Positions 1 to 64,000 of a DNA stretch of 64,000 bases are shown here, piece after piece. The notes under the pieces are model-generated. The model was not told the DNA's origin. It made no database searches and worked only from the letters and a program-made list of their open reading frames with translations. Source of the DNA: Clavibacter sp. VKM Ac-2873 (GTDB lineage: Bacteria; Actinomycetota; Actinomycetes; Actinomycetales; Microbacteriaceae); assembly GCF_015351075.1 (NCBI RefSeq), contig NZ_JADKRS010000002.1, positions 248,001 to 312,000 on the forward strand, given 5' to 3'. Position numbers and translations under genes: made by a program. The number at the start of each line of letters is the position of its first letter. Position 1 is the first letter of the stretch.

Positions 1-465
1 GGCGAGCACGGCGAAGCGCGGGGCGTGCCAGCGGCGGAGCTCGCCGCGCGTCAGGCCGGTGGATCCCGCGTACTCGGAGCCGTCGCCGAGCGTCGCGCCG
101 TACGGGCCGACGGACGCGGCGATCCACCGGTCGCGGCCCGCGCCGGGGGCGTCCGCCCGCGCGACCTCGTCCCTCGCCTCGGCCGCGAGCCGCACGCTCG
201 CCCGCAGCAGCGCCTCCGTCTCCGCCGTTCCCAGCCCCCGCGCCGCGAAGGCCGCGAACCCCACCTGGTACGACGCCGTGATCGCGACGTCCGCGCCCGC
301 GCGGAAGAACTCGGCGTGCGCCGCCCGCACCGCGTCGGGCTCGTCGGCCAGCACGCGCGCGCTCCACAGCGGATCCGAGAGGTCGTGCCCGCGCGCCTCC
401 AGCAGCGTGCCGAGGCCGCCGTCGAGCACCAGCGGGCGGTCGGGGAGGGGGAGCGGCCGGGTCAT
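1..465 (-). CDS. mmuM: Homocysteine S-methyltransferase (5' part, cut by window edge)
   Basis: The reading frame starts at ATG 465 and runs off the left edge, giving the first 155 residues. The N-terminus has the pattern VLDGGLGTLLEARG followed by DPLWSARVL and TASYQVGF, typical of the homocysteine S-methyltransferase (Pfam S-methyl_trans) barrel. Family members move a methyl group from S-methylmethionine or S-adenosylmethionine to homocysteine in the cytoplasm. The zinc-binding cysteines lie in the C-terminal half and cannot be checked here. The weak hexamer CAGGAT lies 6 bases before the ATG, so the mRNA may be leaderless. It is divergent from the MarR gene at 599. Confidence 0.8.
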   Translation of the reverse strand, partial: MTRPLPLPDRPLVLDGGLGTLLEARGHDLSDPLWSARVLADEPDAVRAAHAEFFRAGADVAITASYQVGFAAFAARGLGTAETEALLRASVRLAAEARDEVARADAPGAGRDRWIAASVGPYGATLGDGSEYAGSTGLTRGELRRWHAPRFAVLA

Positions 466-598
466 GCGCACATCCTGCCGGAGCGGGCGGCCGGATCCGC
501 GGTCCGCGACGCCCCGCGACATCCGCCGTCCGTCGCGCCCGCGGCGGCTCGCCGAGCCCGCCGGTCCCGGTACCGTGGACGCGACGGTGGGAGTCCCG

Positions 599-1111
599 AT
601 GAAGGATGACGACGACGTCGACCTGGTGATCGACGCGTGGGGCGCGGCCATGCCCGACGTCGACTTCGCGCCGCTCGACGTGGTGTCGAGGCTGCGGCGC
701 CTGCTGCCGCAGATGCAGCGGATCCGCGAGGGCGCGTTCGCCGCCGAGGGCCTCACCACGAGCGAGTTCGAGTTCCTCTCCGTCCTCCGCCAGCAGGGCG
801 ACGCGGGCCTCACGCGCGCCGGGCTCGCCGAGCGCCTCGGCACCGACACGGGCAGCCTCGTGCACCGGGTCAACCGGCTTACCGCGCGCTCCTTCATCAC
901 GCGCGAGGAGGATCCGGCCGGCGGCCGCAGCCGGCTCGTGGTGCTCACGCCGTTCGGCATCGAGCGCGTCGACCGGGCCATGCGCCGCCTCGTCGCCGAC
1001 GAGGACGAGGTGCTCGCCGACCTCAGCCGCGCGCAGATCGCGACGCTCATCGACAGCCTGCGCGTCATCGCGCGCACCACCGAGCGGGTCCGCGCGCGCC
1101 GCTCGTCCTGA
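599..1111 (+). CDS. MarR-family transcriptional regulator
   Basis: A 170-residue protein with the winged-helix layout of MarR regulators. A helical dimerisation segment is followed by the recognition region around LTRAGLAERLGTDTGSLVHR (about residues 80-100) and the wing REEDPAGGRSRLVVLT. The start at ATG 599 (MKDDDDVDLV) fits the family length; the frame stays open far upstream, but that part is low-complexity shadow sequence. The ligand and targets are unknown. It is divergent from the methyltransferase gene and 49 bases ahead of the HAD gene. The residues after the first helix (LDVVSRLRRLLPQMQRIREG) agree with the MarR fold. Confidence 0.8.
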   Translation: MKDDDDVDLVIDAWGAAMPDVDFAPLDVVSRLRRLLPQMQRIREGAFAAEGLTTSEFEFLSVLRQQGDAGLTRAGLAERLGTDTGSLVHRVNRLTARSFITREEDPAGGRSRLVVLTPFGIERVDRAMRRLVADEDEVLADLSRAQIATLIDSLRVIARTTERVRARRSS

Positions 1112-1160
1112 TCCGGTCCCGCGGTTGGGCGCGTCGCGCCGCCCGGAGCACGATGGAGGG

Positions 1161-1859
1161 ATGGCCGACACCGATCGCACCCCGCCCGCCGTCCTCTTCG
1201 ACATCGACGAGACCCTCATCCACACGGGCGGGTCCGGCGCCCGCAGCTGGGCGATGGCGTTCCGCGACCTGCACGACGTGGAGGCCGACATCGGCGAGCA
1301 CTCGTCGGCGGGGGAGACGGATCCGCAGGTCGGCGCCGCGACCTTCCGCGGCGTGATGGGCCGGGATCCGCAGCCCGCCGAGCTCGCCCGCCTCTACGCC
1401 TCCTACCTCCGCCATCTCGCCGACGACATCCGCGTCTCCGATGGCTACCGCGTGCTCGACGGCGCCGAGGCGCTGCTCGACCGGCTCGCCGACGCGGGCG
1501 TGATCCTCGGCGTCGTCTCCGGCGCGATGGAGGGCGCGGCCCGCACGAAGATGGAACCCGCGCGGCTCGGCCGGTTCTTCGTGTTCGGCGCGTACGGATC
1601 CGACTCGCCCGACCGCGTCGACGTCGTGCGCCGGGCGATCGCGACGGCCGGCACCCTGCGCGGTGCCGCGCCCGCGCGCGACGAGGTGCTCGTCGTCGGC
1701 GACACCCCGAACGACATCACCTCGGCGCACGACGCGGGCGCGACCGCGGTCGGCGTCGCGAGCGGCCACTATTCCGCGGATGAGCTGCGCGGCGCGGGCG
1801 CGGATCTCGTGCTGGAGTCCCTCGAGGATCCGGCGCTGGAGCGGCTGCTCGGGCTCTGA
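1161..1859 (+). CDS. HAD-superfamily hydrolase (phosphoglycolate phosphatase-like)
   Basis: A 232-residue HAD phosphatase. Motif I is FDIDETLIHTGG near residue 15. Motif II is GVVSGAMEG, with the Ser of the family's T/S position. Motif IV is VVGDTPNDITSAHDAG near residue 180. An alpha-helical cap lies between motifs I and II. The Asp of FDID would be the phospho-acceptor. The layout resembles phosphoglycolate phosphatase and beta-phosphoglucomutase relatives, but the substrate cannot be read from sequence. The ATG at 1161 is chosen because it begins just before motif I. A GGAGGG lies immediately upstream, closer than ideal for a ribosome site. A TTG at 1125 is the alternative start. Confidence 0.8.
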   Translation: MADTDRTPPAVLFDIDETLIHTGGSGARSWAMAFRDLHDVEADIGEHSSAGETDPQVGAATFRGVMGRDPQPAELARLYASYLRHLADDIRVSDGYRVLDGAEALLDRLADAGVILGVVSGAMEGAARTKMEPARLGRFFVFGAYGSDSPDRVDVVRRAIATAGTLRGAAPARDEVLVVGDTPNDITSAHDAGATAVGVASGHYSADELRGAGADLVLESLEDPALERLLGL

Positions 1860-1882
1860 GTCGCGTATCCCCAAGAGGATTG

Positions 1883-1893
1883 CGTGATTCACG
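1883..1893. promoter_or_regulatory. Small palindrome upstream of the low-GC gene pair
   Basis: CGTGA-T-TCACG forms a perfect 5-base inverted repeat with one central base, 43 bases before the start of the unknown gene at 1936. The hexamer TAGGGT follows at about 1906. Its position suits an operator for the XRE-type protein encoded by the second gene of the pair; that link is inference. Confidence 0.35.
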
Positions 1894-1935
1894 ACCACAA
1901 CTGCGGTAGGGTTATGCGCAACCGAAGGAGATCTC

Positions 1936-2601
1936 ATGGCTGACGCGCTGATCAAGGAGCCCACGCCCGATCCGAACGTGGAGTCGCGTCTCGCACGACT
2001 CGGCCTCTCCATCGCACTCATCCACGATGCCTTGCGGCCTGCCCTCGATCACGCGCGAAATCGATCCGCGTTGGCCACCAAGTCGGCAAAGGGCAGTGAC
2101 CTCTACCAAGATTCGTTCGAGAACTTGGCACAACGTTTGGTCCTCCTGGGCTGGAGCCCCCATGAGGTCGACGGGCAACCGCGGCTCGTCCATTCCGACG
2201 GTCGCCTGGCCCTCACCGTGTCTTCGGCCACCAACGTCGCGAGCGCCGACCCGCGGGTGCAGCCACGTACGAGGAAGAAGGGGCCAGCGACTGCGCGTGC
2301 GGTTGGCGCTCCTGCTCCCCAGTCGGCGTTGGACCTTCCAGAGTTCCGTTCGGAAGCTGGAGCGAGGGGTGACGCGGCGGACGCTCCCTTGTGGTTCGTC
2401 CTCCATGAGCTAGTCGATCAGGGGCTGAACATCGCGGTCGCCAAGCCCTCGGGGCTGGACTCCTCCGGTGCCGTGGTGGCCTGGGAGGAGCGGATCCCGC
2501 TGCCCTCGTTGATGGACGATGAGGACTTCTCCGTCTTCCCGCTCGACGACGGCGACGGGGATGCGGCTGCATTCGATGTACCCGTCACGCCTCGCTCCTG
2601 A
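1936..2601 (+). CDS. Protein of unknown function paired with XRE/ImmA-IrrE gene
   Basis: A 221-residue soluble protein that I do not recognise. It starts at ATG 1936 behind a good ribosome site (GAAGGAG, 7-8 bases upstream). The N-terminal half is helical (LARLGLSIALIHDALRPALD, then LYQDSFENLAQRLVLLGW). The middle is basic and flexible (RTRKKGPATARAVGAPAP). The C-terminal part begins WFVLHELVDQGLNIAVAKP and ends in an acidic stretch (DDEDFSVFPLDDGDGD). There is no membrane segment or catalytic motif. Base composition is lower than the flanks (38 of 60 G+C in the line at 2041). It overlaps the next gene by 26 bases, so the two are probably co-transcribed and functionally linked, possibly as a stress, antitoxin-like or defence pair. 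Confidence 0.75.
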   Translation: MADALIKEPTPDPNVESRLARLGLSIALIHDALRPALDHARNRSALATKSAKGSDLYQDSFENLAQRLVLLGWSPHEVDGQPRLVHSDGRLALTVSSATNVASADPRVQPRTRKKGPATARAVGAPAPQSALDLPEFRSEAGARGDAADAPLWFVLHELVDQGLNIAVAKPSGLDSSGAVVAWEERIPLPSLMDDEDFSVFPLDDGDGDAAAFDVPVTPRS

Positions 2602-3652
2602 AACCGGACCCGATCCCGTCTTGTTCGATTCATCACGCCTTAAGCTCGCCCGCCAGCGGTTGGGATGGACACTCACGCAGCTGTCCATGGAGAGCGGCGT
2701 TTCGCCAAGGTCACTCTCCAACTACGAGAACGACAAGGGGCAGGAGCCGTCCCCCGAGACGGTGGGCAAGCTGGCGAGCGCCTTGATGCTTCCCGCCTCG
2801 TTCCTCACCCGAGAGCCGGTCGACGTCCTCCGTGTGGAAGCGGTCAGCTTCAGGAAGCTGAGCAGGACGAGTGCTGCGAAACGTGACGCGGTGCTGGCCT
2901 CAGCGACTATCGCACTCGACTTCTTCTCATTCGTCGAAGAGACCCTGACCTTGCCGGCCCCAGATCTGCCCACGTACGACAAGCACGAACCCGAGCAGGC
3001 TGCGGAGCTCCTTCGCCGCAGATGGGCTCTCGGGGACAAGCCGATCTCGAACATTCTGCATCTCCTCGAGGCGAAGGGCGTGCGCGTGGTCGGGCTCTCG
3101 CATGATCTCGTCGAGATCGACGCGTTCTCGTTCGTTCGCGACGGTGTTCCCGTGGCCGTCGTGAACACCTTCAAGTCCGGCGAGCGCCAGCGGTTCGACC
3201 TCGCTCATGAGCTGGGACATCTCGTGTTGCACGATGAGCGGGAGATGACCCCTGCGGATTCGAAGGAGCGCGAGGCGGAGGCCAACCGCTTTGCAGCGGC
3301 CTTCCTGATGCCCAGATCAGGAATCCTGGCCCAGGACATGCGCGGCGCGAGCGTCAACCGCATCCTCCGTGCTCGAGCGTCGTGGAAGGTCTCGGCGATG
3401 GCGATGACTCATCGTCTCCGCGATCTCGATCTGATCGGAGATTGGCAGTACCGCTCCACGTGCATTGCGCTGTCCGACGCGGGATACCGCTCAGGCGAGC
3501 CCGACGGGATGATCCCCGAGACCTCCCTGTTGCTCCGCAAGGTCCTATTCGGGGACAACAAGGTCCAGGTGTCGAAGGCGGCGGAGCGCATCGGTGTCAC
3601 GTCCCGCGACATCAATCAGTTCCTCCGAGGTTTGGTTCCGACCGTCGCCTGA
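2576..3652 (+). CDS. XRE-family HTH fused to ImmA/IrrE metallopeptidase
   Basis: A 358-residue protein. The XRE helix-turn-helix is near residues 20-75 (LKLARQRLGWTLTQLSMESG, then SPRSLSNYENDKG). An ImmA/IrrE (COG2856) zinc protease domain follows, with FDLAHELGHLVLH; the HELGH motif is at residues 211-215 and the second part EAEANRFAAAFLMP lies 25-35 residues on. Known members cleave repressors (ImmA in ICEBs1, IrrE in Deinococcus) or act as antitoxin-like regulators. ATG 2576 is preferred; ATG 2519 would overlap the upstream gene much more. G+C is low (34 of 60 in the line at 2881), which suggests acquisition by transfer. Target unknown. Confidence 0.88.
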   Translation: MYPSRLAPETGPDPVLFDSSRLKLARQRLGWTLTQLSMESGVSPRSLSNYENDKGQEPSPETVGKLASALMLPASFLTREPVDVLRVEAVSFRKLSRTSAAKRDAVLASATIALDFFSFVEETLTLPAPDLPTYDKHEPEQAAELLRRRWALGDKPISNILHLLEAKGVRVVGLSHDLVEIDAFSFVRDGVPVAVVNTFKSGERQRFDLAHELGHLVLHDEREMTPADSKEREAEANRFAAAFLMPRSGILAQDMRGASVNRILRARASWKVSAMAMTHRLRDLDLIGDWQYRSTCIALSDAGYRSGEPDGMIPETSLLLRKVLFGDNKVQVSKAAERIGVTSRDINQFLRGLVPTVA

Positions 3653-3675
3653 GGGCACCGAGTTCATCTGGAATG

Positions 3676-4380
3676 TCATCGAGCGAGTCGTCCCGGTAGG
3701 CGAACCAAGTCGGCGTCGGCCTCCGGGCGCAGGATTTCCTCGAGCGCCGCGCACGCGTCGACGCGCGTCGCCTCGATGTGCCGGCGCGCCAGATCCGCCG
3801 CCCGCTCGCCCTCGCGCCGCTCCACCAGCGCCAGCAGCTCGCGGTGGTCGGCGAGCGAGTCGGGCCGGCGGGCGCTCGCCGCGGGCAGGTAGTGGAAGCG
3901 CACGCGCTTCGACATCGACTCGACGACCTGCGCCAGCGTGCTGTTGTGCGCGGCGGACGCGAGCGCCACGTGGAAGTCGTAGTTGAGGCGCGCGAGGTCG
4001 GCCGGGTCCTGGGTGCGCTCCTGCAGGCGGATCACCCGGTCGAGCTCGCGGAGGTCGTCGGCGGTGCGGCGCCCCGCGGCGAGCTCCACCGCGCGCGGCT
4101 CGACGAGGGCGCGTGCCTCGAAGAGGTCCACCAGCTCGGACAGCTCGCGCGGCCGCACCGACATGCCCTCGTGCGCGCGGTGCACGACCCAGCCGTCGGC
4201 CTCGAGCGCCCGCAGCGCCTCGCGCACGGGGATGTGGCTCGTGCCCATGCGCTGGGCGACCTCGTCGGCCTTCACGCGGGATCCGGGGGCGATGACGCCG
4301 CCGAGGATCTCCTCCTCGAGCAGCACCCGCACGCGCTCCGCGGCGCCGAGACGGGCGGGGACCAGGGCGGGGGTGGGCAT
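3676..4380 (-). CDS. GntR-family (FCD) transcriptional regulator
   Basis: A 234-residue regulator. The N-terminal GntR winged helix carries VKADEVAQRMGTSHIPVREA followed by LRALEADGWV. The C-terminal all-helical FCD domain (residues 90-220) has the metal-binding pattern with Asp in NYDFHVALASAAHN and His in DHRELLAL and RRHIEAT. ATG 4380 is supported by a perfect TATAAT seven bases upstream. It is divergent from the NCS1 permease/amidohydrolase pair and probably controls it. The C-terminal tail (about PEADADLVRLPGRLAR) meets the edge of the low-GC insert, so the last residues may have been altered by that insertion. Confidence 0.85.
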   Translation of the reverse strand: MPTPALVPARLGAAERVRVLLEEEILGGVIAPGSRVKADEVAQRMGTSHIPVREALRALEADGWVVHRAHEGMSVRPRELSELVDLFEARALVEPRAVELAAGRRTADDLRELDRVIRLQERTQDPADLARLNYDFHVALASAAHNSTLAQVVESMSKRVRFHYLPAASARRPDSLADHRELLALVERREGERAADLARRHIEATRVDACAALEEILRPEADADLVRLPGRLAR

Positions 4381-4387
4381 GATCCCG

Positions 4388-4393
4388 ATTATA
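4388..4393 (-). promoter_or_regulatory. -10 element of the GntR gene (leaderless start)
   Basis: Read on the minus strand this is TATAAT, a perfect -10 hexamer, 7 bases before the ATG at 4380. That spacing puts the transcription start at the start codon. Confidence 0.6.
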
Positions 4394-4421
4394 GGATCCG
4401 CCACCAGGCCATCACCCAGAC

Positions 4422-4443
4422 GTGTTTCACATCCCCGAAACAC
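4422..4443. promoter_or_regulatory. Inverted repeat, candidate GntR operator
   Basis: GTGTTTC and GAAACAC form a perfect 7-base inverted repeat with an 8-base spacer in the divergent region between the GntR and NCS1 genes. A second palindrome, CGCTCGCGAGCG, lies at 4452-4463 and CCTATAGG at 4475-4482. The first is the best candidate for autoregulation and control of the permease. Confidence 0.45.
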
Positions 4444-4530
4444 CGCAGAAACGCTCGCGAGCGACGCGGATGTTCCTATAGGGCGCAGCCGGATCCCCCG
4501 CCGGCGTCACCCGACTCCTCAGGAGATCCC

Positions 4531-5907
4531 ATGTCGCACCCCGCCGCCCCGCCGGTCGCGCGCCACGCCGACCCCGCCGCCCCGGATCCCGCCGACCGCC
4601 CCGCGTTCTCCGAGTACGAGTCGGAGCCCGTTCCCCCGCACGCGCGCCGTCGCACCGCGTCGGTCGCGGCCGTCTGGCTCGGCTTCCCGATGATCCTCAC
4701 CTGCGCCGTGTTCGGCGGCCTGGTCGTCCACTCGCTCGGCTTCTGGCCGGGCATGGGCGCCATCGCGGTCGGCACGCTCGTCCTCATGGTCTACGTCGGG
4801 GCGCTCAGCTACCTGGCCGGCCGCAGCGGCGAGAGCTTCGCGCTCATGGCCATGCGCACGTTCGGGGCGAAGGGGTACGTCGTGCCGGCGGGCTTCCTCG
4901 CGACCGTGGTCATCGGCTGGTTCGCGTTCCAGACCGGGCTCACCGGATCCACGCTGCACGGCAGCCTCGGCTGGGACCAGACGGGCACCACGCTCGTGGC
5001 GGGCCTCCTCTTCGTCGCGGTCACGCTGCTCGGCATCCGCGCGCTCTCCTGGATCGGCGTGGTCGCCGCGCCCCTCTACCTCGTGCTCGGGGCGGTCGCC
5101 GTCGTGATCGTGGCCACTCGGCCGGGTGGCGCGGAGCTGCAGACCGCGCCCGCGGCGGGAGCCGGCGCGTTGAGCTTCGGCGCCGCCGTGACGCTGGTCG
5201 TCGCGCTCTTCGCCGACTCCGGCACCATGACCGCCGACTTCACGCGCTGGGCGCGCTCGGGCCGGCAGGCCGTGCTCGCGACGCTCGCGGCGTTCCCGTT
5301 CGGCAACGCGATCGCGCTCGTGGTCGGCGGCCTCGTCGTCGCGCTGGGCGGCGCGACCGACCCGGGGACCGCGGGCGGCGACTTCCTCGGGATCCTCGTC
5401 GCGCAGGGCGGCGCCCTCGTGCCGCTCGCCGTGCTGTTCGTGGTGGTGAACCTCGGATCCGTGTGCGCCCACTGCCTCTACAACGGCGCCGTCGGCTGGA
5501 GCCAGCTCACCGTCATGCGCATGCGCCGCACGACCCTCGTGCTCGGCGCGGTGGGCGTCGTCCTCGCGGCCGCCGGCATCTGGTCGTACTTCGAGACCTG
5601 GCTGAACCTGCTGGGGGTGATCGTGCCGCCCATCGGCGCCGTGCTCATCGTCGACCAGCTGCTGCTCGCGCCGCGACGCGCGGCGGCCGGATCCGTCGTC
5701 GCCCGCAGCGCCTGGCGGGCCCCCGCCTTCGTCGGCTGGGCGGTCGGCGCCGTCGTCGCGCTGGTGGCCCACGCGTACGCCGACTTCCTCTCGACCGCGG
5801 TCGTGGGCATGGTCGTCGGCGCGGTCGTGATCGTCGTCGCGGACGCCGCAGGACGTGCGCGTGCCCCGCTGGCCGCGGCCGTCGACGCGGCGGAGGCCCG
5901 CTCGTGA
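4531..5907 (+). CDS. NCS1-family nucleobase/cytosine-type permease
   Basis: A 458-residue inner-membrane transporter with about 12 hydrophobic segments, in the range of cytosine permease CodB and purine-cytosine NCS1 symporters. The N-terminal tail (about 50 residues, [20 protein letters not shown]) is cytoplasmic. Pieces such as [18 protein letters not shown] and [10 protein letters not shown] fit the NCS1 family. Start ATG 4531 has AGGAG 6-7 bases upstream. The next gene overlaps its stop by 4 bases and encodes a biuret/ureidoacrylate-type amidohydrolase, so the imported substrate is probably a nitrogen-rich compound (pyrimidine, biuret or relative). The exact substrate cannot be read from sequence. 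Confidence 0.85.
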
Positions 5908-6635
5908 GCGCCGCCGCCGCGGCCGCGGTCGTCGCCGGCACCACGCCCGTCGCGGCGGATCCCTACGCCTGGCCCTACGACGGCGCCGTCGACGTCGCCC
6001 GCACGGCGGTGGTCTGCATCGACTGGCAGGTCGACTTCTGCGGCGTCGGCGGCTACGTCGACCGCATGGGCTACGACCTCGCCCTCACCCGCGCCGGCCT
6101 CGCGCCGACCGCGCGGCTGCTCGAGCGGGTGCGCGCGCTCGGCATGACGGTGATCCACACGCGCGAGGGCCACCGCCCCGACCTCTCCGACCTGCCCGCG
6201 AACAAGCGGTGGCGCTCGGAGCGCGCGGGCGCCGAGATCGGCAGCGTGGGTCCGTGCGGACGGATCCTCGTGCGCGGCGAGCCCGGCTGGGAGATCGTCC
6301 CCGAGGTGGCCCCGCTCCCCGGCGAGCCCGTGATCGACAAGCCCGGCAAGGGCGCCTTCTACGCCACCGACCTCGACCTCGTGCTCCGGGCGCGCGGCAT
6401 CGACCGGCTGATCCTCACGGGCATCACCACCGACGTCTGCGTCTCCACGACCATGCGCGAGGCGAACGACCGCGGCTACGAGTGCCTGGTGCTGTCGGAC
6501 TGCACGGGCGCCACGGATCCGGCGAACCACGACGCGGCGCTCCGGATGGTCACGATGCAGGGCGGCGTGTTCGGCGCGGTCGCCACGTCCGAGTCCGTGC
6601 TCGCCGCCCTCGCTCAGGCGGTGCCGCGCTCCTGA
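5904..6635 (+). CDS. Isochorismatase-fold cysteine hydrolase, biuret/ureidoacrylate amidohydrolase-like
   Basis: A 243-residue enzyme of the cysteine-hydrolase superfamily. The catalytic triad is visible: Asp40 in [10 protein letters not shown], Lys149 in [12 protein letters not shown] and Cys179 in [10 protein letters not shown]. The N-terminal DPYAWPYDG and internal [19 protein letters not shown] match biuret hydrolase and RutB-type ureidoacrylate amidohydrolases, which release ammonia from ureido compounds. GTG 5904 overlaps the permease stop (GTGA), showing translational coupling. With the GntR gene it forms a small nitrogen-scavenging module. The 3' end overlaps the convergent glycosyltransferase gene by 22 bases. 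Confidence 0.85.
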
Positions 6636-7987
6636 CGGACGGGCGCCGCGGCCCGCGCGTCGAGCACGCGCGCGCCGAGCGCGGGGCGCACCGGCCGCGG
6701 CGTGGCCCGCCGGGTGCGGCGGATCCCGGCCCGCGGGATCCGGTCGACCTCCACGGCGCCCAGCCGGACCAGCTGCACCACGGCGACCGCCAGCAGCGCG
6801 ATCTCCGCGAGGTCGCGCAGGGTGATGACCGCGACCATGACGGGCACCGCGGAGGTGAGCAGCGTGTAGGCGTAGGGGAAGACGAGCTGCGTGAGCGCGG
6901 CCACGACGAGCCCGAGGCGCGCCACGAGCTCCGTGCCGGTGGCGCGCCGGTCGTGCACGAGCATCACGATGATCGGCACGGCGAACCACGACACGTACTG
7001 CGGCGAGCCGACCTTGTTCGTCACGATGAGGGCGGCGACGAGCGCGAGCGACAGCGGCCCCATCAGCGCGGCGGGGGAGGCGCCGCGGAGGTGCGCCCGG
7101 ATCCCGAGCAGCGTCACGACGAGCACGACGCCCACCATGATCGGCGTGAGCGCGGCCGCGACCGCGTCCACCCCCGGGCCCGACACCTGGAACGTGATGA
7201 TGCGCAGGTCGTCGTACACGCGGTACCGGTCGTCGCCCGCGACGATCCGCCACAGGTGGTACAGCGCGGCGGTCGACTCGACCTGGAGCCCGCGGCCGGT
7301 CTGCTGGCCCACGAAGCCCAGGACGTTCGCGCCGCTGCCGATGGCGAGGGATCCGGCCACGACCACGGCCGTCGTGCCCAGCGCGGTGACGACGACCGTG
7401 CCGCGCGCGAGCCCGCGGCGGGCGATCACCGCCGTGAGCAGCAGGGCTGCCGGCCAGACCTTCACCCAGGCGCCGACGGTGAGGAGCGCGGAGGCGAGGG
7501 CGGGCCGGCTCGCGAGCACGAGCAGGCCGGCGAGGGCGAGCGGCACGGTGACCGCGTCGATCCGGCCGAGCGAGACCGGCCCGAGCGCCACGAGGAAGCC
7601 GAGCCACCACGCGGCGGGCCCGAGGCCGCGTCCGCGCCGGATGCGGAGGAGCAGCGCGAACGCGCCGGCGTCGAGCAGCGTGACCAGCGCGAGCCACACC
7701 GTGCCGTAGAGCACGGTGCCGCCGACGAGGGAGATGAGCATGGGCACGGCCGCGAGGATCGGGTACACCCACGGCAGGTCGATGCCCACCCAGCCGCCGC
7801 CGGCCATGCCCTCCTGCATCCACAGGCGGTAGGTGTCCGTCACGTCGGTGAGCGCGGAGGTGGGGCCGATCAGGTTGAGCGTGATGAGCCAGAGGTGGCA
7901 GAGCGCGAAGGCCAGCCACGGGCGCGCCATGATCCCGCGGGCCGGCGGGCGGGCGGCATGCGCGGCGAGCGACTCGTCCGCGGTCAC
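6614..7987 (-). CDS. Polytopic membrane glycosyltransferase (GT87/DUF2029-like)
   Basis: A 457-residue membrane protein with 10 or more hydrophobic helices and a basic C-terminal tail ([20 protein letters not shown]). The layout resembles the GT-C polyprenol-phosphate-mannose-dependent mannosyltransferases of actinobacteria (GT87, DUF2029). Examples of family-like pieces are [30 protein letters not shown] and [15 protein letters not shown]. It could add a sugar to cell-envelope glycolipid or glycan on the outer face of the membrane. Acceptor and donor are unknown. Start GTG 7987 is the longest; ATG 7930 ([11 protein letters not shown]) just before the first helix is possible. The 204 bases between this start and the next gene show no clear feature. 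Confidence 0.7.
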
Positions 7988-8191
7988 CGGGCGGCGCCGG
8001 CTCGGCGCGCAGGCGTGTGCATGGCGGGTGGTTCTCCTGCGGTCGGTGCGGACGGGGACGAGCCCGCGATGGCGGGGCCCGGCTCGCGGACGCCCGGCCG
8101 ACGGGCGGCGCTCCCGCGATGCTAGGCCACGCGGACGGCGCCTGGCCGTGAGCGGATCCTCGTTCCGCGGCAGGCCGTCGGGTCGGTCGGG

Positions 8192-9475
8192 TCAGTCGGT
8201 CCCGCGGAGCCGCGCGACCGTGTGCATCACGTGGTAGATCACGATGGCCGCGATGGTGCCGAGCGCGATGCCGTTGAACGAGACGGTGCCGAGCGTGAAG
8301 GTGAACGGCGCGATCGCGACGATGAGCGCGGTCGCCGCCGTGAGCTGGTTGACGGGCTTCGAGAAGTCCACCCTGTTGTCCAGCCAGATCTTCACGCCGA
8401 TGATCCCGATGAGGCCGTAGAGCGCGGTCGTCACGCCGCCGAGCACGCCGGCCGGGATCGTGTTGATCACGGCGCCGACCTTGGGCGAGAGGCCGAGCAG
8501 CACGGCGAACGCGCCGGCGACCCAGTACGCGGCGGTCGAGTAGACGCGCGTGGCGGCCATCACGCCGATGTTCTCGCCGTAGGTCGTGGTGCCGGATCCA
8601 CCGCCGAGGCCGGCGAGCACGGTCGCGAGGCCGTCGGCGAGCAGCGCGCGGCCGGTCAGCCTGTTCACCGATCCGTCGGTCATCTGCGCGACGCCGCGGA
8701 TGTGCCCCACGTTCTCCGCGACCAGCACGAGCACCACGGGCAGGAACGCGGGCAGCAGCGCCCAGAACTGCGGCGTGATCTCGGGCGCGTGGAACTCGGG
8801 CAGCCCGATCCAGGCGGCGGACCCGATCGGGTCGAACACGATCTCGCCGCGGATCGCGGCCACGACGTAGCCGACGACCACGCCGAGCACGATGGACAGC
8901 CGGCCGAGGATCCCGCGGAACAGCACCGTGGAGAGGATCACGGCGGCGAGCGTGATGGTCGCCGTCACGGGCGCCAGCGCGAAGTTGTCGCGCGCGGCGG
9001 AGGCGAGGTTGAAGCCGATGAGCGCGACGATCGCGCCGGCGACCACGGGCGGGAGCAGCGCGTCGATCCAGCCGGTGCCCGTGAGCTGCACGATGCCGCC
9101 GATGACCGCCAGCATCACGCCGACCGCGACGATGCCCGCGAGCGCCGCCCCGATGCCGCCGCCGCCGGACGCCGTCGCCGCGTTCGCCGCCGTGATCGGC
9201 GCGATGAACGCGAACGACGAGCCGAGGTAGCTCGGCAGCCGGTTCTTCGTGATCAGGAGGAACAGGATCGTCCCGAGCCCCGAGAAGAACAGCGTGGTCG
9301 TGGGCGGGAAGCCCGTGAGCGCGGGCACGAGGAAGGTCGCGCCGAACATCGCGACGACGTGCTGCATCCCGAGCCCGATGGTGCGGGGCCAGGTGAGGCG
9401 CTCGCCGGGGCCGACGACCGCGGAGGTGGCGACCGCCTTGCCGTCGCCGTGGAGGGTCCAGATCTGTCGGGCCAT
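8192..9475 (-). CDS. NCS2 uracil/xanthine permease
   Basis: A 427-residue transporter of the NCS2 (nucleobase:cation symporter 2) family. Twelve or more hydrophobic segments are present. The family motif region VLVAENVGHIRGVAQMTDG carries the Glu of TM8, and GGSGTTTYGENIGVMAATRV is the NCS2 signature with the second substrate-binding Glu. These sequences are closest to UraA/PyrP uracil permeases. ATG 9475 (MARQIWTLHGDGKAV) is the natural start; the open frame to 9691 is untranslated sequence. A TACGCT hexamer about 50 bases upstream on the minus strand may be the -10. It is divergent from the M13 peptidase. Confidence 0.9.
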   Translation of the reverse strand: MARQIWTLHGDGKAVATSAVVGPGERLTWPRTIGLGMQHVVAMFGATFLVPALTGFPPTTTLFFSGLGTILFLLITKNRLPSYLGSSFAFIAPITAANAATASGGGGIGAALAGIVAVGVMLAVIGGIVQLTGTGWIDALLPPVVAGAIVALIGFNLASAARDNFALAPVTATITLAAVILSTVLFRGILGRLSIVLGVVVGYVVAAIRGEIVFDPIGSAAWIGLPEFHAPEITPQFWALLPAFLPVVLVLVAENVGHIRGVAQMTDGSVNRLTGRALLADGLATVLAGLGGGSGTTTYGENIGVMAATRVYSTAAYWVAGAFAVLLGLSPKVGAVINTIPAGVLGGVTTALYGLIGIIGVKIWLDNRVDFSKPVNQLTAATALIVAIAPFTFTLGTVSFNGIALGTIAAIVIYHVMHTVARLRGTD

Positions 9476-9643
9476 GCTCGCCTGCTCTCGCGCGGGTGTG
9501 TGGGGAGACGCCCCGATCGGCGAGCGTAGCGACGCCGTGTTGCGGTGGCGTTTCGCGGGGCGGAACCGGCGCGCGCTCCCGGGGGCCCTCTCCGCTCGCC
9601 CGTCCTCGCCGCACGCTCCCGGGACGCGCGCGGGAGACGCCCC

Positions 9644-9649
9644 TAGGCT
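9644..9649 (+). promoter_or_regulatory. -10 element of the M13 peptidase gene
   Basis: TAGGCT ends 7 bases before ATG 9657, the spacing expected for a leaderless transcript. There is no convincing ribosome site. Confidence 0.5.
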
Positions 9650-9656
9650 CGTGCCC

Positions 9657-11639
9657 ATGAGCGCCGAGACACCTCCGACCGGGATCCGCACCGACGAGCT
9701 GGACCAGGGGGTGCGCCCGCAGGACGACCTCTACCTCCACGTGAACGGGCGCTGGCTCGACCGCACCGAGATCCCCGACGACAAGGCCCGATGGGGCTCG
9801 TTCCACCAGCTCGCCGAGGCGGCCGAGGAGGCGGTGCGGGTGATCATCGAGGAGGCCGTCGACGCCGAGCCCGGCACCGAGGAGCGCCGCTTCGGCGACC
9901 TCTTCACGAGCTTCATGGACGAGGAGAGGGTGGAGGCGCTCGGCATCGAGCCGATCCGCGACCACCTCGATGCGGCCGCCGCGGTCGCCGACGTCCCGTC
10001 CTTCCTCCGCACGCTCGGCGCGCTCGAGCAGACCAACGTCAGCGGCCTGCTCGGCCTCTTCGTCGACAACGACCCGGGGGATCCCGAGCGCTACGTCGTG
10101 CAGATCGAGCAGGGCGGCATCGGCCTCCCCGACGAGAGCTACTACCGCGAGGAGGGCCACGCCGCCGTCCGCGACGCCTACCGCGCGTTCGTCGAGCGCA
10201 TGCTCGACCTCGCCCGGCTCGACGACCCCGCGGGCCGCGCCGACCGGATCCTCGACCTCGAGACCCGCATCGCCGCCGCCCACTGGGACAACGTCCGCAC
10301 CCGCGACAGCCAGGCCACCTACAACCTCGTCACCTGGGCGGAGCTCCGCGACCGCGTGGCGCGGGCCGCCGGCGCCGACCTCGACGTCTGGCGCGACGCC
10401 CTCGACGCCCCCGCCGCCGCGCTCGACGAGGTCGTGCTCCGCGAGCCGAGCTTCGCGGAGGGCCTCGGCGCCCTGCTGACCGACGCCGAGGTGCCCGCGC
10501 TCCGCGACTGGCTCACCTGGCAGGTCGTCCGCTCGAACGCGGCGCTGCTGCCGAAGGCCTTCTCGGAGGCGTCCTTCGACTTCTACGGCCGCACGCTCAC
10601 GGGCGCGCCCGAGCAGCGCGTGCGCTGGAAGCGCGGCGTCTCGCTGGTGGAGGGATCCATGGGGGAGGCCATCGGCCGCATCTACGTCGAGCGCCACTTC
10701 TCGCCCACCGCGAAGGCCGAGATGGACGTGCTCGTCGGCCACCTCGTGGAGGCGTACCGGCAGTCCATCTCCGGGCTCGACTGGATGACCGCGGAGACGC
10801 GCGCGCGGGCGCTCGAGAAGCTCGAGAAGTTCACCCCGAAGATCGGCTTCCCCGACAGGTGGCGCGACTACTCGGCGCTCGAGATCGACTCGACCGACCT
10901 CGTGGGCAACGTGCGCGCGACCGCCCGCTTCGAGACGCGCCGCGAGCTCGCCAAGATCGGCGCGCCGCTCGACCGCGACGAGTGGTTCATGACGCCGCAG
11001 ACCATCAACGCGTACTACAACCCCGGCTTCAACGAGATCGTCTTCCCGGCCGCGATCCTGCAGTTCCCGTTCTTCGACGAGGCGCGGGATCCGGCCGCGG
11101 ACTACGGCGCGATCGGCGCGGTCATCGGGCACGAGATCGGCCACGGCTTCGACGACCAGGGCTCGCGCTACGACGGCGACGGCCGCCTCACCGACTGGTG
11201 GACCCCGGCCGACCGCGCCGCGTTCGAGGAGCGCACGGCGTCGCTCATCGAGCAGTACGACGCGCTCGTGCCGGCGCAGCTCACGTCCGACGACGCTCCG
11301 CACGTGAACGGCGCGCTCACGATCGGCGAGAACATCGGCGACCTGGGCGGCCTCTCCATCGCGTGGAAGGCGTACCTCCTCTCGCTCGAGGGCGCCGAGC
11401 CGCCCGTCATCGACGGCCTCACGGGCGCGGAGCGCTTCTTCCTCTCCTGGGCGCAGGCCTGGCAGCAGAAGGGACGCGACGCCGAGGTGACGCGCCTGCT
11501 CGCCATCGACCCGCACGCGCCGAACGAGTTCCGCTGCAACCAGATCGTCCGCAACATCGACGCGTTCTACGACACGTTCGACGTGCAGCCGGGCGACGGC
11601 CTCTGGCTCGACGAGGAGGCCCGCGTCACCATCTGGTGA
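9657..11639 (+). CDS. M13-family (neprilysin/PepO-type) zinc metallopeptidase
   Basis: A 660-residue peptidase of the family's usual size. Zinc site: HEIGH at residues 492-496 in AVIGHEIGHGFDDQG, with the third ligand Glu in GENIGDLGG (Glu about 558). The substrate-binding NAYYNP begins at 451. The C-terminal NEFRCNQIVRN is also typical of M13 enzymes. No signal peptide or transmembrane anchor is seen, so it is probably cytoplasmic, like PepO oligopeptidases, and degrades short peptides. The start at ATG 9657 gives MSAETPPTGIRTDEL. A TAnnnT hexamer just upstream supports it. Confidence 0.93.
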   Translation: MSAETPPTGIRTDELDQGVRPQDDLYLHVNGRWLDRTEIPDDKARWGSFHQLAEAAEEAVRVIIEEAVDAEPGTEERRFGDLFTSFMDEERVEALGIEPIRDHLDAAAAVADVPSFLRTLGALEQTNVSGLLGLFVDNDPGDPERYVVQIEQGGIGLPDESYYREEGHAAVRDAYRAFVERMLDLARLDDPAGRADRILDLETRIAAAHWDNVRTRDSQATYNLVTWAELRDRVARAAGADLDVWRDALDAPAAALDEVVLREPSFAEGLGALLTDAEVPALRDWLTWQVVRSNAALLPKAFSEASFDFYGRTLTGAPEQRVRWKRGVSLVEGSMGEAIGRIYVERHFSPTAKAEMDVLVGHLVEAYRQSISGLDWMTAETRARALEKLEKFTPKIGFPDRWRDYSALEIDSTDLVGNVRATARFETRRELAKIGAPLDRDEWFMTPQTINAYYNPGFNEIVFPAAILQFPFFDEARDPAADYGAIGAVIGHEIGHGFDDQGSRYDGDGRLTDWWTPADRAAFEERTASLIEQYDALVPAQLTSDDAPHVNGALTIGENIGDLGGLSIAWKAYLLSLEGAEPPVIDGLTGAERFFLSWAQAWQQKGRDAEVTRLLAIDPHAPNEFRCNQIVRNIDAFYDTFDVQPGDGLWLDEEARVTIW

Positions 11640-11650
11640 CGCGCCGCGCG

Positions 11651-12559
11651 ATGGCCGCCGCCGGCGAGGATCCGCGACGCCGCTCCCGGCACACCGGGGG
11701 CGGTGCCGCGCGCCACGCGGGGCAGGAATCGACCGACGGCTTCCGCTCCGCCTTCCGCGCGCTCGGCGGCCTCGCCCTCGACGGGATGCGGGTCGCGGCC
11801 CGTGCCACCGACCTCGACTCGGGCGACGTCGTGCTCGCGGTCGACGACCACGTCGCCCTGCCCGCGGCCGGCCTCGGGCGCGTGCTCCTCCTCGTCGAGC
11901 TGTCCGCGCGCATGACCGGGGGCGACCTCTCGCCGCTGCACCTCGTGGATCGCCGGCCGGACGACGAGGGCGGCACCGCGGGCCTGTGGCGCCACCTCGT
12001 GGTGCCGTCGCTTCCCGTCACGGATCTGGCCTCGCTCGTCGGCGCGACGGGCGATGCGGCCGCGACCAACGCGCTCCTCGGGCTCGTCGGCCTCGACGCC
12101 GTGCGCACGCGCGCCGAGTCGCTCGGCCTCCGTCGCACGGCGCTCCTCGACGTGGCGCGCGGCACCCGCGGGCCGGACGACGCCCCGCAGCTCTCCGTGG
12201 GATCCGCCCGCGAGCTCGCCTCCCTCTTCGCGTCGCTCGTGCACGGCGAGGTGGTCGACGAGGAGACGAGCACGCGCGTGGTCGGCTGGCTCGCGCTCAA
12301 CACCGATCGCTCGATGGTCGCGGCGTCCTTCGGGCTCGACGCGCCCGTGGGCCGCGGCGGCGAGCACGGCATGGCGCTCGTCGACTGCACGGGCGTCGAC
12401 GCGGGCGTCCGCGCCGAGGCCGGCGTGCTCCGCGGGCCGCGCGGCGCGGTCGCGTACGCCGTCATGGTCCACTTCGACGACGCCGACCTCCGCGCCCGCC
12501 TCGCCGTCCGCGACGCCCTGGGCGTGGTCGGGCTCGACCTGCTGGAGCACGTGCACTGA
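11651..12559 (+). CDS. Class A beta-lactamase-fold protein lacking catalytic residues
   Basis: A 302-residue protein that follows the class A beta-lactamase/serine hydrolase fold. The equivalent of PAAS-x-x-K reads PAAGLGRVLLLVE, so the catalytic Ser is Gly74 and the Lys is Arg77. The SDN loop reads GDAAATNALL (Gly134-Asp-Ala136). The KTG strand appears as GRGGEHGMALVD. It therefore cannot use the usual mechanism and is probably a binding or regulatory pseudo-enzyme. No signal peptide is seen, and the N-terminus is basic and disordered (GEDPRRRSRHTGGG). It starts 12 bases after the M13 gene, so the two are likely co-transcribed. The fold call rests on motif spacing and is moderately secure. 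Confidence 0.72.
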   Translation: MAAAGEDPRRRSRHTGGGAARHAGQESTDGFRSAFRALGGLALDGMRVAARATDLDSGDVVLAVDDHVALPAAGLGRVLLLVELSARMTGGDLSPLHLVDRRPDDEGGTAGLWRHLVVPSLPVTDLASLVGATGDAAATNALLGLVGLDAVRTRAESLGLRRTALLDVARGTRGPDDAPQLSVGSARELASLFASLVHGEVVDEETSTRVVGWLALNTDRSMVAASFGLDAPVGRGGEHGMALVDCTGVDAGVRAEAGVLRGPRGAVAYAVMVHFDDADLRARLAVRDALGVVGLDLLEHVH

Positions 12560-12657
12560 GCCGCGCGGATCCCGCCGCCCACCGGTCGTGGATCCGCCCG
12601 GGCGTAGAGTCGGATGTCGCCCGCCACCCCTCCCGGGCGACGGAGGAGACCCCCACG

Positions 12658-13410
12658 ATGACCGGCATGAACCCCGCCACCGCCAAGCGCCTCGCCCGCG
12701 ACGACGTCGCGCCGATGTACGCGGAGGTGGATGCGGCCATCGCGCGCGCCGAGATCCCCGGCACCCCGGAGTGGCAGGAGAAGGTCCGCGGCCGCATCGT
12801 CATGGTGCGCCACGGGCAGACCGAGTGGAGCGTCAACGGGCGCCACACCGGCACGACCGACATCCCCCTCACCGCGACCGGTGAGGAGCAGGCCCGCGCG
12901 GTCGGCGGCGTGCTCGCGGGCACCGAGTTCGGCCTCGTGCTCGCCAGCCCCCGCTCCCGTGCGCAGCGCACGGCCGAGCTCATCGGCTACGGCGACCAGG
13001 CCGAGGTCGACGACCGCCTGGTCGAGTTCGACTACGGCGCGTACGAGGGCCGCACCACCGCCGACATCCAGTCCGAGCGCGGCCACTGGGACCTCTGGAC
13101 CGACGGCGTCCCCGCGGGCGATACCCCCGGCGAGACGTCCGGCCAGGTCCGCGCGCGCGTGCTCGAGGTGCTCGCGCGCGTGCTGCCCGTGCTCGAGTCC
13201 GGCCAGGACGTGCTCCTCGTCGCGCACGCGCATGTGATCCGCGCGCTGGCCGTCGCCTGGGTCGGCCTGCCCGCGGAGGCGGGCGGGATCCTCACGCTCT
13301 CGACCTCCACGCTCAGCGAGCTCGGCTTCGAGCACGGCCGCCACGCGATCATGCGCTGGAACTGCCCGGCGGACGGCTGGGCGCCGTCGCCGGTGGGCGG
13401 CAGCCGCTAG
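12658..13410 (+). CDS. Histidine phosphatase (phosphoglycerate mutase-like)
   Basis: A 250-residue enzyme with the RHG motif MVRHGQTEWSVNGRHTG near residue 50. The second part is ASPRSRAQRTAELIG, and the distal catalytic His is in LLVAHAHVIRALAVAW. Glu in LVEFDYGAYEGR is the usual acid. Its domain order fits the histidine phosphatase branch 1 (PhoE, Gpm2-like). The substrate is unknown; many such proteins hydrolyse phosphoglycolate or sugar phosphates. ATG 12658 has GGAGGAG about 9 bases upstream, and a TAGAGT hexamer at 12605 may be the -10. The N-terminal 45 residues precede the enzyme fold and look helical. Confidence 0.85.
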   Translation: MTGMNPATAKRLARDDVAPMYAEVDAAIARAEIPGTPEWQEKVRGRIVMVRHGQTEWSVNGRHTGTTDIPLTATGEEQARAVGGVLAGTEFGLVLASPRSRAQRTAELIGYGDQAEVDDRLVEFDYGAYEGRTTADIQSERGHWDLWTDGVPAGDTPGETSGQVRARVLEVLARVLPVLESGQDVLLVAHAHVIRALAVAWVGLPAEAGGILTLSTSTLSELGFEHGRHAIMRWNCPADGWAPSPVGGSR

Positions 13411-13461
13411 CGCCGCGGTCGCCGCGCGCGCCCCGCCGCGGTCGCGCGGGCCCGCGCCGCG

Positions 13462-13467
13462 TAGGAT
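13462..13467 (+). promoter_or_regulatory. -10 element of menA
   Basis: TAGGAT ends 8 bases before the GTG start of menA. No ribosome site is visible, so the mRNA is probably leaderless. Confidence 0.45.
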
Positions 13468-13475
13468 CGCCCCTC

Positions 13476-14459
13476 GTGGCACAGAAGAAGAAGCGCACCC
13501 GGCAGGCCCCCTCGTCCGCAGCCCGCACCCGCCCGGGATCCCCGGCGAAGGCCCGCTCCGGCAACCCGGCGAAGGTGCGCAAGGCCACCGCGCGCGACTG
13601 GATCTCCGGCGCGCGCATCCGCACCCTCCCGCTCGCCGTCGCCCCCGTCGCGATCGGCGCGGGAGCGGCCCGCGCGCTCGGCCCCGACGAGGGCGTCTCC
13701 GTCGGCCTCGCGCTCCTCTGCCTCGCCGTCGCGGTGCTGCTGCAGATCGGCGTGAACTACGCCAACGACTACTCCGACGGCGTCCGCGGCACCGACGACG
13801 TGCGCGTCGGCCCCGCCCGCCTCACCGGATCCGGCGCCGCGAAGCCCCGCACCGTGCTCACCGTGGCGCTCACGTTCTTCGGCCTCGCCGCGGTCGCGGG
13901 CCTCGCGATCGTGCTCATCACCGGCCACTGGTGGCTGCTCGCGGTCGGCGCCGTCGCCATCGTCGCGGCCTACTTCTACACGGGCGGGAAGCGCCCCTAC
14001 GGCTACGCCGGCCTCGGCGACGTGGTCGTCTTCGTGTTCTTCGGGCTCGTCGCGACGGCGGGCACGCAGTTCATCCTCATCGGCATGATCACGGGCGAGG
14101 GCTGGCTGGGCGGCGTCGCGGCCGGCGGCTTCGCGGCCGCGGTGCTCATGGTCAACAACATCCGCGACATCGAGCAGGACGGCAAGGTCGGCAAGCGCAC
14201 CCTCGCTGTGCGGCTCGGCCCGCGCGGCTCCCGCATCGTCTACTGCATCGAGATCGCCATCGCCTACGGCGTCGTGGTCTTCTTCTTCCTCTTCTACCCG
14301 AAGGCGCTGCTGGTGCTGTTCACGCTCGTGCTGGCGCTGCCGGCCGCGATCATCGCGTGCACCGGCCGCACCCCCAAGGAGCTGATCCTGTCGCTCCAGC
14401 TCACGAGCATGGCCGCGCTGACGTTCGGCCTGGGCCTCGGGGCGGCGTTCGCGTTCTGA
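13476..14459 (+). CDS. menA: 1,4-dihydroxy-2-naphthoate polyprenyltransferase
   Basis: A 327-residue UbiA-family membrane prenyltransferase. The first Asp-rich motif is NYANDYSDGVRGTDD and the second is NNIRDIEQDGKVGKRT, separated by several membrane helices (about eight in total). This is the MenA pattern: it attaches the polyprenyl chain to 1,4-dihydroxy-2-naphthoate to give demethylmenaquinone. The N-terminus is a basic disordered tail (MAQKKKRTRQAP) ahead of ARDWISGARIRTLPLAVAP. menD, menF, menG and a polyprenyl synthase lie within 10 kb. The start is GTG 13476. Confidence 0.93.
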   Translation: MAQKKKRTRQAPSSAARTRPGSPAKARSGNPAKVRKATARDWISGARIRTLPLAVAPVAIGAGAARALGPDEGVSVGLALLCLAVAVLLQIGVNYANDYSDGVRGTDDVRVGPARLTGSGAAKPRTVLTVALTFFGLAAVAGLAIVLITGHWWLLAVGAVAIVAAYFYTGGKRPYGYAGLGDVVVFVFFGLVATAGTQFILIGMITGEGWLGGVAAGGFAAAVLMVNNIRDIEQDGKVGKRTLAVRLGPRGSRIVYCIEIAIAYGVVVFFFLFYPKALLVLFTLVLALPAAIIACTGRTPKELILSLQLTSMAALTFGLGLGAAFAF

Positions 14460-14464
14460 GCGCG

Positions 14465-14713
14465 ATGGATCCCGCCCTCGTCCGCGCGCTCGAGGTCGAC
14501 CACCACACGTGGCCGACCGGCGACCCGCGGCTGCTCGCCCTCCGGGAGCGGGCGGGCCGCGGGAGGCTCGCGGTCCTCGTGGTCGACGGTGGGCGCCTCG
14601 CGCCGTCCACGCGCAGGACCCCGCCCGCGGTGCGCGACACGCCCCCGACGACGGGCGGCCGGTGGGTCGCCTACGTGCCGGTGGAACGCGACGGATCCGC
14701 GGACCCGGCCTGA
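14465..14713 (+). CDS. Small hypothetical protein after menA
   Basis: An 82-residue frame starting at ATG 14465, five bases after the menA stop. The product begins MDPALVRALEVDHHTWPTGD and contains RLAVLVVDGGRLAPSTRR. There is no recognised domain or membrane segment. Position and codon pattern suggest it may be translated with menA, but it could also be a chance frame in GC-rich DNA. It is convergent with the DUF4229 gene, 25 bases away. Confidence 0.4.
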   Translation: MDPALVRALEVDHHTWPTGDPRLLALRERAGRGRLAVLVVDGGRLAPSTRRTPPAVRDTPPTTGGRWVAYVPVERDGSADPA

Positions 14714-14738
14714 GGCGCGCGGATCAGACGCGCGCGGA

Positions 14739-15125
14739 TCAGCTGCGCTCGGCCTCGCCGTCGGCGCGCGGGGCGGCCGCCGCGGTGTCCGGGGTGCCGG
14801 CGCTCGGAGTGCCCGCGACGCCGGTCGCGACGTCGGCGGCACCGGCCGCGCGCGCACGGCGCTCGGCCGCGTCGATGGCGGCGTCCTCGGTGTCGTCGTC
14901 CTCGACGGGCGCCTTGCGGCCGGCCGCGATGGCCGCGAGATCCGCCGCCATGGCCTCGCGCTGCTTCCGCAGGAAGATGTAGGACCCGCAGAACGACACC
15001 ACCGCGCCGATGACCGCGGCCAGCGGCCAGAAGTCCGGGCTCACGGCGACCACCAGCCCGAACGGGACGGCGAACAGGAGGATGCGGACGACGGTGTAGA
15101 CGAGCCAGTAGCGACGGGAACTCAC
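14739..15125 (-). CDS. DUF4229-type small membrane protein
   Basis: A 128-residue protein. Two membrane helices lie at residues 5-55 (YTVVRILLFAVPFGLVV, then FWPLAAVIGAVVSFCGSYIF). They are followed by LRKQREAMAADLAAIAAG and an acidic, Ala-rich tail. This matches the actinobacterial DUF4229 family, often encoded near menA. The function is unknown. GTG 15125 (VSSRRYWLVYTVVRILLF) is supported by TATGCT six bases upstream, giving a leaderless start. Confidence 0.75.
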   Translation of the reverse strand: MSSRRYWLVYTVVRILLFAVPFGLVVAVSPDFWPLAAVIGAVVSFCGSYIFLRKQREAMAADLAAIAAGRKAPVEDDDTEDAAIDAAERRARAAGAADVATGVAGTPSAGTPDTAAAAPRADGEAERS

Positions 15126-15131
15126 CGGGTC

Positions 15132-15137
15132 AGCATA
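15132..15137 (-). promoter_or_regulatory. -10 element of the DUF4229 gene
   Basis: TATGCT on the minus strand, 6 bases before the GTG at 15125. It supports a leaderless start there. Confidence 0.45.
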
Positions 15138-15252
15138 GGTCGATCGCCTGGACGGGCCCGTCGCCTGCACAGGCCGTCGTCGCCCAGCCGGGGCCCGGCC
15201 AGCGCCCCCTTCCCGCTCGCTGGACGCCCGGCGTCCTCCCCGGTTGCGGAGC

Positions 15253-15258
15253 TACCAT
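15253..15258 (+). promoter_or_regulatory. -10 element of the PLDc_N gene
   Basis: TACCAT followed by 6 bases and then ATG 15265. This fits leaderless transcription. Confidence 0.45.
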
Positions 15259-15264
15259 CGGGAG

Positions 15265-15687
15265 ATGCCCCGCCTGTTGATCGGTCTCGCCGTCGTGATC
15301 GTGTTCTTCACGGTCTTCGTCATCGTGGACACCTCCCTGACGCCGCGGACCCGCATGCGCGGCCTCCCGAAGCCCGTGTGGATCGCGGTGGTCGTCCTGG
15401 TGCCCGTCATCGGCGGGATCCTCTGGCTCGCGATCGGCAAGGACCGCACCGACCTGGCCCGCGCATCCGGACGCCGCCTCGGCCCGGACGACGACCCCGA
15501 CTTCCTCTCCGGCCTCGGCCGCACCCGCTCCGAGGAGGAGCGGATCCGCCGCCTGGAGCAGGAGCTCGCCGACCTCGACGGCGACGGCACGGGACCGGAC
15601 GCCCCGAAGGGGCCGGGCGCCACGGGCGGCCCCGCGCGCCCGAACCGCGACGACGACGACCGCGCGCCCGGCCGCCGGGACGCCTGA
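15265..15687 (+). CDS. PLDc_N-domain membrane protein
   Basis: A 140-residue protein with two membrane helices: LLIGLAVVIVFFTVFVIVDT, and IAVVVLVPVIGGILWLAIG after RGLPKPVW. That arrangement is the phospholipase D N-terminal domain (PLDc_N) found alone in many actinobacteria. The cytoplasmic tail contains SEEERIRRLEQELADLDGDG, a short coiled coil, and an acidic end. No catalytic HKD motif is present, so it is not an enzyme by itself. It sits 6 bases before menD and is probably co-transcribed. Confidence 0.75.
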   Translation: MPRLLIGLAVVIVFFTVFVIVDTSLTPRTRMRGLPKPVWIAVVVLVPVIGGILWLAIGKDRTDLARASGRRLGPDDDPDFLSGLGRTRSEEERIRRLEQELADLDGDGTGPDAPKGPGATGGPARPNRDDDDRAPGRRDA

Positions 15688-15693
15688 CCGCCG

Positions 15694-17466
15694 GTGACCG
15701 CGACCGACCCCGTCCCCGCCCACCCGTCCTCCACCTCGCCCCGCACGGGTGACCCGTCCACGGGCAACCCGTCCACGGATCGCGCGCTCGCGATGCTGCT
15801 GGCGCTCGTCGCCGAGGGCGTCACCGACGTCGTGCTCTGCCCCGGATCCCGCTCCCAGTCCCTCGCTCTCGTCGCCGCCGAGCTGGAGCGCGTGGACGGC
15901 GTGCGCCTGCACGTGCGCATCGACGAGCGCGCCGCCGCGTTCCTCGCGCTCGGCCTCGGCGTCGAGTCCGGCCGCCCGGCGCCCGTCATCACGACGTCCG
16001 GCACGGCCGTCGCCAACCTCCACCCCGCCGTGCTCGAGGGCTGGCACTCGGGCGTCCCGATGCTGCTGCTCACGGGCGACCGCCCGGCGGAGCTCCGCGG
16101 CATCGCCAGCAACCAGACCACGCGGCAGCCCGGGATGCTCGGCGACCGCGTCGTCGTCGTCGACGTGCCGGCGCCCGAGGAGACCGACGACGACCTGGCG
16201 CGGAACGCCGCGATCGCGCGCGACGCGTACCGCCGGGCCCGCGACGAGCGGACGCCCGTGCACGTGAACGTGGCGTTCCGGGATCCGCTCTCGGTCGCGG
16301 TCCCGGACCTGACGGACGCCGTCGCGGAGGCACGCGCCGCCGCTGTCGCTGCCACCGCGGACGCGCCTGCCGCCGCGCCCGCCGACGTCCTCGACCTCCC
16401 GCACGGCCCGCGCACCCTCGTGGTCGCCGGGCATGCCGCGGGCGAGGCCGCGGAGGAGCTCGCGCGCGCCGGCGGCTGGCCGCTCGCCGCCGAGATCTCC
16501 AGCGGATCCCACTTCGGCCCGAACCTCGTCGTCTCCTTCCGCGAGCTGCTCGCCCGCCCCGGCTTCGGCGACCGCGTCGAGCGCGTGATCGTGTTCGGCC
16601 ACCCCACGCTCACCCGCGAGGTGCCGCTGCTCGTCGGGCGCGACGACGTGGAGGCGATCGTCGTGGGATCCACCGGCGGCGAGGACTACGACCCGCGCCA
16701 CCGCGTCACCGCCCACCCGGCGGCCGTGCGCGTGGTCGGCGAGCCCGCAGACGCCGCCGACGCGCGCCGCTGGCTCGGCACCTGGGTGCAGGCGAGCCGC
16801 GCGATCCTCGACGAGGCCTCCGCCGCGGAGTCCGCGCCGCTCCTCCCCTCCGGCACCACGCCCGCGGAGCGCCGCGAATTCGCGCGCGCCGAGCTCGCGG
16901 CCGTGCGGGCCGACGTCACCCGCCGCCACCTCGTGCGCGCCCTCTGGCAGGCGACCTGGCCGCACGACCGCCTCGTGCTCGGGGCGTCGCGGCTCATCCG
17001 CGAGGCCGACCGGGCGCTCCCGGGCAAGCGCGTGCGCGTGCACGCCAACCGCGGGCTCGCCGGCATCGACGGCACGATCTCCACCGGGCTCGGCATCGCG
17101 CTGGCATCGCAGTCCGGATCCGGGAGCGCGGCCGCGGGGATCACGCGCGTGCTCGTCGGCGACCTCACGCTCCTGCACGACGTCGGCTCGCTGCTCCTCG
17201 GCACGGGCGAGCGCGTCCCGCGGATCCAGGTCGTCGTCGGCAACGACGGCGGCGGCACCATCTTCGACGGCCTCGAGGTGTCGCGCACCGCCGCGCCCGC
17301 CGCCATCGACCGCGTCATGTTCACGCCCCAGCGGGTGGATCTCGAGGCCCTCGCGCGGGCCTACGGCTGGGCGTACCTGCGCGCCGCCACGCACGGCGAG
17401 CTGGAGGCGGCGCTCACGACGGCGTCCGAGGCGCCGCTCCTCATCGAGGTGCCGCTGGTCCGGTAG
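15694..17466 (+). CDS. menD: 2-succinyl-5-enolpyruvyl-6-hydroxy-3-cyclohexene-1-carboxylate synthase
   Basis: A 590-residue thiamine-diphosphate enzyme, the expected length for MenD. The N-terminal Pyr domain has [19 protein letters not shown] and the family Glu in [37 protein letters not shown] is strongly MenD-like. The C-terminal PP domain has [17 protein letters not shown] and [16 protein letters not shown], which carry the cofactor contacts, then [13 protein letters not shown]. It condenses isochorismate with 2-oxoglutarate in menaquinone synthesis. GTG 15694 follows the PLDc_N stop by 6 bases. The first 30 residues are low complexity with a short repeat of the pattern [11 protein letters not shown]. 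Confidence 0.95.
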
Positions 17467-17508
17467 CGGATCCGGATCGGCGGCGTGCGGGCGTGTGGGC
17501 GTGCCGGG

Positions 17509-18243
17509 TCAGGCGGGGATGGCGCCGCGCCACGTCCGCAGGATCTCGCGCTCCGAGCCGGTGAGGCCCGCCGCGTCGCCGAGCGCCTCGAGGTCGATCC
17601 CCGCCATCGCCTCCCGGAACGCCGCCTCGCTCGTGGTGCCGCGCTCGGCGAGGCAGTCCGCGATCGCCGGCTCCAGGTCGGGCTGGCCCTGGTTCGCCGA
17701 CCGCTCCGGGCCGCGGCGGATGCTCTCCAGGTAGTCGTCGACGATGTCGTCCGGCTCGGCGTCCACCGCGAGGAGCAGGACCAGGGCGATGAGGCCCGTG
17801 CGATCGCGTCCGGCGCCGCAGTGGAAGAGGACGCCGCCCGCGGGGGCGTGGGCGATCGTCCGCAGCGCGGATCCGGCGCGCTCCGGCAGCGCGGCGAGGT
17901 GCGGGAGGTAGTAGAGGGGCGTGCCGACGAGGCCGGTGTCCCAGTACGGCACCCAGAAGTCCGGGTGGTCGTCGTGGCCGTCGAGGTCGACGTGGGCGAC
18001 GTGGACCCACGCGGGCCGCGGGCGCGTGTCGCGGGCGCGCTCGGCGGGCTGGCGGAGGTCGAGCACCGTGCGGTAGCCGAGCTCGCGCAGGCGCTCCCAC
18101 CCGGCGTCGGTGATGAGGTCGGCGTCCTCGCAGCGGGCGAGGACGCCGGTCGGGGTCGTGCCGCCGGAGCGGAGGCGGATGCCGCCGAGGTCGCGGGCGT
18201 TGACGAGGCCGTCGATCGGGAGGGTGCGGTCGGATGCGGTCAT
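17509..18243 (-). CDS. Tyrosine-protein phosphatase (Y_phosphatase3 type)
   Basis: A 244-residue protein. NARDLGGIRLRSGG sits near residue 15 and the CX5R loop HCGAGRDRTGLIALVLL near residue 140. The Cys is nucleophile and Arg binds phosphate. The pattern belongs to the dual-specificity/tyrosine phosphatase branch (DUF-type Y_phosphatase3, including PtpB and LipA relatives) common in actinobacteria. The upstream YRTVLDLRQPAERA also fits. It may act on protein phosphotyrosine or on phosphoinositides; substrate unknown. ATG 18243 is the start. It is divergent from the HTH regulator at 18341 with a palindrome between. Confidence 0.85.
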   Translation of the reverse strand: MTASDRTLPIDGLVNARDLGGIRLRSGGTTPTGVLARCEDADLITDAGWERLRELGYRTVLDLRQPAERARDTRPRPAWVHVAHVDLDGHDDHPDFWVPYWDTGLVGTPLYYLPHLAALPERAGSALRTIAHAPAGGVLFHCGAGRDRTGLIALVLLLAVDAEPDDIVDDYLESIRRGPERSANQGQPDLEPAIADCLAERGTTSEAAFREAMAGIDLEALGDAAGLTGSEREILRTWRGAIPA

Positions 18244-18293
18244 CGCCCGAGTCGACCATGCCGGCGAGCGGCCCGCATCATCCTCCCGACCCC

Positions 18294-18307
18294 CAAACGG
18301 ATGTTTG
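18294..18307. promoter_or_regulatory. Palindromic operator candidate between phosphatase and HTH genes
   Basis: CAAAC-GGAT-GTTTG is a perfect 5-base inverted repeat with a 4-base spacer in an A/T-rich patch of a very GC-rich region. It lies in the 97-base divergent gap, 51 bases from the phosphatase start and 33 bases from the HTH gene start. It is a plausible site for that regulator. Confidence 0.45.
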
Positions 18308-18340
18308 ACAGTTGGGTGCGGGGCGTGGTCGGATGGCCGC

Positions 18341-18910
18341 GTGCCCGCCGACGAGACCGACCTCCGCGACCTCCGCGTCATCGCCCACCCGCTGCGCCTG
18401 CGCCTCCTCTCGCTCTGCACGAGGTCGCCCGTGAGCGCCTCGGAGGCCGCGCGCGAGCTCGGGGAGACGCAGGCGAACGTGAGCTACCACCTGCGCCGCC
18501 TGCGCGAGTCCGGGCTCCTCGAGGAGGCGGGCGTCGAGCGGATCCGCGGGGGAGCGGCCAAGCGCTACCGGCACGTGCCCGCGAGCGGCGAGCGGCTCGA
18601 CGCGCTGACCGGGGGCGCCATGCCCACGCTGGCCGCCGCGCTCACGGCGGAGCTGACCCGCCGCGCGGCGCGGCACGCGGAGGGCACGCGGCCGGTGATC
18701 ACGGACGCCGAGCTCACGGTCTCCGCCGGCACGTGGATCCGCGTGCAGGAGCTCGCCCGCGAGCTCGGCACCGTGCTCCACGACGACTCCGCCCGCCGCC
18801 CGGGGGACGACGACGTGCGGGTCAGCGCGACGCTGGCGCTGTTCGCGCTGGCGGCCGACGCCGCCGCACCGCCGGCGCCGGGTGCGCCCGAGGATGCGGT
18901 GACCGCGTGA
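18341..18910 (+). CDS. ArsR-like winged-helix regulator
   Basis: A 189-residue protein. An ArsR-type HTH is at residues 5-75 (VIAHPLRLRLLSLCTRSPVS, ASEAARELGETQANVSYHLR, then LRESGLLEEAG). The C-terminal half resembles helix-turn-helix 20 (HTH_20) regulators linked with MFS exporters. There are no metal-binding cysteine pairs. GTG 18341 starts the product VPADETDLRDL. The stop overlaps the MFS gene (GTGA), so the pair is one operon and the regulator probably controls the transporter. The inducer is unknown. Confidence 0.82.
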   Translation: MPADETDLRDLRVIAHPLRLRLLSLCTRSPVSASEAARELGETQANVSYHLRRLRESGLLEEAGVERIRGGAAKRYRHVPASGERLDALTGGAMPTLAAALTAELTRRAARHAEGTRPVITDAELTVSAGTWIRVQELARELGTVLHDDSARRPGDDDVRVSATLALFALAADAAAPPAPGAPEDAVTA

Positions 18911-20223
18911 CCGCGAACGGGACCCCGCCCGCCGCCCGCCCCGGCTACCTCGCCGTCCTGGCGCTGCCCGGCGCGCTCCGGGTGTTCCTCCCCGCGATGC
19001 TCGGCCGGCTCTCGTTCGCGATGGTCTCCCTCGCGCTGCTGCTCCTCATCCAGTCGCGCACCGGCTCCTTCGCCGCCGCCGGCCTCGCGACCGGAGCGTT
19101 CGGCCTCGCCAACGTGCTCGCCTCCCCCGCGCGGGCCCGGCTCGTGGACGCCCGCGGCCAGCGCACGGTGCTCGTGGCGCTCGCCGTCGTCCACGCGCTC
19201 GGGCTCGTCGGCGTGCTCGCGGTGGTGCGGATCGGCGCGCCCGTCGGGCTCGTCGTCGTCGCGGCCGTGCTCGCCGGCCTCGCGATGCCGCCGCTCGGCG
19301 CCGCCATGCGCGTCGTGTGGGCGGCGCTCGTGCCCGATCCGCGGATGCGGACGCGCGCCTACAGCCTCGACGCCGTGGGGGAGGAGGTCGTCTTCACGGT
19401 CGGCCCGCTCCTCGTGGCGGCGCTCGTCGCGGTCTCAGATCCCGAGGTCGCCGTCCTCGCGTCGGCCGCCGCGAGCGTGCTGGGCACGCTCGGCATGACG
19501 TCGTCGCGGCTGTCCCGGGCGCAGGGCGCGCGACCGGCGTCGACCGTGGACGCGCCGGTGGAGGGCGGGCGCACGGCCGGCGGGCGCGCGCGTCGCCGGT
19601 CCGCGGATCCGCTCCGCCAGCCGCTCGTGCTCCCCCTGCTCGTGACGCTGCTCGGGGTGGGCGCGGTGCTCGGATCCGTGGAGGTCGCCGTCGCCGCGCT
19701 GGCCGAGGGCGCCGGCAGCACGGCGCTCGCGGGCCCGCTGCTCGCCGCGTTCGCCGCGGGCAGCGCGGTCGGCGGCCTCGCGTACGGGTCGCGCGCGTGG
19801 CGGTCGCCGACGCGGATCCGCCTGGTCGTCCTCGTCGCCGCGATGCTCGCGGCGACGGCCGTGCTCGCCGCGGTGGCGGCCCGGATCTCCGCCGCGCCGG
19901 ATGCGCTCGCCCTCCTCCTGCTCGGAGTCGCGCTCGTCCCCGTCGGCCTGTTCCTCGCCCCCGCGATGGTCACGGGCTACCTCCTCGCCGACGCGCAGAC
20001 CGCGCCGTCGGTCCGCACCGAGGCCTCCGCGTGGGTCAACACGGCCGTCAACACGGGGGTCGCGCTGGCGGCGGCCGTGGTCGGCGCGGTGGTGGACGCG
20101 GCGGGACCGGTGCCCGGCATCGTGGTCGGCGCGGTCGCGGCGCTCCTCGCGGGCGGCATCGCCGCGCCGGCGCTCCTGCGGCGCCGCGCGACACCGGTGG
20201 AGGCCCGGCCGAGCGCCTCCTAG
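18907..20223 (+). CDS. MFS transporter
   Basis: A 438-residue membrane protein with about 12 hydrophobic helices. A central cytoplasmic loop (about residues 200-240, rich in Arg and Pro) separates two halves, as in MFS efflux proteins. Motif A-like sequence is seen in ANVLASPARARLVDARGQRT. Substrate unknown; coupling to a dedicated regulator suggests drug or metabolite export. The GTG start overlaps the regulator stop. The last 4 bases overlap the convergent menF stop. Confidence 0.85.
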   Translation: MTANGTPPAARPGYLAVLALPGALRVFLPAMLGRLSFAMVSLALLLLIQSRTGSFAAAGLATGAFGLANVLASPARARLVDARGQRTVLVALAVVHALGLVGVLAVVRIGAPVGLVVVAAVLAGLAMPPLGAAMRVVWAALVPDPRMRTRAYSLDAVGEEVVFTVGPLLVAALVAVSDPEVAVLASAAASVLGTLGMTSSRLSRAQGARPASTVDAPVEGGRTAGGRARRRSADPLRQPLVLPLLVTLLGVGAVLGSVEVAVAALAEGAGSTALAGPLLAAFAAGSAVGGLAYGSRAWRSPTRIRLVVLVAAMLAATAVLAAVAARISAAPDALALLLLGVALVPVGLFLAPAMVTGYLLADAQTAPSVRTEASAWVNTAVNTGVALAAAVVGAVVDAAGPVPGIVVGAVAALLAGGIAAPALLRRRATPVEARPSAS

Positions 20224-21494
20224 CCGAGCGCTTCCACGACCGGCCGGAACTTCATCGCCGTCTCGGCGCGCTCGCGCTCGGGGTCGGACCCCGCGACGAT
20301 GCCGGCGCCCGCGTGCGCGACGATGGCGCCCGACGGATCCACCTGGGCGCCGCGGAGCGCGATGGCCCACTCGCCGTCGCCGTCGGCCGCCACCCAGCCG
20401 ACCGGCCCGGCGTACCGTCCGCGGTCGGCCGGCTCGAGCGCGGCGATGAGCTCCAGGGCGGCGGCCGTCGGGTGCCCGGCGACCGCGGCCGTCGGGTGCA
20501 GCGCGCCCACGAGGTCGAGCGACGAGGATCCGTCGCCCAGCGTGCCCGTGACGTCGCTCGCCAGGTGCCACAGGTTCGGCAGCTTGAGCGTGAAGGGCGC
20601 GTCGGTCGTGGAGAGGTCGCGGCTGTGCGGGCGGAGGGCGTCGAGCACGCTGTCGCGCGCGAAGGCGTGCTCCTGGTTGTCCTTGGGGCTCGCGACGAGG
20701 CCCGCGGCCGCGGCGGCGTCGGCCCGCGCGTCCGCGCCGCGCGAGACGGTGCCGGCGAGCACGCGCGCGCCGACCGTGCCGCCGCCGACGCGCACGAGCG
20801 TCTCGGGGCTGGCGCCGATGAGGCCGTCGACGGCGTAGGTCCAGCAGTCCGGGTAGCCGAGCGCGAAGCGGCTGAGGGCGAGCCGGAGGTCGCCGCCGAG
20901 GGGGAGCCGGCCGACGAGGTCGCGCGCGAGCACGACCTTCTCGACCTCGCCGGCCGCGATCGCGGCGACGGCGCGCGCGACGGCGGCCTCGTAGTCGTCG
21001 GGGCCCATGGATCCGGGGCGCAGGTGCAGGCGGTACTCGGCGCCGGAGCGCTCGGGCACCGGGATCGAGCCCGCGGCCAGGGCGTCGAGCGGGGAGGCGA
21101 CGTCGCCGTCCTCCCGGTCGGCCAGGCGGATCCGGGTGACCCACGAGACGCCGTCCCGCCGACCGACCACGACGCGCGGCACGATCAGGACGCTCGCCGC
21201 CGCGGAGTCGTCGGCGAAGGCGAAGGCGCCGAACGCGATGAGGCCGGTGCCGGGGATCCCGAGCGGATCCGTCACGGTCGCCGCGGCGGCCACCTCGCGC
21301 CAGGCGGCGGCGGCGTCGCGCACGCGGTCGGGCCCGCGGAACTCGAGCCGGAGGGCCTCGCCGATGCCGCCCATCCCGGATCCGTGCCGCAGCCACAGGA
21401 GCGGGTGCCGGGCGTCGAGGAGGGGGACGAGCCGGGCGATGGAGTCGACGGGGGTGGTGTCGACGAGGAGCGCTCGGACGCGGGATGCGGTCAC
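20220..21494 (-). CDS. menF: Isochorismate synthase
   Basis: A 424-residue chorismate-binding enzyme (MenF/EntC/DhbC). Characteristic pieces are GEVEKVVLARDLVGRLP (with the catalytic Lys region), ASPETLVRVGGGTVGARVLAGT, KDNQEHAF, LHPTAAVAGHPTAAA and YAGPVGWVAADGDGEWAIAL. The C-terminal AGAGIVAGSDPERERAET closes the active site. It converts chorismate to isochorismate, the first step toward menaquinone. Siderophore-type isochorismate synthases share the motifs, but menD, menG and menA nearby favour the menaquinone role. GTG 21494 has TAGGCT seven bases upstream. Confidence 0.92.
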   Translation of the reverse strand: MTASRVRALLVDTTPVDSIARLVPLLDARHPLLWLRHGSGMGGIGEALRLEFRGPDRVRDAAAAWREVAAAATVTDPLGIPGTGLIAFGAFAFADDSAAASVLIVPRVVVGRRDGVSWVTRIRLADREDGDVASPLDALAAGSIPVPERSGAEYRLHLRPGSMGPDDYEAAVARAVAAIAAGEVEKVVLARDLVGRLPLGGDLRLALSRFALGYPDCWTYAVDGLIGASPETLVRVGGGTVGARVLAGTVSRGADARADAAAAAGLVASPKDNQEHAFARDSVLDALRPHSRDLSTTDAPFTLKLPNLWHLASDVTGTLGDGSSSLDLVGALHPTAAVAGHPTAAALELIAALEPADRGRYAGPVGWVAADGDGEWAIALRGAQVDPSGAIVAHAGAGIVAGSDPERERAETAMKFRPVVEALG

Positions 21495-21501
21495 GGATGC
21501 C

Positions 21502-21507
21502 AGCCTA
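21502..21507 (-). promoter_or_regulatory. -10 element of menF
   Basis: TAGGCT on the minus strand, 7 bases before GTG 21494, consistent with a leaderless transcript. Confidence 0.45.
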
Positions 21508-21661
21508 CCGCCGGGGATCCGGGCCTCCCCGGGCGCCGGCCGGGCGCCGGCCGACCGCGGGCCGACCGTGGGCCGCGGCCCCGTCCGCTCCCGTCGCCCC
21601 CGTCCTCTGATGGGCCCCTGGGCATCCGGCCGCCGCCCACCGCGTGCCCAGCGCGCCCGAA

Positions 21662-21667
21662 TAGACT
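21662..21667 (+). promoter_or_regulatory. -10 element of menG
   Basis: TAGACT, followed by 6 bases and then GTG 21674. It favours GTG 21674 over the adjoining ATG 21677. Confidence 0.45.
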
Positions 21668-21673
21668 GACCGC

Positions 21674-22411
21674 GTGATGCGAGCAGACCTCAGCAAGAAG
21701 CCCGGCCAGGTGTCGGCCATGTTCGACGAGGTCTCGAGCGCCTACGACCGCACGAACACCCTCCTGTCGGTAGGGAACGACCAGCTGTGGCGCGTCGCCA
21801 CCACGCGGGCCGTCGCGCCCGTCGCCGGGGAGCGGATCCTCGACCTGGCCGCGGGCACGGGCACCTCGAGCGCCGCGCTCGCCGCGTCCGGCGCGCACGT
21901 GGTCGCCGCCGACTTCTCGGAGGGCATGCTCGAGGTCGGCCGCCGCCGCCTCGCCGGCAACGGCCGGGTCGAGTTCGTGCACGCGGACGCCACCGACCTC
22001 CCCTTCGACGACGACTCCTTCGACGCCGTCACCATCTCCTTCGGCCTGCGCAACGTGGTCGAGCCGCGGAAGGGCCTCGACGAGCTGCTCCGCGTCCTCA
22101 AGCCCGGCGGCCGCATCGTCATCTGCGAGTTCAGCACCCCGCCCGTGCCGCTGGTGCGCCGTGGCTACGACCTCTACATGAAGGCCGTCGCGCCGTCGCT
22201 CGTGAAGCTCGTGAGCTCGAACGCCAGCGCGTACGAGTACCTCAACGAGTCGATCCAGGCCTGGCCCGACCAGGAGACGCTGGCCTCGTGGCTGCGCGAG
22301 GCGGGATTCGCCTCGGTCGAGCACCGCAACCTCACCGCGGGGATCGTGGCGCTGCACCGCGGCGTCAAGCCCGCCGGCCGTCACGCCGCTCCCCGTCCCG
22401 CCGCGTCCTGA
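21674..22411 (+). CDS. menG: Demethylmenaquinone methyltransferase
   Basis: A 245-residue class I methyltransferase of the UbiE/MenG family. Family marks are MFDEVSSAYDRTNTLLSVG, the SAM loop ILDLAAGTGTSSAALAASG, ATDLPFDDDSFDAVTISFGL and RVLKPGGRIVICEFSTP. It methylates demethylmenaquinone in the last step of menaquinone synthesis. It is divergent from menF, which suits coordinated expression. The start codon could be GTG 21674 or ATG 21677; the -10 spacing favours the first. The polyprenyl synthase gene follows after 34 bases. Confidence 0.95.
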   Translation: MMRADLSKKPGQVSAMFDEVSSAYDRTNTLLSVGNDQLWRVATTRAVAPVAGERILDLAAGTGTSSAALAASGAHVVAADFSEGMLEVGRRRLAGNGRVEFVHADATDLPFDDDSFDAVTISFGLRNVVEPRKGLDELLRVLKPGGRIVICEFSTPPVPLVRRGYDLYMKAVAPSLVKLVSSNASAYEYLNESIQAWPDQETLASWLREAGFASVEHRNLTAGIVALHRGVKPAGRHAAPRPAAS

Positions 22412-22445
22412 CCGCGCGAGAACCCCACAGACAAGGACGCCGAAC

Positions 22446-23519
22446 ATGAGTCCGAGCATCCCGCTCGCCCGGCGCGGCAGCTCCGTCGCCTCGCACGCCA
22501 GCCTCACCGAGCGCCTCTTCGCGTCCTCCGACGACCGGCGGATGGCGCGCAGCATCGACGACGGGCTCGCGCTCGTCGAGGAGCAGCTGCTGCGCGAGGT
22601 CCGGTTCGCCGACGACGTGGCCGACGTCACCACGCGCTACCTCCTCGACGCGGGCGGCAAGCGCGTGCGCCCGATGCTCGCCCTCCTCATCGCGCAGCTC
22701 GGCGAGGGCAACACCCAGCAGGTCGTGGACGCGGCGGTCGCCATCGAGATCACGCACCTCGCGTCGCTGTACCACGACGACGTCATGGACGAGGCGGACA
22801 TGCGCCGCGGCGTCCCGAGCGCGCAGGCCGTGTGGGGCAACTCCGTCGCCATCCTCGCGGGCGACCTCCTCTTCGCCCGCGCCAGCAGGATCGTCGCCGA
22901 CCTCGGCCCGCGCGCCATCCGCCTCCAGGCCGCGACCTTCGAGCGCCTCGTGCTCGGCCAGCTGCACGAGACCATCGGCCCGCGCGAGAGCCAGGACCCG
23001 ATCGAGCACTACCTCGACGTCCTCGCCGACAAGACCGGCTCCCTCATCGCGTGCGCCGCGCAGATGGGCGTCATCTACTCCGGCGCGGATCCCGAGCTCG
23101 AGTCGGCCGTGCTGGCCTTCGGCGAGCGCACGGGCGTGGCCTTCCAGCTCGTCGACGACGTGCTCGACCTCGCCGACCAGCCCGAGGAGACCGGCAAGCT
23201 CGCCGGCACCGACCTCCGTGCGGGCGTCGCCACCCTCCCCCTCCTGTACCTGCGTCGGCTCGCGGAGACGGACGCCGCCGCGGCGTCGCTGCTCGCGCGG
23301 ATCCAGCGCGACGTGGAGCACGACGAGACGCCGGAGTCCGAGGCCGACCTCACGGCGGCCATCGCCGAGCTCCGCGACCACGAGGTCACGGCCCGCACCA
23401 TCGCCGAGGCCCACCGCTGGGCCGCCGAGGCGGTCGACGCGCTCGCGCCCCTCCCCGAGGGCCCGGTCAAGAAGGCGCTCACGCGCTTCGCCGACACCAT
23501 CGTCGAGCGCACGCGCTAG
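22446..23519 (+). CDS. Polyprenyl diphosphate synthase (menaquinone side chain)
   Basis: A 357-residue trans-prenyltransferase. The first Asp-rich motif is YHDDVMDEADMRRG near residue 113, the second QLVDDVLDLADQPEETGK near residue 235. GGKRVRPMLALLIAQLG near residue 70 is the substrate-binding start. The residues just before the first motif (ITHLASLYHDD) are small-to-medium, consistent with long-chain (C35-C45) products as in GrcC/HepT-type enzymes. Placement directly after menG indicates that it makes the menaquinone tail. Start ATG 22446 has an AAGGA site about 10 bases upstream. Confidence 0.9.
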   Translation: MSPSIPLARRGSSVASHASLTERLFASSDDRRMARSIDDGLALVEEQLLREVRFADDVADVTTRYLLDAGGKRVRPMLALLIAQLGEGNTQQVVDAAVAIEITHLASLYHDDVMDEADMRRGVPSAQAVWGNSVAILAGDLLFARASRIVADLGPRAIRLQAATFERLVLGQLHETIGPRESQDPIEHYLDVLADKTGSLIACAAQMGVIYSGADPELESAVLAFGERTGVAFQLVDDVLDLADQPEETGKLAGTDLRAGVATLPLLYLRRLAETDAAAASLLARIQRDVEHDETPESEADLTAAIAELRDHEVTARTIAEAHRWAAEAVDALAPLPEGPVKKALTRFADTIVERTR

Positions 23520-23610
23520 CCGACGCTCGTCCCCGCCGGCTCTCGCGGGGATCCGCACCACCACGCCCCCGCACGGCCGGCACGGGGACGACGACGAACC
23601 GGAGACACCA

Positions 23611-24981
23611 GTGACCAAGCTCAGGCTGGCCATCGTGGGCGCAGGGCCCGCGGGCATCTACGCGGCCGACATCATCCTGAAGGCCGAGAAGCAGTTCGAC
23701 GTCTCCATCGACCTGTTCGAGCGCCTCCCCGCGCCGTACGGCCTCGTCCGCTACGGCGTCGCGCCCGACCACCCGCGCATCAAGGGCATCATCGGCGCGC
23801 TGCGCGACGTGCTCGACCGCGGCGACATCCGCATCTTCGGCAACGTCGACTACGGCCGCGACATCACGCTGGAGGACCTGCAGAAGCACTACAACGCGGT
23901 CATCTTCTCCACGGGCGCGATCCGCGACGCCGACCTCGACATCCCCGGCATCGACCTGCCGGGCTCCTACGGCGCGGCCGACTTCGTCAACTGGTTCGAC
24001 GGCCACCCGGACTTCCCGCGCGACTGGCCGCTCGACGCGCGCGAGGTCGCGGTCATCGGCAACGGCAACGTGGCGCTCGACGTGGCGCGCATGCTCGCGA
24101 AGCACGCGGACGACCTGCTGCCCACCGAGATCCCGGACAACGTCTACACGGGCCTCAAGCACTCGCCCGTCACCGACGTCCACGTCTTCGGCCGCCGCGG
24201 GCCCGCGCAGGTGAAGTTCACGCCCCTCGAGCTGCGCGAGCTGGGCGAGGTGCCGGACGTCGACGTCATCGTCCACGACGAGGACTTCGGCGTGGATCCC
24301 GCCGCCGAGGAGGCCGCGAAGACCAACAAGCAGGTCATGGTCATCAGCCGCGTGCTGGAGAAGTGGCGCACGCGCGAGACCGGATCCGCGTCGCGTCGCC
24401 TGCACCTGCACTTCTACTCGCGCCCCGCCGAGGTGCTCGCGTCCGACGACGCCGAGCCGCGCGTCGCGGGCCTGCGCATCGAGCGCACCCGCCCGGACGG
24501 CCTCGGCGGCGTGGAGGGCACCGGCGAGTACCGCGACGTGCCCGTCCAGGCGGTCTACCGCGCGGTCGGCTACTTCGGCTCGCCCGTCGACGGGATCCCG
24601 TTCGACGAGCGCCGCGGCGTCATCCCGAACCACGAGGGCCAGGTCCTCGGCGAGGACAACGCCAGGATCCCCGGCGTCTACGCCACGGGCTGGATCAAGC
24701 GCGGGCCCGTCGGCCTCATCGGGCACACCAAGTCCGACGCCATGGAGACCGTCTCGCACGTGCTCAACGACCAGGGCGACTGGTGGACGCCCGAGGCGCC
24801 CGAGGAGCAGGCGATCGTCGACCTCCTCGCCGAGCGCGGCATCGAGTACACGGACCTCGCCGGCTGGCACGCGCTGGACGAGCACGAGATCGCCCTGGGC
24901 CAGCCGCACGGTCGCGCGCGCATCAAGGTGGTCGAGCGCGAGGAGATGCTCGAGGCGTCGCGGCGGCGGCAGTCCGTCTGA
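23611..24981 (+). CDS. Ferredoxin/adrenodoxin-type NADP reductase (FprA-like)
   Basis: A 456-residue flavoprotein. The N-terminal FAD loop is LAIVGAGPAGIYAAD, followed by YGLVRYGVAPDHPRIKG typical of adrenodoxin reductase and mycobacterial FprA. The NADP loop is VAVIGNGNVALDVARML. The region VFGRRGPAQVKFTPLELREL and the C-terminal GVYATGWIKRGPVGLIGHTK also match. It passes electrons between NADPH and ferredoxin in the cytoplasm. GTG 23611 has GGAG 8 bases upstream. A strong hairpin follows the stop. The gene is 91 bases after the prenyl synthase and may be separately transcribed. Confidence 0.93.
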   Translation: MTKLRLAIVGAGPAGIYAADIILKAEKQFDVSIDLFERLPAPYGLVRYGVAPDHPRIKGIIGALRDVLDRGDIRIFGNVDYGRDITLEDLQKHYNAVIFSTGAIRDADLDIPGIDLPGSYGAADFVNWFDGHPDFPRDWPLDAREVAVIGNGNVALDVARMLAKHADDLLPTEIPDNVYTGLKHSPVTDVHVFGRRGPAQVKFTPLELRELGEVPDVDVIVHDEDFGVDPAAEEAAKTNKQVMVISRVLEKWRTRETGSASRRLHLHFYSRPAEVLASDDAEPRVAGLRIERTRPDGLGGVEGTGEYRDVPVQAVYRAVGYFGSPVDGIPFDERRGVIPNHEGQVLGEDNARIPGVYATGWIKRGPVGLIGHTKSDAMETVSHVLNDQGDWWTPEAPEEQAIVDLLAERGIEYTDLAGWHALDEHEIALGQPHGRARIKVVEREEMLEASRRRQSV

Positions 24982-25003
24982 TCCGCACCACCTGATCGAC
25001 GCC

Positions 25004-25038
25004 GACGGGCGCCCGGGGTCCTCCCGCGGGCGCCCGTC
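25004..25038 (+). terminator. Hairpin after the ferredoxin reductase gene
   Basis: GACGGGCGCCCG and CGGGCGCCCGTC form a perfect 12-base stem with an 11-base loop, 23 bases after the stop. There is no T-run, as usual for high-GC actinobacteria. Confidence 0.55.
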
Positions 25039-25092
25039 CGCCGTCCGTCCCCAGCCGACGCCGCCTCCGCCCGGCGCGCAGGCCGCAGCCCC

Positions 25093-25098
25093 TAGGGT
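25093..25098 (+). promoter_or_regulatory. -10 element of the prepilin peptidase gene
   Basis: TAGGGT followed by 6 bases and then GTG 25105. No ribosome site is visible, so the transcript is probably leaderless. Confidence 0.45.
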
Positions 25099-25104
25099 CG
25101 CCGC

Positions 25105-25803
25105 GTGATCCCCGCCGCCCCGCCCGCCCTCGTCCTCGCGGCCGGGCTCGTCGCGGCCGGGCTCGCGGGAGCCGCGCTCGGTGCCGCGTCCCCGGCGCTC
25201 GCGCGGGCCGCCCTCGCCGGCGGTCGCCGCCCCCACGGCCTCGACGCCCGGCCGCTGGCTCCGCTCCCCGGCCTCGGCCGCGCCGCCGCGGTCGTCGCCG
25301 CCCTGGTCACGGGCGCCCTCGCGGCCGTGATCGTGGCCGAGACGCCGCCCGCGCGGATCCCCGTGGCGCTCCTCCTCGGGGCCGTCGGGCCGGTGCTCGT
25401 GCTCGCCGACCTCGCGGCGCACCGCCTGCCCGACCGCGCGACCGCTCCTGCCGCCGTCGCGGCGGCGGCCCTCGCGCTGGCCACCGGCGGATCCGGCCTC
25501 CTGCTCCAGGCGGCGTCCTGCGGCGCGGGCGCGGTCATCGTCCTCGCGCTCCTCCAGGCCGCGACCGGCGGCGGCATCGGCACGGGCGACGTGAAGCTCG
25601 CCGGCGTCATCGGGCTGGCGCTCGGGCAGCTCGGATCCGCGGAGGTCGCGCTGGGCCTCGCCGCGGGCACGCTCCTCGGCGGCGTCGCGGCCACCGCCCT
25701 CCTGGTCGGCGGCCGGGCGCGGGCGGCGACCGCGGTCCCCTTCGGCCCGTGGCTGCTGCTGGGCGCGCTCCTCGTGGCCGCCGCTCCCAGTACGCTCGCG
25801 TGA
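25105..25803 (+). CDS. Prepilin leader peptidase (A24 family)
   Basis: A 232-residue membrane protein with 6-7 hydrophobic helices. The two catalytic aspartates of A24 peptidases are visible: ADLAAHRLPDR (about residue 95) and GTGDVKLAGVIGLALG (GxGD, about residue 160). It lacks the N-terminal methyltransferase domain with cysteines found in PilD of Gram-negatives, as is usual in actinobacterial TadV/CpaA-type enzymes. It would cleave prepilin leaders for Flp/Tad-type pili. No other pilus gene is in the window, so the substrate genes are elsewhere. Start GTG 25105. Confidence 0.85.
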   Translation: MIPAAPPALVLAAGLVAAGLAGAALGAASPALARAALAGGRRPHGLDARPLAPLPGLGRAAAVVAALVTGALAAVIVAETPPARIPVALLLGAVGPVLVLADLAAHRLPDRATAPAAVAAAALALATGGSGLLLQAASCGAGAVIVLALLQAATGGGIGTGDVKLAGVIGLALGQLGSAEVALGLAAGTLLGGVAATALLVGGRARAATAVPFGPWLLLGALLVAAAPSTLA

Positions 25804-25927
25804 GCGTGCGGACGACCCCGGCCGATGGTTGCCTGTGCGCGCAGCGTCCCCGCGGTCGTGCAGGCGTACGGTGGAGGAAGTGTCCAAGACCCCGGCATCG
25901 ACGTACGGACGAGCCAGAGGAAAAGAA

Positions 25928-26422
25928 ATGGCACACAGATCGCTCACACTGCTGCAGGACGAGACCGGCGTGCTCCTGGCCGCGGCCTCGCGCGCGGTGG
26001 TCTCGCTCTACCGGCCGCTGCTGCAGCCGCTCAACCTGACGCATCCGCAGTACCTGGTGCTGCTGGCCCTCGACGAGGAGGAGCCGCAGGCGGTCGTCGA
26101 CCTCGCGGAGAAGCTGCACCTCACCCCGGGCACGCTCTCCCCGCTGCTGAAGCGCCTGGAGGTGTTCGGCTACGTCACGCGCTTCCGCGACACCACGGAC
26201 GAGCGCCGCCTCTCGGTCGGCCTCACCGACGCCGGGCGCGACATGCTCCCCGTCATCTGGCGCGTGGGCGACCAGGTCCGCCGCGACATCGCCGGGGAGG
26301 GCGCGGGCGACTCGCCGCTCCGCGACCTGCTGCAGGACGTCCTCGACCGCGCGACCGCCCAGGAGCAGGAGCTCGTCCCGGACGACGACCTCCCTGACGC
26401 ACCCGCCGCCGACCGTGACTGA
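25928..26422 (+). CDS. MarR/OhrR-like transcriptional regulator
   Basis: A 164-residue MarR protein. The opening LQPLNLTHPQYLVLLALDEE resembles OhrR, and the recognition region is VVDLAEKLHLTPGTLSPLLK, followed by LEVFGYVTRFRDTTDERRLS. The reactive N-terminal Cys of OhrR is absent, so peroxide sensing by that residue is not expected. The acidic C-terminus (PDDDLPDAPAADRD) is probably flexible. ATG 25928 has an A-rich ribosome site (GAGGAAAAGAA) directly upstream. No ohr-like partner is adjacent, and the targets are unknown. Confidence 0.85.
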   Translation: MAHRSLTLLQDETGVLLAAASRAVVSLYRPLLQPLNLTHPQYLVLLALDEEEPQAVVDLAEKLHLTPGTLSPLLKRLEVFGYVTRFRDTTDERRLSVGLTDAGRDMLPVIWRVGDQVRRDIAGEGAGDSPLRDLLQDVLDRATAQEQELVPDDDLPDAPAADRD

Positions 26423-26437
26423 TCCGCGTCCCATCCG

Positions 26438-26482
26438 CGGGCGCCCCGCTCCCGGGCGCCCCGCCACCGGGCGTCCCGCCCT
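26438..26482. repeat. Three tandem 15-base repeats between convergent genes
   Basis: Units at 26438-26452, 26453-26467 and 26468-26482 share CGGGCGCCCCGC or one-base variants. They sit in the 72-base gap between the MarR gene and the convergent cls gene. Each unit is self-complementary (GGGCGCCC), so they could form alternative hairpins and act as a bidirectional terminator. Confidence 0.7.
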
Positions 26483-26494
26483 TCGGCCTCGCGG

Positions 26495-27964
26495 CTACTG
26501 CACGCCCGAGGTCAGGCGCGCGAGGTTGTCGAGCACCGTGCTGAAGCGCGTGCGCCGGCTCCACTCGTCGAGGGTGAGCTCGCGGCTGCGCTCCCGGTAG
26601 CCGTCCTCGATGCGCCGCATCTCGCGCACGAAGCCCGGGCCGCGCACCATCAGCGAGACCTCCATGTTGAGGCTGAACGAGCGCATGTCCATGTTGCTCG
26701 AGCCGATGACGGCCACGTCGTCGTCGATCGTGAAGTGCTTGCTGTGCAGGATGTACGGGGCCCGGTACATCCAGATCCGCACGCCCGCGTTCAGGAGCTC
26801 CTCGTAGTAGGAGCGCTGCGCGTGGTAGACCACGGGCTGGTCGCCGATCTCGCTCACGAACAGCTCCACCGAGAGCCCGCGCTGCACGGCCGTGGTGATC
26901 GCGTACCGCATCGAGTCGTCGGGCACGAAGTACGGCGACGTGATGACGATCCGCTCCTGCGCGTAGTACAGCAGCGCGTTGAACAGCCGGAGGTTGTTCT
27001 CGCCGGGGAACCCGGGGCCGGACGGCACGACCTGGCAGTCGAGCTCCTCGTCGTCGTCCGAGGCCGCGATCTCGATGGGCTCGGTCTCGCGCACGAGCAG
27101 CTGGTCGGTCTCCGCGTACCAGTCGGTGATGAAGATCGCGTTGAGGCCGCTCACGATGGGGCCCTCGAGGCGGGTCATGAGGTCCTGCCACTTGAGGCCG
27201 CGCTTGCGGTTGACGACCTTGTTGTAGCTGCGGTGCACCATGTTCTGGGACCCCATGAAGCCCACGCGGCCGTCGACCACGAGCACCTTGCGGTGGTTCC
27301 GGAGATCCGGCCGCTGGTAGCGCCCGCGCAGCGGCTGCACCGGGAGCATGAGGTGCCAGTCCGCGCCGATCGCCGTGAGCTTGCGCGTCGTCCGCCGGTA
27401 GCCGGGCGCCCGCAGCGACGCGATGTGGTCGAGCAGCACGCGCACCGTCACCCCGCGCTGGACCGCGCGCTCCAGGGCGTCGAAGAAGGGCGCGCTCGTG
27501 ACGTCCCACGCGAGGATGTAGAACTCGACGTGCACGTACCGCGTCGCCTTCTCGACCTCCTCGGTCATGGCGGCGATGGACGAGTCGTAGTGGCTGTAGA
27601 GCTTCGCCCGGTTGCCGCCCACGAGCGGCATGGACCCGAGCGTGCGGTTGAGCTCCACGACCGAGTCGAGCCACGACGGCCAGGAGTGCTCGCGCGTGAC
27701 CCGCTCGATGCCCTCGGTCGACTCGATGATGAACCGGTTGATCTCCTGCTGCTTCTCCCGGCGCCGCTTCGGCAACCGGGTGGAGCCGATGAGCAGGAAC
27801 AGGAAGATGCCGATGTACGGCAGGAAGAAGATCGCCATGAGCCACGCCATGGCGGTGGACGGCCGGCGGTTCCGGGGGATGACCAGCAGGGCCACCACGC
27901 GGACGATGAAGTCGACGACGACCGCGAGCCCCGCGAGGATGAGGGTGGTCATCGAGGGGTCCAT
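26495..27964 (-). CDS. cls: Cardiolipin synthase
   Basis: A 489-residue phospholipase D-superfamily enzyme. Two N-terminal membrane helices (LILAGLAVVVDFIVRVVALL and AWLMAIFFLPYIGIFLFLLI) precede two HKD motifs, NHRKVLVVDGRVGFMGSQN (about residue 220) and HSKHFTIDDDVAVIGSSNMD (about residue 400). This is the bacterial ClsA layout: it joins two phosphatidylglycerols at the inner membrane. The start at ATG 27964 is supported by TAGACT seven bases upstream; ATG 27952 is an alternative. It is convergent with the MarR gene. Confidence 0.93.
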   Translation of the reverse strand: MDPSMTTLILAGLAVVVDFIVRVVALLVIPRNRRPSTAMAWLMAIFFLPYIGIFLFLLIGSTRLPKRRREKQQEINRFIIESTEGIERVTREHSWPSWLDSVVELNRTLGSMPLVGGNRAKLYSHYDSSIAAMTEEVEKATRYVHVEFYILAWDVTSAPFFDALERAVQRGVTVRVLLDHIASLRAPGYRRTTRKLTAIGADWHLMLPVQPLRGRYQRPDLRNHRKVLVVDGRVGFMGSQNMVHRSYNKVVNRKRGLKWQDLMTRLEGPIVSGLNAIFITDWYAETDQLLVRETEPIEIAASDDDEELDCQVVPSGPGFPGENNLRLFNALLYYAQERIVITSPYFVPDDSMRYAITTAVQRGLSVELFVSEIGDQPVVYHAQRSYYEELLNAGVRIWMYRAPYILHSKHFTIDDDVAVIGSSNMDMRSFSLNMEVSLMVRGPGFVREMRRIEDGYRERSRELTLDEWSRRTRFSTVLDNLARLTSGVQ

Positions 27965-27971
27965 CAGCCGG

Positions 27972-27977
27972 AGTCTA
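27972..27977 (-). promoter_or_regulatory. -10 element of cls
   Basis: TAGACT on the minus strand, 7 bases before ATG 27964. Confidence 0.45.
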
Positions 27978-28006
27978 TCCGCCGGGGCCCCTCCGCCGAC
28001 GGGCCC

Positions 28007-28045
28007 GGCGCCCGGCGGACACGGTCGTCCGGGGTGCCGGGCGCC
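28007..28045 (-). terminator. Hairpin downstream of the YajQ-family gene
   Basis: GGCGCCCGGC and GCCGGGCGCC form a perfect 10-base stem with a 19-base loop, 6 bases beyond the stop of the YajQ-family gene (minus strand). Confidence 0.5.
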
Positions 28046-28051
28046 CGCGGA

Positions 28052-28540
28052 TCAGCGGAAGTTGACGAACTGCAGGTCGAGGTCGACGTCCGCGCCCTTG
28101 AGCAGCGCGATGGTCTGCTGCAGGTCGTCGCGGCTCTTGCTCGAGACGCGGAGCTCGTCGCCCTCGACGCGGCTCTTGATGCTCTTGGGGCCCTCGTCGC
28201 GGATGATCTTGCCGATCTTCTTCGCGTTGGCCTGGTCGATGCCCTGCTTGAGGGTGACCTCGATGCGGTACTCCTTGCCGGAGGCGAAGGGCTCGCCCTC
28301 CTCGAGGCTCTTGAGGCCGATGCCGCGCTTGATCATCTTCGTCTGCAGCACGTCGAGGATCGCCTTCACGCGCTCCTCGCTCGAGGCCTTCATGAGGATC
28401 GTGTCGCCGCTCCACTCGATGGAGGCGCCCACGTTCTTGAAGTCGTAGCGCTGCTCCACCTCCTTCTGGGTCTGGTGGACGGCGTTGTCCGCCTCCATGC
28501 GGTCGACCTTGCTGACGACGTCGAACGAGGAATCTGCCAT
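28052..28540 (-). CDS. YajQ-family nucleotide-binding protein
   Basis: A 162-residue protein, the usual length of the YajQ (DUF520) family. It begins MADSSFDVVSKVDRMEADNA and has the conserved EVEQRYDFKN and ASSEERVKAILDVLQTKM. It ends in LKGADVDLDLQFVNFR. Family members bind nucleic acid or nucleotides, and some (in Xanthomonas and Pseudomonas) bind c-di-GMP. The role here is unknown. ATG 28540 is chosen over ATG 28549 because it starts the conserved family N-terminus and has TAACAT 7 bases upstream. Confidence 0.92.
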   Translation of the reverse strand: MADSSFDVVSKVDRMEADNAVHQTQKEVEQRYDFKNVGASIEWSGDTILMKASSEERVKAILDVLQTKMIKRGIGLKSLEEGEPFASGKEYRIEVTLKQGIDQANAKKIGKIIRDEGPKSIKSRVEGDELRVSSKSRDDLQQTIALLKGADVDLDLQFVNFR

Positions 28541-28547
28541 GCCGACC

Positions 28548-28553
28548 ATGTTA
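28548..28553 (-). promoter_or_regulatory. -10 element of the YajQ-family gene
   Basis: TAACAT on the minus strand, 7 bases before ATG 28540, fits a leaderless start. Confidence 0.45.
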
Positions 28554-28596
28554 AGGGACGGGCGGCTGCGGGCCCGCGGCGAGGGGATCCGACGAT

Positions 28597-28626
28597 TTCG
28601 GTTCGCGGCCCGGCGCCCGCTATCAT
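28597..28626 (+). promoter_or_regulatory. Promoter of tRNA-Tyr
   Basis: TATCAT (28621-28626) is a good -10, with TTCGGT 18 bases upstream as a weak -35. It lies 44 bases before the mature tRNA. Confidence 0.45.
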
Positions 28627-28670
28627 CGACGAGCGTCTCCGGTCCGTGATCACACAGGTCGGGTGCGCAT

Positions 28671-28752
28671 GGCGAGTTACCCTAGCGGCCAAAGGGATCT
28701 GACTGTAAATCAGACGGCTCAGCCTTCGGGGGTTCGAATCCCTCACTCGCCA
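28671..28752 (+). tRNA. tRNA-Tyr (GTA)
   Basis: Acceptor GGCGAGT pairs with ACTCGCC. The anticodon loop reads CTGTAAA, giving anticodon GTA. A long variable arm (type II tRNA) lies between the anticodon stem and GGTTCGAATCC. CCA is only partly encoded. Confidence 0.95.
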
Positions 28753-28865
28753 CCGAACGGAGCGGCCCCGCCATGCGGGGCCGTTCGTCTGCCCCGCCGC
28801 ATCCGTCGGGGCCCGCCCGCGCCGGCAGAGTGGCCCGCGCGCCCGACGACCTGGATCCACCACCG

Positions 28866-29852
28866 ATGTTCCCCGCCGCACCCGGCCCACGCACGCGCGC
28901 CCTCGGCACGTCCGGCGTCGTCGTCTCCACCCTCGGCCTCGGCACGAGCGGCTTCGGGTGGACCGCCGGCCGCGAGGAGGCGTTCGCGATCCTCGACGCC
29001 TACCGCGAGGAGGGCGGCACCTTCGTCGACACCGCTTCCTCGTACTCGCAGTGGGCGCCCGGACACGCGGGCGGCGAGTCCGAGGAGATCATCGGCGGCT
29101 GGCTGGCCGCCCGCGGCTGCCGCGACGACGTGGTGGTCGGCACCAAGGTCGGCAAGAGCCGCGACGCCCCCGGCACGTCGGCGGACTCCATCCGCCGCGG
29201 GGTCGACGCCTCGCTCCGCCGGCTCGGAACCGAGCACGTCGACATCGTGCACGCCCACCTCGACGACACCCGCACGCCGCTCGAGGAGACCGTCGCCGCG
29301 CTGTCCGACCTCGTCGAGGCGGGGAAGGCGCGGCTCGTGGGCGTCTCCGGGTTCCGGCCGGAGCGCATCGAGCAGGCGCTCGCGCTCGCGCACGGATCCG
29401 GCGCGGTCCCCGTGGGCGTGGTGCAGGAGGAGTACAGCCTGCTGGCCCGGGATCACGCGGAGGGGCGGCTGCAGGCGCTCGTCCGGCAGGAGGGCCTCGG
29501 CCTCGTCGCGCACAGCGTGCTCGCCAAGGGGTTCCTCACCGGCAAGTACCTGCCCGGCGCGCCCGCCGTGCCGTCCGCCCGCGCGCTCGACGCCGAGCAG
29601 TACATGTCGGCCGGCGGGCACGCGACGGTGCGCGCCGCCGAGGAGATCGCGCGGATGCGCGGCGTCACGGTGGCCGAGGTCGCCATCGCGTGGGTGCTCG
29701 GTCGACGCGGCGTCGCGAGCGCGCTCGTCGGCGCGCGCACGGCCCGGCAGATCCGACAGCTGATGCCGGCCGCGCAGCTCGTGCTCGACGACGACGAGGT
29801 GTCCCGCCTCGCGTCCGCCGCCGCCCGCGCGATGCGCGACGAGAGCGCCTGA
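28866..29852 (+). CDS. Aldo/keto reductase
   Basis: A 328-residue NADPH-dependent oxidoreductase. Catalytic tetrad: Asp and Tyr in FVDTASSYSQWAPG, Lys in VVVGTKVGK and His in DIVHAHLDD. Its N-terminus LGTSGVVVSTLGLGTSGFG and the end ALVGARTARQIRQLMPAAQL fit the YghZ/YajO-like AKR group. A paralogue at 34958 shares the segment GGESEEIIG and the same arrangement. ATG 28866 follows a short spacer after the tRNA. It is probably a detoxification or sugar-related reductase; substrate unknown. Confidence 0.88.
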   Translation: MFPAAPGPRTRALGTSGVVVSTLGLGTSGFGWTAGREEAFAILDAYREEGGTFVDTASSYSQWAPGHAGGESEEIIGGWLAARGCRDDVVVGTKVGKSRDAPGTSADSIRRGVDASLRRLGTEHVDIVHAHLDDTRTPLEETVAALSDLVEAGKARLVGVSGFRPERIEQALALAHGSGAVPVGVVQEEYSLLARDHAEGRLQALVRQEGLGLVAHSVLAKGFLTGKYLPGAPAVPSARALDAEQYMSAGGHATVRAAEEIARMRGVTVAEVAIAWVLGRRGVASALVGARTARQIRQLMPAAQLVLDDDEVSRLASAAARAMRDESA

Positions 29853-29914
29853 GGCGCCCGTATCCTGGGGCGACCGCCGCCTGAGCCGTCCGAGCATCCC
29901 GAGGAGATCCGCCC

Positions 29915-30661
29915 GTGTCCCGTCCCTGGCCCGAGGGCTCCTACATCGCCGCCCTGCTCGTGATGACCACCGCGACCGGCGCCATCGACGGCGTGAGCTA
30001 CCTCGCGCTCGACCGCGTCTTCACCGGCAACATGACCGGCAACGTGCTCTTCATCGGCTTCGGCCTGGTGGGCGTCGCCGGCATCCCCGTGCTCAACAAC
30101 CTCGTCGCGCTGGTGGCCTTCATGCTCGGCGCGGTGATCGCGTCGCGCATCACCCGGCGCGCGCCCACCGACGTGCACCTGCCGCGCTCCTCCGTGTGGA
30201 TCCTCGTCACCGGCACCCTGCTGACCCTCGCGCTCGCGGTGGTCTGGCTCGCGGTCGGCACGCTCGAGACGGGGGTCATGATCGCCGTCACGGGCGTCCT
30301 CGCGCTGCTGCTCGGCGCGCAGGCGGCCGCGGTCAAGAGCATCGGCCTGCGCGACCTCTCCACCGTGGTCGTGACCATGACGATGGTGAACCTCTCCTCC
30401 GACAGCCGCGTCGCGGGCGGCACGGGCGCCGCATGGGCACGGCGGATCGGCGCGATCGTCTGCATGGGCCTCGGCGCGCTGGTCGCCGCGCTCATCACGA
30501 CGCACGTCGGCGGCGCGTGGGCGCTGCTGGCCGCGGGCGGGCTGATGGTGCTGGGCGTCGCCCTGCTCTGGAACGCGCGCCGGATCGAGCGGGGGCACCT
30601 CCGCGAGGCCGCGGCGCAGACCCCGGTGGTGGACGAGCGCACGGGCGTCGCGCCGGCCTGA
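29915..30661 (+). CDS. YoaK/DUF1275-family membrane protein
   Basis: A 248-residue membrane protein with about six helices. The family marks are TGAIDGVSYLALDRVFTGNM followed by TGN, and the middle VTMTMVNLSSDSRVAGG. YoaK proteins are proposed small-molecule transporters, but no member has a firmly known substrate. GTG 29915 is preceded by GAGGAG. A TATCCT hexamer at 29860 may be the -10, giving a leader of about 50 bases. The C-terminal tail is charged and cytoplasmic. Confidence 0.85.
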   Translation: MSRPWPEGSYIAALLVMTTATGAIDGVSYLALDRVFTGNMTGNVLFIGFGLVGVAGIPVLNNLVALVAFMLGAVIASRITRRAPTDVHLPRSSVWILVTGTLLTLALAVVWLAVGTLETGVMIAVTGVLALLLGAQAAAVKSIGLRDLSTVVVTMTMVNLSSDSRVAGGTGAAWARRIGAIVCMGLGALVAALITTHVGGAWALLAAGGLMVLGVALLWNARRIERGHLREAAAQTPVVDERTGVAPA

Positions 30662-30724
30662 GCCGGCCCGCCGGCCCGAGCCGTCGCGCCGCGGCGGGCC
30701 CGACGGCTCTGCCAGGCTGGTCGC

Positions 30725-31534
30725 ATGACGACCCCCGGTGACACCGCGCTCCTGACCATCGCCCGCGACGTCGCCGTCCGCGCCGGGGAGCTCGCGCTCC
30801 GCCGCCGCCGGGAGGGCGTCGAGGTCGCCGCGTCCAAGTCGAGCCCCGAGGACATCGTCACGCACACGGACCGCGAGACCGAGGACCTCATCCGGCGGGC
30901 TCTGCAGGACGTCCGCCCCGACGACGGCTTCCTCGGCGAGGAGTCCGAGGGCACCGCCGGCACGTCCGGCCTCACCTGGGTGGTCGACCCGATCGACGGG
31001 ACCGTCAACTTCCTCTACGGCATCCCCGCGTGGGCCGTGAGCATCGCGGTGGTCGAGGGCGAGCCGGATCCGCTCACCTGGACCGCCCGCGCCGGCTGCG
31101 TCGTGAATCCCACCCTCGGCGAGGTGTTCACGGCGACGGCGGGCGGCGGATCCGCGCTGGACGACCGGCCGCTCGCCGTCAACGCCGGCGTGCCGCTCTC
31201 CCTCGCCCTCGTCGGCACGGGCTTCTCCTACGGCGCCGAGACGCGCATGCGGCAGGGGCGGGTGATCACCGACCTGCTCGGCGAGGTGCGCGACATCCGC
31301 CGCATCGGCGCCGCGTCGCTCGACCTCTGCAACGTGGCGGCGGGCCGCACCGACGCCTACTTCGAGCGCGGGCTCAAGCCGTGGGACCACGCGGCCGGCG
31401 CCCTCATCGCGGCCGAGGCGGGTGCGCGCGTGACCGGGATCGGCGGCGGACCCGCGTCGGCGGAGCTCCTGATCGCGGCGGATCCGGAGCTCGCGCGCGC
31501 CCTCGAGGAGCGGCTGGAGCGTCCGCGCGCCTAG
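30725..31534 (+). CDS. Inositol monophosphatase-family protein
   Basis: A 269-residue metal-dependent phosphatase. The metal-binding motifs are FLGEESEG, WVVDPIDGTVNFLYG and KPWDHAAGALIAAEAGA. These are the standard IMPase/SuhB/FBPase-like sites. Substrates in actinobacteria include inositol phosphate, histidinol phosphate or 3'-phosphoadenosine phosphate; the window does not decide. ATG 30725 has CAGGCT six bases upstream, a weak -10. It stands alone between YoaK and the M23 gene. Confidence 0.9.
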   Translation: MTTPGDTALLTIARDVAVRAGELALRRRREGVEVAASKSSPEDIVTHTDRETEDLIRRALQDVRPDDGFLGEESEGTAGTSGLTWVVDPIDGTVNFLYGIPAWAVSIAVVEGEPDPLTWTARAGCVVNPTLGEVFTATAGGGSALDDRPLAVNAGVPLSLALVGTGFSYGAETRMRQGRVITDLLGEVRDIRRIGAASLDLCNVAAGRTDAYFERGLKPWDHAAGALIAAEAGARVTGIGGGPASAELLIAADPELARALEERLERPRA

Positions 31535-31759
31535 CCCCTCGGCGCCCCCGCGCGCATCCCCCGGGTGGCGCGAATCCCTTCCGCCGGTTAGCCTTTACCG
31601 ATCCGTTACACGACGACCGGGCGATCCCCGGTCGCACGCGCACGGCCCGACCTCCGTCGGCCGGCACCGCGCCGCACCTGTCCCTCGCACTAGGAGTCCT
31701 CCGATCCTGTCCGTCCTCCACGCCTCGCGTGCCCCCCAGCCCTCCGATCGGCGGCCCTC

Positions 31760-32995
31760 GTGCTGACCCCCGACGAGACCGCGGGGACCGCGTACGCGAC
31801 GCGACGCGAGCGCCGCGAGGCGGAGCGCCGGGCGGCGGAGGCCGTCGAGATGGCGTCGGGCGGATCCACGCTCCTCGAGGACGCGCGGACCGAGCAGGTC
31901 GCCGCCGAGCAGGTCGCTCCCGAGCAGGTCGCTCCCGCGGAGGAGCTCGCCTCTGAGCTGCCGAGCGCCTCCGCGCCCCGGGTCCTCCACATCCCCGTCG
32001 AGGCCCCCGCGGCCCCCATCACGCACCTGCCCGCGGAGGCCGACCCCGCCGCCGCGACCGCCGCGGAGACCGTCCCGCTCGCGACCCGCGCCCGTCGCCT
32101 CCGCGCCGCATCCGCCGCCGCACCCGAGTCGCGCCGCTCCTCGTTCGTGCCCGCGAAGCGCGCGAGCGTGCCGGCCCCCGCGCCGCACGCCCGCGTCCGC
32201 GGACGCCGCATCCCCGCCCCTGCGCGTCCGGCCCTCGCCGCCCCGGCGCCCGGGGCCGCCGCGGGTCGCCGCCGCTCGAACGCGTCGCGCGGGCTCACGC
32301 TCCTCACCATGGCGTTCGTCGCGACGGTCACCATCGCGACCTCGCTGCCGTCCTCGGCGTTCCTCACCGGCCAGGACATGGCGCAGGCGAACGTCGTCAC
32401 GGACGACCCGGCGACCTCCGCCCCCAGCCAGAGCATCGCGCTCTCCGCGGCTCCCGAGGCGACGGTCGTCGGCGGCACCGACGACGCGTTCACGGCGACG
32501 ACGCCGCAGCAGATCATGCTCGCGCAGACGTCGAAGGGCGCCGGCGCGTTCACGAACGACATCAACGGCAGGATCCAGTGGCCCTTCGCCGCGGGCGTGC
32601 CCATCAGCGGCGTCTTCGGCCACCGCATCGCGCCCTGCTCGAGCGGCTGCTCCAGCAACCACCAGGGCGTGGACTTCGCGCCGGGCCTCGGGGCGCCCAT
32701 CCAGGCGATCGCGGACGGCGTCGTGCGCGAGGCCGTGCCCACCGACTCCGGCGGCCTCGGCGTGCACCTCGTGATCGACCACGTCATCGACGGGCAGCTC
32801 ATCACGAGCGTCTACGGCCACATGCTGCCGGGTTCCCTCCTCGTCAAGGCCGGGGACGCCGTCACGGTCGGCACGCAGATCGGGCAGGTCGGCAACACGG
32901 GCGCATCTACCGGCCCGCACCTGCACCTCGAGATCCGCGTCGCCGACGGCACCGCGGTGGATCCCTTCGCCTGGCTCCAGGAGCACGCGAACTAG
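31760..32995 (+). CDS. M23-family peptidoglycan endopeptidase with membrane anchor
   Basis: A 411-residue envelope protein. A long N-terminal cytoplasmic part (about 175 residues, Ala/Pro/Arg rich, with a triple EQVA repeat near residue 50) precedes one hydrophobic segment (LTLLTMAFVATVTIATSLP, residues 180-200). The C-terminal LytM/M23 domain has FGHRIAPCSSGCSSNHQGVD and TGASTGPHLHLEIRVADG, which hold the zinc ligands His and Asp and the HxH. It cleaves peptidoglycan cross-bridges outside the cell. GTG 31760 is the start; the 225 bases upstream show no clear riboswitch. A perfect hairpin follows the stop. Confidence 0.87.
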   Translation: MLTPDETAGTAYATRRERREAERRAAEAVEMASGGSTLLEDARTEQVAAEQVAPEQVAPAEELASELPSASAPRVLHIPVEAPAAPITHLPAEADPAAATAAETVPLATRARRLRAASAAAPESRRSSFVPAKRASVPAPAPHARVRGRRIPAPARPALAAPAPGAAAGRRRSNASRGLTLLTMAFVATVTIATSLPSSAFLTGQDMAQANVVTDDPATSAPSQSIALSAAPEATVVGGTDDAFTATTPQQIMLAQTSKGAGAFTNDINGRIQWPFAAGVPISGVFGHRIAPCSSGCSSNHQGVDFAPGLGAPIQAIADGVVREAVPTDSGGLGVHLVIDHVIDGQLITSVYGHMLPGSLLVKAGDAVTVGTQIGQVGNTGASTGPHLHLEIRVADGTAVDPFAWLQEHAN

Positions 32996-33003
32996 CCGGC
33001 GCC

Positions 33004-33030
33004 GGCGCCCGCGGCGCCCGCGGCGCCCGC
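33004..33030. repeat. Three tandem copies of a 9-base unit
   Basis: GGCGCCCGC is repeated exactly three times directly before the strong terminator hairpin. It is a short GC-only repeat with no known function. Confidence 0.7.
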
Positions 33031-33072
33031 ACGACGACGCCCCCTCGCCCGAAGGCGAGGGGGCGTCGTCGT
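33031..33072. terminator. Bidirectional terminator hairpin
   Basis: A perfect 19-base stem (ACGACGACGCCCCCTCGCC and its complement) closes a four-base CGAA loop between the convergent M23 and GH13 genes. There is no T-run. The symmetry suits termination of both transcripts. Confidence 0.8.
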
Positions 33073-33090
33073 GTCCGGGGACGGCCGCGA

Positions 33091-34830
33091 TCAGTCCCGG
33101 ATCAGCCACACGGTCGTGTCGGACGGCACGACGTCGCCCTCGAGCGGCCGGCTGGCGAGCAGCACGCGGCCCTCGGGCAGCGGAACGGACGCGGCGCCGA
33201 GGTTCGCGATGACCGTGACGCCCGCGCTCGCGAAGGCGATCACGTCCTCGCCCTCCGCGGGGATCCACTCGAGCGAGCCCAGCGCGAGCCCGTGCTCGCG
33301 ACGCAGCAGCAGCGCCTCCGTGTAGAGGGAGAGGGTGGAGGCGGGATCCGCCTGCTGGGCGTCGCGCGCGAACCGGTCCCAGTCGTCGGGCTGCGGCAGC
33401 CAGCTGGCGTCGCCGTCGCTGAAGCCGTACGACGGCGTCCCGGCCTCCCACGGGATCGGCACGCGGCAGCCGTCGCGGCCGTAGCGCTCGCCCGCGGTGC
33501 GGTGGAACGTCGGATCCTGGCGCGCCTCGTCGGGCAGCCGCGTGTCCTCCGGCAGCCCGAGCTCCTCGCCCTGGTAGATGTACGCGCTGCCGGGGAGCGC
33601 CAGCATGAGCGCGCTGGCGGCGCGGGCCCGGCGGAGGCCGAGATCCTCGTCCACCGTCACGGTCGAGTCCGGCCCGATGCCCACGCCCTGCGGGTTCTCG
33701 CCCGAGAGCGCGAGCCGGCTGGCGTGCCGCACCACGTCGTGGTTCGAGAGCACCCACGTGCTCGGCGCGCCGACGGAGGAGAAGGTCGCGAGCGACGCGT
33801 CGATCGTGCGACGCAGCGCGGCGGCGTCCCACGGCGTCTCGAGGTAGCTGAAGTTGAAGGCCTGGTGCATCTCGTCGGGGCGCACCCAGTCGGCCAGCTT
33901 CGCGAGCGGCTCGACCCACGCCTCGGCCACCATCGCGCGGTCGCCGTCGTAGGAGTCGAAGATCTCGCGCCACTCGCGGTAGATCTCGTGCACGCCCTCC
34001 TGCGCGAAGTACGGCGGCGGGGGAGCGGGCTGGTCGTCCACGCCTCCGGCGCCGCCCATGCTGCCCTGGCCCTCGGGCGGCGTGTAGTCGGGGAGGCCGG
34101 GCGCCTTGACCATGCCGTGCGCGACGTCCACGCGGAAGCCGTCGACGCCGCGGTCGAGCCAGAAGCGGAGGATCTCGTGGAAGCGCTCGCGCACCCACGG
34201 GTTCGTCCAGTCGAGGTCGGGCTGCGACGAGTCGAACAGGTGCAGGTACCACTGGCCGGGCGTGCCGTCGGGCTCGGTGAGCCGGGTCCACGCCGGGCCG
34301 CCGAAGATCGACTCCCAGTTGTTCGGGGGCAGCTCGCCGTCGGCTCCCTTCCCGTCGCGGAACATGTAGCGGGCGCGCTCCTCGCTCCCGGCGGGGGCGG
34401 CGAGCGCGGCCTGGAACCAGCGGTGCGCGGAGGACGTGTGGTTCGGGACGATGTCGACGATCACGCGGAGGCCGAGCTCGTGCGCGCGGTGCTGCATCCG
34501 GTCGAAGTCGTCGAGGGTGCCGAACAGCGGGTCGACCGCGCAGTAGTCGGCGACGTCGTAGCCCGCGTCGTTCTGCGGCGACAGGAAGAAGGGGGAGAGC
34601 CAGACGGCGTCGACCCCGAGCTCGCGGAGCGCGGGGAGCCGCTCGGTGATGCCGGGCAGGTCGCCGATGCCGTCGCCGTCGGAGTCGGCGAACGAGCGCG
34701 GGTAGATCTGGTAGATGACGGCGGTGCGCCACCACTCGGATCCGGTGCCGTGCTGCGGGGTGCTGTCGGGGTGGGTCGAGGTGTCGTCCCGGGCAGCCGT
34801 GGACAGGGCTGTGGGGGCAGGCGGAGTCAT
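33091..34830 (-). CDS. GH13 alpha-glucosidase (oligo-1,6-glucosidase/trehalose-synthase-like)
   Basis: A 579-residue GH13 enzyme. The N-terminal barrel has WWRTAVIYQIYPRSFADSDG and LGVDAVWLSPFFLSPQNDAG. Catalytic residues: Asp in DGFRVDVAHGM, Glu in MVAEAWVEPLAK and Asp in WVLSNHDVVRHASR. IVDIVPNHTS is region I. It hydrolyses alpha-glucosidic bonds in maltose, isomaltose or sucrose-like sugars. No signal peptide is seen, so it is cytoplasmic. The start at ATG 34830 has TAGGCT six bases upstream. No sugar transporter is adjacent. Confidence 0.92.
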   Translation of the reverse strand: MTPPAPTALSTAARDDTSTHPDSTPQHGTGSEWWRTAVIYQIYPRSFADSDGDGIGDLPGITERLPALRELGVDAVWLSPFFLSPQNDAGYDVADYCAVDPLFGTLDDFDRMQHRAHELGLRVIVDIVPNHTSSAHRWFQAALAAPAGSEERARYMFRDGKGADGELPPNNWESIFGGPAWTRLTEPDGTPGQWYLHLFDSSQPDLDWTNPWVRERFHEILRFWLDRGVDGFRVDVAHGMVKAPGLPDYTPPEGQGSMGGAGGVDDQPAPPPPYFAQEGVHEIYREWREIFDSYDGDRAMVAEAWVEPLAKLADWVRPDEMHQAFNFSYLETPWDAAALRRTIDASLATFSSVGAPSTWVLSNHDVVRHASRLALSGENPQGVGIGPDSTVTVDEDLGLRRARAASALMLALPGSAYIYQGEELGLPEDTRLPDEARQDPTFHRTAGERYGRDGCRVPIPWEAGTPSYGFSDGDASWLPQPDDWDRFARDAQQADPASTLSLYTEALLLRREHGLALGSLEWIPAEGEDVIAFASAGVTVIANLGAASVPLPEGRVLLASRPLEGDVVPSDTTVWLIRD

Positions 34831-34836
34831 GCATCG

Positions 34837-34842
34837 AGCCTA
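34837..34842 (-). promoter_or_regulatory. -10 element of the GH13 gene
   Basis: TAGGCT on the minus strand, 6 bases before ATG 34830, consistent with a leaderless transcript. Confidence 0.45.
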
Positions 34843-34957
34843 GGCGACGGGCAGGGAGCGCTCCCGACGCGGGGGAGAGGTGGAATACCCGGGGGCGCGG
34901 GACGGCTTCACCCTGGGGGCGGTCGCCGCCCTCCTCACCGGACGAAGGAGATCAGCC

Positions 34958-35896
34958 ATGTCGAACCCCGCACGCGTGCCCCTCGGATCCAGCGGCATGG
35001 AGGTGAGCCCCCTGTCCTTCGGCGGCAACGTCTTCGGCTGGACCGCCGACGAGGCGACCTCCTTCCAGCTGCTCGACGCCTACGTCGAGGCCGGCGGCAA
35101 CTTCGTGGACACCGCCGACGTCTACTCCGCCTGGAAGCCCGGCAACTCCGGCGGGGAGTCCGAGGAGATCATCGGACGCTGGCTCGCCGCCCGAGGGCGT
35201 CCCGACGACCTCGTGATCGCCACCAAGGTCGGCTCGCTCGAGTCCGCCAAGGGCACGTCGCGCGACAGCGTGCGCCGCGGCGTGGAGGCCAGCCTCCGCC
35301 GCCTGGGCGTCGACGCGATCGACCTCTACTACGCGCACATCGACGACCAGGGCACCCCGATCGAGGAGACCGTCACGGCGCTCGCCGAGCTCGTCGCCGA
35401 GGGCAAGGTCCGCGCGATCGGCGCCTCCAACTTCACGGCCGAGCGCCTGCAGGCCGCGCTCGACGTCTCCGCCCGCGAGGGCGTCGCCCGCTTCGAGGTG
35501 CTGCAGAACCGCTACAACCTCGTCGAGCGCGGCGCCTACGAGGGCGAGCTCGCCGAGCTCCTGATCCGCGAGGGCATCGCCTCCGCGCCCTACTCGGCCC
35601 TCGCGAGCGGCTTCCTGACCGGCAAGTACCGCGGCGGCGAGGTCGACAGCCCCCGTGCCGGCGGCGCATCGAAGTACTACGACGACCACGGGCGCGCTCT
35701 GCTCGAGGTGCTCGACCGGGTCGCGGACGCCCACGGCGTCTCGGTCACCACGGTGTCGCTCGCGTGGCTCCGCGCGCAGCCGTCGGTCACCGCGCCGATC
35801 GCCAGCGCGCGCGACCTCACGCAGCTGCCCGACCTGCTCGCGTCGATGGACCTCGAGCTGACGGCCGACGAGATCCGGGACCTCTCCGCGGTCTGA
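34958..35896 (+). CDS. Aldo/keto reductase
   Basis: A 312-residue AKR, paralogue of the gene at 28866. Catalytic residues are in FVDTADVYSAWKPG (Asp, Tyr), VIATKVGSLES (Lys) and DLYYAHIDD (His). The C-terminal SVTAPIASARDLTQLPDLL binds NADPH. Both paralogues keep GGESEEIIG after the Tyr. ATG 34958 has GAAGGAG 8 bases upstream. The substrate is unknown. It is divergent from the GH13 gene, which may indicate sugar-related function, but that is weak evidence. Confidence 0.9.
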   Translation: MSNPARVPLGSSGMEVSPLSFGGNVFGWTADEATSFQLLDAYVEAGGNFVDTADVYSAWKPGNSGGESEEIIGRWLAARGRPDDLVIATKVGSLESAKGTSRDSVRRGVEASLRRLGVDAIDLYYAHIDDQGTPIEETVTALAELVAEGKVRAIGASNFTAERLQAALDVSAREGVARFEVLQNRYNLVERGAYEGELAELLIREGIASAPYSALASGFLTGKYRGGEVDSPRAGGASKYYDDHGRALLEVLDRVADAHGVSVTTVSLAWLRAQPSVTAPIASARDLTQLPDLLASMDLELTADEIRDLSAV

Positions 35897-36010
35897 TCCC
35901 CGGAAGCCCGGCCCGACGTGCCCTGGTCCGGGGCCGCCACGCGTCTCGGGGGCGGTCCCGGACCTGCTATCGTCGTATGGTTCCAGCGCGTCTCCGACGC
36001 GCCCGGGCAC

Positions 36011-36082
<72 letters not shown>

Positions 36083-36122
36083 CGATCCCCGGCCTCCCAT
36101 CGCGGACGGCCACGGGGATCGT

Positions 36123-36196
36123 GGCGGGGTAGCTCAGGTGGTTAGAGCACACGGCTCATAATCGTGGTGTCGCGGGTTCAAGTCCCGCTCCCGCTA
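36123..36196 (+). tRNA. tRNA-Met (CAT), elongator
   Basis: Acceptor GGCGGGG pairs with TCCCGCT, with G-U pairs at both ends. The anticodon loop has CTCATAA (CAT). The T-arm is GCGGGTTCAAGTCCCGC. It lacks the GGG/CCC anticodon-stem pairs of initiator tRNA. The Thr-Met pair before MaoC genes is a common actinobacterial arrangement. Confidence 0.95.
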
Positions 36197-36232
36197 CGGA
36201 AGCGCGGATCCCTCGGGTCCGTCCTCCTCGAT

Positions 36233-36267
36233 AGGCCCCGGACACCTCTCGCCAGGTTCCGGGGCCT
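36233..36267 (+). terminator. Terminator after the tRNA pair
   Basis: AGGCCCCGGA and TCCGGGGCCT form a perfect 10-base stem with a 15-base loop, followed by TTCCCC. It ends the tRNA-Thr/tRNA-Met transcript. Confidence 0.7.
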
Positions 36268-36381
36268 TTCCCCTGCCCGCGGGCGACGGCGACGTGATGC
36301 GGTGCGCGGCATGCCTCCCGCGAGGCCCGGCCTCCGTGTCCGGCCGGAGCCGTCGGCCTTCCGGCGCCCGCCTCCGCGGCG

Positions 36382-36387
36382 TAGCCT
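36382..36387 (+). promoter_or_regulatory. -10 element of the 65-residue acidic protein gene
   Basis: TAGCCT followed by 6 bases and then ATG 36394. The spacing supports a leaderless start and argues that this small gene is real. Confidence 0.45.
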
Positions 36388-36393
36388 CCGGGC

Positions 36394-36591
36394 ATGACCC
36401 ACCACGACTCCACGGACCCCACCGACCACGACGACGCCACGGGCGCCGAGCACGACGATGTGCTCTACAAGACCCAGGGCAACCCCGTCCCCGACGCGCA
36501 CGACGAGGAGCGCCGCGAGGCCGCCTCGGGCGGCGACTACACCGCCAGCGAGTCCGAGGAGGAGAAGGAGGCGCGCGAGGGCGGCGCCTGA
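36394..36591 (+). CDS. Small acidic hydrophilic protein
   Basis: A 65-residue, strongly acidic protein with no hydrophobic segment. It begins MTHHDSTDPTDHDDATGAEH, has a central VLYKTQGNPVPDAHDEERRE and ends in ESEEEKEAREGGA. It is probably unfolded. I recognise no domain. A -10 hexamer at the leaderless distance and a strong hairpin after the stop (36616-36650) indicate a separate small transcription unit. Confidence 0.6.
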   Translation: MTHHDSTDPTDHDDATGAEHDDVLYKTQGNPVPDAHDEERREAASGGDYTASESEEEKEAREGGA

Positions 36592-36615
36592 TCCGCATCC
36601 CGCGCCCCGAGCGCA

Positions 36616-36650
36616 CGAGGGCCGCTGCGACGCGTTCGCGGCGGCCCTCG
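36616..36650 (+). terminator. Hairpin after the acidic small protein gene
   Basis: CGAGGGCCGC and GCGGCCCTCG form a perfect 10-base stem with a 15-base loop, 25 bases after the stop. Confidence 0.6.
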
Positions 36651-36785
36651 CGCGTCCCGTCGGCTGGTCGCCGCAGGCCCTCCCCGGCGGTCCGCCGGTC
36701 GACACGCCGTGTCCGCAGGAGAGCCGCATCCGCTCCGCGCGCCCGGATCCGCATGACGACGCGGAAGGCGCCGCGACACGCCGAA

Positions 36786-36834
36786 ACACTAGATGTAGTG
36801 GAATGACAGGTCTGTAGTTCGGGTTATATAGTGG
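36786..36834 (+). promoter_or_regulatory. Pair of NrdR-box-like repeats
   Basis: ACACTAGATGTAGTGG (36786-36801) matches the NrdR box form acaCwAtATaTwGtgt at most positions. A second copy, TCGGGTTATATAGTGG (36819-36834), keeps its right half. Starts are 33 bases apart, close to three helical turns, as for paired NrdR boxes. The second box covers the -10 and the first lies just upstream of the -35. NrdR normally represses ribonucleotide reductase genes; none is seen here. Confidence 0.4.
36803..36832 (+). promoter_or_regulatory. Near-consensus promoter of the 28-residue peptide gene
   Basis: ATGACA (36803-36808, one mismatch to TTGACA) and TATATA/TATAGT (36825-36832) are 16-18 bases apart. 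This is one of the strongest -35/-10 pairs in the window, in a distinctly A/T-rich patch. Transcription would start near 36839. Confidence 0.6.
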
Positions 36835-36838
36835 AGAA

Positions 36839-36944
36839 CCTCACCGCCCCACCGGGTGGCCGAGCAACCCGGAACCCGCATCGCTGCGGATCCGGAGGCC
36901 ATCGGGGCGAGAGCCACGAGACCTGAGGAACCGCACCGGCGGTT
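36839..36944 (+). ncRNA. Structured 5' leader with B12-box-like motif
   Basis: The leader can fold as a multibranch. CCTCA (36839-36843) pairs with TGAGG (36924-36928), and GCCCC (36846-36850) with GGGGC (36904-36908). Two hairpins lie inside: CCGGGT/ACCCGG (36852/36867) and CCGCA/TGCGG (36876/36885). A further hairpin AACCGC-ACCG-GCGGTT (36929-36944) lies just before the ribosome site. AGCCACGAGACCTGAG (about 36912-36927) matches 13 of 16 bases of the cobalamin-riboswitch B12 box AGCCAGGAGACCTGCC. The usual riboswitch core is not clear, so this is a candidate cis-regulatory RNA rather than an assigned family. Confidence 0.4.
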
Positions 36945-36971
36945 CCCGACCAGACACAACGGGAGGCACCC

Positions 36972-37058
36972 ATGGACTACGACAACAACGACACCGTCGG
37001 CGGCTACGCGATCCCCGTCGACCCCATGGAGCTCCTGCAGTGCGACTCCTGCCAGTAG
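36972..37058 (+). CDS. 28-residue peptide with C-terminal CxxC
   Basis: ATG 36972 follows a perfect ribosome site (GGGAGG, 5 bases away). The peptide starts MDYDNNDTVGGYAIP and ends DPMELLQCDSCQ. It is acidic, has no basic residue, and its only cysteines form a C-x-x-C one residue from the end. A promoter, structured leader and terminator bracket it, so it is almost certainly expressed. I do not recognise it. Options are a redox or signalling peptide, a RiPP-type precursor (no modifying enzyme is adjacent), or a regulatory leader peptide. The CxxC tail recalls C-terminal tails of ribonucleotide reductase large subunits, but the rest of that protein is absent. Confidence 0.65.
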   Translation: MDYDNNDTVGGYAIPVDPMELLQCDSCQ

Positions 37059-37094
37059 GCATCTGACGCCGCACGAGCGGCATCGCGACCCGGG

Positions 37095-37125
37095 CCCCGG
37101 TCCCCACGAGAAGTGGGGGCCGGGG
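37095..37125 (+). terminator. Terminator after the 28-residue peptide gene
   Basis: CCCCGGTCCCCAC and GTGGGGGCCGGGG form a 13-base stem (one G-U) with a GAGAA loop, 36 bases after the stop. It separates the peptide gene from the dehydratase genes. Confidence 0.7.
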
Positions 37126-37180
37126 CTCTCGCGTACCCGGGGAGGGGCGGCCCGCCCGGGGCGCGCGGACGGCCGCCGCG

Positions 37181-37186
37181 TAGGAT
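37181..37186 (+). promoter_or_regulatory. -10 element of the first MaoC gene
   Basis: TAGGAT followed by 6 bases and then GTG 37193. Leaderless start of the dehydratase/murB operon. Confidence 0.45.
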
Positions 37187-37192
37187 CGTCCG

Positions 37193-37642
37193 GTGCCAGT
37201 GAATCCAGACCTCCAGGGTCGCGTGCTCCCCGCCGCCGCCCCGTACCTGGTGGGACGCGAGAAGGTGCGCGAGTTCGCCCGTGCCGTCGGCGCCACCCAC
37301 CCCGTCCACCTCGACCCCGAGGCGGCGCGTGCCGCCGGCCACGCCGACGTGGTCGCGCCGAGCACGTTCCCCGTCGTGGTGCAGGAGGCGACGCTCGCCC
37401 AGCTGCTCGCCGAGCCCGACGCCGGCATCGACTTCGGCCGCGTGGTCCACGGCGAGCAGGCCTTCACGTACTCCCGGCCGGTGGTCGCGGGCGACGAGCT
37501 GACCGCGACGCTCACCGTCACGAAGGTGGCGACCCTCGGCGGCAACGCGATGGTGACCGCCGAGTCCGCGATGACGGATGCCACGGGCGCCCACGTCGTC
37601 ACGGCCGTCTCCACCCTCGTGGTCCGCGGGGACGACGCGTGA
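37193..37642 (+). CDS. MaoC-family dehydratase subunit (HadA-like, FAS1-type N-terminal)
   Basis: A 149-residue hot-dog-fold protein. The pattern LVGREKVREFARAVGATHPV and VVAPSTFPVVVQEA is that of the FAS1-like dehydratase domain in mycobacterial HadA. It lacks the catalytic Asp/His hydratase motif, which lies in its partner. HadAB complexes dehydrate 3-hydroxyacyl-ACP in type II fatty acid synthesis; in this lineage the exact substrate is not settled. GTG 37193 starts the product. The stop overlaps the next gene by 4 bases (GTGA). Confidence 0.87.
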   Translation: MPVNPDLQGRVLPAAAPYLVGREKVREFARAVGATHPVHLDPEAARAAGHADVVAPSTFPVVVQEATLAQLLAEPDAGIDFGRVVHGEQAFTYSRPVVAGDELTATLTVTKVATLGGNAMVTAESAMTDATGAHVVTAVSTLVVRGDDA

Positions 37643-38079
37643 GCGCCGCGGCGGCCTCCGTCCCCGTGCTCGCCGACCTCGCCGTCGGCGACGTCGTGGC
37701 CGAGCGCTCCGTGCACCTCACGCGGGACTCCCTCGTCCGCTACGCGGGCGCGTCCGGCGACTTCAACCCCATCCACTACCGCGACGACGTGGCCGCGTCG
37801 GTCGGGCTCCCGGGCGTCCTCGCCCACGGAATGCTCACGATGGGCCAGGCCGTCCAGCCCGTGGCCGACTGGGCGGGCGACCCGTCCCGCATCGTCGCGT
37901 ACGGCGTGCGGTTCACGCGGCCCGTGGTCGTGGATCCCGCCGACGGCCAGGACCTGACGATCGTCGCCAAGGTGGGCGCGATCGACCCCGAGGCCGGCAC
38001 CGCGCGCATCGACGTCGCCGTCTCCGTCGACGGGAAGACCGTCCTCGGCCGCGCCCAGGCGCAGGTCCGGCTGGCGTAG
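37639..38079 (+). CDS. MaoC-family dehydratase catalytic subunit (HadB-like)
   Basis: A 146-residue hot-dog protein with the hydratase-2 motif AGASGDFNPIHYRDDVAASV, carrying catalytic Asp and His, then GVLAHGMLTMGQ. Together with the preceding gene it matches the HadA-HadB heterodimer of actinobacteria. GTG 37639 overlaps the previous stop. murB follows after 7 bases, so the three genes form one operon. Subunit pairing is inferred from mycobacterial homologues. Confidence 0.9.
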   Translation: MSAAAASVPVLADLAVGDVVAERSVHLTRDSLVRYAGASGDFNPIHYRDDVAASVGLPGVLAHGMLTMGQAVQPVADWAGDPSRIVAYGVRFTRPVVVDPADGQDLTIVAKVGAIDPEAGTARIDVAVSVDGKTVLGRAQAQVRLA

Positions 38080-38086
38080 GGCCCCC

Positions 38087-39241
38087 GTGACGATCGAGAC
38101 CCACCGCGACGCCCCGCTCGCCGACCTCACCACCCTGCGGGTGGGCGGTCCCGCCGAGGAGCTCGTGACCGTGAGCGAGCGCGACGAGCTGGTGGACACC
38201 CTCCTCGGGCTGTGGGCCGTGGGCGAGGACTGGATGGTCCTCGGCGGCGGATCCAACTCCCTCATCTCGGACGAGGGCGTCGAGGGCACCGTCATCCGCA
38301 TCGCGACCCGCGGCGTCGACGTCGGCGAGGAGCGTGCGGACGGCACCGTCCTCGTGCGCGTGCAGGCCGGCGAGCCGTGGGACGCGCTCGTCGCCCGAAC
38401 GGTGGCGGACGGCCTCACGGGCCTCGAGGCGCTGTCGGGGATCCCCGGATCCACCGGCGCCTCGCCGGTGCAGAACATCGGCGCGTACGGCCAGGAGGTC
38501 GCCGACGTCCTCGAGGGCATCGACTTCCTCGACTACGAGACGGGCGAGGTGGAGCGGCTGGACGCCGCCGACCTCGGCCTCGGCTACCGCACGTCGTCGC
38601 TCAAGCGCGGCCGCGTGGGTGTCGTGCTCTCGGTCGACTTCGCGCTCACCCGCGGCGAGGGCCCCGACGCGCTCGGCCTGCCCGTCGCCTACCCGCAGCT
38701 CGCGGGCGCGCTCGGCGTGGAGCTCGGCGACCGCGTCCCCGTCGCCCGCGTGCGCGAGACCGTGCTGGCGCTGCGCGCGTCCAAGGGCATGGTGCTCGAC
38801 GACGCCGACCACGACACCTGGAGCGCGGGGTCCTTCTTCACGAACCCCATCGTCAGCGCCGCGTTCGCCCGCACGCTGCCGGCCGACGCCCCGCGCTGGC
38901 CGCAGGAGGATCCGCCCGAGGACCTCGTCGTGCCGCTCGGCGACCAGTGGGAGGTCGCCGACGCGATCGAGCGCGAGGCCGCCCTGCGTCGCCGCCGCGA
39001 GCCCGCGGGCGTGAAGCTCAGCGCCGCGTGGCTCATCGAGCACGCGGGCGTGCAGCGCGGGTTCCGGCTGCCGGGATCCGGCGCCGCCGTCTCCTCGAAG
39101 CACACGCTCGCGCTCACCAACCGCGGCACCGCGACCGCCGAGGACGTCGCCGCCCTCGCGCGCTACGTGCAGGGCCGCGTGATGGGCGAGCACGGCGTGA
39201 TCCTGCAGCCCGAGCCCGTGCTGGTCGGCCTCTCCCTCTAG
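38087..39241 (+). CDS. murB: UDP-N-acetylenolpyruvoylglucosamine reductase
   Basis: A 384-residue flavoenzyme. FAD-binding pieces are TTLRVGGPAEELVTV, LGGGSNSLISDEG and GLTGLEALSGIPGSTGASPV followed by QNIGAYGQEV. The catalytic Ser is in TWSAGSFFTNPIV, and HTLALTNRG lies near the end. This is a type I MurB. It reduces enolpyruvyl-UDP-GlcNAc to UDP-MurNAc with NADPH for peptidoglycan. GTG 38087 starts the product. The last 4 bases overlap a small convergent gene. Confidence 0.95.
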   Translation: MTIETHRDAPLADLTTLRVGGPAEELVTVSERDELVDTLLGLWAVGEDWMVLGGGSNSLISDEGVEGTVIRIATRGVDVGEERADGTVLVRVQAGEPWDALVARTVADGLTGLEALSGIPGSTGASPVQNIGAYGQEVADVLEGIDFLDYETGEVERLDAADLGLGYRTSSLKRGRVGVVLSVDFALTRGEGPDALGLPVAYPQLAGALGVELGDRVPVARVRETVLALRASKGMVLDDADHDTWSAGSFFTNPIVSAAFARTLPADAPRWPQEDPPEDLVVPLGDQWEVADAIEREAALRRRREPAGVKLSAAWLIEHAGVQRGFRLPGSGAAVSSKHTLALTNRGTATAEDVAALARYVQGRVMGEHGVILQPEPVLVGLSL

Positions 39242-39435
39242 GACGACCCATCCGGGTCGCGACGGGAGAGGATCACCGCGCTGACCAGGGCGGTCGCGAT
39301 CAGCGCTCCCGAGACGATCCAGAGGATCGCGGCCGACGCCCGGAACGGCCCCGTCTGGCTCAGGACGAGACCGGGGATCGACAGGACGATCGCGACGGCC
39401 GGGATGCGCTCCGGACCGCTCCGTCGTGGTCCCAT
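39238..39435 (-). CDS. Small two-helix membrane protein
   Basis: A 65-residue frame from ATG 39435. It has two hydrophobic segments, IPAVAIVLSIPGLVLSQ and ILWIVSGALIATALVSAVIL, and a charged end SRRDPDGSS. There is no recognised domain. Positive residues at the N-terminus (MGPRRSGPERI) suit an N-in topology. It is convergent with murB and overlaps its stop by 4 bases. It may be real, since hydrophobic helices rarely arise in shadow frames of this composition, but this is not certain. Confidence 0.5.
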   Translation of the reverse strand: MGPRRSGPERIPAVAIVLSIPGLVLSQTGPFRASAAILWIVSGALIATALVSAVILSRRDPDGSS

Positions 39436-39527
39436 GCCCCGTCCCGCGCTGTCCGTCGCGCGAAGCGAGCGCGAGCCGATCGCGCGTCGGACGGATGCCG
39501 CACAGGCGCCGTCGGTCGGGCGGCGGA

Positions 39528-40745
39528 TCAGGCCAGCAGGTCGCGGATCCGGCGCACGCCCTCGAGCAGCGCGTCGTCGCCGAGCGCGTAGCTGAAGCGC
39601 AGGAAGCCGCTCGGTCCGAACGCCTCGCCGGGGACCGCGGCGACCTCGGCCTTCTCGAGCAGCACGTCGGCGACCTCGAGAGAGGTGGTCGGCGTGACGC
39701 CGTCGATGTCGCGGCCGAAGAGCCCCGTCACGTCGGGGTAGACGTAGAAGGCGCCCTGCGGCGTGGGCGTGACGAAGCCGGGGATGGCGTCGAGCTCCGC
39801 GACGATCGTGCGGCGACGGCGATCGAAGGCCTCGCGCATCCGGTCGACGGTGTCGCGCGGCCCGCGCAGCGCCGCGATGGCCGCGCGCTGCGACACGTTC
39901 GAGACGTTGGAGGAGAGGTGCGACTGCAGGTTGCCCGCGGCCGTGATCGCGTCGGCCGGGCCGACCATCCACCCGACGCGCCAGCCGGTCATGGCGTACG
40001 TCTTGGCGACGCCGTTGACGAGGATGGTGCGGTCGGCCAGCGCCGGCACCACGTCGACGATGCTCGCGGCCTCGGCCCCGTCGTAGACCAGGTCCTGGTA
40101 GATCTCGTCGCTGATGACCCAGAGGCCCTTGGAGTCCGCCCACTCGCCGATCTCGCGCGTCTGCTCCCGCGAGTAGACGGCGCCCGTGGGGTTCGAGGGC
40201 GAGACGAACAGCAGCACCTTGGTGCGCGGCGTCCAGGCGGCCTCGAGCTGCTCCACGGTGACGAGGTAGCCCTGGTCGGCGCCCGCGAAGACGTCGACGG
40301 GCACGCCGCCCGCGAGGCGGATCGCCTCGGGGTACGTGGTCCAGTAGGGGGTCGGCACGAGGACCTCGTCGCCCGGGTCGAGCAGCGTCTGGAACGCCTG
40401 GTAGACGGCCTGCTTGCCGCCGTTGGTGACGATGATCCGGTCGATGCCGACGTCGAGGCCCGAGGACGTGCGCGTCTTCTCGGCGATCGCCTCGCGGAGG
40501 TCGGGCAGGCCGGCGGCCGCGGTGTAGCGGTGGTTGCGGGGATCGCGCGCCGCCTCGACCGCGGCCTCGACCACGTAGTCGGGCGTCGGGAAGTCGGGCT
40601 CGCCCGCCGCGAAGCTGATGACGGGGCGCCCGGCCGCCTGCAGCGCCTTGGCCTTGCCGTCGACCTTGAGGGTCGCGGACTCGGCGATGGATCCGATGCG
40701 GGTGGAGACGCGGCTGAGGGGGACGGTGCTCTGCGGTTCGGCCAT
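39528..40745 (-). CDS. Aspartate/aromatic aminotransferase (class I, PLP)
   Basis: A 405-residue PLP enzyme of the Ib aspartate aminotransferase type. Marks are [40 protein letters not shown] and [15 protein letters not shown], with the PLP-binding Lys in [29 protein letters not shown] near the end has the substrate-carboxylate Arg. It interconverts aspartate and oxaloacetate, possibly also prephenate. ATG 40745 is supported by TATGCT 7 bases upstream. It lies between murB and the tRNA-Trp/secE block, as in other Microbacteriaceae. Confidence 0.93.
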
Positions 40746-40752
40746 ACCTGCG

Positions 40753-40758
40753 AGCATA
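40753..40758 (-). promoter_or_regulatory. -10 element of the aminotransferase gene
   Basis: TATGCT on the minus strand, 7 bases before ATG 40745. Confidence 0.45.
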
Positions 40759-40833
40759 GGGATCCGCGCCCGTCGCCACGCGGGCGCCGATGCCCGCCCG
40801 GCCGCCGCCCGACCGTGCGCCCGCGGATGCTGG

Positions 40834-40839
40834 TACACT
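40834..40839 (+). promoter_or_regulatory. Probable -10 of the tRNA-Trp/secE transcript
   Basis: TACACT preceded by TGG (extended -10), about 95 bases before the mature tRNA. No clear -35 is present. Confidence 0.35.
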
Positions 40840-40933
40840 CGTCCGGGTCGGTATCTCCGCCATGCTCTTCCGCGCCTTCTTCCGTCCGTGCTCGCACGGT
40901 CGTGGCGCATGGGGCAGGCGGGTGTCGACGCAG

Positions 40934-41006
40934 AGGGTGGTGGCTCAATTGGTAGAGCAGCGGTCTCCAAAACCGCAGGTTGCAGGTTCGAGTCCTGTCC
41001 GCCCTG
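40934..41006 (+). tRNA. tRNA-Trp (CCA)
   Basis: Acceptor AGGGTGG pairs with CCGCCCT (one G-U). The anticodon loop CTCCAAA gives CCA, and the T-arm is normal. It lies 88 bases upstream of secE, the standard actinobacterial arrangement. Confidence 0.96.
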
Positions 41007-41093
41007 CTAGATGGAACGGGTCCCCGGGCGCGTGACATCGCGGCTCGCCCGAACTCCGGGCGAAAGCCGAGCAATGCAGGAAGGGACCCACGC

Positions 41094-41366
41094 GTGGCGC
41101 GGAAGATCGTCGACGAGCCGAGCGAGGAGATCGTCGCGCAGGCTCGCGAGCAGCGGGACGCACGACGCAACCCCTTCGCCCGGCTGGTGCTCTTCATCAA
41201 GCAGGTCGTGCAGGAGCTCAAGAAGGTGGTCACCCCCACCCGCAAGGAGCTGCTGACGTTCACGGGAGTGGTGCTGGCCTTCGTCATCGTCATGATGGTG
41301 ATCGTCTCGCTCCTCGACCAGCTGTTCGGGTACCTCGCCATCGTGGTGTTCGGCAGCGGCGCCTAG
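41094..41366 (+). CDS. secE: Preprotein translocase subunit SecE
   Basis: A 90-residue protein with one C-terminal membrane helix (LLTFTGVVLAFVIVMMVIVS) preceded by the conserved amphipathic segment FIKQVVQELKKVVTPTRKEL. It stabilises SecY in the protein-export channel. The GTG at 41094 (VARKIVDEPSEEIV) has GGAAGGGA upstream. nusG follows, as in most bacteria. Confidence 0.95.
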   Translation: MARKIVDEPSEEIVAQAREQRDARRNPFARLVLFIKQVVQELKKVVTPTRKELLTFTGVVLAFVIVMMVIVSLLDQLFGYLAIVVFGSGA

Positions 41367-41551
41367 CACCAGGGCCTCCACGCGGAGGCGGCACGGGCCG
41401 GAAGGGCGAGCGGCGCGGACCACGGGTCCACGCGCGCGGAGCACGGCAGCGGCGCGGATCCTCACGGGTCCCGCAGCCGCGCGGCCCGGCGCCCGGGACC
41501 AGCACGGCACAGAACGGCAACGCACGACGAAGAACGAGGGAAGTAGATCCA

Positions 41552-42586
41552 TTGGCTGAGAGCAAGCGCGACGACGTCGACCTCGCCCCCGCGGCGGAGC
41601 AGTCCTCCGAGGTGGACGAGGTCCAGGAGGGGCACGGCATCGAGTCCTCCGAGGAGAGCTCGGACGCGGCGGAGCACACCGCCCTGCACGTCGAGGGCGA
41701 CTCGGTCGAGACCGACCTGACGGCCGCGCTCGACGCGATGGAGTCCGTCGAGGACCCCGAGGCCGACGCCGTCGTCGAGGACGCGCTCGACATCGACTCC
41801 GCCGACGAGGCCGAGGCCGCCGTCGAGGCGACCGACGACGAGGCGAAGGAGGAGGCGGCCGAGGAGGCCCTCGAGCCCGCCGACGTCACGCCCGCCACCG
41901 CGGAGGACGTCGCCGAGGCCGAGGCCGACCTCGTGCCCGACGAGGCCGCGTCCGAGGACGACGCCGAGGTCGACCCCTACGAGGACTTCCGCAAGGAGCT
42001 CCGCTCCAAGCCGGGCAAGTGGTACGTCATCCACTCCTACGCGGGCTTCGAGCGCCGCGTGAAGAGCAACATCGAGAACCGCATGGTGTCGCTCAACATG
42101 GAGGACGACATCTACCAGATCGAGGTCCCGATGGAGGACGTCGTCGAGATCAAGAACGGCCAGCGCAAGATGGTCAACCGCGTGCGCATCCCCGGATACG
42201 TGCTCGTGCGCATGGCCCTCAACGAGGACAGCTGGTCGGTCGTCCGCCACACCCCCGGCGTCACGGGCTTCGTGGGCAACGCCCACAACCCCACGCCCCT
42301 CCGCTTCGAGGAGGCCTTCTCCATGCTGAAGAGCCTCGTCGAGATCAAGGAGGTGGCGCAGGTCAAGGGCCAGCCCACCAAGGGCGGTCAGGCGCAGCGC
42401 GTCGTCGCCGCCGAGGTCGACTTCGAGATCGGCGAGACCATCACGATCAAGGAGGGCTCGTTCGCGGGCCTCCCCGGCTCCATCAGCGAGATCAAGCCCG
42501 AGAGCGGCAAGCTCACCGTGCTCGTCTCCCTGTTCGAGCGCGAGACCCCGGTCGAGCTCAGCTTCGACCAGGTCACCAAGCTCTAG
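41552..42586 (+). CDS. nusG: Transcription factor NusG with long acidic N-terminus
   Basis: A 344-residue protein. The NGN domain starts near residue 155 ([20 protein letters not shown]), continues through [18 protein letters not shown], and is followed by the C-terminal KOW domain ([20 protein letters not shown]). About 150 N-terminal residues are very acidic (Glu, Asp, Ala rich) and predicted disordered. E. coli NusG has about 181 residues in total; extensions are common in actinobacteria but this one is long. NusG couples RNA polymerase elongation to translation and Rho. TTG 41552 is chosen, with GAGGGAAG upstream; a shorter start is possible. Confidence 0.93.
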
Positions 42587-42639
42587 GCGGTCGGGCCGCG
42601 CGGCCCGCTCGATCTAGCAATCAAGAAGAAGGAAGAGAA

Positions 42640-43071
42640 ATGGCACCGAAGAAGAAGGTCACGGGTCTGATCAAGCTGCAGATCAAGGCCGGCGCCGCCA
42701 ACCCCGCACCGCCCATCGGGCCGGCGCTGGGACAGCACGGCGTCAACATCATGGAGTTCTGCAAGGCGTACAACGCCCAGACCGAGGCTCAGCGCGGGAA
42801 CGTCATCCCCGTCGAGATCACCGTCTACGAGGACCGGACGTTCACGTTCATCCTCAAGACGCCCCCGGCCGCCGAGCTCATCAAGAAGGCCGCCGGAGTC
42901 GCCAAGGGCTCGGGCACGCCGCACACGGTCAAGGTCGCGAAGCTCACGATGGACCAGGTCCGCGAGATCGCCGAGCAGAAGCAGGCCGACCTCAACGCCA
43001 ACGACATCGACGCCGCGGCGAAGATCATCGCCGGCACCGCCCGCTCCATGGGCATCACGGTCGAGGCCTAG
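42640..43071 (+). CDS. rplK: 50S ribosomal protein L11
   Basis: A 143-residue protein of full family length. It carries [39 protein letters not shown] and the C-terminal [12 protein letters not shown]. It binds 23S rRNA at the GTPase centre. ATG 42640 has GGAAGAGA upstream. It is followed by rplA, as in most bacteria. Confidence 0.97.
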
Positions 43072-43170
43072 CCTCCACCACCCGCGGATCCCGACCGGGA
43101 TCCGCTCCAGCATCACGCGGGAGAGCCGGCCAGGCTCACATCAACCGCACTCTCGAAACAGGAGACACGA

Positions 43171-43857
43171 ATGGCGAAGTCAAAGGCCTACCGGGCCGCA
43201 GCCGAGAAGATCGACCTCACGAAGGCCTACACCGCCTCGGAGGCCGTCGAGCTCGCGCGCGAGACCGGATCCAGCAAGTTCGACAGCACCGTCGAGGTCG
43301 CGCTCAAGCTCGGCGTCGACCCCCGCAAGGCAGACCAGATGGTCCGCGGCACCGTCATCCTTCCTCACGGTACCGGCAAGACCGCCCGCGTCATCGTCTT
43401 CGCGACGGGCCCCGCGGCCGAGGCGGCCATCGCCGCCGGCGCCGACGAGGTCGGCGGCGACGAGCTCATCGAGAAGGTGGCGGGCGGCTACACGTCGTTC
43501 GACTCCGCCGTCTCGACGCCCGAGCTCATGGGCAAGGTCGGTCGTCTCGGCAAGGTGCTCGGCCCGCGTGGCCTCATGCCCAACCCGAAGACCGGCACGG
43601 TCACCCCGGACGTCGCGCGCGCGGTGTCCGACATCAAGGGCGGCAAGATCGAGTTCCGCGTCGACAAGCACGCGAACGTCCACTTCGTGGTCGGCAAGGC
43701 GAGCTTCTCGCCCGAGCAGCTCTCGGAGAACGTCGGCGCCGCGCTCGAGGAGATCGTCCGCCTCAAGCCGTCCTCCTCGAAGGGCCGCTACGTGCAGAAG
43801 GCCACGGTCTCCACGACCTTCGGCCCCGGCATCCCGGTGGACGTCAACTCCATCTAG
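43171..43857 (+). CDS. rplA: 50S ribosomal protein L1
   Basis: A 228-residue protein with [40 protein letters not shown] followed by TGTVT, and [17 protein letters not shown]. It is the L1-stalk protein and in many bacteria represses its own operon. ATG 43171 has ACAGGAGA upstream. A strong terminator follows the stop. Confidence 0.97.
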
Positions 43858-43895
43858 CACCGCCGCGCGCGAGCGCACGCACGACCAGCAGCACA

Positions 43896-43923
43896 GGAAG
43901 GGCCCGCCTCGGCGGGCCCTTCC
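43896..43923 (+). terminator. Terminator of the ribosomal protein operon
   Basis: GGAAGGGCCCGCC and GGCGGGCCCTTCC form a 12-base stem with a CTCG tetraloop, 38 bases after rplA. Confidence 0.8.
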
Positions 43924-43979
43924 GTCGTTCCCGGGAGGGGTGGCCGGTCCCCGCGTCATCGCCGGGGTGCGCGCCTGCC

Positions 43980-43985
43980 TAGGCT
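43980..43985 (+). promoter_or_regulatory. -10 element of the GNAT gene
   Basis: TAGGCT followed by 7 bases and then GTG 43993. Confidence 0.45.
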
Positions 43986-43992
43986 CGTCAGG

Positions 43993-44592
43993 GTGAGCAT
44001 CCCGGATCCCGCCCTCCTGCCCGCCGGCCCGTCCTTCCGCGTCGCGACGCCCGCCGACGCGGACGAGGTGGCCGCCCTCGCCGCCCGCACCTTCGCGCTC
44101 GCGTGCCCGCCGACGACGACGGCGGAGGCCATCGCCGAGCACATCCGCTCCGTCCTGTCGCCCGCGCGCTTCCGGGAGCACCTCGCGGATCCCGCGCACC
44201 GGGTCGTGCTCGTCGAGGTGCAGGGCCGGCCGGTCGGCTACACGATGGTCGTCCAGGCGCCGCCCACGGACGCCGACGTGGCGGGCGCGCTCCGGCTGCG
44301 GCCGGAGGTCGAGCTGAGCAAGGTGTACGTCGAGCAGGGGTCGCACGGCGCGGGCGTCGCGCGTCCGCTCATGGAGGAGACGCTGCGGGTCGCGCGCGAG
44401 CTGGCGGGGGAGCGGGGGCGCGATGCCGGCGCCGGGATCTGGCTCGGCGTCAACGAGCACAACGCGCGCGCCATCCGGTTCTACGAGCGCAGCGGCTTCC
44501 GCATCGTCGGGACGCGGTCGTTCCGGCTCTCGGACGCCGTCGAGACGGACCACGTGATGGAGCAGCCGCTGGCCGCGACCGCGACCGCGTAG
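43993..44592 (+). CDS. GNAT-family N-acetyltransferase
   Basis: A 199-residue acetyltransferase. The acetyl-CoA loop region reads LSKVYVEQGSHGAGVARPLM, followed by GIWLGVNEHNARAIRFYERS and GFRIVGTRSF, the standard end of the GNAT fold. The substrate is unknown; relatives acetylate amines, antibiotics or protein N-termini. GTG 43993 has a -10 at leaderless distance. It stands alone between the ribosomal operon and the LacI gene. Confidence 0.88.
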   Translation: MSIPDPALLPAGPSFRVATPADADEVAALAARTFALACPPTTTAEAIAEHIRSVLSPARFREHLADPAHRVVLVEVQGRPVGYTMVVQAPPTDADVAGALRLRPEVELSKVYVEQGSHGAGVARPLMEETLRVARELAGERGRDAGAGIWLGVNEHNARAIRFYERSGFRIVGTRSFRLSDAVETDHVMEQPLAATATA

Positions 44593-44616
44593 GGCGGCAC
44601 GGTGCCTGATCCCTCG

Positions 44617-45693
44617 TCAGGCCGTGTCTGCCAGGCGCGCCGCGGCGCGACCGGCCGCGACGCCGTCAGCCGAGGAGACCCGGGCGATCGAGCCGCGCTC
44701 CACCACCGGCATCCCCACGAGGCGCTCACCCGGCTCCGCGTCGCGCAGGACGAGCCGCACCGCCTCGCGTCCCATCTCCTCGTGCGGCAGCGCGATGGTC
44801 GTGAGGCCGGGCCGGAGGTGGGACGCCAGCTCGTCGTTGTCGAAGCCGACGAGCGAGATGTCGGCGCCGACGCGGATGCCGCGCTCCTGGCAGGCCTGGT
44901 ACGCGCCGAACGCCAGGCGGTCGTTGAGGCAGAGGATGGCGCGGGTGCCGGGCGCCGCGTCCAGGAGCGCGCCCGCGGCCTCGTAGCCGGCGTCCGGCTC
45001 CCAATCCCCGCACGACCGCTCGGCCGCGAAGCCGAGACCGAGCCCGGTCATCTCGGCGCGGATCCCGTGCAGGCGACGGGCCACGGTCTCCGACCGGAAC
45101 AGGCGGCGCTCGGTGTCGGCGTCGCTGCCGAGCAGGGCGATGCCGTCGACGTGGCCGGCGGCGGCGAGGAGGTCGACCGCGCGGCGGCCGCCCTCCTCCT
45201 CGTCGGGCAGGACCGAGCGGCCGTGGTGCGGGCTGGTGGCGTTGAGCATCACGACGGGCGTCGAGGCAGGCACCTCGGGGACGACGAGCTCCCGCGCGCG
45301 CATGGTGGCGAAGACGATGCCGTCGACCTGGCGGTCGAGCACCGCGGACACCGCCTCGGCCTCGCGCGCCTCCTCGCCGCCGGTCTCGAGCACGAGCACC
45401 ACATGACCGGCCCGCTCCGCCTCGATGAGGGCGCCGCGGATGAGGCCGCTCGCGAAGCGCGTGGTGGCGACGACGTCCGAGATGAAGCCGATGGTGAGCG
45501 ACCGGTCGGTGCGGAGGGCCCGGGCGCCCATGTTGGGGCGGTACCCGAGCTCGGACGCCGCGGCGAGGACGCGGCGATGGGACTCCTCGGAGAAGCGCGT
45601 CGCGGGCGTGGCGTTGAGGATCTGCGACGCCGCGGTCGGGGAGAGGCCAGCCAGCCGGGCCACGTCCGCGAGGGTCGGTCGCTTCTGGCGCAT
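44617..45693 (-). CDS. LacI-family transcriptional regulator
   Basis: A 358-residue repressor. The N-terminal HTH is LADVARLAGLSPTAASQIL, followed by a hinge helix region (HRRVLAAASELGYRPN). The periplasmic-binding-protein-like domain starts at IGFISDVVATTRFASGLIRG and includes the family DGIVFAT and CLNDRLAFGAYQACQERGIR. It is divergent from the sugar ABC operon and surely controls it. ATG 45693 has GAGGAGGAGG upstream. The inducer is probably a fructose-containing sugar, judged from the hydrolase in the operon; that is inference. Confidence 0.92.
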   Translation of the reverse strand: MRQKRPTLADVARLAGLSPTAASQILNATPATRFSEESHRRVLAAASELGYRPNMGARALRTDRSLTIGFISDVVATTRFASGLIRGALIEAERAGHVVLVLETGGEEAREAEAVSAVLDRQVDGIVFATMRARELVVPEVPASTPVVMLNATSPHHGRSVLPDEEEGGRRAVDLLAAAGHVDGIALLGSDADTERRLFRSETVARRLHGIRAEMTGLGLGFAAERSCGDWEPDAGYEAAGALLDAAPGTRAILCLNDRLAFGAYQACQERGIRVGADISLVGFDNDELASHLRPGLTTIALPHEEMGREAVRLVLRDAEPGERLVGMPVVERGSIARVSSADGVAAGRAAARLADTA

Positions 45694-45751
45694 GTGACGA
45701 CCTCCTCCTCGTGAGCGTATCCGGTGACCCGACGCCCGACGCGACCGCGGG

Positions 45752-45780
45752 TTGACACCAGGAGCGGCGGCGCGCATGAT
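45752..45780 (+). promoter_or_regulatory. Promoter of the sugar ABC operon
   Basis: A perfect TTGACA (45752-45757) and CATGAT (45775-45780, 4 of 6) are 17 bases apart. The start site would be near 45787. Confidence 0.65.
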
Positions 45781-45793
45781 CTTCTGCACCGGG

Positions 45794-45805
45794 TAAATGG
45801 ATTTA
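45794..45805. promoter_or_regulatory. LacI-type operator
   Basis: TAAATGGATTTA is a palindrome with arms TAAAT/ATTTA around GG, extended as GGTAAAT-GG-ATTTATC. It lies just downstream of the operon's -10, so binding would block transcription. A/T-rich sequence is exceptional here. Confidence 0.6.
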
Positions 45806-45896
45806 TCACCACCCTCCCACGCCGCGGGCACCGCTGCCCGCGGCCACGCGCCCCACCCGCCCCGCCCTGCATCACCTGACGAAGGAGTCACCTGGC

Positions 45897-47246
45897 ATGT
45901 CCACCATGAGAAGGGCGGGACGCGCGGCAGCGCTCGCCGCCGCCGCCGCCATCTCGGCGCTCGCCCTCGCGAGCTGCGCCCCCGGCAGCGCGCCCGTCGC
46001 CTCCGCCCCCGCGGGCGACGTCAGCACCGCGATCCCCACGGACGACGTCACCATCCGGATCCAGGACGAGACCGGCTTCCCGGTCACGGACGAGCTCACG
46101 GCCGAGTTCACGAAGCAGCACCCGAACGTGACGTTCGACATCACCCGCGACAGCTTCCAGAACCTCCTCGCGAACACGCCGCGCCTCCTCGCGAGCGACG
46201 ACGCCCCGGACCTCATCCGCCTCTCGACGCTCGGCACCACGGTCAAGGACGGGCTCCTCACGAACCTCGACCCGTACTTCGACGCGTACGGCTGGGACCG
46301 CTTCCCGGCGGGCCAGCTCGCCGGAGCGCGGATGGACGACCAGGGCGTGCGCGGCGAGGGCTCGCTGTGGCAGTTCGGCATCGGGTACAGCGTCACCGGC
46401 ATCTACATGAACCAGAAGCTGGCCGACCAGGTGGGCATCTCCGAGATGCCGACCACCATGGACGAGCTCGAGGCGGACCTCGCGAAGGCGAAGGACGCGG
46501 GCGTGCTCCCCATCCAGACCGGCATGCAGGACGGCGTCGGCACCTTCATCCTGCAGTCGCTCATCAACCAGCAGGGCGACAAGCAGGGCCTCGTCGACTG
46601 GATGTACAACAAGCCGGGGGCGACGATCCAGACCGACGCGGCGCTCGCGGGCGCCACGAAGTTCCAGGACTGGGCGAAGGCCGGGTACCTCCCGCCGGAC
46701 GTCAACGCCATCAACTACACGACGATGGTGTCGAACTTCTCGGCCGGCCAGGGGCTGTTCATGTGGGACGGCAACTGGGACGCCGCTAACGTGGAGAAGG
46801 CGCTGGGCCAGGGCGGCGCGCAGTTCGCCCTCGTGCCGCCGCTCGAGGCGGGCGCGAAGCACGTCGCGATGGGCACGGGCAACACCTTCGCGATCCCGGC
46901 GAAGTCGAAGAACGCCGACGTGGTCGCCGCGTTCCTGAACTGGATCGTGACGGATGAGAAGGCGCGCCAGATCGTGGTCGACGTGACGGGCGCGTCGCCC
47001 GGCGGCGACCCGGCCCAGGCGCTGCCGACCGCCCAGGAGGGCAGCCTCATCGCGAAGGCCCTCGAGCTGTCCGCGGTGGTGGGGGACGACGACGGCTTCG
47101 TCGACTTCATGGCCAACAGCACGGCCGGCATCTACCAGGGCTCGCTCCAGCCCAACGAGCAGCTGCTGCTCACCGACAAGATGGCGCCCGCGGACTTCCT
47201 GAAGGCCACGCAGGAGTTCTACGAGCAGGACCTCGCCGCACAGTGA
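45897..47246 (+). CDS. ABC transporter sugar-binding lipoprotein
   Basis: A 449-residue extracellular solute-binding protein (family 1). The signal peptide ends in a lipobox, LALASC, with lipidated Cys near residue 26. The mature part has ITRDSFQNLLANTPRLLASD, LWQFGIGYSVTGIYMNQKLA and GTGNTFAIPAKSKNADVVAA, typical of sugar-binding proteins. It is the first gene of the operon, followed by two permeases. ATG 45897 has GAAGGAG 9-10 bases upstream. The ligand is probably an oligosaccharide. Confidence 0.93.
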   Translation: MSTMRRAGRAAALAAAAAISALALASCAPGSAPVASAPAGDVSTAIPTDDVTIRIQDETGFPVTDELTAEFTKQHPNVTFDITRDSFQNLLANTPRLLASDDAPDLIRLSTLGTTVKDGLLTNLDPYFDAYGWDRFPAGQLAGARMDDQGVRGEGSLWQFGIGYSVTGIYMNQKLADQVGISEMPTTMDELEADLAKAKDAGVLPIQTGMQDGVGTFILQSLINQQGDKQGLVDWMYNKPGATIQTDAALAGATKFQDWAKAGYLPPDVNAINYTTMVSNFSAGQGLFMWDGNWDAANVEKALGQGGAQFALVPPLEAGAKHVAMGTGNTFAIPAKSKNADVVAAFLNWIVTDEKARQIVVDVTGASPGGDPAQALPTAQEGSLIAKALELSAVVGDDDGFVDFMANSTAGIYQGSLQPNEQLLLTDKMAPADFLKATQEFYEQDLAAQ

Positions 47247-48214
47247 GCACCACGGAGCGCACGATCCCCGCGGGGGCGACGGCAGCGGCCGCCGCCCCCG
47301 CGGGGCCGTCCCGCGTCCCCGCGCGGCGCCGCCGGCTCGGGCCCGAGGCGCGTCGGACCGCGACCGTCGGCTGGATCATGCTGCTGCCGGCCGTGGCCGC
47401 CTACGGCGCGTTCGTCGTCTGGCCGCTCATCACGGCGGTGCAGTACTCGTTCTACAAGTGGAACGGGATCGGCGCCTCGACCTTCATCGGCCTCGACAAC
47501 TACGTGCAGATCTTCACGGACACGCGGCTGCTGACCCCCATCGTCAACGCGCTGGTCCTCGTGGTCTTCTTCATGGTGATCCCCATCACCGCCGGGCTCG
47601 CGCTCGCCACGCTCCTGCGCGGCATGAAGCCCGGGCCCTTCGCGTCGATCTCGCGCACCATCCTGTTCCTGCCGCAGATCGTGCCGCTCGTCGCCGCGGG
47701 CATCGCGTGGTCGTGGATGTACGCGCAGTCCGGCACCATCAACTCCATCCTCGACTCGGTGGGGCTCGGCTTCCTCTCCCGCTCCTGGCTCGCCGACTTC
47801 GCCACGGCCCTGCCCGCGGTCGGGCTCATCGGATCGTGGGTGCTCACCGGCCTCTGCACCGTGCTGCTGCTCACGGGCATGGGCAAGATCGACGGCTCGC
47901 TCTACGAGGCCGTGCGGCTCGACGGCGCCGGCTTCTTCCGCGAGTTCGCCACCATCACCCTGCCGGGCCTCCGGCAGGAGATCGCGGTGCTCGTGACCAT
48001 CACGGTCATCGCCGCGCTGAGCACCTTCGACATCATCTACACGACCACCAAGGGCGGGCCGGGCACCACGACGCTCGTGCCCGGCATCGAGATCTTCCGG
48101 CTCGCGTTCGTGCAGAGCCAGGTGGGCCTCGCGTCCGCGTTCGGCGTGGTGCTGCTCGTGTTCGTGCTGCTGCTCGTGCTCCCCGTCCAACGACTCTCGA
48201 GGGAGCGCGACTGA
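47243..48214 (+). CDS. ABC sugar permease (MalF/UgpA-type)
   Basis: A 323-residue permease with six hydrophobic helices. The EAA loop is GSLYEAVRLDGAGFFREFAT, followed by ITLPGLRQEIAVL. A basic N-terminal tail precedes the first helix. GTG 47243 overlaps the stop of the binding-protein gene. It forms a heterodimer with the next gene's product. Confidence 0.93.
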   Translation: MSTTERTIPAGATAAAAAPAGPSRVPARRRRLGPEARRTATVGWIMLLPAVAAYGAFVVWPLITAVQYSFYKWNGIGASTFIGLDNYVQIFTDTRLLTPIVNALVLVVFFMVIPITAGLALATLLRGMKPGPFASISRTILFLPQIVPLVAAGIAWSWMYAQSGTINSILDSVGLGFLSRSWLADFATALPAVGLIGSWVLTGLCTVLLLTGMGKIDGSLYEAVRLDGAGFFREFATITLPGLRQEIAVLVTITVIAALSTFDIIYTTTKGGPGTTTLVPGIEIFRLAFVQSQVGLASAFGVVLLVFVLLLVLPVQRLSRERD

Positions 48215-49038
48215 TGATCGTCAACCGCACCGAGCTCGTCGTGGGCCGCATCCTCCTGATCGCGGTCCTCGTGCTCACCCTGCTGCCCTTCGCCAGCATG
48301 CTCACCGCCGCGCTGCAGTCGCCCGACTCGCTGCCCAACGGATTCTCCTGGCCCACGCCGGCCTACTGGGAGAACTTCGTGACGGCGTTCACGGTCGGGA
48401 ACATCGGCACGCTGATGCTCTCCAGCCTGTTCATCGTGGTGATGGTCGTGCCCGTCAGCCTCGTCTGCGCCACGCTCGCGGGCTACTCGCTCGGGAACCT
48501 CCGGGTGCCCGGCGGGAAGTACGTGCTCGTCGCCATGATCATCGGGCTGACCATCCCGTTCGAGGCGATCATCATCCCGCTCTACTACCAGATGACCGGG
48601 TTCGGCCTGATCAACACCAGGTGGGCGGTCATCCTCCCGCTCATCGGGCTGTACATGCCGTTCAGCGTGTTCTGGATGCGCGCGCACTTCGTGGGCGTGC
48701 CGCGCGAGCTCTCGGAGGCCGCGCGCGTGGACGGGGCGAGCATCTGGCAGGAGTTCCGGAGCATCCAGCTGCCGCTCGCCCGGCCGGCGCTCTCGGCCCT
48801 CGGGATCCTCCTGTTCCTCTGGACCTGGAACCAGTTCCTGCTGCCGCTCGTGATGATCGACGATCCGAGCGAGCGCACCATGGCCGGGGCGCTCGGCGCG
48901 TTCCAGGGCCAGTACATCGACGCGCTGCCGCTGCTCTTCGCGGCGTCGCTGATCGTGATGCTGCCCACGGTGATCGTGTACGTGATCTTCCAGCGGCAGT
49001 TCATCGCGGCGCTCCTCCAGGGCGCGGTGAAGGGCTGA
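48214..49038 (+). CDS. ABC sugar permease (MalG/UgpE-type)
   Basis: A 274-residue permease with six helices. The EAA loop is PRELSEAARVDGASIWQEFR, followed by SIQLPLARPALSALG. ATG 48214 shares one base with the previous stop (TGATG). No ATPase gene is in the operon; such carbohydrate importers usually share a genome-encoded MsmK/MalK ATPase. Confidence 0.93.
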   Translation: MIVNRTELVVGRILLIAVLVLTLLPFASMLTAALQSPDSLPNGFSWPTPAYWENFVTAFTVGNIGTLMLSSLFIVVMVVPVSLVCATLAGYSLGNLRVPGGKYVLVAMIIGLTIPFEAIIIPLYYQMTGFGLINTRWAVILPLIGLYMPFSVFWMRAHFVGVPRELSEAARVDGASIWQEFRSIQLPLARPALSALGILLFLWTWNQFLLPLVMIDDPSERTMAGALGAFQGQYIDALPLLFAASLIVMLPTVIVYVIFQRQFIAALLQGAVKG

Positions 49039-50030
49039 TGGCGTTCGCGCTGCCCGGGCACTGGGTCTGGGACTCATGGACGGCCGTCGACGGCGACACC
49101 ACGCACCTCTTCTACCTGCACGCGCCGACCGCGCTCGGGGATCCGGACCTCCGGCACCGCAACGCCGCCGTGGGCCACGCGACCTCCACCGACCTCGTGA
49201 CGTGGACCGACCACGGCGTCGTGCTCGAGCACGGCCCGGCCGGGTCGCCGGACGCGTCGGCCACGTGGACGGGCAGCGTGACGCGCGACCCGTCGGGCCT
49301 CTGGCGCATGTCGTACACGGGCTCGGTGTTCCCGCGGGACGACGCGGGCGTGAACGTGGAGACCGTGCTGCAGGCGACCTCGCCCGACCTGCACCGGTGG
49401 GAGAAGGCGGCCGGGTCCGCGCTGTCGGCCGACCCGCGCTGGTACGAGACGCTCGCCGACGGCACCTGGCGCGAGGAGGCGTGGCGGGATCCCTGGGTCG
49501 ACCCCGACCCCGCGGGCGACGGCTGGCGCATGCTCGTCACGGCCAGGTCCCGGGCGGACGCATCCGAGGCCGGGGCGGACCCGCTCGACCGCGGCGTCGT
49601 GGGGCAGGCCGTCTCGCCCGACCTCGCGACGTGGACGGCCGCTCCGCCGCTCAGCGCGCCCGGCGCCGGGTTCGCGCAGCTCGAGGTGCTGCAGGTCGCC
49701 GAGGTCGAGGGCCGGCGGGTGCTCGTGTTCTCGTGCGCGGGATCCGACCTCGCCGGCGCGCGCACCGGGCAGGAGGGCGGCGTCTTCGCGGTGCCGCTCG
49801 ATGACGACCAGCCGTTCGGCCGTCCCGTCGACATCGGGCGCGCCCGGCTCCTGCACGGCGAGGGTCTCTACGCCGCGCGCATCGTGCGGACGCCGACCGG
49901 CCCCGCGCTCCTCGGGTTCGAGGACGTGGGCGCCGACGGCCGGTTCGTCGGGCGCATCCCGGATCCGCTGCCCGTGCGGTGGGATGCGGCCGGGCAGCTG
50001 GTCGTGGGATCCGCCGGGCCCGCGTCGTGA
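49038..50030 (+). CDS. Glycoside hydrolase, GH68/GH32-like (fructan/sucrose)
   Basis: A 330-residue five-bladed beta-propeller-type enzyme. The start GHWVWDSWTAVDGDTTHLFY carries WDSW, the nucleophile motif of GH68/GH32 (clan GH-J). EAWRDPWVDPDPAGDGWRML has the RDP motif. Glu in FAQLEVLQVAEVEG is a candidate acid/base. It lacks the C-terminal beta-sandwich of most GH32 enzymes. There is no signal peptide, so it probably hydrolyses imported fructose-containing sugars such as sucrose or short fructans in the cytoplasm. ATG 49038 overlaps the permease stop. Family GH43/GH117-like is an alternative. Confidence 0.8.
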   Translation: MAFALPGHWVWDSWTAVDGDTTHLFYLHAPTALGDPDLRHRNAAVGHATSTDLVTWTDHGVVLEHGPAGSPDASATWTGSVTRDPSGLWRMSYTGSVFPRDDAGVNVETVLQATSPDLHRWEKAAGSALSADPRWYETLADGTWREEAWRDPWVDPDPAGDGWRMLVTARSRADASEAGADPLDRGVVGQAVSPDLATWTAAPPLSAPGAGFAQLEVLQVAEVEGRRVLVFSCAGSDLAGARTGQEGGVFAVPLDDDQPFGRPVDIGRARLLHGEGLYAARIVRTPTGPALLGFEDVGADGRFVGRIPDPLPVRWDAAGQLVVGSAGPAS

Positions 50031-51226
50031 CCGCCGCGGGCGTCGGGACGCGCGCCGACGGCGTGACCGGCTGGGTCGCCCCCGGCTTCGAGGGCGTGCG
50101 GCGCGCGTTCGCGGAGGCCGTCGCCTCCGACACGGGGACGGGCGGGGCGCTCTCGATCCGGCACCGCGGCGATGTCGTGGTGGACCTCGCGGGCGGCGTC
50201 GCCGACGACGTGACCGGGCGCCCGTGGGGGCTCGACACCCCGAGCGTGCTGTTCTCCGCCACGAAGGGGATCATGTCGATCCTCGTCGCGCGCCTCGTGC
50301 AGGACGGGCGGCTCCGCTACGACCAGCCTGTCGCCGACCTGTGGCCCGCGTTCGCGCGGGCGGGCAAGGCGGGCACGCGGGTCGCCGACGCGCTCGCCCA
50401 CCGGGCCGGGCTCGCGGCGCCGCGCGGGGACTGGACGCTGGCCGACGTCGTCGACTGGGATCGGGCGACCGCGCTCCTCGCGGCGGAGGAGCCGCGGTGG
50501 GAGCCCGGTGCCGCCTGGGCGTACCACGCGATCACGCACGGCTGGCTGACGGGCGAGATCGTGCGGAGGGTCACCGGGCTCATGCCCGGCGCGTGGTTGC
50601 AGGCGCTCGCGACCCGGCCGCTGGGGGTGGACGCGTGGATAGGGATCCTGCCCGAGGTCAGCGGGCGCGTCGCGCGGATGCGCGTGGGCACGACGCTGCG
50701 GCAGCACGCCTCCGGGCAGCGGGCGGGGGTGGCGGCGGGCGGATCCGACCTGCCGATGCGCGCGCTCACCCTCGGGGGCGCGCTGCCCCTGGAGCTCGTG
50801 GGCGACGACGCGGGCTTCTCCCGCGCGGACGTGCAGGCCGCGGAGGTCCCCGGCGCCGGCGGGATCGGCACGGCCCACGCGGTCGCGGCCATCTGGTCGG
50901 CCGTGGTCGTGGAGACCGCCGGCGTGCGCCTGCTCGACGACGACACGATCCGCCTCGCGACCCGCGCCGTCTCCGGCGGCGACGAGCCGCCCGCGTTCGA
51001 CGTGCCGGGGCCGTGGCCGCGGTGGGGCATGGGCTTCCAGCTCGACTCCGCTGCGCGCCGCTACCTCGGATCCGGCAGCCTCGGCCACGACGGCGCCGGC
51101 GGCCAGGTGGCCTTCGCCGACGTCGAGCACCGGGTGGGCTTCGCGTTCCTCACCAACCGCATGGAGGCCGACGACGACCGGGGGACCCGGATCGTGGACG
51201 CGCTGCGGGAGGCGCTGGCGCGCTGA
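50027..51226 (+). CDS. Serine hydrolase (class C beta-lactamase/EstB-like esterase)
   Basis: A 399-residue serine hydrolase. The SxxK motif is FSATKGIMSILVARL (Ser and Lys present). The Tyr motif is GAAWAYHAITHGWLTGEIV, and the C-terminal GHDGAGGQVAFADVEHR replaces the KTG box. This is the EstB/penicillin-binding-like esterase pattern (DUF/Beta-lactamase Pfam), without a signal peptide. The GTG start overlaps the hydrolase gene's stop, so it is the fifth gene of the sugar operon. It may remove acyl groups from imported sugars; that is inference. Confidence 0.87.
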   Translation: MTAAGVGTRADGVTGWVAPGFEGVRRAFAEAVASDTGTGGALSIRHRGDVVVDLAGGVADDVTGRPWGLDTPSVLFSATKGIMSILVARLVQDGRLRYDQPVADLWPAFARAGKAGTRVADALAHRAGLAAPRGDWTLADVVDWDRATALLAAEEPRWEPGAAWAYHAITHGWLTGEIVRRVTGLMPGAWLQALATRPLGVDAWIGILPEVSGRVARMRVGTTLRQHASGQRAGVAAGGSDLPMRALTLGGALPLELVGDDAGFSRADVQAAEVPGAGGIGTAHAVAAIWSAVVVETAGVRLLDDDTIRLATRAVSGGDEPPAFDVPGPWPRWGMGFQLDSAARRYLGSGSLGHDGAGGQVAFADVEHRVGFAFLTNRMEADDDRGTRIVDALREALAR

Positions 51227-51265
51227 GCGCCGCACGGCCGGGGCGGCCGGGACGGCAGGGACGGA

Positions 51266-52318
51266 TCAGCCCCGGGCCACGTTGAGGACGACCTTGCCGC
51301 GGGCGTGCCCGCTCTCCATGTGGCGGTGCGCCTCGGCAGCGTCCTCCAGGTCGAAGACCTCGTCGACGTAGACCTTGATGTCGCCCGACTCGAGCAGCCG
51401 GGAGATCACCGCGAGCTTCTGCCCGTCGGGCGCGACCTCGTAGTGGGTGGCGCGCACGCCGACCGCGGCCGCGTCCTGCACGAGCGTCGGCCAGCCGCGC
51501 ACGGGCGCGCTGACCAGGAGGCCGCCGCGGCGGAGGACCTGCAGCGAGCGCGTGCCGGTGTCGTCGGAGCAGTTGCCCACCAGGTCGATCACCACGTCCA
51601 CGTCGGCGAGCACGTCCTCGAAGCGCACCTGCGAGCGGTCGATGACCTCGTCGGCGCCGAGGTCCGCCAGCCAGTCGACGTTGCGGGGCGAGCCCGTCGC
51701 GACGACCCGCGCGCCGAAGTGCCGCGCGAACTGGACCGCGAAGTGGCCGACGCCGCCCGCGCCGGCGTGGATCAGCACGACCTGGCCCTCGTGGGCACGG
51801 CCGATGTCGACGACCATGCCCCACGCGGTGAGGGCGCTCACGGGAGTCGCCGCGGCCTCGACGTGGGAGAGCCGGGCGGGCTTCCGGGCGAGGCTGACGC
51901 TCGGGACGGCGATGTAGGGGGCGTAGCTGCCGGGCATCCGCGGCACCATGGCCAGGCCGAACACCTCGTCGCCCGGATGCAGCGCGTGGTCCTCGTAGGG
52001 CGACTCGACGACGACGCCGCTGAAGTCGCGGCCGAGCACCGCGGGCAGGCTCCCGAGCATCGGCCCGCCGGGCTCGCCGGCGCGCAGCCGCAGGTCGATG
52101 GGGTTCACGCCCGCCGCGACGACCTTGACGAGCACCTCGGAGTCGAGGCGCTGCGGCACCGGCACGTCCGCGACGTGCAGGACGTCGGGTCCGCCGGTCT
52201 CGGTGACGACGACCGCGCGCATGGTCTCCCCGTGCGGCGCCAGGGCGACCGCGGCAGCCGCCCGGTCCCGCTCCGCCGCCGCGGCGACGCCTGCTCTCGA
52301 CTGGACGACCTGGCTCAT
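51266..52318 (-). CDS. NADP-dependent oxidoreductase (quinone oxidoreductase-like, MDR)
   Basis: A 350-residue medium-chain reductase. The catalytic-domain start is MRAVVVTETGGPDVLHVADV, and the nucleotide-binding loop is VLIHAGAGGVGHFAVQFARH (AxxGxxG). It lacks the zinc-binding cysteines of alcohol dehydrogenases, so it is a zinc-free quinone oxidoreductase-type enzyme. ATG 52318 adds about 32 residues of disordered N-terminus and has GAGGGGGG upstream; ATG 52222 at MRAVVV is an alternative. Substrate unknown. The 178 bases upstream hold no clear feature. Confidence 0.9.
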   Translation of the reverse strand: MSQVVQSRAGVAAAAERDRAAAAVALAPHGETMRAVVVTETGGPDVLHVADVPVPQRLDSEVLVKVVAAGVNPIDLRLRAGEPGGPMLGSLPAVLGRDFSGVVVESPYEDHALHPGDEVFGLAMVPRMPGSYAPYIAVPSVSLARKPARLSHVEAAATPVSALTAWGMVVDIGRAHEGQVVLIHAGAGGVGHFAVQFARHFGARVVATGSPRNVDWLADLGADEVIDRSQVRFEDVLADVDVVIDLVGNCSDDTGTRSLQVLRRGGLLVSAPVRGWPTLVQDAAAVGVRATHYEVAPDGQKLAVISRLLESGDIKVYVDEVFDLEDAAEAHRHMESGHARGKVVLNVARG

Positions 52319-52496
52319 CGTGCGACCCCCCTCGGAACGCGGCGGCATGGTGGGTCCCACCTGCCCCCGCTCGTCCAGTGAAGTCGCCGCGTGAGTCGGG
52401 CGTGTTTCCGCGGTGTTCCCCGGGCGAGAAGAATGCCGAGGGCACTCGACGACGGGGCGGTGCCGTCACGCCGCACGCGTGACGGACCGGCGCGGA

Positions 52497-53171
52497 TCAG
52501 GCCAGGCCCCGGGCTCCCGCCGGCGCGTTCGCCATCCGCACGATGAGCGCGATGAGGTCGTTCGCGCGCGCCACGAGCGCGGCGATCTCGGCCTCGTCGC
52601 GGTCGATCCACTTCCACTTCGGGATGTCGTGCACGGGCACGAAGTCCACGTGCTGCTCCCAGACGATGAGCGAGCGCTCGGCGCCCAGCACGTACTGCTG
52701 CCACCAGATCTGCCGCAGGTAGTTGCGCGGGATGCTGCGCCACGGCTTCGCGGTCGTCTTGATCTCCGCGAGCTCGAGCCGGCCGTCCGCCCGCAGGCCC
52801 ACGCCGTCGGGAGTGGCGAGGTGGCGGCGCTGCCCCTCCGCGTGGAACAGGTGCGCGCTCGGCACGATGCCGTGCTCGGCCTCGACCCAGCGGGCGATCT
52901 CCGGCTCGCGCTCCCGGCCGTGGTCGGTGTAGCGGTTGCCGCCGAAGCCGGATCCGTAGAGCTTCTCGAGCGCGACGGCCTGCAGGGACGCGTCGGTCGC
53001 GAGGCGTGCCACGTCGGTCGCGGTGATGCCGAAGCTGCGGGCGCGGAGCCAGGCGACCCGATCCGACGAGTGGGCGACGATGCGCGTCAGGTGCGGCGGC
53101 GGAGGCGGCGGCGCGGGGGTCGCGGGGGCGAGGTCGTCCTCCCAGGGGAAGGCCAGCATCTCGTCCGTCAC
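52497..53171 (-). CDS. YqaJ-family exonuclease (lambda-exonuclease-like)
   Basis: A 224-residue nuclease. FGITATDVARLATDASLQAV is the YqaJ start. The catalytic PD-(D/E)XK residues lie in HLATPDGVGLRADGRLELAE followed by IKTTAKPW (Asp, Glu and Lys of the ExK). SIPRNYLRQIWWQQYVLGAE completes the pattern. The N-terminus is proline-rich. These enzymes degrade 5' ends of double-stranded DNA and in phages work with a RecT-like annealing partner; none is seen nearby. GTG 53171 is chosen; ATG 53159 is possible. It is divergent from the TOMM cluster. Confidence 0.87.
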   Translation of the reverse strand: MTDEMLAFPWEDDLAPATPAPPPPPPHLTRIVAHSSDRVAWLRARSFGITATDVARLATDASLQAVALEKLYGSGFGGNRYTDHGREREPEIARWVEAEHGIVPSAHLFHAEGQRRHLATPDGVGLRADGRLELAEIKTTAKPWRSIPRNYLRQIWWQQYVLGAERSLIVWEQHVDFVPVHDIPKWKWIDRDEAEIAALVARANDLIALIVRMANAPAGARGLA

Positions 53172-53256
53172 GGGCTCCAGGGTACGCTCCGGATCGGCCA
53201 CGGCCCGCCCCGACGCGGGCGGATCCTCCGGCCTCCGGCGTCCGTTGTCAACAGGT

Positions 53257-53266
53257 GATGCGCATC
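53257..53266. promoter_or_regulatory. Palindrome in the TOMM upstream region
   Basis: GATGCGCATC is a perfect 10-base palindrome in the 171-base gap between the YqaJ gene and the precursor gene. A TTGTCAACA lies just upstream. No convincing -35/-10 pair is visible; TAGAAA at 53291 is the nearest candidate -10. Confidence 0.25.
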
Positions 53267-53342
53267 TGCCCAGGGCGCGGAAGATCGTGCTAGAAAGGCG
53301 TCGTCCCACCCACCCATCACCAGCACGGAGAGAGGAAACGGC

Positions 53343-53567
53343 ATGACCCTGCTCATGGAAGGACCGTCCAGCACGGGAGCATCGGCGCTCGCGGAGGCGC
53401 CCACGCGCGTCGAGGAGGTCGACGCCGCGCGCGCCGACGCCCTGCTCGCCGAGGCGTTCGGCTTCACCATCACGCACCGCGGGCGGGAGGCGGAGGTCGT
53501 GATGGCCGACGTCACCCTCTGCTGCAGCACGTGCTGCTCGTGCAGCAGCAAGCAGCAGCCTCGCTGA
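53343..53567 (+). CDS. TOMM (linear azol(in)e peptide) precursor
   Basis: A 74-residue precursor starting at ATG 53343 behind AGAGGAAACGGC. The leader (residues 1-59) is Ala/Glu rich with the helical EVDAARADALLAEAFGF and THRGREAEVVMADVTL. The core is residues 60-69, ten consecutive Cys/Ser/Thr (CCSTCCSCSS: 5 Cys, 4 Ser, 1 Thr), followed by the tail KQQPR. Cyclodehydration and oxidation would convert these to thiazoles and (methyl)oxazoles. The Cys-rich run recalls cytolysin and heterocycloanthracin-type cores more than plantazolicin. It is the first gene of the cluster, and no cleavage motif such as a GG is evident. Confidence 0.9.
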   Translation: MTLLMEGPSSTGASALAEAPTRVEEVDAARADALLAEAFGFTITHRGREAEVVMADVTLCCSTCCSCSSKQQPR

Positions 53568-53577
53568 CGCCTCCGCC

Positions 53578-54525
53578 ATGGACCCGTCGACGACCTACTC
53601 GGTGAGTCCCCGCTACGCCGTCGGGGAGGTGGAGGACACCCTCCACCTCCTCGGCGGTCGCGAGCTGGTCTCCCTGCAGCTGCCCTCCGGCGACGCCGTC
53701 TCCGCGGTGTCGCGGCTCCTCTCCCGTCCCTTCACGCGCGCGGACGTCGACGGTGCGTTCGGCGTGCACGCGCCGGTCGTGGCCGACCTCGTCGACGAGC
53801 TCGTCGTGCGCGACGTCGTCGTGGGCGTGCCCACGCGGCCCGCCGCCGACGCCGCGCCCGATCCCGTGGGCCGCCTCGACGACCCCGCCCAGGCCGAGCT
53901 CGCGCACGTGCTCGACGAGGCGCGGCGCAACGGCGGCGACCGCACGGGCCTCGGCCGCCCCCGGGATCCGCGCACCCCCGCGCGCGTCGCCCTGGTCGGC
54001 GACGCCATCCCGACCCTGCTCACCTCGCTGGCCGAGGCGCTGCCCTCGGCGGAGCTCACGGACGAGACCGACGCCGACCTGGTCATCGCGGCCGGCAGCC
54101 GGCGGGCCCTCCGGGAGGTGGGCGACCGGATGCACGCGGCCGGTCGCGACTGGCTCCCCATCCACCCGTTCGACGGCCGCTTCCAGCTCGTCGGCCCGGT
54201 CGTCGTGCCGGACGAGGGGCCGTGCCACGAGTGCGTCGCCCTGCGCTGGGCCTCGACCACGCCATTCGCCGCGGACCACGCGGGGGTCGCCGACGCGGTC
54301 GCGCCCGTCCGCCGCGATCCCGGCCTCGACGCCATCGCGGCAGGCTTCGCCGCGCGGTACGCCGCCCGGTGGGTCTTCGCGCGCGACTGGCTCGTGGCGA
54401 GCACAGTGCTCGTGGTCGAGCCGAAGGTGCTGTCGGCGGAGGCGCATCCGGTCTTCCGCGTCGCCCGCTGCGGCACGTGCGGGCCGCGGCCGTACGCGGG
54501 GGTGGTGTCGCCGTGGCGCGCCTGA
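53578..54525 (+). CDS. TOMM leader-binding cyclodehydratase partner (C protein)
   Basis: A 315-residue protein without strong sequence identity to a housekeeping enzyme. The N-terminal 85 residues resemble the winged-helix RRE that grips RiPP leaders. The C-terminal part carries a structural zinc tetrad, Cys216/Cys219 (GPCHECVAL) and Cys298/Cys301 (ARCGTCGPRP), typical of E1-like (ocin-ThiF/cyclodehydratase) proteins of TOMM clusters. It presents the leader to the YcaO enzyme. The gene starts 10 bases after the precursor stop and overlaps the YcaO gene by 13 bases. It is a discrete protein rather than a fused C-D. Confidence 0.82.
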   Translation: MDPSTTYSVSPRYAVGEVEDTLHLLGGRELVSLQLPSGDAVSAVSRLLSRPFTRADVDGAFGVHAPVVADLVDELVVRDVVVGVPTRPAADAAPDPVGRLDDPAQAELAHVLDEARRNGGDRTGLGRPRDPRTPARVALVGDAIPTLLTSLAEALPSAELTDETDADLVIAAGSRRALREVGDRMHAAGRDWLPIHPFDGRFQLVGPVVVPDEGPCHECVALRWASTTPFAADHAGVADAVAPVRRDPGLDAIAAGFAARYAARWVFARDWLVASTVLVVEPKVLSAEAHPVFRVARCGTCGPRPYAGVVSPWRA

Positions 54526-55784
54526 GGACGGCGGGGGCCGACGTGGTGAGCCCGTTCACCGGGCTCGTCGCGTACTCGCATCCCATGGCGTTCACGCCGG
54601 ACGCCATCCCCGACGCGCTGCACTCCGCACGCACGGCCGACACGGGCTTCCTCGCGGGCATCGCCACGGAGGGGTTCAGCATGGGGCCGGGCGGCAGCGC
54701 GGCGGACGCGCGGAGGTCGTGCGTGGGCGAGGCGGTGGAGCGCCTCTCCCTGGCCGGCGGCCGGGGAGCGTTCCGCGCGCCGCTGGGCTCCGACGCCCGC
54801 CAGGTCGAGCCCGATGCGTTCCAGCGCTTCCACCCGGCGCAGCGCGAGGACGCGGCGTTCTCGTTCGAGCGTGCCGAGCGGGGCGACCTCCTCACCTGGC
54901 TCCCGGCGCGGTCGATGCACGGCGGGCGGCAGGTGCACGTCCCCGCGCAGATGGTGGTCTTCGACGACCCGCACGCGGCCGACGGCCACCGTGAGCGGCA
55001 CCTCGAACCGGCCACCTCGTCCGGCGTCGCGGCCGGGCCCACGTTCGGCTTCGCGGCCGGTCGGGCGATCCTCGAGCTCATCGAGCGCGACGCGTTCCAG
55101 CGGGCGTGGCTGCGCGGATCCACGCCGCCCGCGTTCGACTGGCGCGCCAGCCCCCGCCTCACCGAGGCGACCCGGCGCGAGCTCGCGCGGTTGGAGGAGC
55201 TCTGCGGGAGGTTCGGCGCCGCGTTCTCGCTGCGCGTGCTGGACGCCGCGGCGGACGTGCCCGTGCTCCTCGCGGTGATGCGGAGCGACCGCATCGGCGT
55301 CGCGGTGGGCTGCGCGGCCGACTTCCGGCTCGACCGCGCCGCGCTCAACGCCGTGCGCGAGGCGGTCCACACCCACAACTGGTGCCTGCGCCTGCTGCCC
55401 CTGCCGCCCGTCGAGCCGTCCGCGGTCGTCGAGTTCGAGGACCACGTGCGCCTGCACTGCGCGCCGTCGGCCCGCCCGCTGTCCGCCGCCCTGGACGCAT
55501 CGGTCGAGTCCGTGGCGTCCGTGAGCGGGCCGTCGAGCTGGGGAGAGGTCGTGGAGGGGCTGCATCGGGAGGGGATCGAGGTGCTGCTGTCCGAGATCAC
55601 CGCGCCGGAGGTGCGCGCCGCCGGCTTCCACGTCGTCCGCGCGCTGAGCCCTCACCTGGTCGCGCTCGACGTGCGGCACGACGCCCGGTTCCTCGGGCAT
55701 CCGCGGCTCTACCGGCGGTGGCGGGACGGGCCCGCGATCCTGAGCCCGGCCGACCTCGTCGGCGTCCCGCACCCGTTCCCGTGA
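54513..55784 (+). CDS. YcaO-domain cyclodehydratase (D protein)
   Basis: A 423-residue YcaO enzyme. ATP-binding motifs are visible: SCVGEAVER (residues 69-77) and AAGRAILELIERDAFQRAW (Glu188, Glu191 and Arg192). The C-terminus ends in PHPFP, the PxPxP motif needed for catalysis in azoline-forming YcaO proteins. It uses ATP to close Cys/Ser/Thr side chains onto the preceding carbonyl, giving thiazolines and oxazolines. GTG 54513 overlaps the C-protein gene; GTG 54543 is an alternative start. The presence of the PxPxP tail makes it likely active. Confidence 0.92.
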   Translation: MARLRTAGADVVSPFTGLVAYSHPMAFTPDAIPDALHSARTADTGFLAGIATEGFSMGPGGSAADARRSCVGEAVERLSLAGGRGAFRAPLGSDARQVEPDAFQRFHPAQREDAAFSFERAERGDLLTWLPARSMHGGRQVHVPAQMVVFDDPHAADGHRERHLEPATSSGVAAGPTFGFAAGRAILELIERDAFQRAWLRGSTPPAFDWRASPRLTEATRRELARLEELCGRFGAAFSLRVLDAAADVPVLLAVMRSDRIGVAVGCAADFRLDRAALNAVREAVHTHNWCLRLLPLPPVEPSAVVEFEDHVRLHCAPSARPLSAALDASVESVASVSGPSSWGEVVEGLHREGIEVLLSEITAPEVRAAGFHVVRALSPHLVALDVRHDARFLGHPRLYRRWRDGPAILSPADLVGVPHPFP

Positions 55785-55860
55785 GGGCGCCCCGCCGCCC
55801 CGCGTCCATGCCATCGCGAGCCGATGCGCGCCATCGCGCCCGCACCATCAGGAGGACCCC

Positions 55861-56910
55861 ATGAGCATCACCGACATCGGCACAGCGCCCGCGCGCACGG
55901 CGGAGGACGGCCGAGCCGGGACGGGCGCGGAACCCGGTCCGGCACCGGCACCGGCGTCGGCGTCCGCCGGCAGCGTCGGCCCGATCTTCAGCGTCGGCGG
56001 CGCGGTCGAGCGGGCGGCGGGCGACCTCGCCGAGGACTTCCACGAGGCGTCCAAGATCACGCGCATCACCCACCCCGGCTGGACCGACGTGCGGTACGCG
56101 CAGCAGCTGGCGCAGGAGGCGCAGGGCGTCGCGGACGCGGGACCGGGCGGCGCCACGAGCGCGCCGCGCCTGCTCCCGGCGCTCGCCCTGCCGCCGGCGC
56201 TGCCGCTGCCGCACGGCCTCGGGGCGACGATCGCGGCCCGCCGGTCGGCGGATCCGGAGCAGCTCGCCGCGCCGCTCGCGCTCGCGGAGCTCGCGACCGT
56301 GCTGCGCGCCGCCTACGGGCCGCGCGGCGACGGCGGCACCGGCCGCTTCGTGCCCTCGGCCGGCGGGCTCTACCCGCTCGACCTGCACGTCGTGGTGCGG
56401 GCGGCCGAGGGCGTCGCGGCGGGGATCCACCAGCTTGACCCGCTCGAGGAGGCGCTCGTCGACGTGTCCGGCCTCGACCGGGCCGGTCGGCTCGCGCGCT
56501 TCCGGCGTGCCGCGCCGACGGCCATGGCGCCCCTCGCCGAGCAGGCGGCCGTGACGATCGTGATCACCGGCAGCTTCGAGCGCTCCCGCACGAAGTACGG
56601 CCTGCGCGGCTACCGGCTCACGCTGCTCGAGGCGGGGCACGTCGCGCAGAACGCGCTGCTCGTCGCGACGGCGCTCGGGCTCCCGTCGATCGGCTGGGTC
56701 GGCTTCGTCGACCACGAGCTCGACGCCGTGCTCGGGCTCGACGGGGTGACGCAGTCGTCGCTCTACGCGGTCTCGCTGGGCGGGCGTCCGGATCCGGGCG
56801 GCACCGCGCCCCCGGACGGGCTGGCTCCCGCCGCGGTGCATCGCGACCACCCGCACTCGGCGGCCGCCGGCGCGCGGCACTTCGCCGAGGAGGAGGCCTC
56901 GCATGACTGA
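55861..56910 (+). CDS. SagB-type azoline dehydrogenase (B protein)
   Basis: A 349-residue FMN-dependent nitroreductase-fold enzyme. PSAGGLYPLDLHVVVRAA is the FMN-contact signature of the SagB/ThcOx family. The active-site Lys245-Tyr246 lies in SRTKYGLRGYR, matching the Lys-Tyr pair of McbC/BcerB. LLEAGHVAQNALLVATALGL completes the FMN site. It oxidises azolines to aromatic azoles. The N-terminal 50 residues are Ala/Pro rich. It starts at ATG 55861 with AGGAG upstream and overlaps the ABC gene by 8 bases. Confidence 0.93.
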   Translation: MSITDIGTAPARTAEDGRAGTGAEPGPAPAPASASAGSVGPIFSVGGAVERAAGDLAEDFHEASKITRITHPGWTDVRYAQQLAQEAQGVADAGPGGATSAPRLLPALALPPALPLPHGLGATIAARRSADPEQLAAPLALAELATVLRAAYGPRGDGGTGRFVPSAGGLYPLDLHVVVRAAEGVAAGIHQLDPLEEALVDVSGLDRAGRLARFRRAAPTAMAPLAEQAAVTIVITGSFERSRTKYGLRGYRLTLLEAGHVAQNALLVATALGLPSIGWVGFVDHELDAVLGLDGVTQSSLYAVSLGGRPDPGGTAPPDGLAPAAVHRDHPHSAAAGARHFAEEEASHD

Positions 56911-57859
56911 CGCGGTGGAGCTCGAGGGGATCACCCGCACCTTCGGCCGGACGCGCGCGCTCGATGCCGCGTGCTTCTCCCTCGCGCCGGGACTCGTGCA
57001 CGCGCTGCTCGGGCCGAACGGATCCGGCAAGACCACGGCCATCGACGTGCTCACCGCGACGCGCCGCCCCGACGCGGGCCGGGCGCGCGTGCTCGGCCAC
57101 GACGTGCGGCGCGGCGGGCCCACGGCCTCGCTCGTCGCGGTGATGCCGCAGGCGCTCGCGTTCCCCGAGTACCTCACGGTGCGCGAGGTGCTCGCGCTCG
57201 CCCTCGTGCCGCACGCCGCCGCGCTCACGCCGGCCGCGGCCATCGACCGGTTCGACCTCGACCGGCTCGCGTCGCGCCAGACCGGCGGGCTCAGCGGCGG
57301 CGAGCGGCGGAGGGTGGCGCTGGCGTGCGTGGTCGGCGCGGGGACGCCCGTCGTGGTGCTCGACGAGCCCTCGGCGGCGCTCGACATCCCCGGCCGGGCC
57401 GCCGTGCGCGACGCCATCGCCGCGGTCCGCGACTCCGGGCGCACGGTGCTCCTCGCGTCGCACGACATGGAGGAGGTCGCGGCGCTCGCCGACACCGTGG
57501 TCTGCCTCGACCACGGGCGGGTCGTCGGCCACTGGACCGCGGCCGACTTCCGCGGGCTGGCCGGTGTGCGGCGGGTGGGCTTCGACGCGACCGTCGCCGA
57601 GGCGCGGCGCCTCCGGTCGTCCGGTGCGGTGCCCGAGGCGGGGGAGGAGCCCCGCGGCCTCGAGCGGATCCGGTGGGTCATCGACACGGATCGCTCGGAC
57701 GTCGTCGCGGGGCTCGTGCTCGCCGCCGTGTCGCAGCCCCGCCTCACGGTCGTCGAGCCCGGTCTCGGCGAGATCGTGGAGCGCGTGCTGGCGGGTGGCG
57801 CGGAGGCCGTCCCGCCCGATCCGTCCCGCGCCGCGGATCCGGCGGGATGCATCCGATGA
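56903..57859 (+). CDS. ABC transporter ATP-binding protein of the TOMM cluster
   Basis: A 318-residue ATPase. Walker A is GPNGSGKTT (residues 37-45), the signature LSGGERRRVALA (from residue 130) and Walker B VVVLDEPSAALD. The C-terminal extension (about 90 residues) follows HDHGRVVGHWT-type sequence, as in drug-export ABC-2 systems. It powers export of the modified peptide and may give self-protection. ATG 56903 overlaps the SagB gene by 8 bases and its stop overlaps the permease gene (ATGA). Confidence 0.93.
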   Translation: MTDAVELEGITRTFGRTRALDAACFSLAPGLVHALLGPNGSGKTTAIDVLTATRRPDAGRARVLGHDVRRGGPTASLVAVMPQALAFPEYLTVREVLALALVPHAAALTPAAAIDRFDLDRLASRQTGGLSGGERRRVALACVVGAGTPVVVLDEPSAALDIPGRAAVRDAIAAVRDSGRTVLLASHDMEEVAALADTVVCLDHGRVVGHWTAADFRGLAGVRRVGFDATVAEARRLRSSGAVPEAGEEPRGLERIRWVIDTDRSDVVAGLVLAAVSQPRLTVVEPGLGEIVERVLAGGAEAVPPDPSRAADPAGCIR

Positions 57860-58638
57860 CCGCCGCCTCGACGCCCGCCCGTCCCACCGCCGCGCGCCGG
57901 CTGGCGATCTACCGCGCCCACGTCGTGAGCGAGCTCGCGCAGAACGCGCGCATGCCCGCGTTCGTGCTCCCGCTGCTCGCCTACCCCGTGCTCATCTACG
58001 CGGTCGTCGGCCTGCCGATGGGCGGGTCGCCGAGCGCGCGTCTCAGCGTGCTGCTCGGCTACGTGCTGTTCTCGGTGCTCGGGACGGTGACGTTCCAGTT
58101 CGGCGTGGGCGTCGCGTCGGCCCGGGAGTCGCCGTGGGAGCGGTGGCTGTTCACGGCGCCGGTGCCCGCGTGGATCCGGCTCGCCGCCAAGCTCACGGTC
58201 GCGTGCGTCTTCGGGGTGCTGTTCGTGATCCCCGTGGCGGTCGTCGGGTTCACGGCCGGCGGGGTGCGGGTCGACGCGGCGACCTTCGCGGCCGTCGCGC
58301 TCGCCGTGCTGGCCGGGGCCGTCCCCATGGCGCTGCTCGGGCTGGCGATGGGGTACTGGTTCCCCGCCCGCGGCGCGCTCGGCCTCGCCAACCTCGTGTA
58401 CCTGCCCCTGTCGTTCGCGGGCGGACTGTTCACGGGCGGCGACACGAGCGGCACGCCCTGGGAGTCCCTCACGGTCCTGCTCCCCACCGGCGCGTGGAGC
58501 ACGCTGACGAGCGCCGCCGCCCGACACGACACCGCGATGATGGGGATCCCGCTGATCCTCCTCGCGGCCTGGGCGGTGCTGCTCGGCGGCATCACGCTCG
58601 CCGGGTACCAGCGCACGCAGTCGGCGAACTTTCGCTGA
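57856..58638 (+). CDS. ABC-2 permease of the TOMM cluster
   Basis: A 260-residue membrane protein with about six helices, such as FVLPLLAYPVLIYAVVGLPM, LGYVLFSVLGTVTFQFGVG and LTVACVFGVLFVIPVAVVG. WERWLFTAPVPAWIR is the amphipathic interface common in ABC-2 permeases. The start at ATG 57856 overlaps the ATPase stop, so it is translationally coupled. It completes the exporter. The only further neighbours are a sugar isomerase and a TolB-like gene, which are probably unrelated to the peptide. Confidence 0.9.
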   Translation: MTAASTPARPTAARRLAIYRAHVVSELAQNARMPAFVLPLLAYPVLIYAVVGLPMGGSPSARLSVLLGYVLFSVLGTVTFQFGVGVASARESPWERWLFTAPVPAWIRLAAKLTVACVFGVLFVIPVAVVGFTAGGVRVDAATFAAVALAVLAGAVPMALLGLAMGYWFPARGALGLANLVYLPLSFAGGLFTGGDTSGTPWESLTVLLPTGAWSTLTSAAARHDTAMMGIPLILLAAWAVLLGGITLAGYQRTQSANFR

Positions 58639-58670
58639 CGGCGGCCCGTGAGCGGGCGCGGCCCGGTGTG

Positions 58671-58676
58671 TAGCGT
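58671..58676 (+). promoter_or_regulatory. Possible -10 of the sugar isomerase gene
   Basis: TAGCGT lies 33 bases after the ABC-2 permease stop. It gives a leader of about 70 bases ending in a GAGAGGGAACC ribosome site before ATG 58752. Confidence 0.35.
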
Positions 58677-58751
58677 GGATCCCGCGCGCCGTCACCGGGC
58701 CGCGTCACCGCACGCACCGCACCGCACCGTCACCGTCGACGAGAGGGAACC

Positions 58752-59834
58752 ATGCCCCAGATCACCACGCCCGTAGCGCTCTTCACCGGCCAGTGGGCCG
58801 ACCTGCCGCTGGAGGAGGTCGCGCGGCTCGCGAGCGGCTGGGGCTTCGACGCCCTCGAGATCGCGTGCTCCGCCGAGCACCTCGACGTGTGGCGCGCGGC
58901 CGAGGATCCGGCCTACCTCGACGGCCGCCGCGAGATCCTCGAGCGCCACGGCCTCGAGGTGCACGCGCTCTCGCAGCACCTCACCGGCCAGGCCGTGTGC
59001 GACGACCCGATCGACTTCCGGCACCAGGCGATCCTCCGCTCCAAGGTGTGGGGCGACGGGCGGGCCGAAGGCGTGCGACAGCGCGCGGCGGAGGAGCTGA
59101 AGCTCACCGCGAAGGCGGCCGCGGGGCTCGGGGTCACGCGCGTGACGGGCTTCACCGGATCCCGCATCTGGCCGTACGTGGCGATGTTCCCGCCCGTGCC
59201 GCAGTCGGTCATCGACGCCGGCTACCAGGACTTCGCCGACCGCTGGAACCCGATCATCGACGTGTTCGACGACGAGGGCGTGCGGTACGCGCTCGAGGTG
59301 CACCCGAGCGAGATCGCCTACGACCACTGGACCACCCGCCGCACGCTCGAGGCGATCGGCCACCGTCCCGGCTTCGGCCTCAACTGGGACCCGAGCCACA
59401 TGATGTGGCAGGGCATCGACCCCGTCGGCTTCCTCCTCGACTTCGCCGACCGGATCTACCACGTGCACGCCAAGGACACGCGGGTCACCTCCGACGGCCG
59501 CGGCGGGCGGCTCGGCTCCCACCTCCCCTGGGGGCACCCGCGCCGCGGCTGGGACTTCGTCTCCGTCGGGCACGGCGACGTCCCGTTCGAGCGCGCCTTC
59601 CGGGCGCTCCGCAGCATCGGGTACGACGGTCCCGTCTCCGTCGAGTGGGAGGATGCGGGGATGGACCGCCTGCACGGAGCACCCGACGCCCTCGCGCAGG
59701 TGCGCTCCCTCCTCTGGCCGACGCCCGACAGCCTCTTCGACTCGGCGTTCGCGGCCAACCGCGACGACGCTCCGGCCGCTTCCGCTTCCGCTTCCGCTTC
59801 CGCGACCGACGACCCCGCCGGATCGGCCGCGTGA
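58752..59834 (+). CDS. Sugar phosphate isomerase/epimerase-type TIM barrel
   Basis: A 360-residue xylose-isomerase-like barrel. Metal-binding residues are in YALEVHPSEIAYDHW (Glu), LNWDPSHMMWQGIDP (Asp and His), YHVHAKDTRV (His) and VSVEWEDAGMD (Glu). The pattern is that of the AP_endonuc_2/IolE-IolI family and of many sugar catabolic enzymes in actinobacteria. The C-terminal tail is a disordered (AlaSer)n run encoded by a hexamer repeat. The gene overlaps the following TolB-like gene by 4 bases. Substrate unknown. Confidence 0.85.
   Translation: MPQITTPVALFTGQWADLPLEEVARLASGWGFDALEIACSAEHLDVWRAAEDPAYLDGRREILERHGLEVHALSQHLTGQAVCDDPIDFRHQAILRSKVWGDGRAEGVRQRAAEELKLTAKAAAGLGVTRVTGFTGSRIWPYVAMFPPVPQSVIDAGYQDFADRWNPIIDVFDDEGVRYALEVHPSEIAYDHWTTRRTLEAIGHRPGFGLNWDPSHMMWQGIDPVGFLLDFADRIYHVHAKDTRVTSDGRGGRLGSHLPWGHPRRGWDFVSVGHGDVPFERAFRALRSIGYDGPVSVEWEDAGMDRLHGAPDALAQVRSLLWPTPDSLFDSAFAANRDDAPAASASASASATDDPAGSAA
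59777..59803 (+). repeat. Hexamer tandem repeat in coding sequence
   Basis: CGCTTC is repeated 4.5 times, encoding the AlaSer run at the C-terminus of the isomerase. A six-base unit keeps the reading frame, so copy-number change would alter only the tail length. Confidence 0.85.
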
Positions 59835-60769
59835 CCCTGCGCGACGGCCAGCTGGCCCGCCTCCTCGTCGTCGACGTGGAGACGGGCGCCGAGCGCATGG
59901 TCGCCGAGTCGGCCGTGCTGCACATCGAGGCGCCGAACTGGACGCCCGACGGACGCTGGCTCGTCGTGAACGCGGAGGGCGGCCTCTGGCGGCTGCGCGC
60001 GCCCGAGGTCGAGGAGCCGGATCCGGACCTCCCCGAGCCCGCGGTCGACTTCCAGGCCGTCGACCTCGGCGGCGTCCCGCCCATCAACAACGACCACGTC
60101 ATGTCGCCCGACGGCGCGCACGTCTACGTCTCCGGCCGCGACGGCCACCTCTACGCCATCCCGTGGAACGACGGCGCGGGCGGCGACGGCCGGCGGATCA
60201 CGGCCGATCGGGATCCGGCGCTCCGCTTCAAGAACTACCTGCACGGCGTCTCGCCCGACGGCTCGATGCTCAGCGTGATCGGCGGCCAGGTCGACGCGCG
60301 CGGCGAGTGGACCACGAACATCCACCTCGTGCCCGTCGACGGCGGCCCCACCACGCAGCTCACCGACGACGGCTTCCCCGACGACGGCGCCGAGTTCTCG
60401 CCCGACGGCGGCTGGCTCTACTTCAACTCGGAGCGCGGATCCGACCTGCCTGGCCACGCGCAGCTGTTCACCATGCGCGTCGACGGCACCGACACGCACC
60501 AGTTCACCTCCGACGAGCGCGTCAACTGGTTCCCGCACCCGTCGCCCGACGGCGAGCACATCGTCTACCTCTCCTTCCCGCCCGGCACGCTCGGCCACCC
60601 GGCCGACCGCGACGTGATCCTCCGGCTCATCGACCGGCAGAGCCACCGCACGCGCGACCTCGCCGCCTTCCCCGGCGGCCAGGGCACCATCAACGTCACC
60701 AGCTGGGCGCCCGACTCCCGCCGGTTCGCGTACGTCGCCTACCCCTTCGAGGCGCCGAGCCTGACCTGA
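59831..60769 (+). CDS. TolB-like beta-propeller (PD40 repeats) protein
   Basis: A 312-residue protein with repeated PD40/WD40-like blades: APNWTPDGRWLVVNAEGGLW, HVMSPDGAHVYVSG, HGVSPDGSMLSVIG, AEFSPDGGWLYFNSERGSDL and PHPSPDGEHIVYLSFPPG. It resembles the C-terminal propeller of TolB and of oligopeptidases but has no peptidase domain or signal peptide. GTG 59831 overlaps the isomerase stop (GTGA), suggesting joint function, perhaps in sugar metabolism. The role is unknown. Confidence 0.82.
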   Translation: MTLRDGQLARLLVVDVETGAERMVAESAVLHIEAPNWTPDGRWLVVNAEGGLWRLRAPEVEEPDPDLPEPAVDFQAVDLGGVPPINNDHVMSPDGAHVYVSGRDGHLYAIPWNDGAGGDGRRITADRDPALRFKNYLHGVSPDGSMLSVIGGQVDARGEWTTNIHLVPVDGGPTTQLTDDGFPDDGAEFSPDGGWLYFNSERGSDLPGHAQLFTMRVDGTDTHQFTSDERVNWFPHPSPDGEHIVYLSFPPGTLGHPADRDVILRLIDRQSHRTRDLAAFPGGQGTINVTSWAPDSRRFAYVAYPFEAPSLT

Positions 60770-60930
60770 CCGGGCAGACATCGGCCCGGGGCGAGGGCCC
60801 CGCGGCACGCACGATCCGCGGAGCGTAGCCGCAGGGATTTCCCCGGGTCGGGGAGATGCCGCATGGGATCATGGGGATCCGCGCCACCCGCCGTCCCGAT
60901 CTCCCGTCGGCCTCATTCCCGGAGACCCCC

Positions 60931-61959
60931 GTGAACATCACCACGACCACCTGGCTCATCACGATCGCGGTCACCATCGCGTTCTTCGTCTACGAGTTCT
61001 TCACCCACGTGCGGAAGCCGCACGAGCCCACCATCGGCGAGTCCGCCCGCTGGTCGGCCTTCTACATCGGCCTCGCCCTGATCTTCGGCGTCGGCATCGG
61101 CGTCACGAGCGGCTGGGACCTCGGCGGTCAGTACTTCGCCGGCTACCTCACCGAGAAGGCCCTGTCGATCGACAACCTGTTCGTGTTCCTGCTGATCATG
61201 ACCGGGTTCGCGGTGCCGCGGAAGTACCAGCAGAAGGTGCTGATGATCGGCATCGTCATCGCCCTGATCATGCGGGCCGGCTTCATCGCGCTCGGCGCCG
61301 CGCTCATCGAGAACTTCTCCTGGGTCTTCTACATCTTCGGCGCGCTGCTGTTCGTGCTCGCGTACCAGCAGATCAAGGGCGACCACGGCGGCAACGCGGC
61401 GGACAACCTGTTCGTGCGCATCGCCCGCCGGATCCTCCCCGTGCACGACGACTTCGTGGGCGACCGCTTCACCACGAAGATCGACGGCAAGCGCTTCGTG
61501 ACCCCGCTCCTGCTCTGCGTCATCGCGATCGGCTTCGTCGACCTGGTGTTCGCGCTCGACTCGATCCCCGCGATCTACGGCCTGACGAACGAGGCGTACA
61601 TCGTGTTCACTGCGAACGCCTTCGCGCTGATGGGCCTCCGCCAGCTGTACTTCCTCATCGGCGGGCTGCTCGAGCGCCTCGTGTACCTGTCGCAGGGCCT
61701 CGCGGTGATCCTCGCGTTCATCGGCCTCAAGCTCGTGCTGCACGCGATGCACGTCAACGAGCTGCCCTTCGTCAACGGCGGCCGGAACATCGAGTGGGCC
61801 CCGGAGATCCCGATCTGGTTCTCGCTCCTCTTCATCGGCGCGACCATCACGGTCGCCACCGTCGCGAGCCTCGCGAAGACCCGCGGCGACAGGCAGAAGG
61901 AGGACCGCGCGAGCGTGGACGGCGAGACCGTCACGCGCGCGACGGAGGAGGAGCACTAG
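60931..61959 (+). CDS. TerC-family integral membrane protein
   Basis: A 342-residue protein with about nine helices. The family marks are EKALSIDNLFVFLLIMTGFA (with Asp), FIALGAALIENFSW and LVFALDSIPAIYGLTNEAYI. These acidic residues lie inside membrane helices. TerC/Alx proteins are implicated in metal (Mn) export at the membrane and in tellurite resistance. GTG 60931 has GGAGAC upstream. No yybP-ykoY riboswitch is clearly seen. A terminator follows the stop. Confidence 0.92.
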   Translation: MNITTTTWLITIAVTIAFFVYEFFTHVRKPHEPTIGESARWSAFYIGLALIFGVGIGVTSGWDLGGQYFAGYLTEKALSIDNLFVFLLIMTGFAVPRKYQQKVLMIGIVIALIMRAGFIALGAALIENFSWVFYIFGALLFVLAYQQIKGDHGGNAADNLFVRIARRILPVHDDFVGDRFTTKIDGKRFVTPLLLCVIAIGFVDLVFALDSIPAIYGLTNEAYIVFTANAFALMGLRQLYFLIGGLLERLVYLSQGLAVILAFIGLKLVLHAMHVNELPFVNGGRNIEWAPEIPIWFSLLFIGATITVATVASLAKTRGDRQKEDRASVDGETVTRATEEEH

Positions 61960-61977
61960 CCCTCCCGCACGAACGGC

Positions 61978-62020
61978 ACGACGGCGGGCCCGGCGCACCA
62001 CGCGCCGGGCCCGTCGTCGT
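61978..62020 (+). terminator. Terminator after the TerC gene
   Basis: ACGACGGCGGGCCCGGCGC and GCGCCGGGCCCGTCGTCGT form a 19-base stem with one G-T pair and a five-base ACCAC loop. Confidence 0.75.
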
Positions 62021-62117
62021 CCGCGAGCACGTCCTCGACCCACGACGCCGACGTTGCCGGTGGTCCCGTCCGTGCGCTCCCCGCTCGCCTCGGGCGCTGA
62101 CCTGGCAGCATCGGCCG

Positions 62118-62933
62118 GTGCCCGACGACCCCGACGCCTCCGCCACCGACGACGCCCCGAACCGCGCCCGACTCCTCTGGGACGCGGGCGACCGGGCCGA
62201 GGCCCTCGCCCTCCTCAAGGGGCACCTCCGTGACGAGCCCCGCGACACCGGTGCCCGACTGGCCCTCGCCGGGTTGTACCGCGAGCTCGTCGCGCCCGAC
62301 CAGGCCGGCCGCTGGGGCATCGCGTCGCCCGGCTGGAACACGGAGGTGGAGCGTGACCGCCTCGCGCGCATGATCGCGCACACCGGCATCGCGGACCACG
62401 AGATCGGCGGGTACCTGGCGCTGCCCGCGGATGCCGATCTGCACGCGGAGGTGGCGGCGCTGATGCCCGCGATCGAGATGCACCGCGCCGACTTCGCCGA
62501 CCCGGCGCGAACGACCCGGTGGCAGCGGAAGGCGGCGCGCACGCGGGCGGGGCTCCCGCATCCGCGCGCGGACCGCCCACCCCGCGCACACCGTGCTTCC
62601 GACGCGGTCGAGCACGTCTCCGATGCGCTCTGGTTCATCAGCGGGGCCCTCCTCGTCCTCGGCGTCATCGTGGTGTGGGTGGGCGCGCTCTTCGGCGCGA
62701 GCGTCACCGCCCTGGCCCGCTGGACGGTGGTCCTGACCCTCGCGCTGCTCGCGGTCGCGTGCGTCGCCCGGGCCGTCACGCTGTGGGTGGTGGAGCGCGA
62801 ACGACTCGGGCGCCGACCGTCGCCGGCCGACGTCGACGTGGCCCCCTGGATCATCGGCGGCGCCGTCCTGGCCATCGCCATCGTGGGTCTCGTCACGGAG
62901 GGCCTCCGGAGCGGCGGCCCCCTCCCGTTCTGA
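62118..62933 (+). CDS. TPR-like membrane protein (DUF6584-like)
   Basis: A 271-residue protein. The N-terminal part has a TPR-like repeat (RLLWDAGDRAEALALLKGHL, then TGARLALAGLYRELV), resembling the actinobacterial DUF6584 group; that family name is tentative. Three hydrophobic helices lie in the C-terminal half: FISGALLVLGVIVVWVGALF, WTVVLTLALLAVACVARAVT and PWIIGGAVLAIAIVGLVTEG. GTG 62118 is the start, with the weak hexamer CAGCAT six bases before. Function unknown; the sequence suggests a membrane-associated scaffold or regulatory protein. Confidence 0.65.
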   Translation: MPDDPDASATDDAPNRARLLWDAGDRAEALALLKGHLRDEPRDTGARLALAGLYRELVAPDQAGRWGIASPGWNTEVERDRLARMIAHTGIADHEIGGYLALPADADLHAEVAALMPAIEMHRADFADPARTTRWQRKAARTRAGLPHPRADRPPRAHRASDAVEHVSDALWFISGALLVLGVIVVWVGALFGASVTALARWTVVLTLALLAVACVARAVTLWVVERERLGRRPSPADVDVAPWIIGGAVLAIAIVGLVTEGLRSGGPLPF

Positions 62934-63003
62934 GGCCCACCCTCGCGCTGGCCGTCGAAGCCCGCGCATGGCCACCTCATGGCCGCTTCATAGGAACATG
63001 CGG

Positions 63004-63777
63004 ATGATGGATCCCGTGACCACCACCCCGCCCTCCGGCTTCCAGCCCGCCGCCGCCCCGCAGCCCCGCCTCACGCGCGCCGACGGGTCGCCCATCCGGG
63101 TGCTCGTCGTCGACGACGAGGCGTCCCTCACCGACCTGCTCCAGATGGCGCTGCGCTACGAGGGCTGGCAGATCCGCACGGCTGAGAACGGGCACCAGGC
63201 GCTCGCCGCCGCGCGCGAGTTCAAGCCCGACGCCGTGGTGCTCGACATCATGCTCCCCGACCTCGACGGCCTCCAGGTGCTGTCGCGGCTGCGCGCGGAC
63301 GCCGAGGACATCCCCGTGCTCTTCCTCACGGCGAAGGACTCGCTCGACGACCGGCTCGCGGGCCTCACCGCGGGCGGCGACGACTACGTCACCAAGCCGT
63401 TCAGCCTCGAGGAGGTCGTGGCGCGGCTGCGCGGCCTCATCCGGCGCTCGACCCTCGTGGTCAGCGACAGCGTCGACCCCGTGATCCGCATCGGCGACCT
63501 CACGCTCGACGAGGACAGCCACGAGGTCGCGCGCGCCGGCGACCCCATCGAGCTCACCGCCACCGAGTTCGAGCTGCTGCGGTACCTGATGCGCAACCCG
63601 CGGCGCGTGCTGAGCAAGCTGCAGATCCTCGACCGGGTGTGGAGCTACGACTTCGGCGGCAAGTCGAGCGTGGTCGAGATCTACATCTCCTACCTGCGGC
63701 GCAAGATCGACGCCGGCCGGAACCCGATGATCCACACGGTGCGCGGCAGCGGTTACATGCTCAAGGCCGCGGAGTGA
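63004..63777 (+). CDS. Response regulator (OmpR/PhoB type)
   Basis: A 257-residue two-component regulator. The receiver domain has VLVVDDEASLTDLLQ (acidic pocket), the phospho-acceptor Asp in AVVLDIMLPDLDGLQVLSRL and Lys in VTKPFSLEEVVARL. The C-terminal winged-helix domain has TATEFELLRYLMRNPRRVLS and KSSVVEIYISYLRRKIDAG, typical of the TcrA/MprA group of actinobacteria. ATG 63004 has AGGA 8 bases upstream; ATG 62998 and 63007 are near alternatives. The stop overlaps the sensor kinase gene (GTGA). Confidence 0.93.
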   Translation: MMDPVTTTPPSGFQPAAAPQPRLTRADGSPIRVLVVDDEASLTDLLQMALRYEGWQIRTAENGHQALAAAREFKPDAVVLDIMLPDLDGLQVLSRLRADAEDIPVLFLTAKDSLDDRLAGLTAGGDDYVTKPFSLEEVVARLRGLIRRSTLVVSDSVDPVIRIGDLTLDEDSHEVARAGDPIELTATEFELLRYLMRNPRRVLSKLQILDRVWSYDFGGKSSVVEIYISYLRRKIDAGRNPMIHTVRGSGYMLKAAE

Positions 63778-64000
63778 CGACGCCGCCGGGCAGCGCGCCG
63801 CGGGGCAGCGCGCCGCTGCGGGCCCGGCTCACCGCGGCCGCGGGCGGCATGACCCTGCGGCGCCGCCTCGTCCTCAGCGTCGTGGGGCTGCTGGCGCTCG
63901 CGAGCATCCTCATCGGCACGGTCAGCATCCTCGCGCTGCGGGCGTCGCTCGTGCAGCAGGTCGACCAGCAGCTGCAGGCCACCGCGGCGCGCTCCTCGAA
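63774..64000 (+). CDS. Sensor histidine kinase (5' part, cut by window edge)
   Basis: The N-terminal 75 residues of a sensor kinase whose gene runs off the right edge. After a basic Pro/Ala tail, MTLRRRLVLSVVGLLALASI begins the first membrane helix (through ILIGTVSILALR). VQQVDQQLQATAARSS then starts the extracytoplasmic part. GTG 63774 overlaps the stop of the response regulator, so they form a TcrA-TcrY/MprA-MprB-type pair; ATG 63849 is an alternative start. The signal sensed is unknown. Confidence 0.85.
   Translation, partial: MTTPPGSAPRGSAPLRARLTAAAGGMTLRRRLVLSVVGLLALASILIGTVSILALRASLVQQVDQQLQATAARSS

What the first reader, a model, noticed from the sequence alone, without database searches (positions are those of the whole stretch)
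53343..58638. Complete TOMM (linear azol(in)e peptide) cluster in a Clavibacter-like actinobacterium
Six same-strand genes, adjacent or overlapping, encode a Cys/Ser/Thr-rich precursor, a discrete zinc-tetrad leader-binding partner, a YcaO enzyme with intact ATP motifs and PxPxP tail, a SagB-type dehydrogenase with the Lys-Tyr pair, and a two-gene ABC exporter. All catalytic motifs are intact, so the system should make and export an azole peptide. YcaO/SagB clusters and plantazolicin-like clusters in Clavibacter are established; this core is of a different type.
Basis: partly seen in the sequence, partly recalled or inferred. Interest (0 to 1): 0.85.

Follow-up and report, generated by a model that had tools for sequence, protein, structure and literature searches.

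The report
Two-version azole-peptide cassette in Clavibacter
The window holds an intact gene set for a ribosomally made peptide that is probably turned into an azole compound; all 18 Clavibacter genomes examined carry it, and its peptide-and-enzyme half comes in two old versions whose spread does not follow the family tree of the species, while the exporter half has no versions.

Summary
53343-58638 (+) encodes a Cys/Ser/Thr-rich precursor (A), a leader-binding partner (C), a YcaO (D), a SagB-type dehydrogenase (B) and an ABC-2 exporter (T1, T2), all open. It is a linear azole peptide (LAP/TOMM) cluster; nine paper searches showed no report of it. 18 of 18 Clavibacter genomes and 3 of 3 of a second genus have the YcaO; 20 of 20 related loci have all six genes, one with a frameshifted permease.

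New here: in Clavibacter A-C-D-B comes in two types with different cores (7 and 11 of 18). They differ at 160 fixed bases, all within 53331-56776, and at 0 of 3463 comparable flanking or exporter columns. The block's tree splits by type; core-genome, flank and exporter trees reject that split. Peptide plus maturases thus behave as one exchangeable specificity cassette beside a type-neutral exporter. Azole formation and activity are inferred. It recalls agr/com pherotype loci, but no receptor or immunity gene lies in the cassette.

The parts
53288..53297 (+). conserved promoter-like element (TGCTAGAAAG, extended -10-like) upstream of A
   Evidence: The hexamer TAGAAA is in 18 of 18 Clavibacter rows and TATAAA in 3 of 3 rows of the second genus (alignment). 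A standard sigma-70 consensus scan found no promoter in 53100-58800, so its function is inference.
53331..56776 (+). two-type cassette: first to last base fixed between core types (ribosome-binding region of A to near the C-terminus of B)
   Evidence: 160 fixed differences inside, 0 outside; divergence profile; trees; split-count control
53343..53567 (+). A: 74-aa precursor; conserved leader part LLAEAFGFTITHRG...DVTL, core CCSTCCSCSSKQQPR (type 1)
   Evidence: single strong copy in own genome
53578..54525 (+). C: TOMM leader-binding / cyclodehydratase partner with Cys tetrad; N-terminal part probably an RRE
   Evidence: TIGR03882 over cut-off; Cys 216/219/298/301 invariant in 8 of 8. RRE inferred: that other LAP pathways have the RRE fused to TIGR03882 members is a passage of PMC7470986; predicted strand-strand-strand-helix-helix-helix order, but mean pLDDT only 41
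54513..55784 (+). D: YcaO cyclodehydratase, C-terminal PHPFP
   Evidence: PF02624 over cut-off, TIGR03604 below cut-off; alignments
55861..56910 (+). B: SagB-type FMN dehydrogenase, Lys-Tyr pair present
   Evidence: TIGR03605 over cut-off; McbC alignment
56903..57859 (+). T1: ABC exporter ATPase, type-neutral (0 fixed amino-acid differences between types)
   Evidence: PF00005; best NCBIfam match TIGR01188 drrA, below its cut-off
57856..58638 (+). T2: ABC-2 permease, type-neutral
   Evidence: PF01061 over cut-off

Best explanation
A genus-wide LAP/TOMM cluster whose biosynthetic half is an exchangeable specificity cassette. C binds the leader of A and presents the core to D. D, the ATP-dependent YcaO, turns Cys/Ser/Thr of the 10-residue run (type 1) or 9-residue run (type 2) into azolines, and B oxidises some or all of them to azoles. 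The leader is removed by a protease outside the cluster, and T1/T2 export the product. Two forms of the block A-C-D-B, with different cores and co-diverged enzymes, sit at the same locus in different species. They have been exchanged, or kept as an old polymorphism, by homologous recombination through the shared flanks, while the exporter follows its surroundings. Shown here: gene content, intact motifs, conservation, the sharp block borders, the conflict of trees. Inferred: the chemistry, the leader protease, export of both products by one exporter, and that selection favours keeping A, C, D and B matched.
For: Family models and motifs. All six genes in 20 of 20 related loci. Purifying selection within Clavibacter on C, D, B, T1, T2 (pooled pN/pS 0.21-0.34). 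Synteny: five flanking genes in 5 of 5 Clavibacter loci checked, three of them also in 2 of 2 loci of the second genus. Fixed between-type bases 160 of 3370 comparable columns inside 53300-56910, 0 of 3463 outside; 500 label shuffles reach at most 1 inside and 0 outside. Block tree: one change of type, support 100/100. Exporter, downstream flank (18 rows each) and upstream flank (17 rows): four changes each, one clade rejected at p-AU 1.5e-7, 0.0046 and 0.0009. 27.6 kb of core genome: five changes, bootstrap 4-5, at least three forced by well-supported branches, p-AU 4e-52. In 3.37-kb windows of that core genome no single split with at least 4 genomes on each side is backed by more than 6 biallelic sites (46 and 25 windows), against 125 for the type split in the block. 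Fixed amino-acid differences: A 15, C 15, D 37, B 32, T1 0, T2 0.
Against: No product, transcript or activity is known. D scores under the SagD-family cut-off. No leader protease or immunity gene was recognised among the six genes. The A core has a high pN/pS (0.91 after DVTL), mostly from the between-type differences. One of 18 Clavibacter genomes has a frameshifted permease, or an assembly error. In the downstream-flank tree well-supported branches alone do not force more than one change. The core-genome control columns were filtered for alignability and evolve more slowly. Only one genome per species was available, so exchange within a species was not seen directly.
Confidence: 0.72

Rival explanations
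1. Narrow-spectrum bacteriocin: the azole peptide inhibits related actinobacteria, and the two types reflect diversifying selection on attack and resistance.
For: LAPs of known activity are often antibacterial (recalled; plantazolicin in PMC4603692, passages). Coarse McDonald-Kreitman-like excess of fixed amino-acid changes between types in D and B (p 2e-5 and 4e-6). Exchange of whole peptide-plus-enzyme blocks at a fixed locus.
Against: No immunity gene in the block. The only candidate for self-protection, the exporter, is the same for both types (0 fixed differences), so it would protect each type against the other. Presence in 18 of 18 genomes is unlike the patchy spread usual for bacteriocins (recalled). 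The excess is not significant for A or C (p 0.2 and 0.085), and fixed silent sites are under-counted by that method.
Confidence: 0.4
2. Recognition or signalling peptide with two allelic forms (pherotype-like), sensed by a receptor encoded elsewhere or by the plant.
For: Sharp block of peptide plus maturation genes inside conserved surroundings, two old forms across species. Genus-wide presence. Type-neutral exporter.
Against: No receptor or regulator in the block or beside it was recognised; in agr-like loci the receptor co-varies with the signal (recalled). LAPs are not known as pherotype signals (recalled).
Confidence: 0.18
3. Type 2 is a foreign block that came from an unsampled relative and is replacing type 1 at a fixed locus; no balancing selection.
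For: Type 2 is one well-supported lineage in the D tree rooted on the second genus (100), whereas type 1 is not resolved as one lineage there. Within-type silent divergence in C, D, B (0.17-0.24) is lower than between types (0.35-0.38) and mostly lower than in the exporter (0.22-0.30).
Against: Both types lie inside the Clavibacter branch against the second genus (support 100 for that branch in D), and no outside donor was found in the searches made (which sampled genomes and scored few candidates each).
Confidence: 0.35
4. The two types only mark an old split of the genus; flanks and exporter were homogenised by recombination.
For: Small subclades inside each type match core-genome pairs, for example G000+G209, G211+G212, G201+G203.
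Against: Two unlinked core-genome regions together reject the type split (p-AU 4e-52, 0 of 200 bootstrap trees), and so do exporter and both flanks.
Confidence: 0.04
5. Streptolysin S-like cytolysin that acts on host cells.
For: Discrete C, D, B, an ABC exporter and a long contiguous Cys/Ser/Thr run, as listed for the cytolysin group in PMC4603692 (passages).
Against: No CaaX-type protease gene beside the cluster (three PF02517 matches in the genome, all on other contigs). The run follows Leu, not Gly. D is under the SagD-family cut-off.
Confidence: 0.05

Closest known systems
Linear azol(in)e peptide / TOMM clusters with discrete C and D proteins
   Same: Precursor with leader and Cys/Ser/Thr-rich core, TIGR03882 C protein, YcaO D protein, SagB-type B protein, ABC exporter
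   Different: Core of a type not named in the passages of PMC4603692 that I saw; genus-wide; A-C-D-B dimorphic with a type-neutral exporter
Cytolysin (streptolysin S) group of TOMMs
   Same: Discrete C, D, B and ABC exporter; contiguous heterocyclisable run
   Different: No CaaX-like protease, no Gly before the run, D below the SagD-family cut-off
Plantazolicin clusters, reported for Clavibacter (passage of PMC4603692)
   Same: LAP in an actinobacterium of the same genus
   Different: No Arg-Cys core start and no methyltransferase among the six genes
Peptide-type polymorphism at fixed loci: comC/CSP pherotypes (abstract of PMC5629823) and agr groups (recalled)
   Same: Two alternative forms of a peptide system at one locus with conserved surroundings
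   Different: Here the co-varying genes are post-translational maturases; no receptor or regulator in the block; a product type not known as a pherotype signal
Same-order relative in genome G819 (L063), another family of the order
   Same: C-D-B-T1-T2 in the same order, with an upstream candidate precursor of about 62 aa ending ...VTLCSSTSIQTRPTKD
   Different: Only about 60-bit match for C and 183 for D; core differs beyond the shared TLC.ST; the precursor was picked by eye

Membership tests
LAP/TOMM | C protein of TIGR03882 | tested here: met
   55.4 bits, cut-off 36.9
LAP/TOMM | YcaO D protein with intact ATP-site motifs | tested here: met
   PF02624 150.1 bits, cut-off 25.7; motif alignment with TruD/LynD
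LAP/TOMM | D protein of TIGR03604 (SagD family) at its cut-off | tested here: not met
   174.5 bits against 219.25; the match covers profile positions 2-377 of 377
LAP/TOMM | adjacent precursor with conserved leader and Cys/Ser/Thr-rich core | tested here: met
   window and 20 of 20 related loci
LAP/TOMM | azol(in)e rings in the product | not testable with these tools
   needs mass spectrometry
Cytolysin group | CaaX-like protease in the cluster | tested here: not met
   no such gene among the six; PF02517 matches lie on contigs C1 and C9, the window on C7
Cytolysin group | Gly followed by 10 or more heterocyclisable residues | tested here: not met
   type 1 run of 10 follows Leu; type 2 run is 9
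Plantazolicin | core beginning with Arg followed by Cys, and a SAM methyltransferase | tested here: not met
   core sequence; no methyltransferase match among the six proteins. Defining features from passages and recall
agr/com-type pherotype locus | two or more co-existing forms of peptide plus processing genes at one locus | tested here: met
agr/com-type pherotype locus | receptor gene that co-varies with the peptide | tested here: not met
   none among the genes of the block; elsewhere in the genome not tested
Bacteriocin locus | dedicated immunity gene | tested here: inconclusive
   none recognised among the six genes; the exporter could serve

The most novel reading that the evidence does not exclude
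The azole peptide is a genus-core recognition signal of Clavibacter: two chemically different forms, each made by its own matched set of maturases, are kept across species by selection and exchanged as one cassette, while a common exporter serves both. This would be a pherotype-like system built from post-translational chemistry rather than from a receptor-peptide pair encoded together.
Probability: 0.2. Interest if true: 0.85.

Novelty: new variant of a known kind. Interest (0 to 1): 0.6.

Why it matters
RiPP clusters are usually thought of as gained or lost whole, or as varying in the precursor alone. Here the precursor and its three maturases vary together as one sharply bounded block at a fixed chromosomal place, and the exporter does not. 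If true, it shows that matching of core and enzymes is what natural exchange respects, and it gives a natural experiment on YcaO/SagB substrate specificity: about 70 fixed residues in D and B (37 and 32) against a core that differs at few places. It also points to an unstudied, genus-wide metabolite in a genus with important crop pathogens.

Tried and rejected
Cytolysin and plantazolicin membership were considered and rejected (see membership test). Plasmid carriage: YcaO matches on PLSDB plasmids are all below 60% identity (14 of 14 records). A second precursor in the genome: apart from the window copy only three matches with E 0.27-0.78. Wider kin: 1 of 396 phylum genomes at E 1e-20, the window's own, and 6 of 396 order genomes at E 1e-30, own included; only 4 candidates per genome were scored there, so misses are possible. 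Of the five order relatives, G819 has C, D, B, T1 and T2; for G786 and G747 my profiles found C, D, B but no T1/T2, and in G660 and G700 the C and D matches lie in one frame. Promoter and terminator consensus scan: nothing. Structure of C: mean pLDDT 41, so no fold search was made. A first marker comparison was spoilt by unoriented loci and redone. Synonymous saturation makes the McDonald-Kreitman-like counts suggestive only. Downstream of about 61850 the 18 genomes align poorly and no claim is made there.

Rows dropped or partial: G208 was left out of the upstream-flank tree because it aligned badly (it is); its frameshifted T2 was left out of the T2 counts, but its downstream piece stands. 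The G201 downstream stretch ends at its contig end. Columns with a gap in any row were left out, and core-genome stretches with a row under 70% identity to the window's genome were left out. The D, C alignments used for motifs had 9 and 8 rows, the 21-row D alignment is.
Full report
What is there. Six genes on the + strand, adjacent or overlapping, fill 53343-58638: A (74 aa), C (315 aa), D (423 aa, GTG start), B (349 aa), T1 (318 aa) and T2 (260 aa). C is a TOMM leader-peptide-binding protein (TIGR03882, over cut-off), D a YcaO (PF02624 over cut-off; TIGR03604 at 174.5 bits against a cut-off of 219.25), B a SagB-family dehydrogenase (TIGR03605 over cut-off), T1 an ABC ATPase and T2 an ABC-2 permease. 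The two Cys pairs of C are invariant in 8 of 8 rows, the ExxER-type motifs of D align with TruD and LynD, its PHPFP end is identical in 21 of 21 rows, and the Lys-Tyr of B aligns with one in McbC. A profile search links C weakly to LynD and TruD (E 0.004 and 0.009). The predicted structure of C is too poor to use (mean pLDDT 41), though its N-terminal order of three strands and three helices is what one would expect of an RRE (the expectation is recalled).

The precursor. A ends in DVTL-CCSTCCSCSS-KQQPR. A run of Cys/Ser/Thr by itself is weak evidence in this GC-rich window: 8 runs of 9 or more were counted in 854 open frames of at least 20 aa. The evidence is comparative: 20 of 20 related loci have the gene at the same place with the same Met-(Thr/Ser)-start region, a conserved leader part and a DxxL-like junction before the core. 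Over the ten-residue run six positions are constant, three vary only among Cys, Ser and Thr, and one is Ser or Gly. The own genome has no second copy, but it has a second, different YcaO on contig C12.

Distribution. Within the genus 18 of 18 genomes have the YcaO; within a sample of 199 family genomes 7 have it, four from this genus and three from a second genus; all 3 genomes of that second genus have it. tblastn finds all six genes in 20 of 20 related loci, with the permease of L046 (G208) frameshifted or mis-assembled. Flanking genes are the same in 5 of 5 Clavibacter loci checked, and three of the five flanking genes are also near the cluster in 2 of 2 loci of the second genus, so the place is old. 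Outside, a sample of 396 order genomes gave five distant relatives at E 1e-30. One, G819 of another family, keeps the order C-D-B-T1-T2 and has, picked by eye, a candidate precursor with VTLCSST.

Two types. The 18 Clavibacter precursors fall into type 1 (window and L032-L037; 7) with CCSTCCSCSS and type 2 (L038-L048; 11) with CCSTTCSSSG. In 400-base windows the mean DNA difference between types is 0.14-0.22 from 53243 to 56942, roughly twice the within-type values (0.06-0.15), while upstream (0.075-0.200) and in the exporter (0.08-0.16) it is like the within-type values. Fixed differences make the borders sharp: 160 of 3370 comparable columns inside 53300-56910, the first at 53331 (12 bases before the start codon of A) and the last at 56776 (near the end of the conserved part of B); 0 of 3463 columns outside; 500 shuffles of the labels reach at most 1 inside and 0 outside. 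By protein the fixed amino-acid differences are A 15, C 15, D 37, B 32, T1 0, T2 0; none of those in C lies in residues 1-62. So the part of C expected to bind the leader does not differ between types, while the catalytic partners do.

Trees. On the block the types are one change apart with support 100/100; on exporter and flanks four changes are needed and one clade is rejected (p-AU 1.5e-7 exporter, 0.0009 upstream with 17 rows, 0.0046 downstream). In the downstream tree the well-supported branches alone would allow a single change, so that flank is the weakest witness. On 27,623 columns of core genome (dnaA-gyrA and rpoBC regions) type 1 is scattered: five changes, 4-5 in bootstraps, at least three forced, 0 of 200 bootstrap trees with one, p-AU 4e-52. 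As a control, no split with at least four genomes on each side is supported by more than 6 biallelic sites in any of 46 and 25 windows of 3.37 kb of those regions, against 125 for the type split in the block, 10 for the best split in the exporter and 2 upstream. The control regions were filtered for alignability and evolve more slowly than the cluster, so the exporter beside the block is the fairer comparison.

Selection. Pooled pN/pS is 0.21-0.34 for C, D, B, T1, T2, and 0.65 for A (0.91 for the part after DVTL). Silent divergence between types is 0.35-0.38 in C, D, B against 0.17-0.24 within types and 0.27-0.28 between the same genomes in T1 and T2. A coarse McDonald-Kreitman-like count of codons is skewed to fixed replacements in D (p 2e-5) and B (p 4e-6), not significantly in C (0.085) or A (0.2); pooled C+D+B 84:30 against 303:433. 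Silent saturation inflates this, so it is suggestive only.

Reading. The most economical account is an LAP pathway (leader recognition by C, azoline formation by D, oxidation by B, export by T1/T2) whose peptide-making half is inherited as a matched unit. The unit has two old forms, and recombination through shared flanks has put them into different species without the exporter. Whether this is ongoing exchange, an old polymorphism kept by selection, or the spread of one foreign block cannot be settled with one genome per species. The function is open. An antibacterial role is the default for LAPs, but the absence of an immunity gene in the block, the type-neutral exporter and the presence in 18 of 18 genomes do not fit simple warfare between types. 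A recognition or signalling role fits the pattern, but no receptor was recognised in the block.

Compared with what is known. In the passages that I saw of the 2015 TOMM survey (PMC4603692) Clavibacter is named once, for plantazolicin, and no named group has this core. The streptamidine paper mentions Clavibacter clusters with two YcaO proteins (PMC8442711, one passage). A 2024 Clavibacter genomics paper describes michiganin and michivionin (PMC11521342, passages). Nine searches of the held library listed no paper on this cluster or on such a two-type block in a RiPP locus; the lists are capped and the library holds only openly licensed papers. The nearest analogy in evolution is peptide-type polymorphism such as the pneumococcal CSP pherotypes (abstract of PMC5629823) or agr groups (recalled).

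Noticed in passing
L031:4389-6056 (G000 contig C12, 84 kb): A second YcaO-domain protein of 555 aa in the own genome, weak match to TIGR03604 (71.6 bits, under cut-off), near ORFs that by eye look like an ABC transporter pair and an MFS protein; no precursor was sought.
   Followed up: partly
L046 (G208), permease gene T2: The only interrupted gene seen among the related Clavibacter clusters: the permease reads in two frames; may be a real mutation or an assembly error.
   Followed up: partly
L063:5683-10183 with upstream ORF near 5480-5680: A relative in another family of the order with the same gene order and a candidate precursor sharing VTLC.ST, suggesting a wider actinobacterial LAP family.
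   Followed up: partly
L062 and L064, downstream of B: In two distant relatives (G786, G747) the ORF after the dehydrogenase looks by eye like a CaaX-type membrane protease in place of the exporter.
   Followed up: no
window 52497-53171 (-): Divergent upstream neighbour is a lambda-exonuclease-like protein (TIGR03033, 30 bits, under cut-off), conserved beside the cluster in Clavibacter and near it in the second genus.
   Followed up: partly
upstream of A, 53288-53297: A -10-like element is conserved across both genera although no consensus promoter is found in the window; in the second genus a fuller TTGACT...TATAAA pair is visible in the alignment.
   Followed up: no
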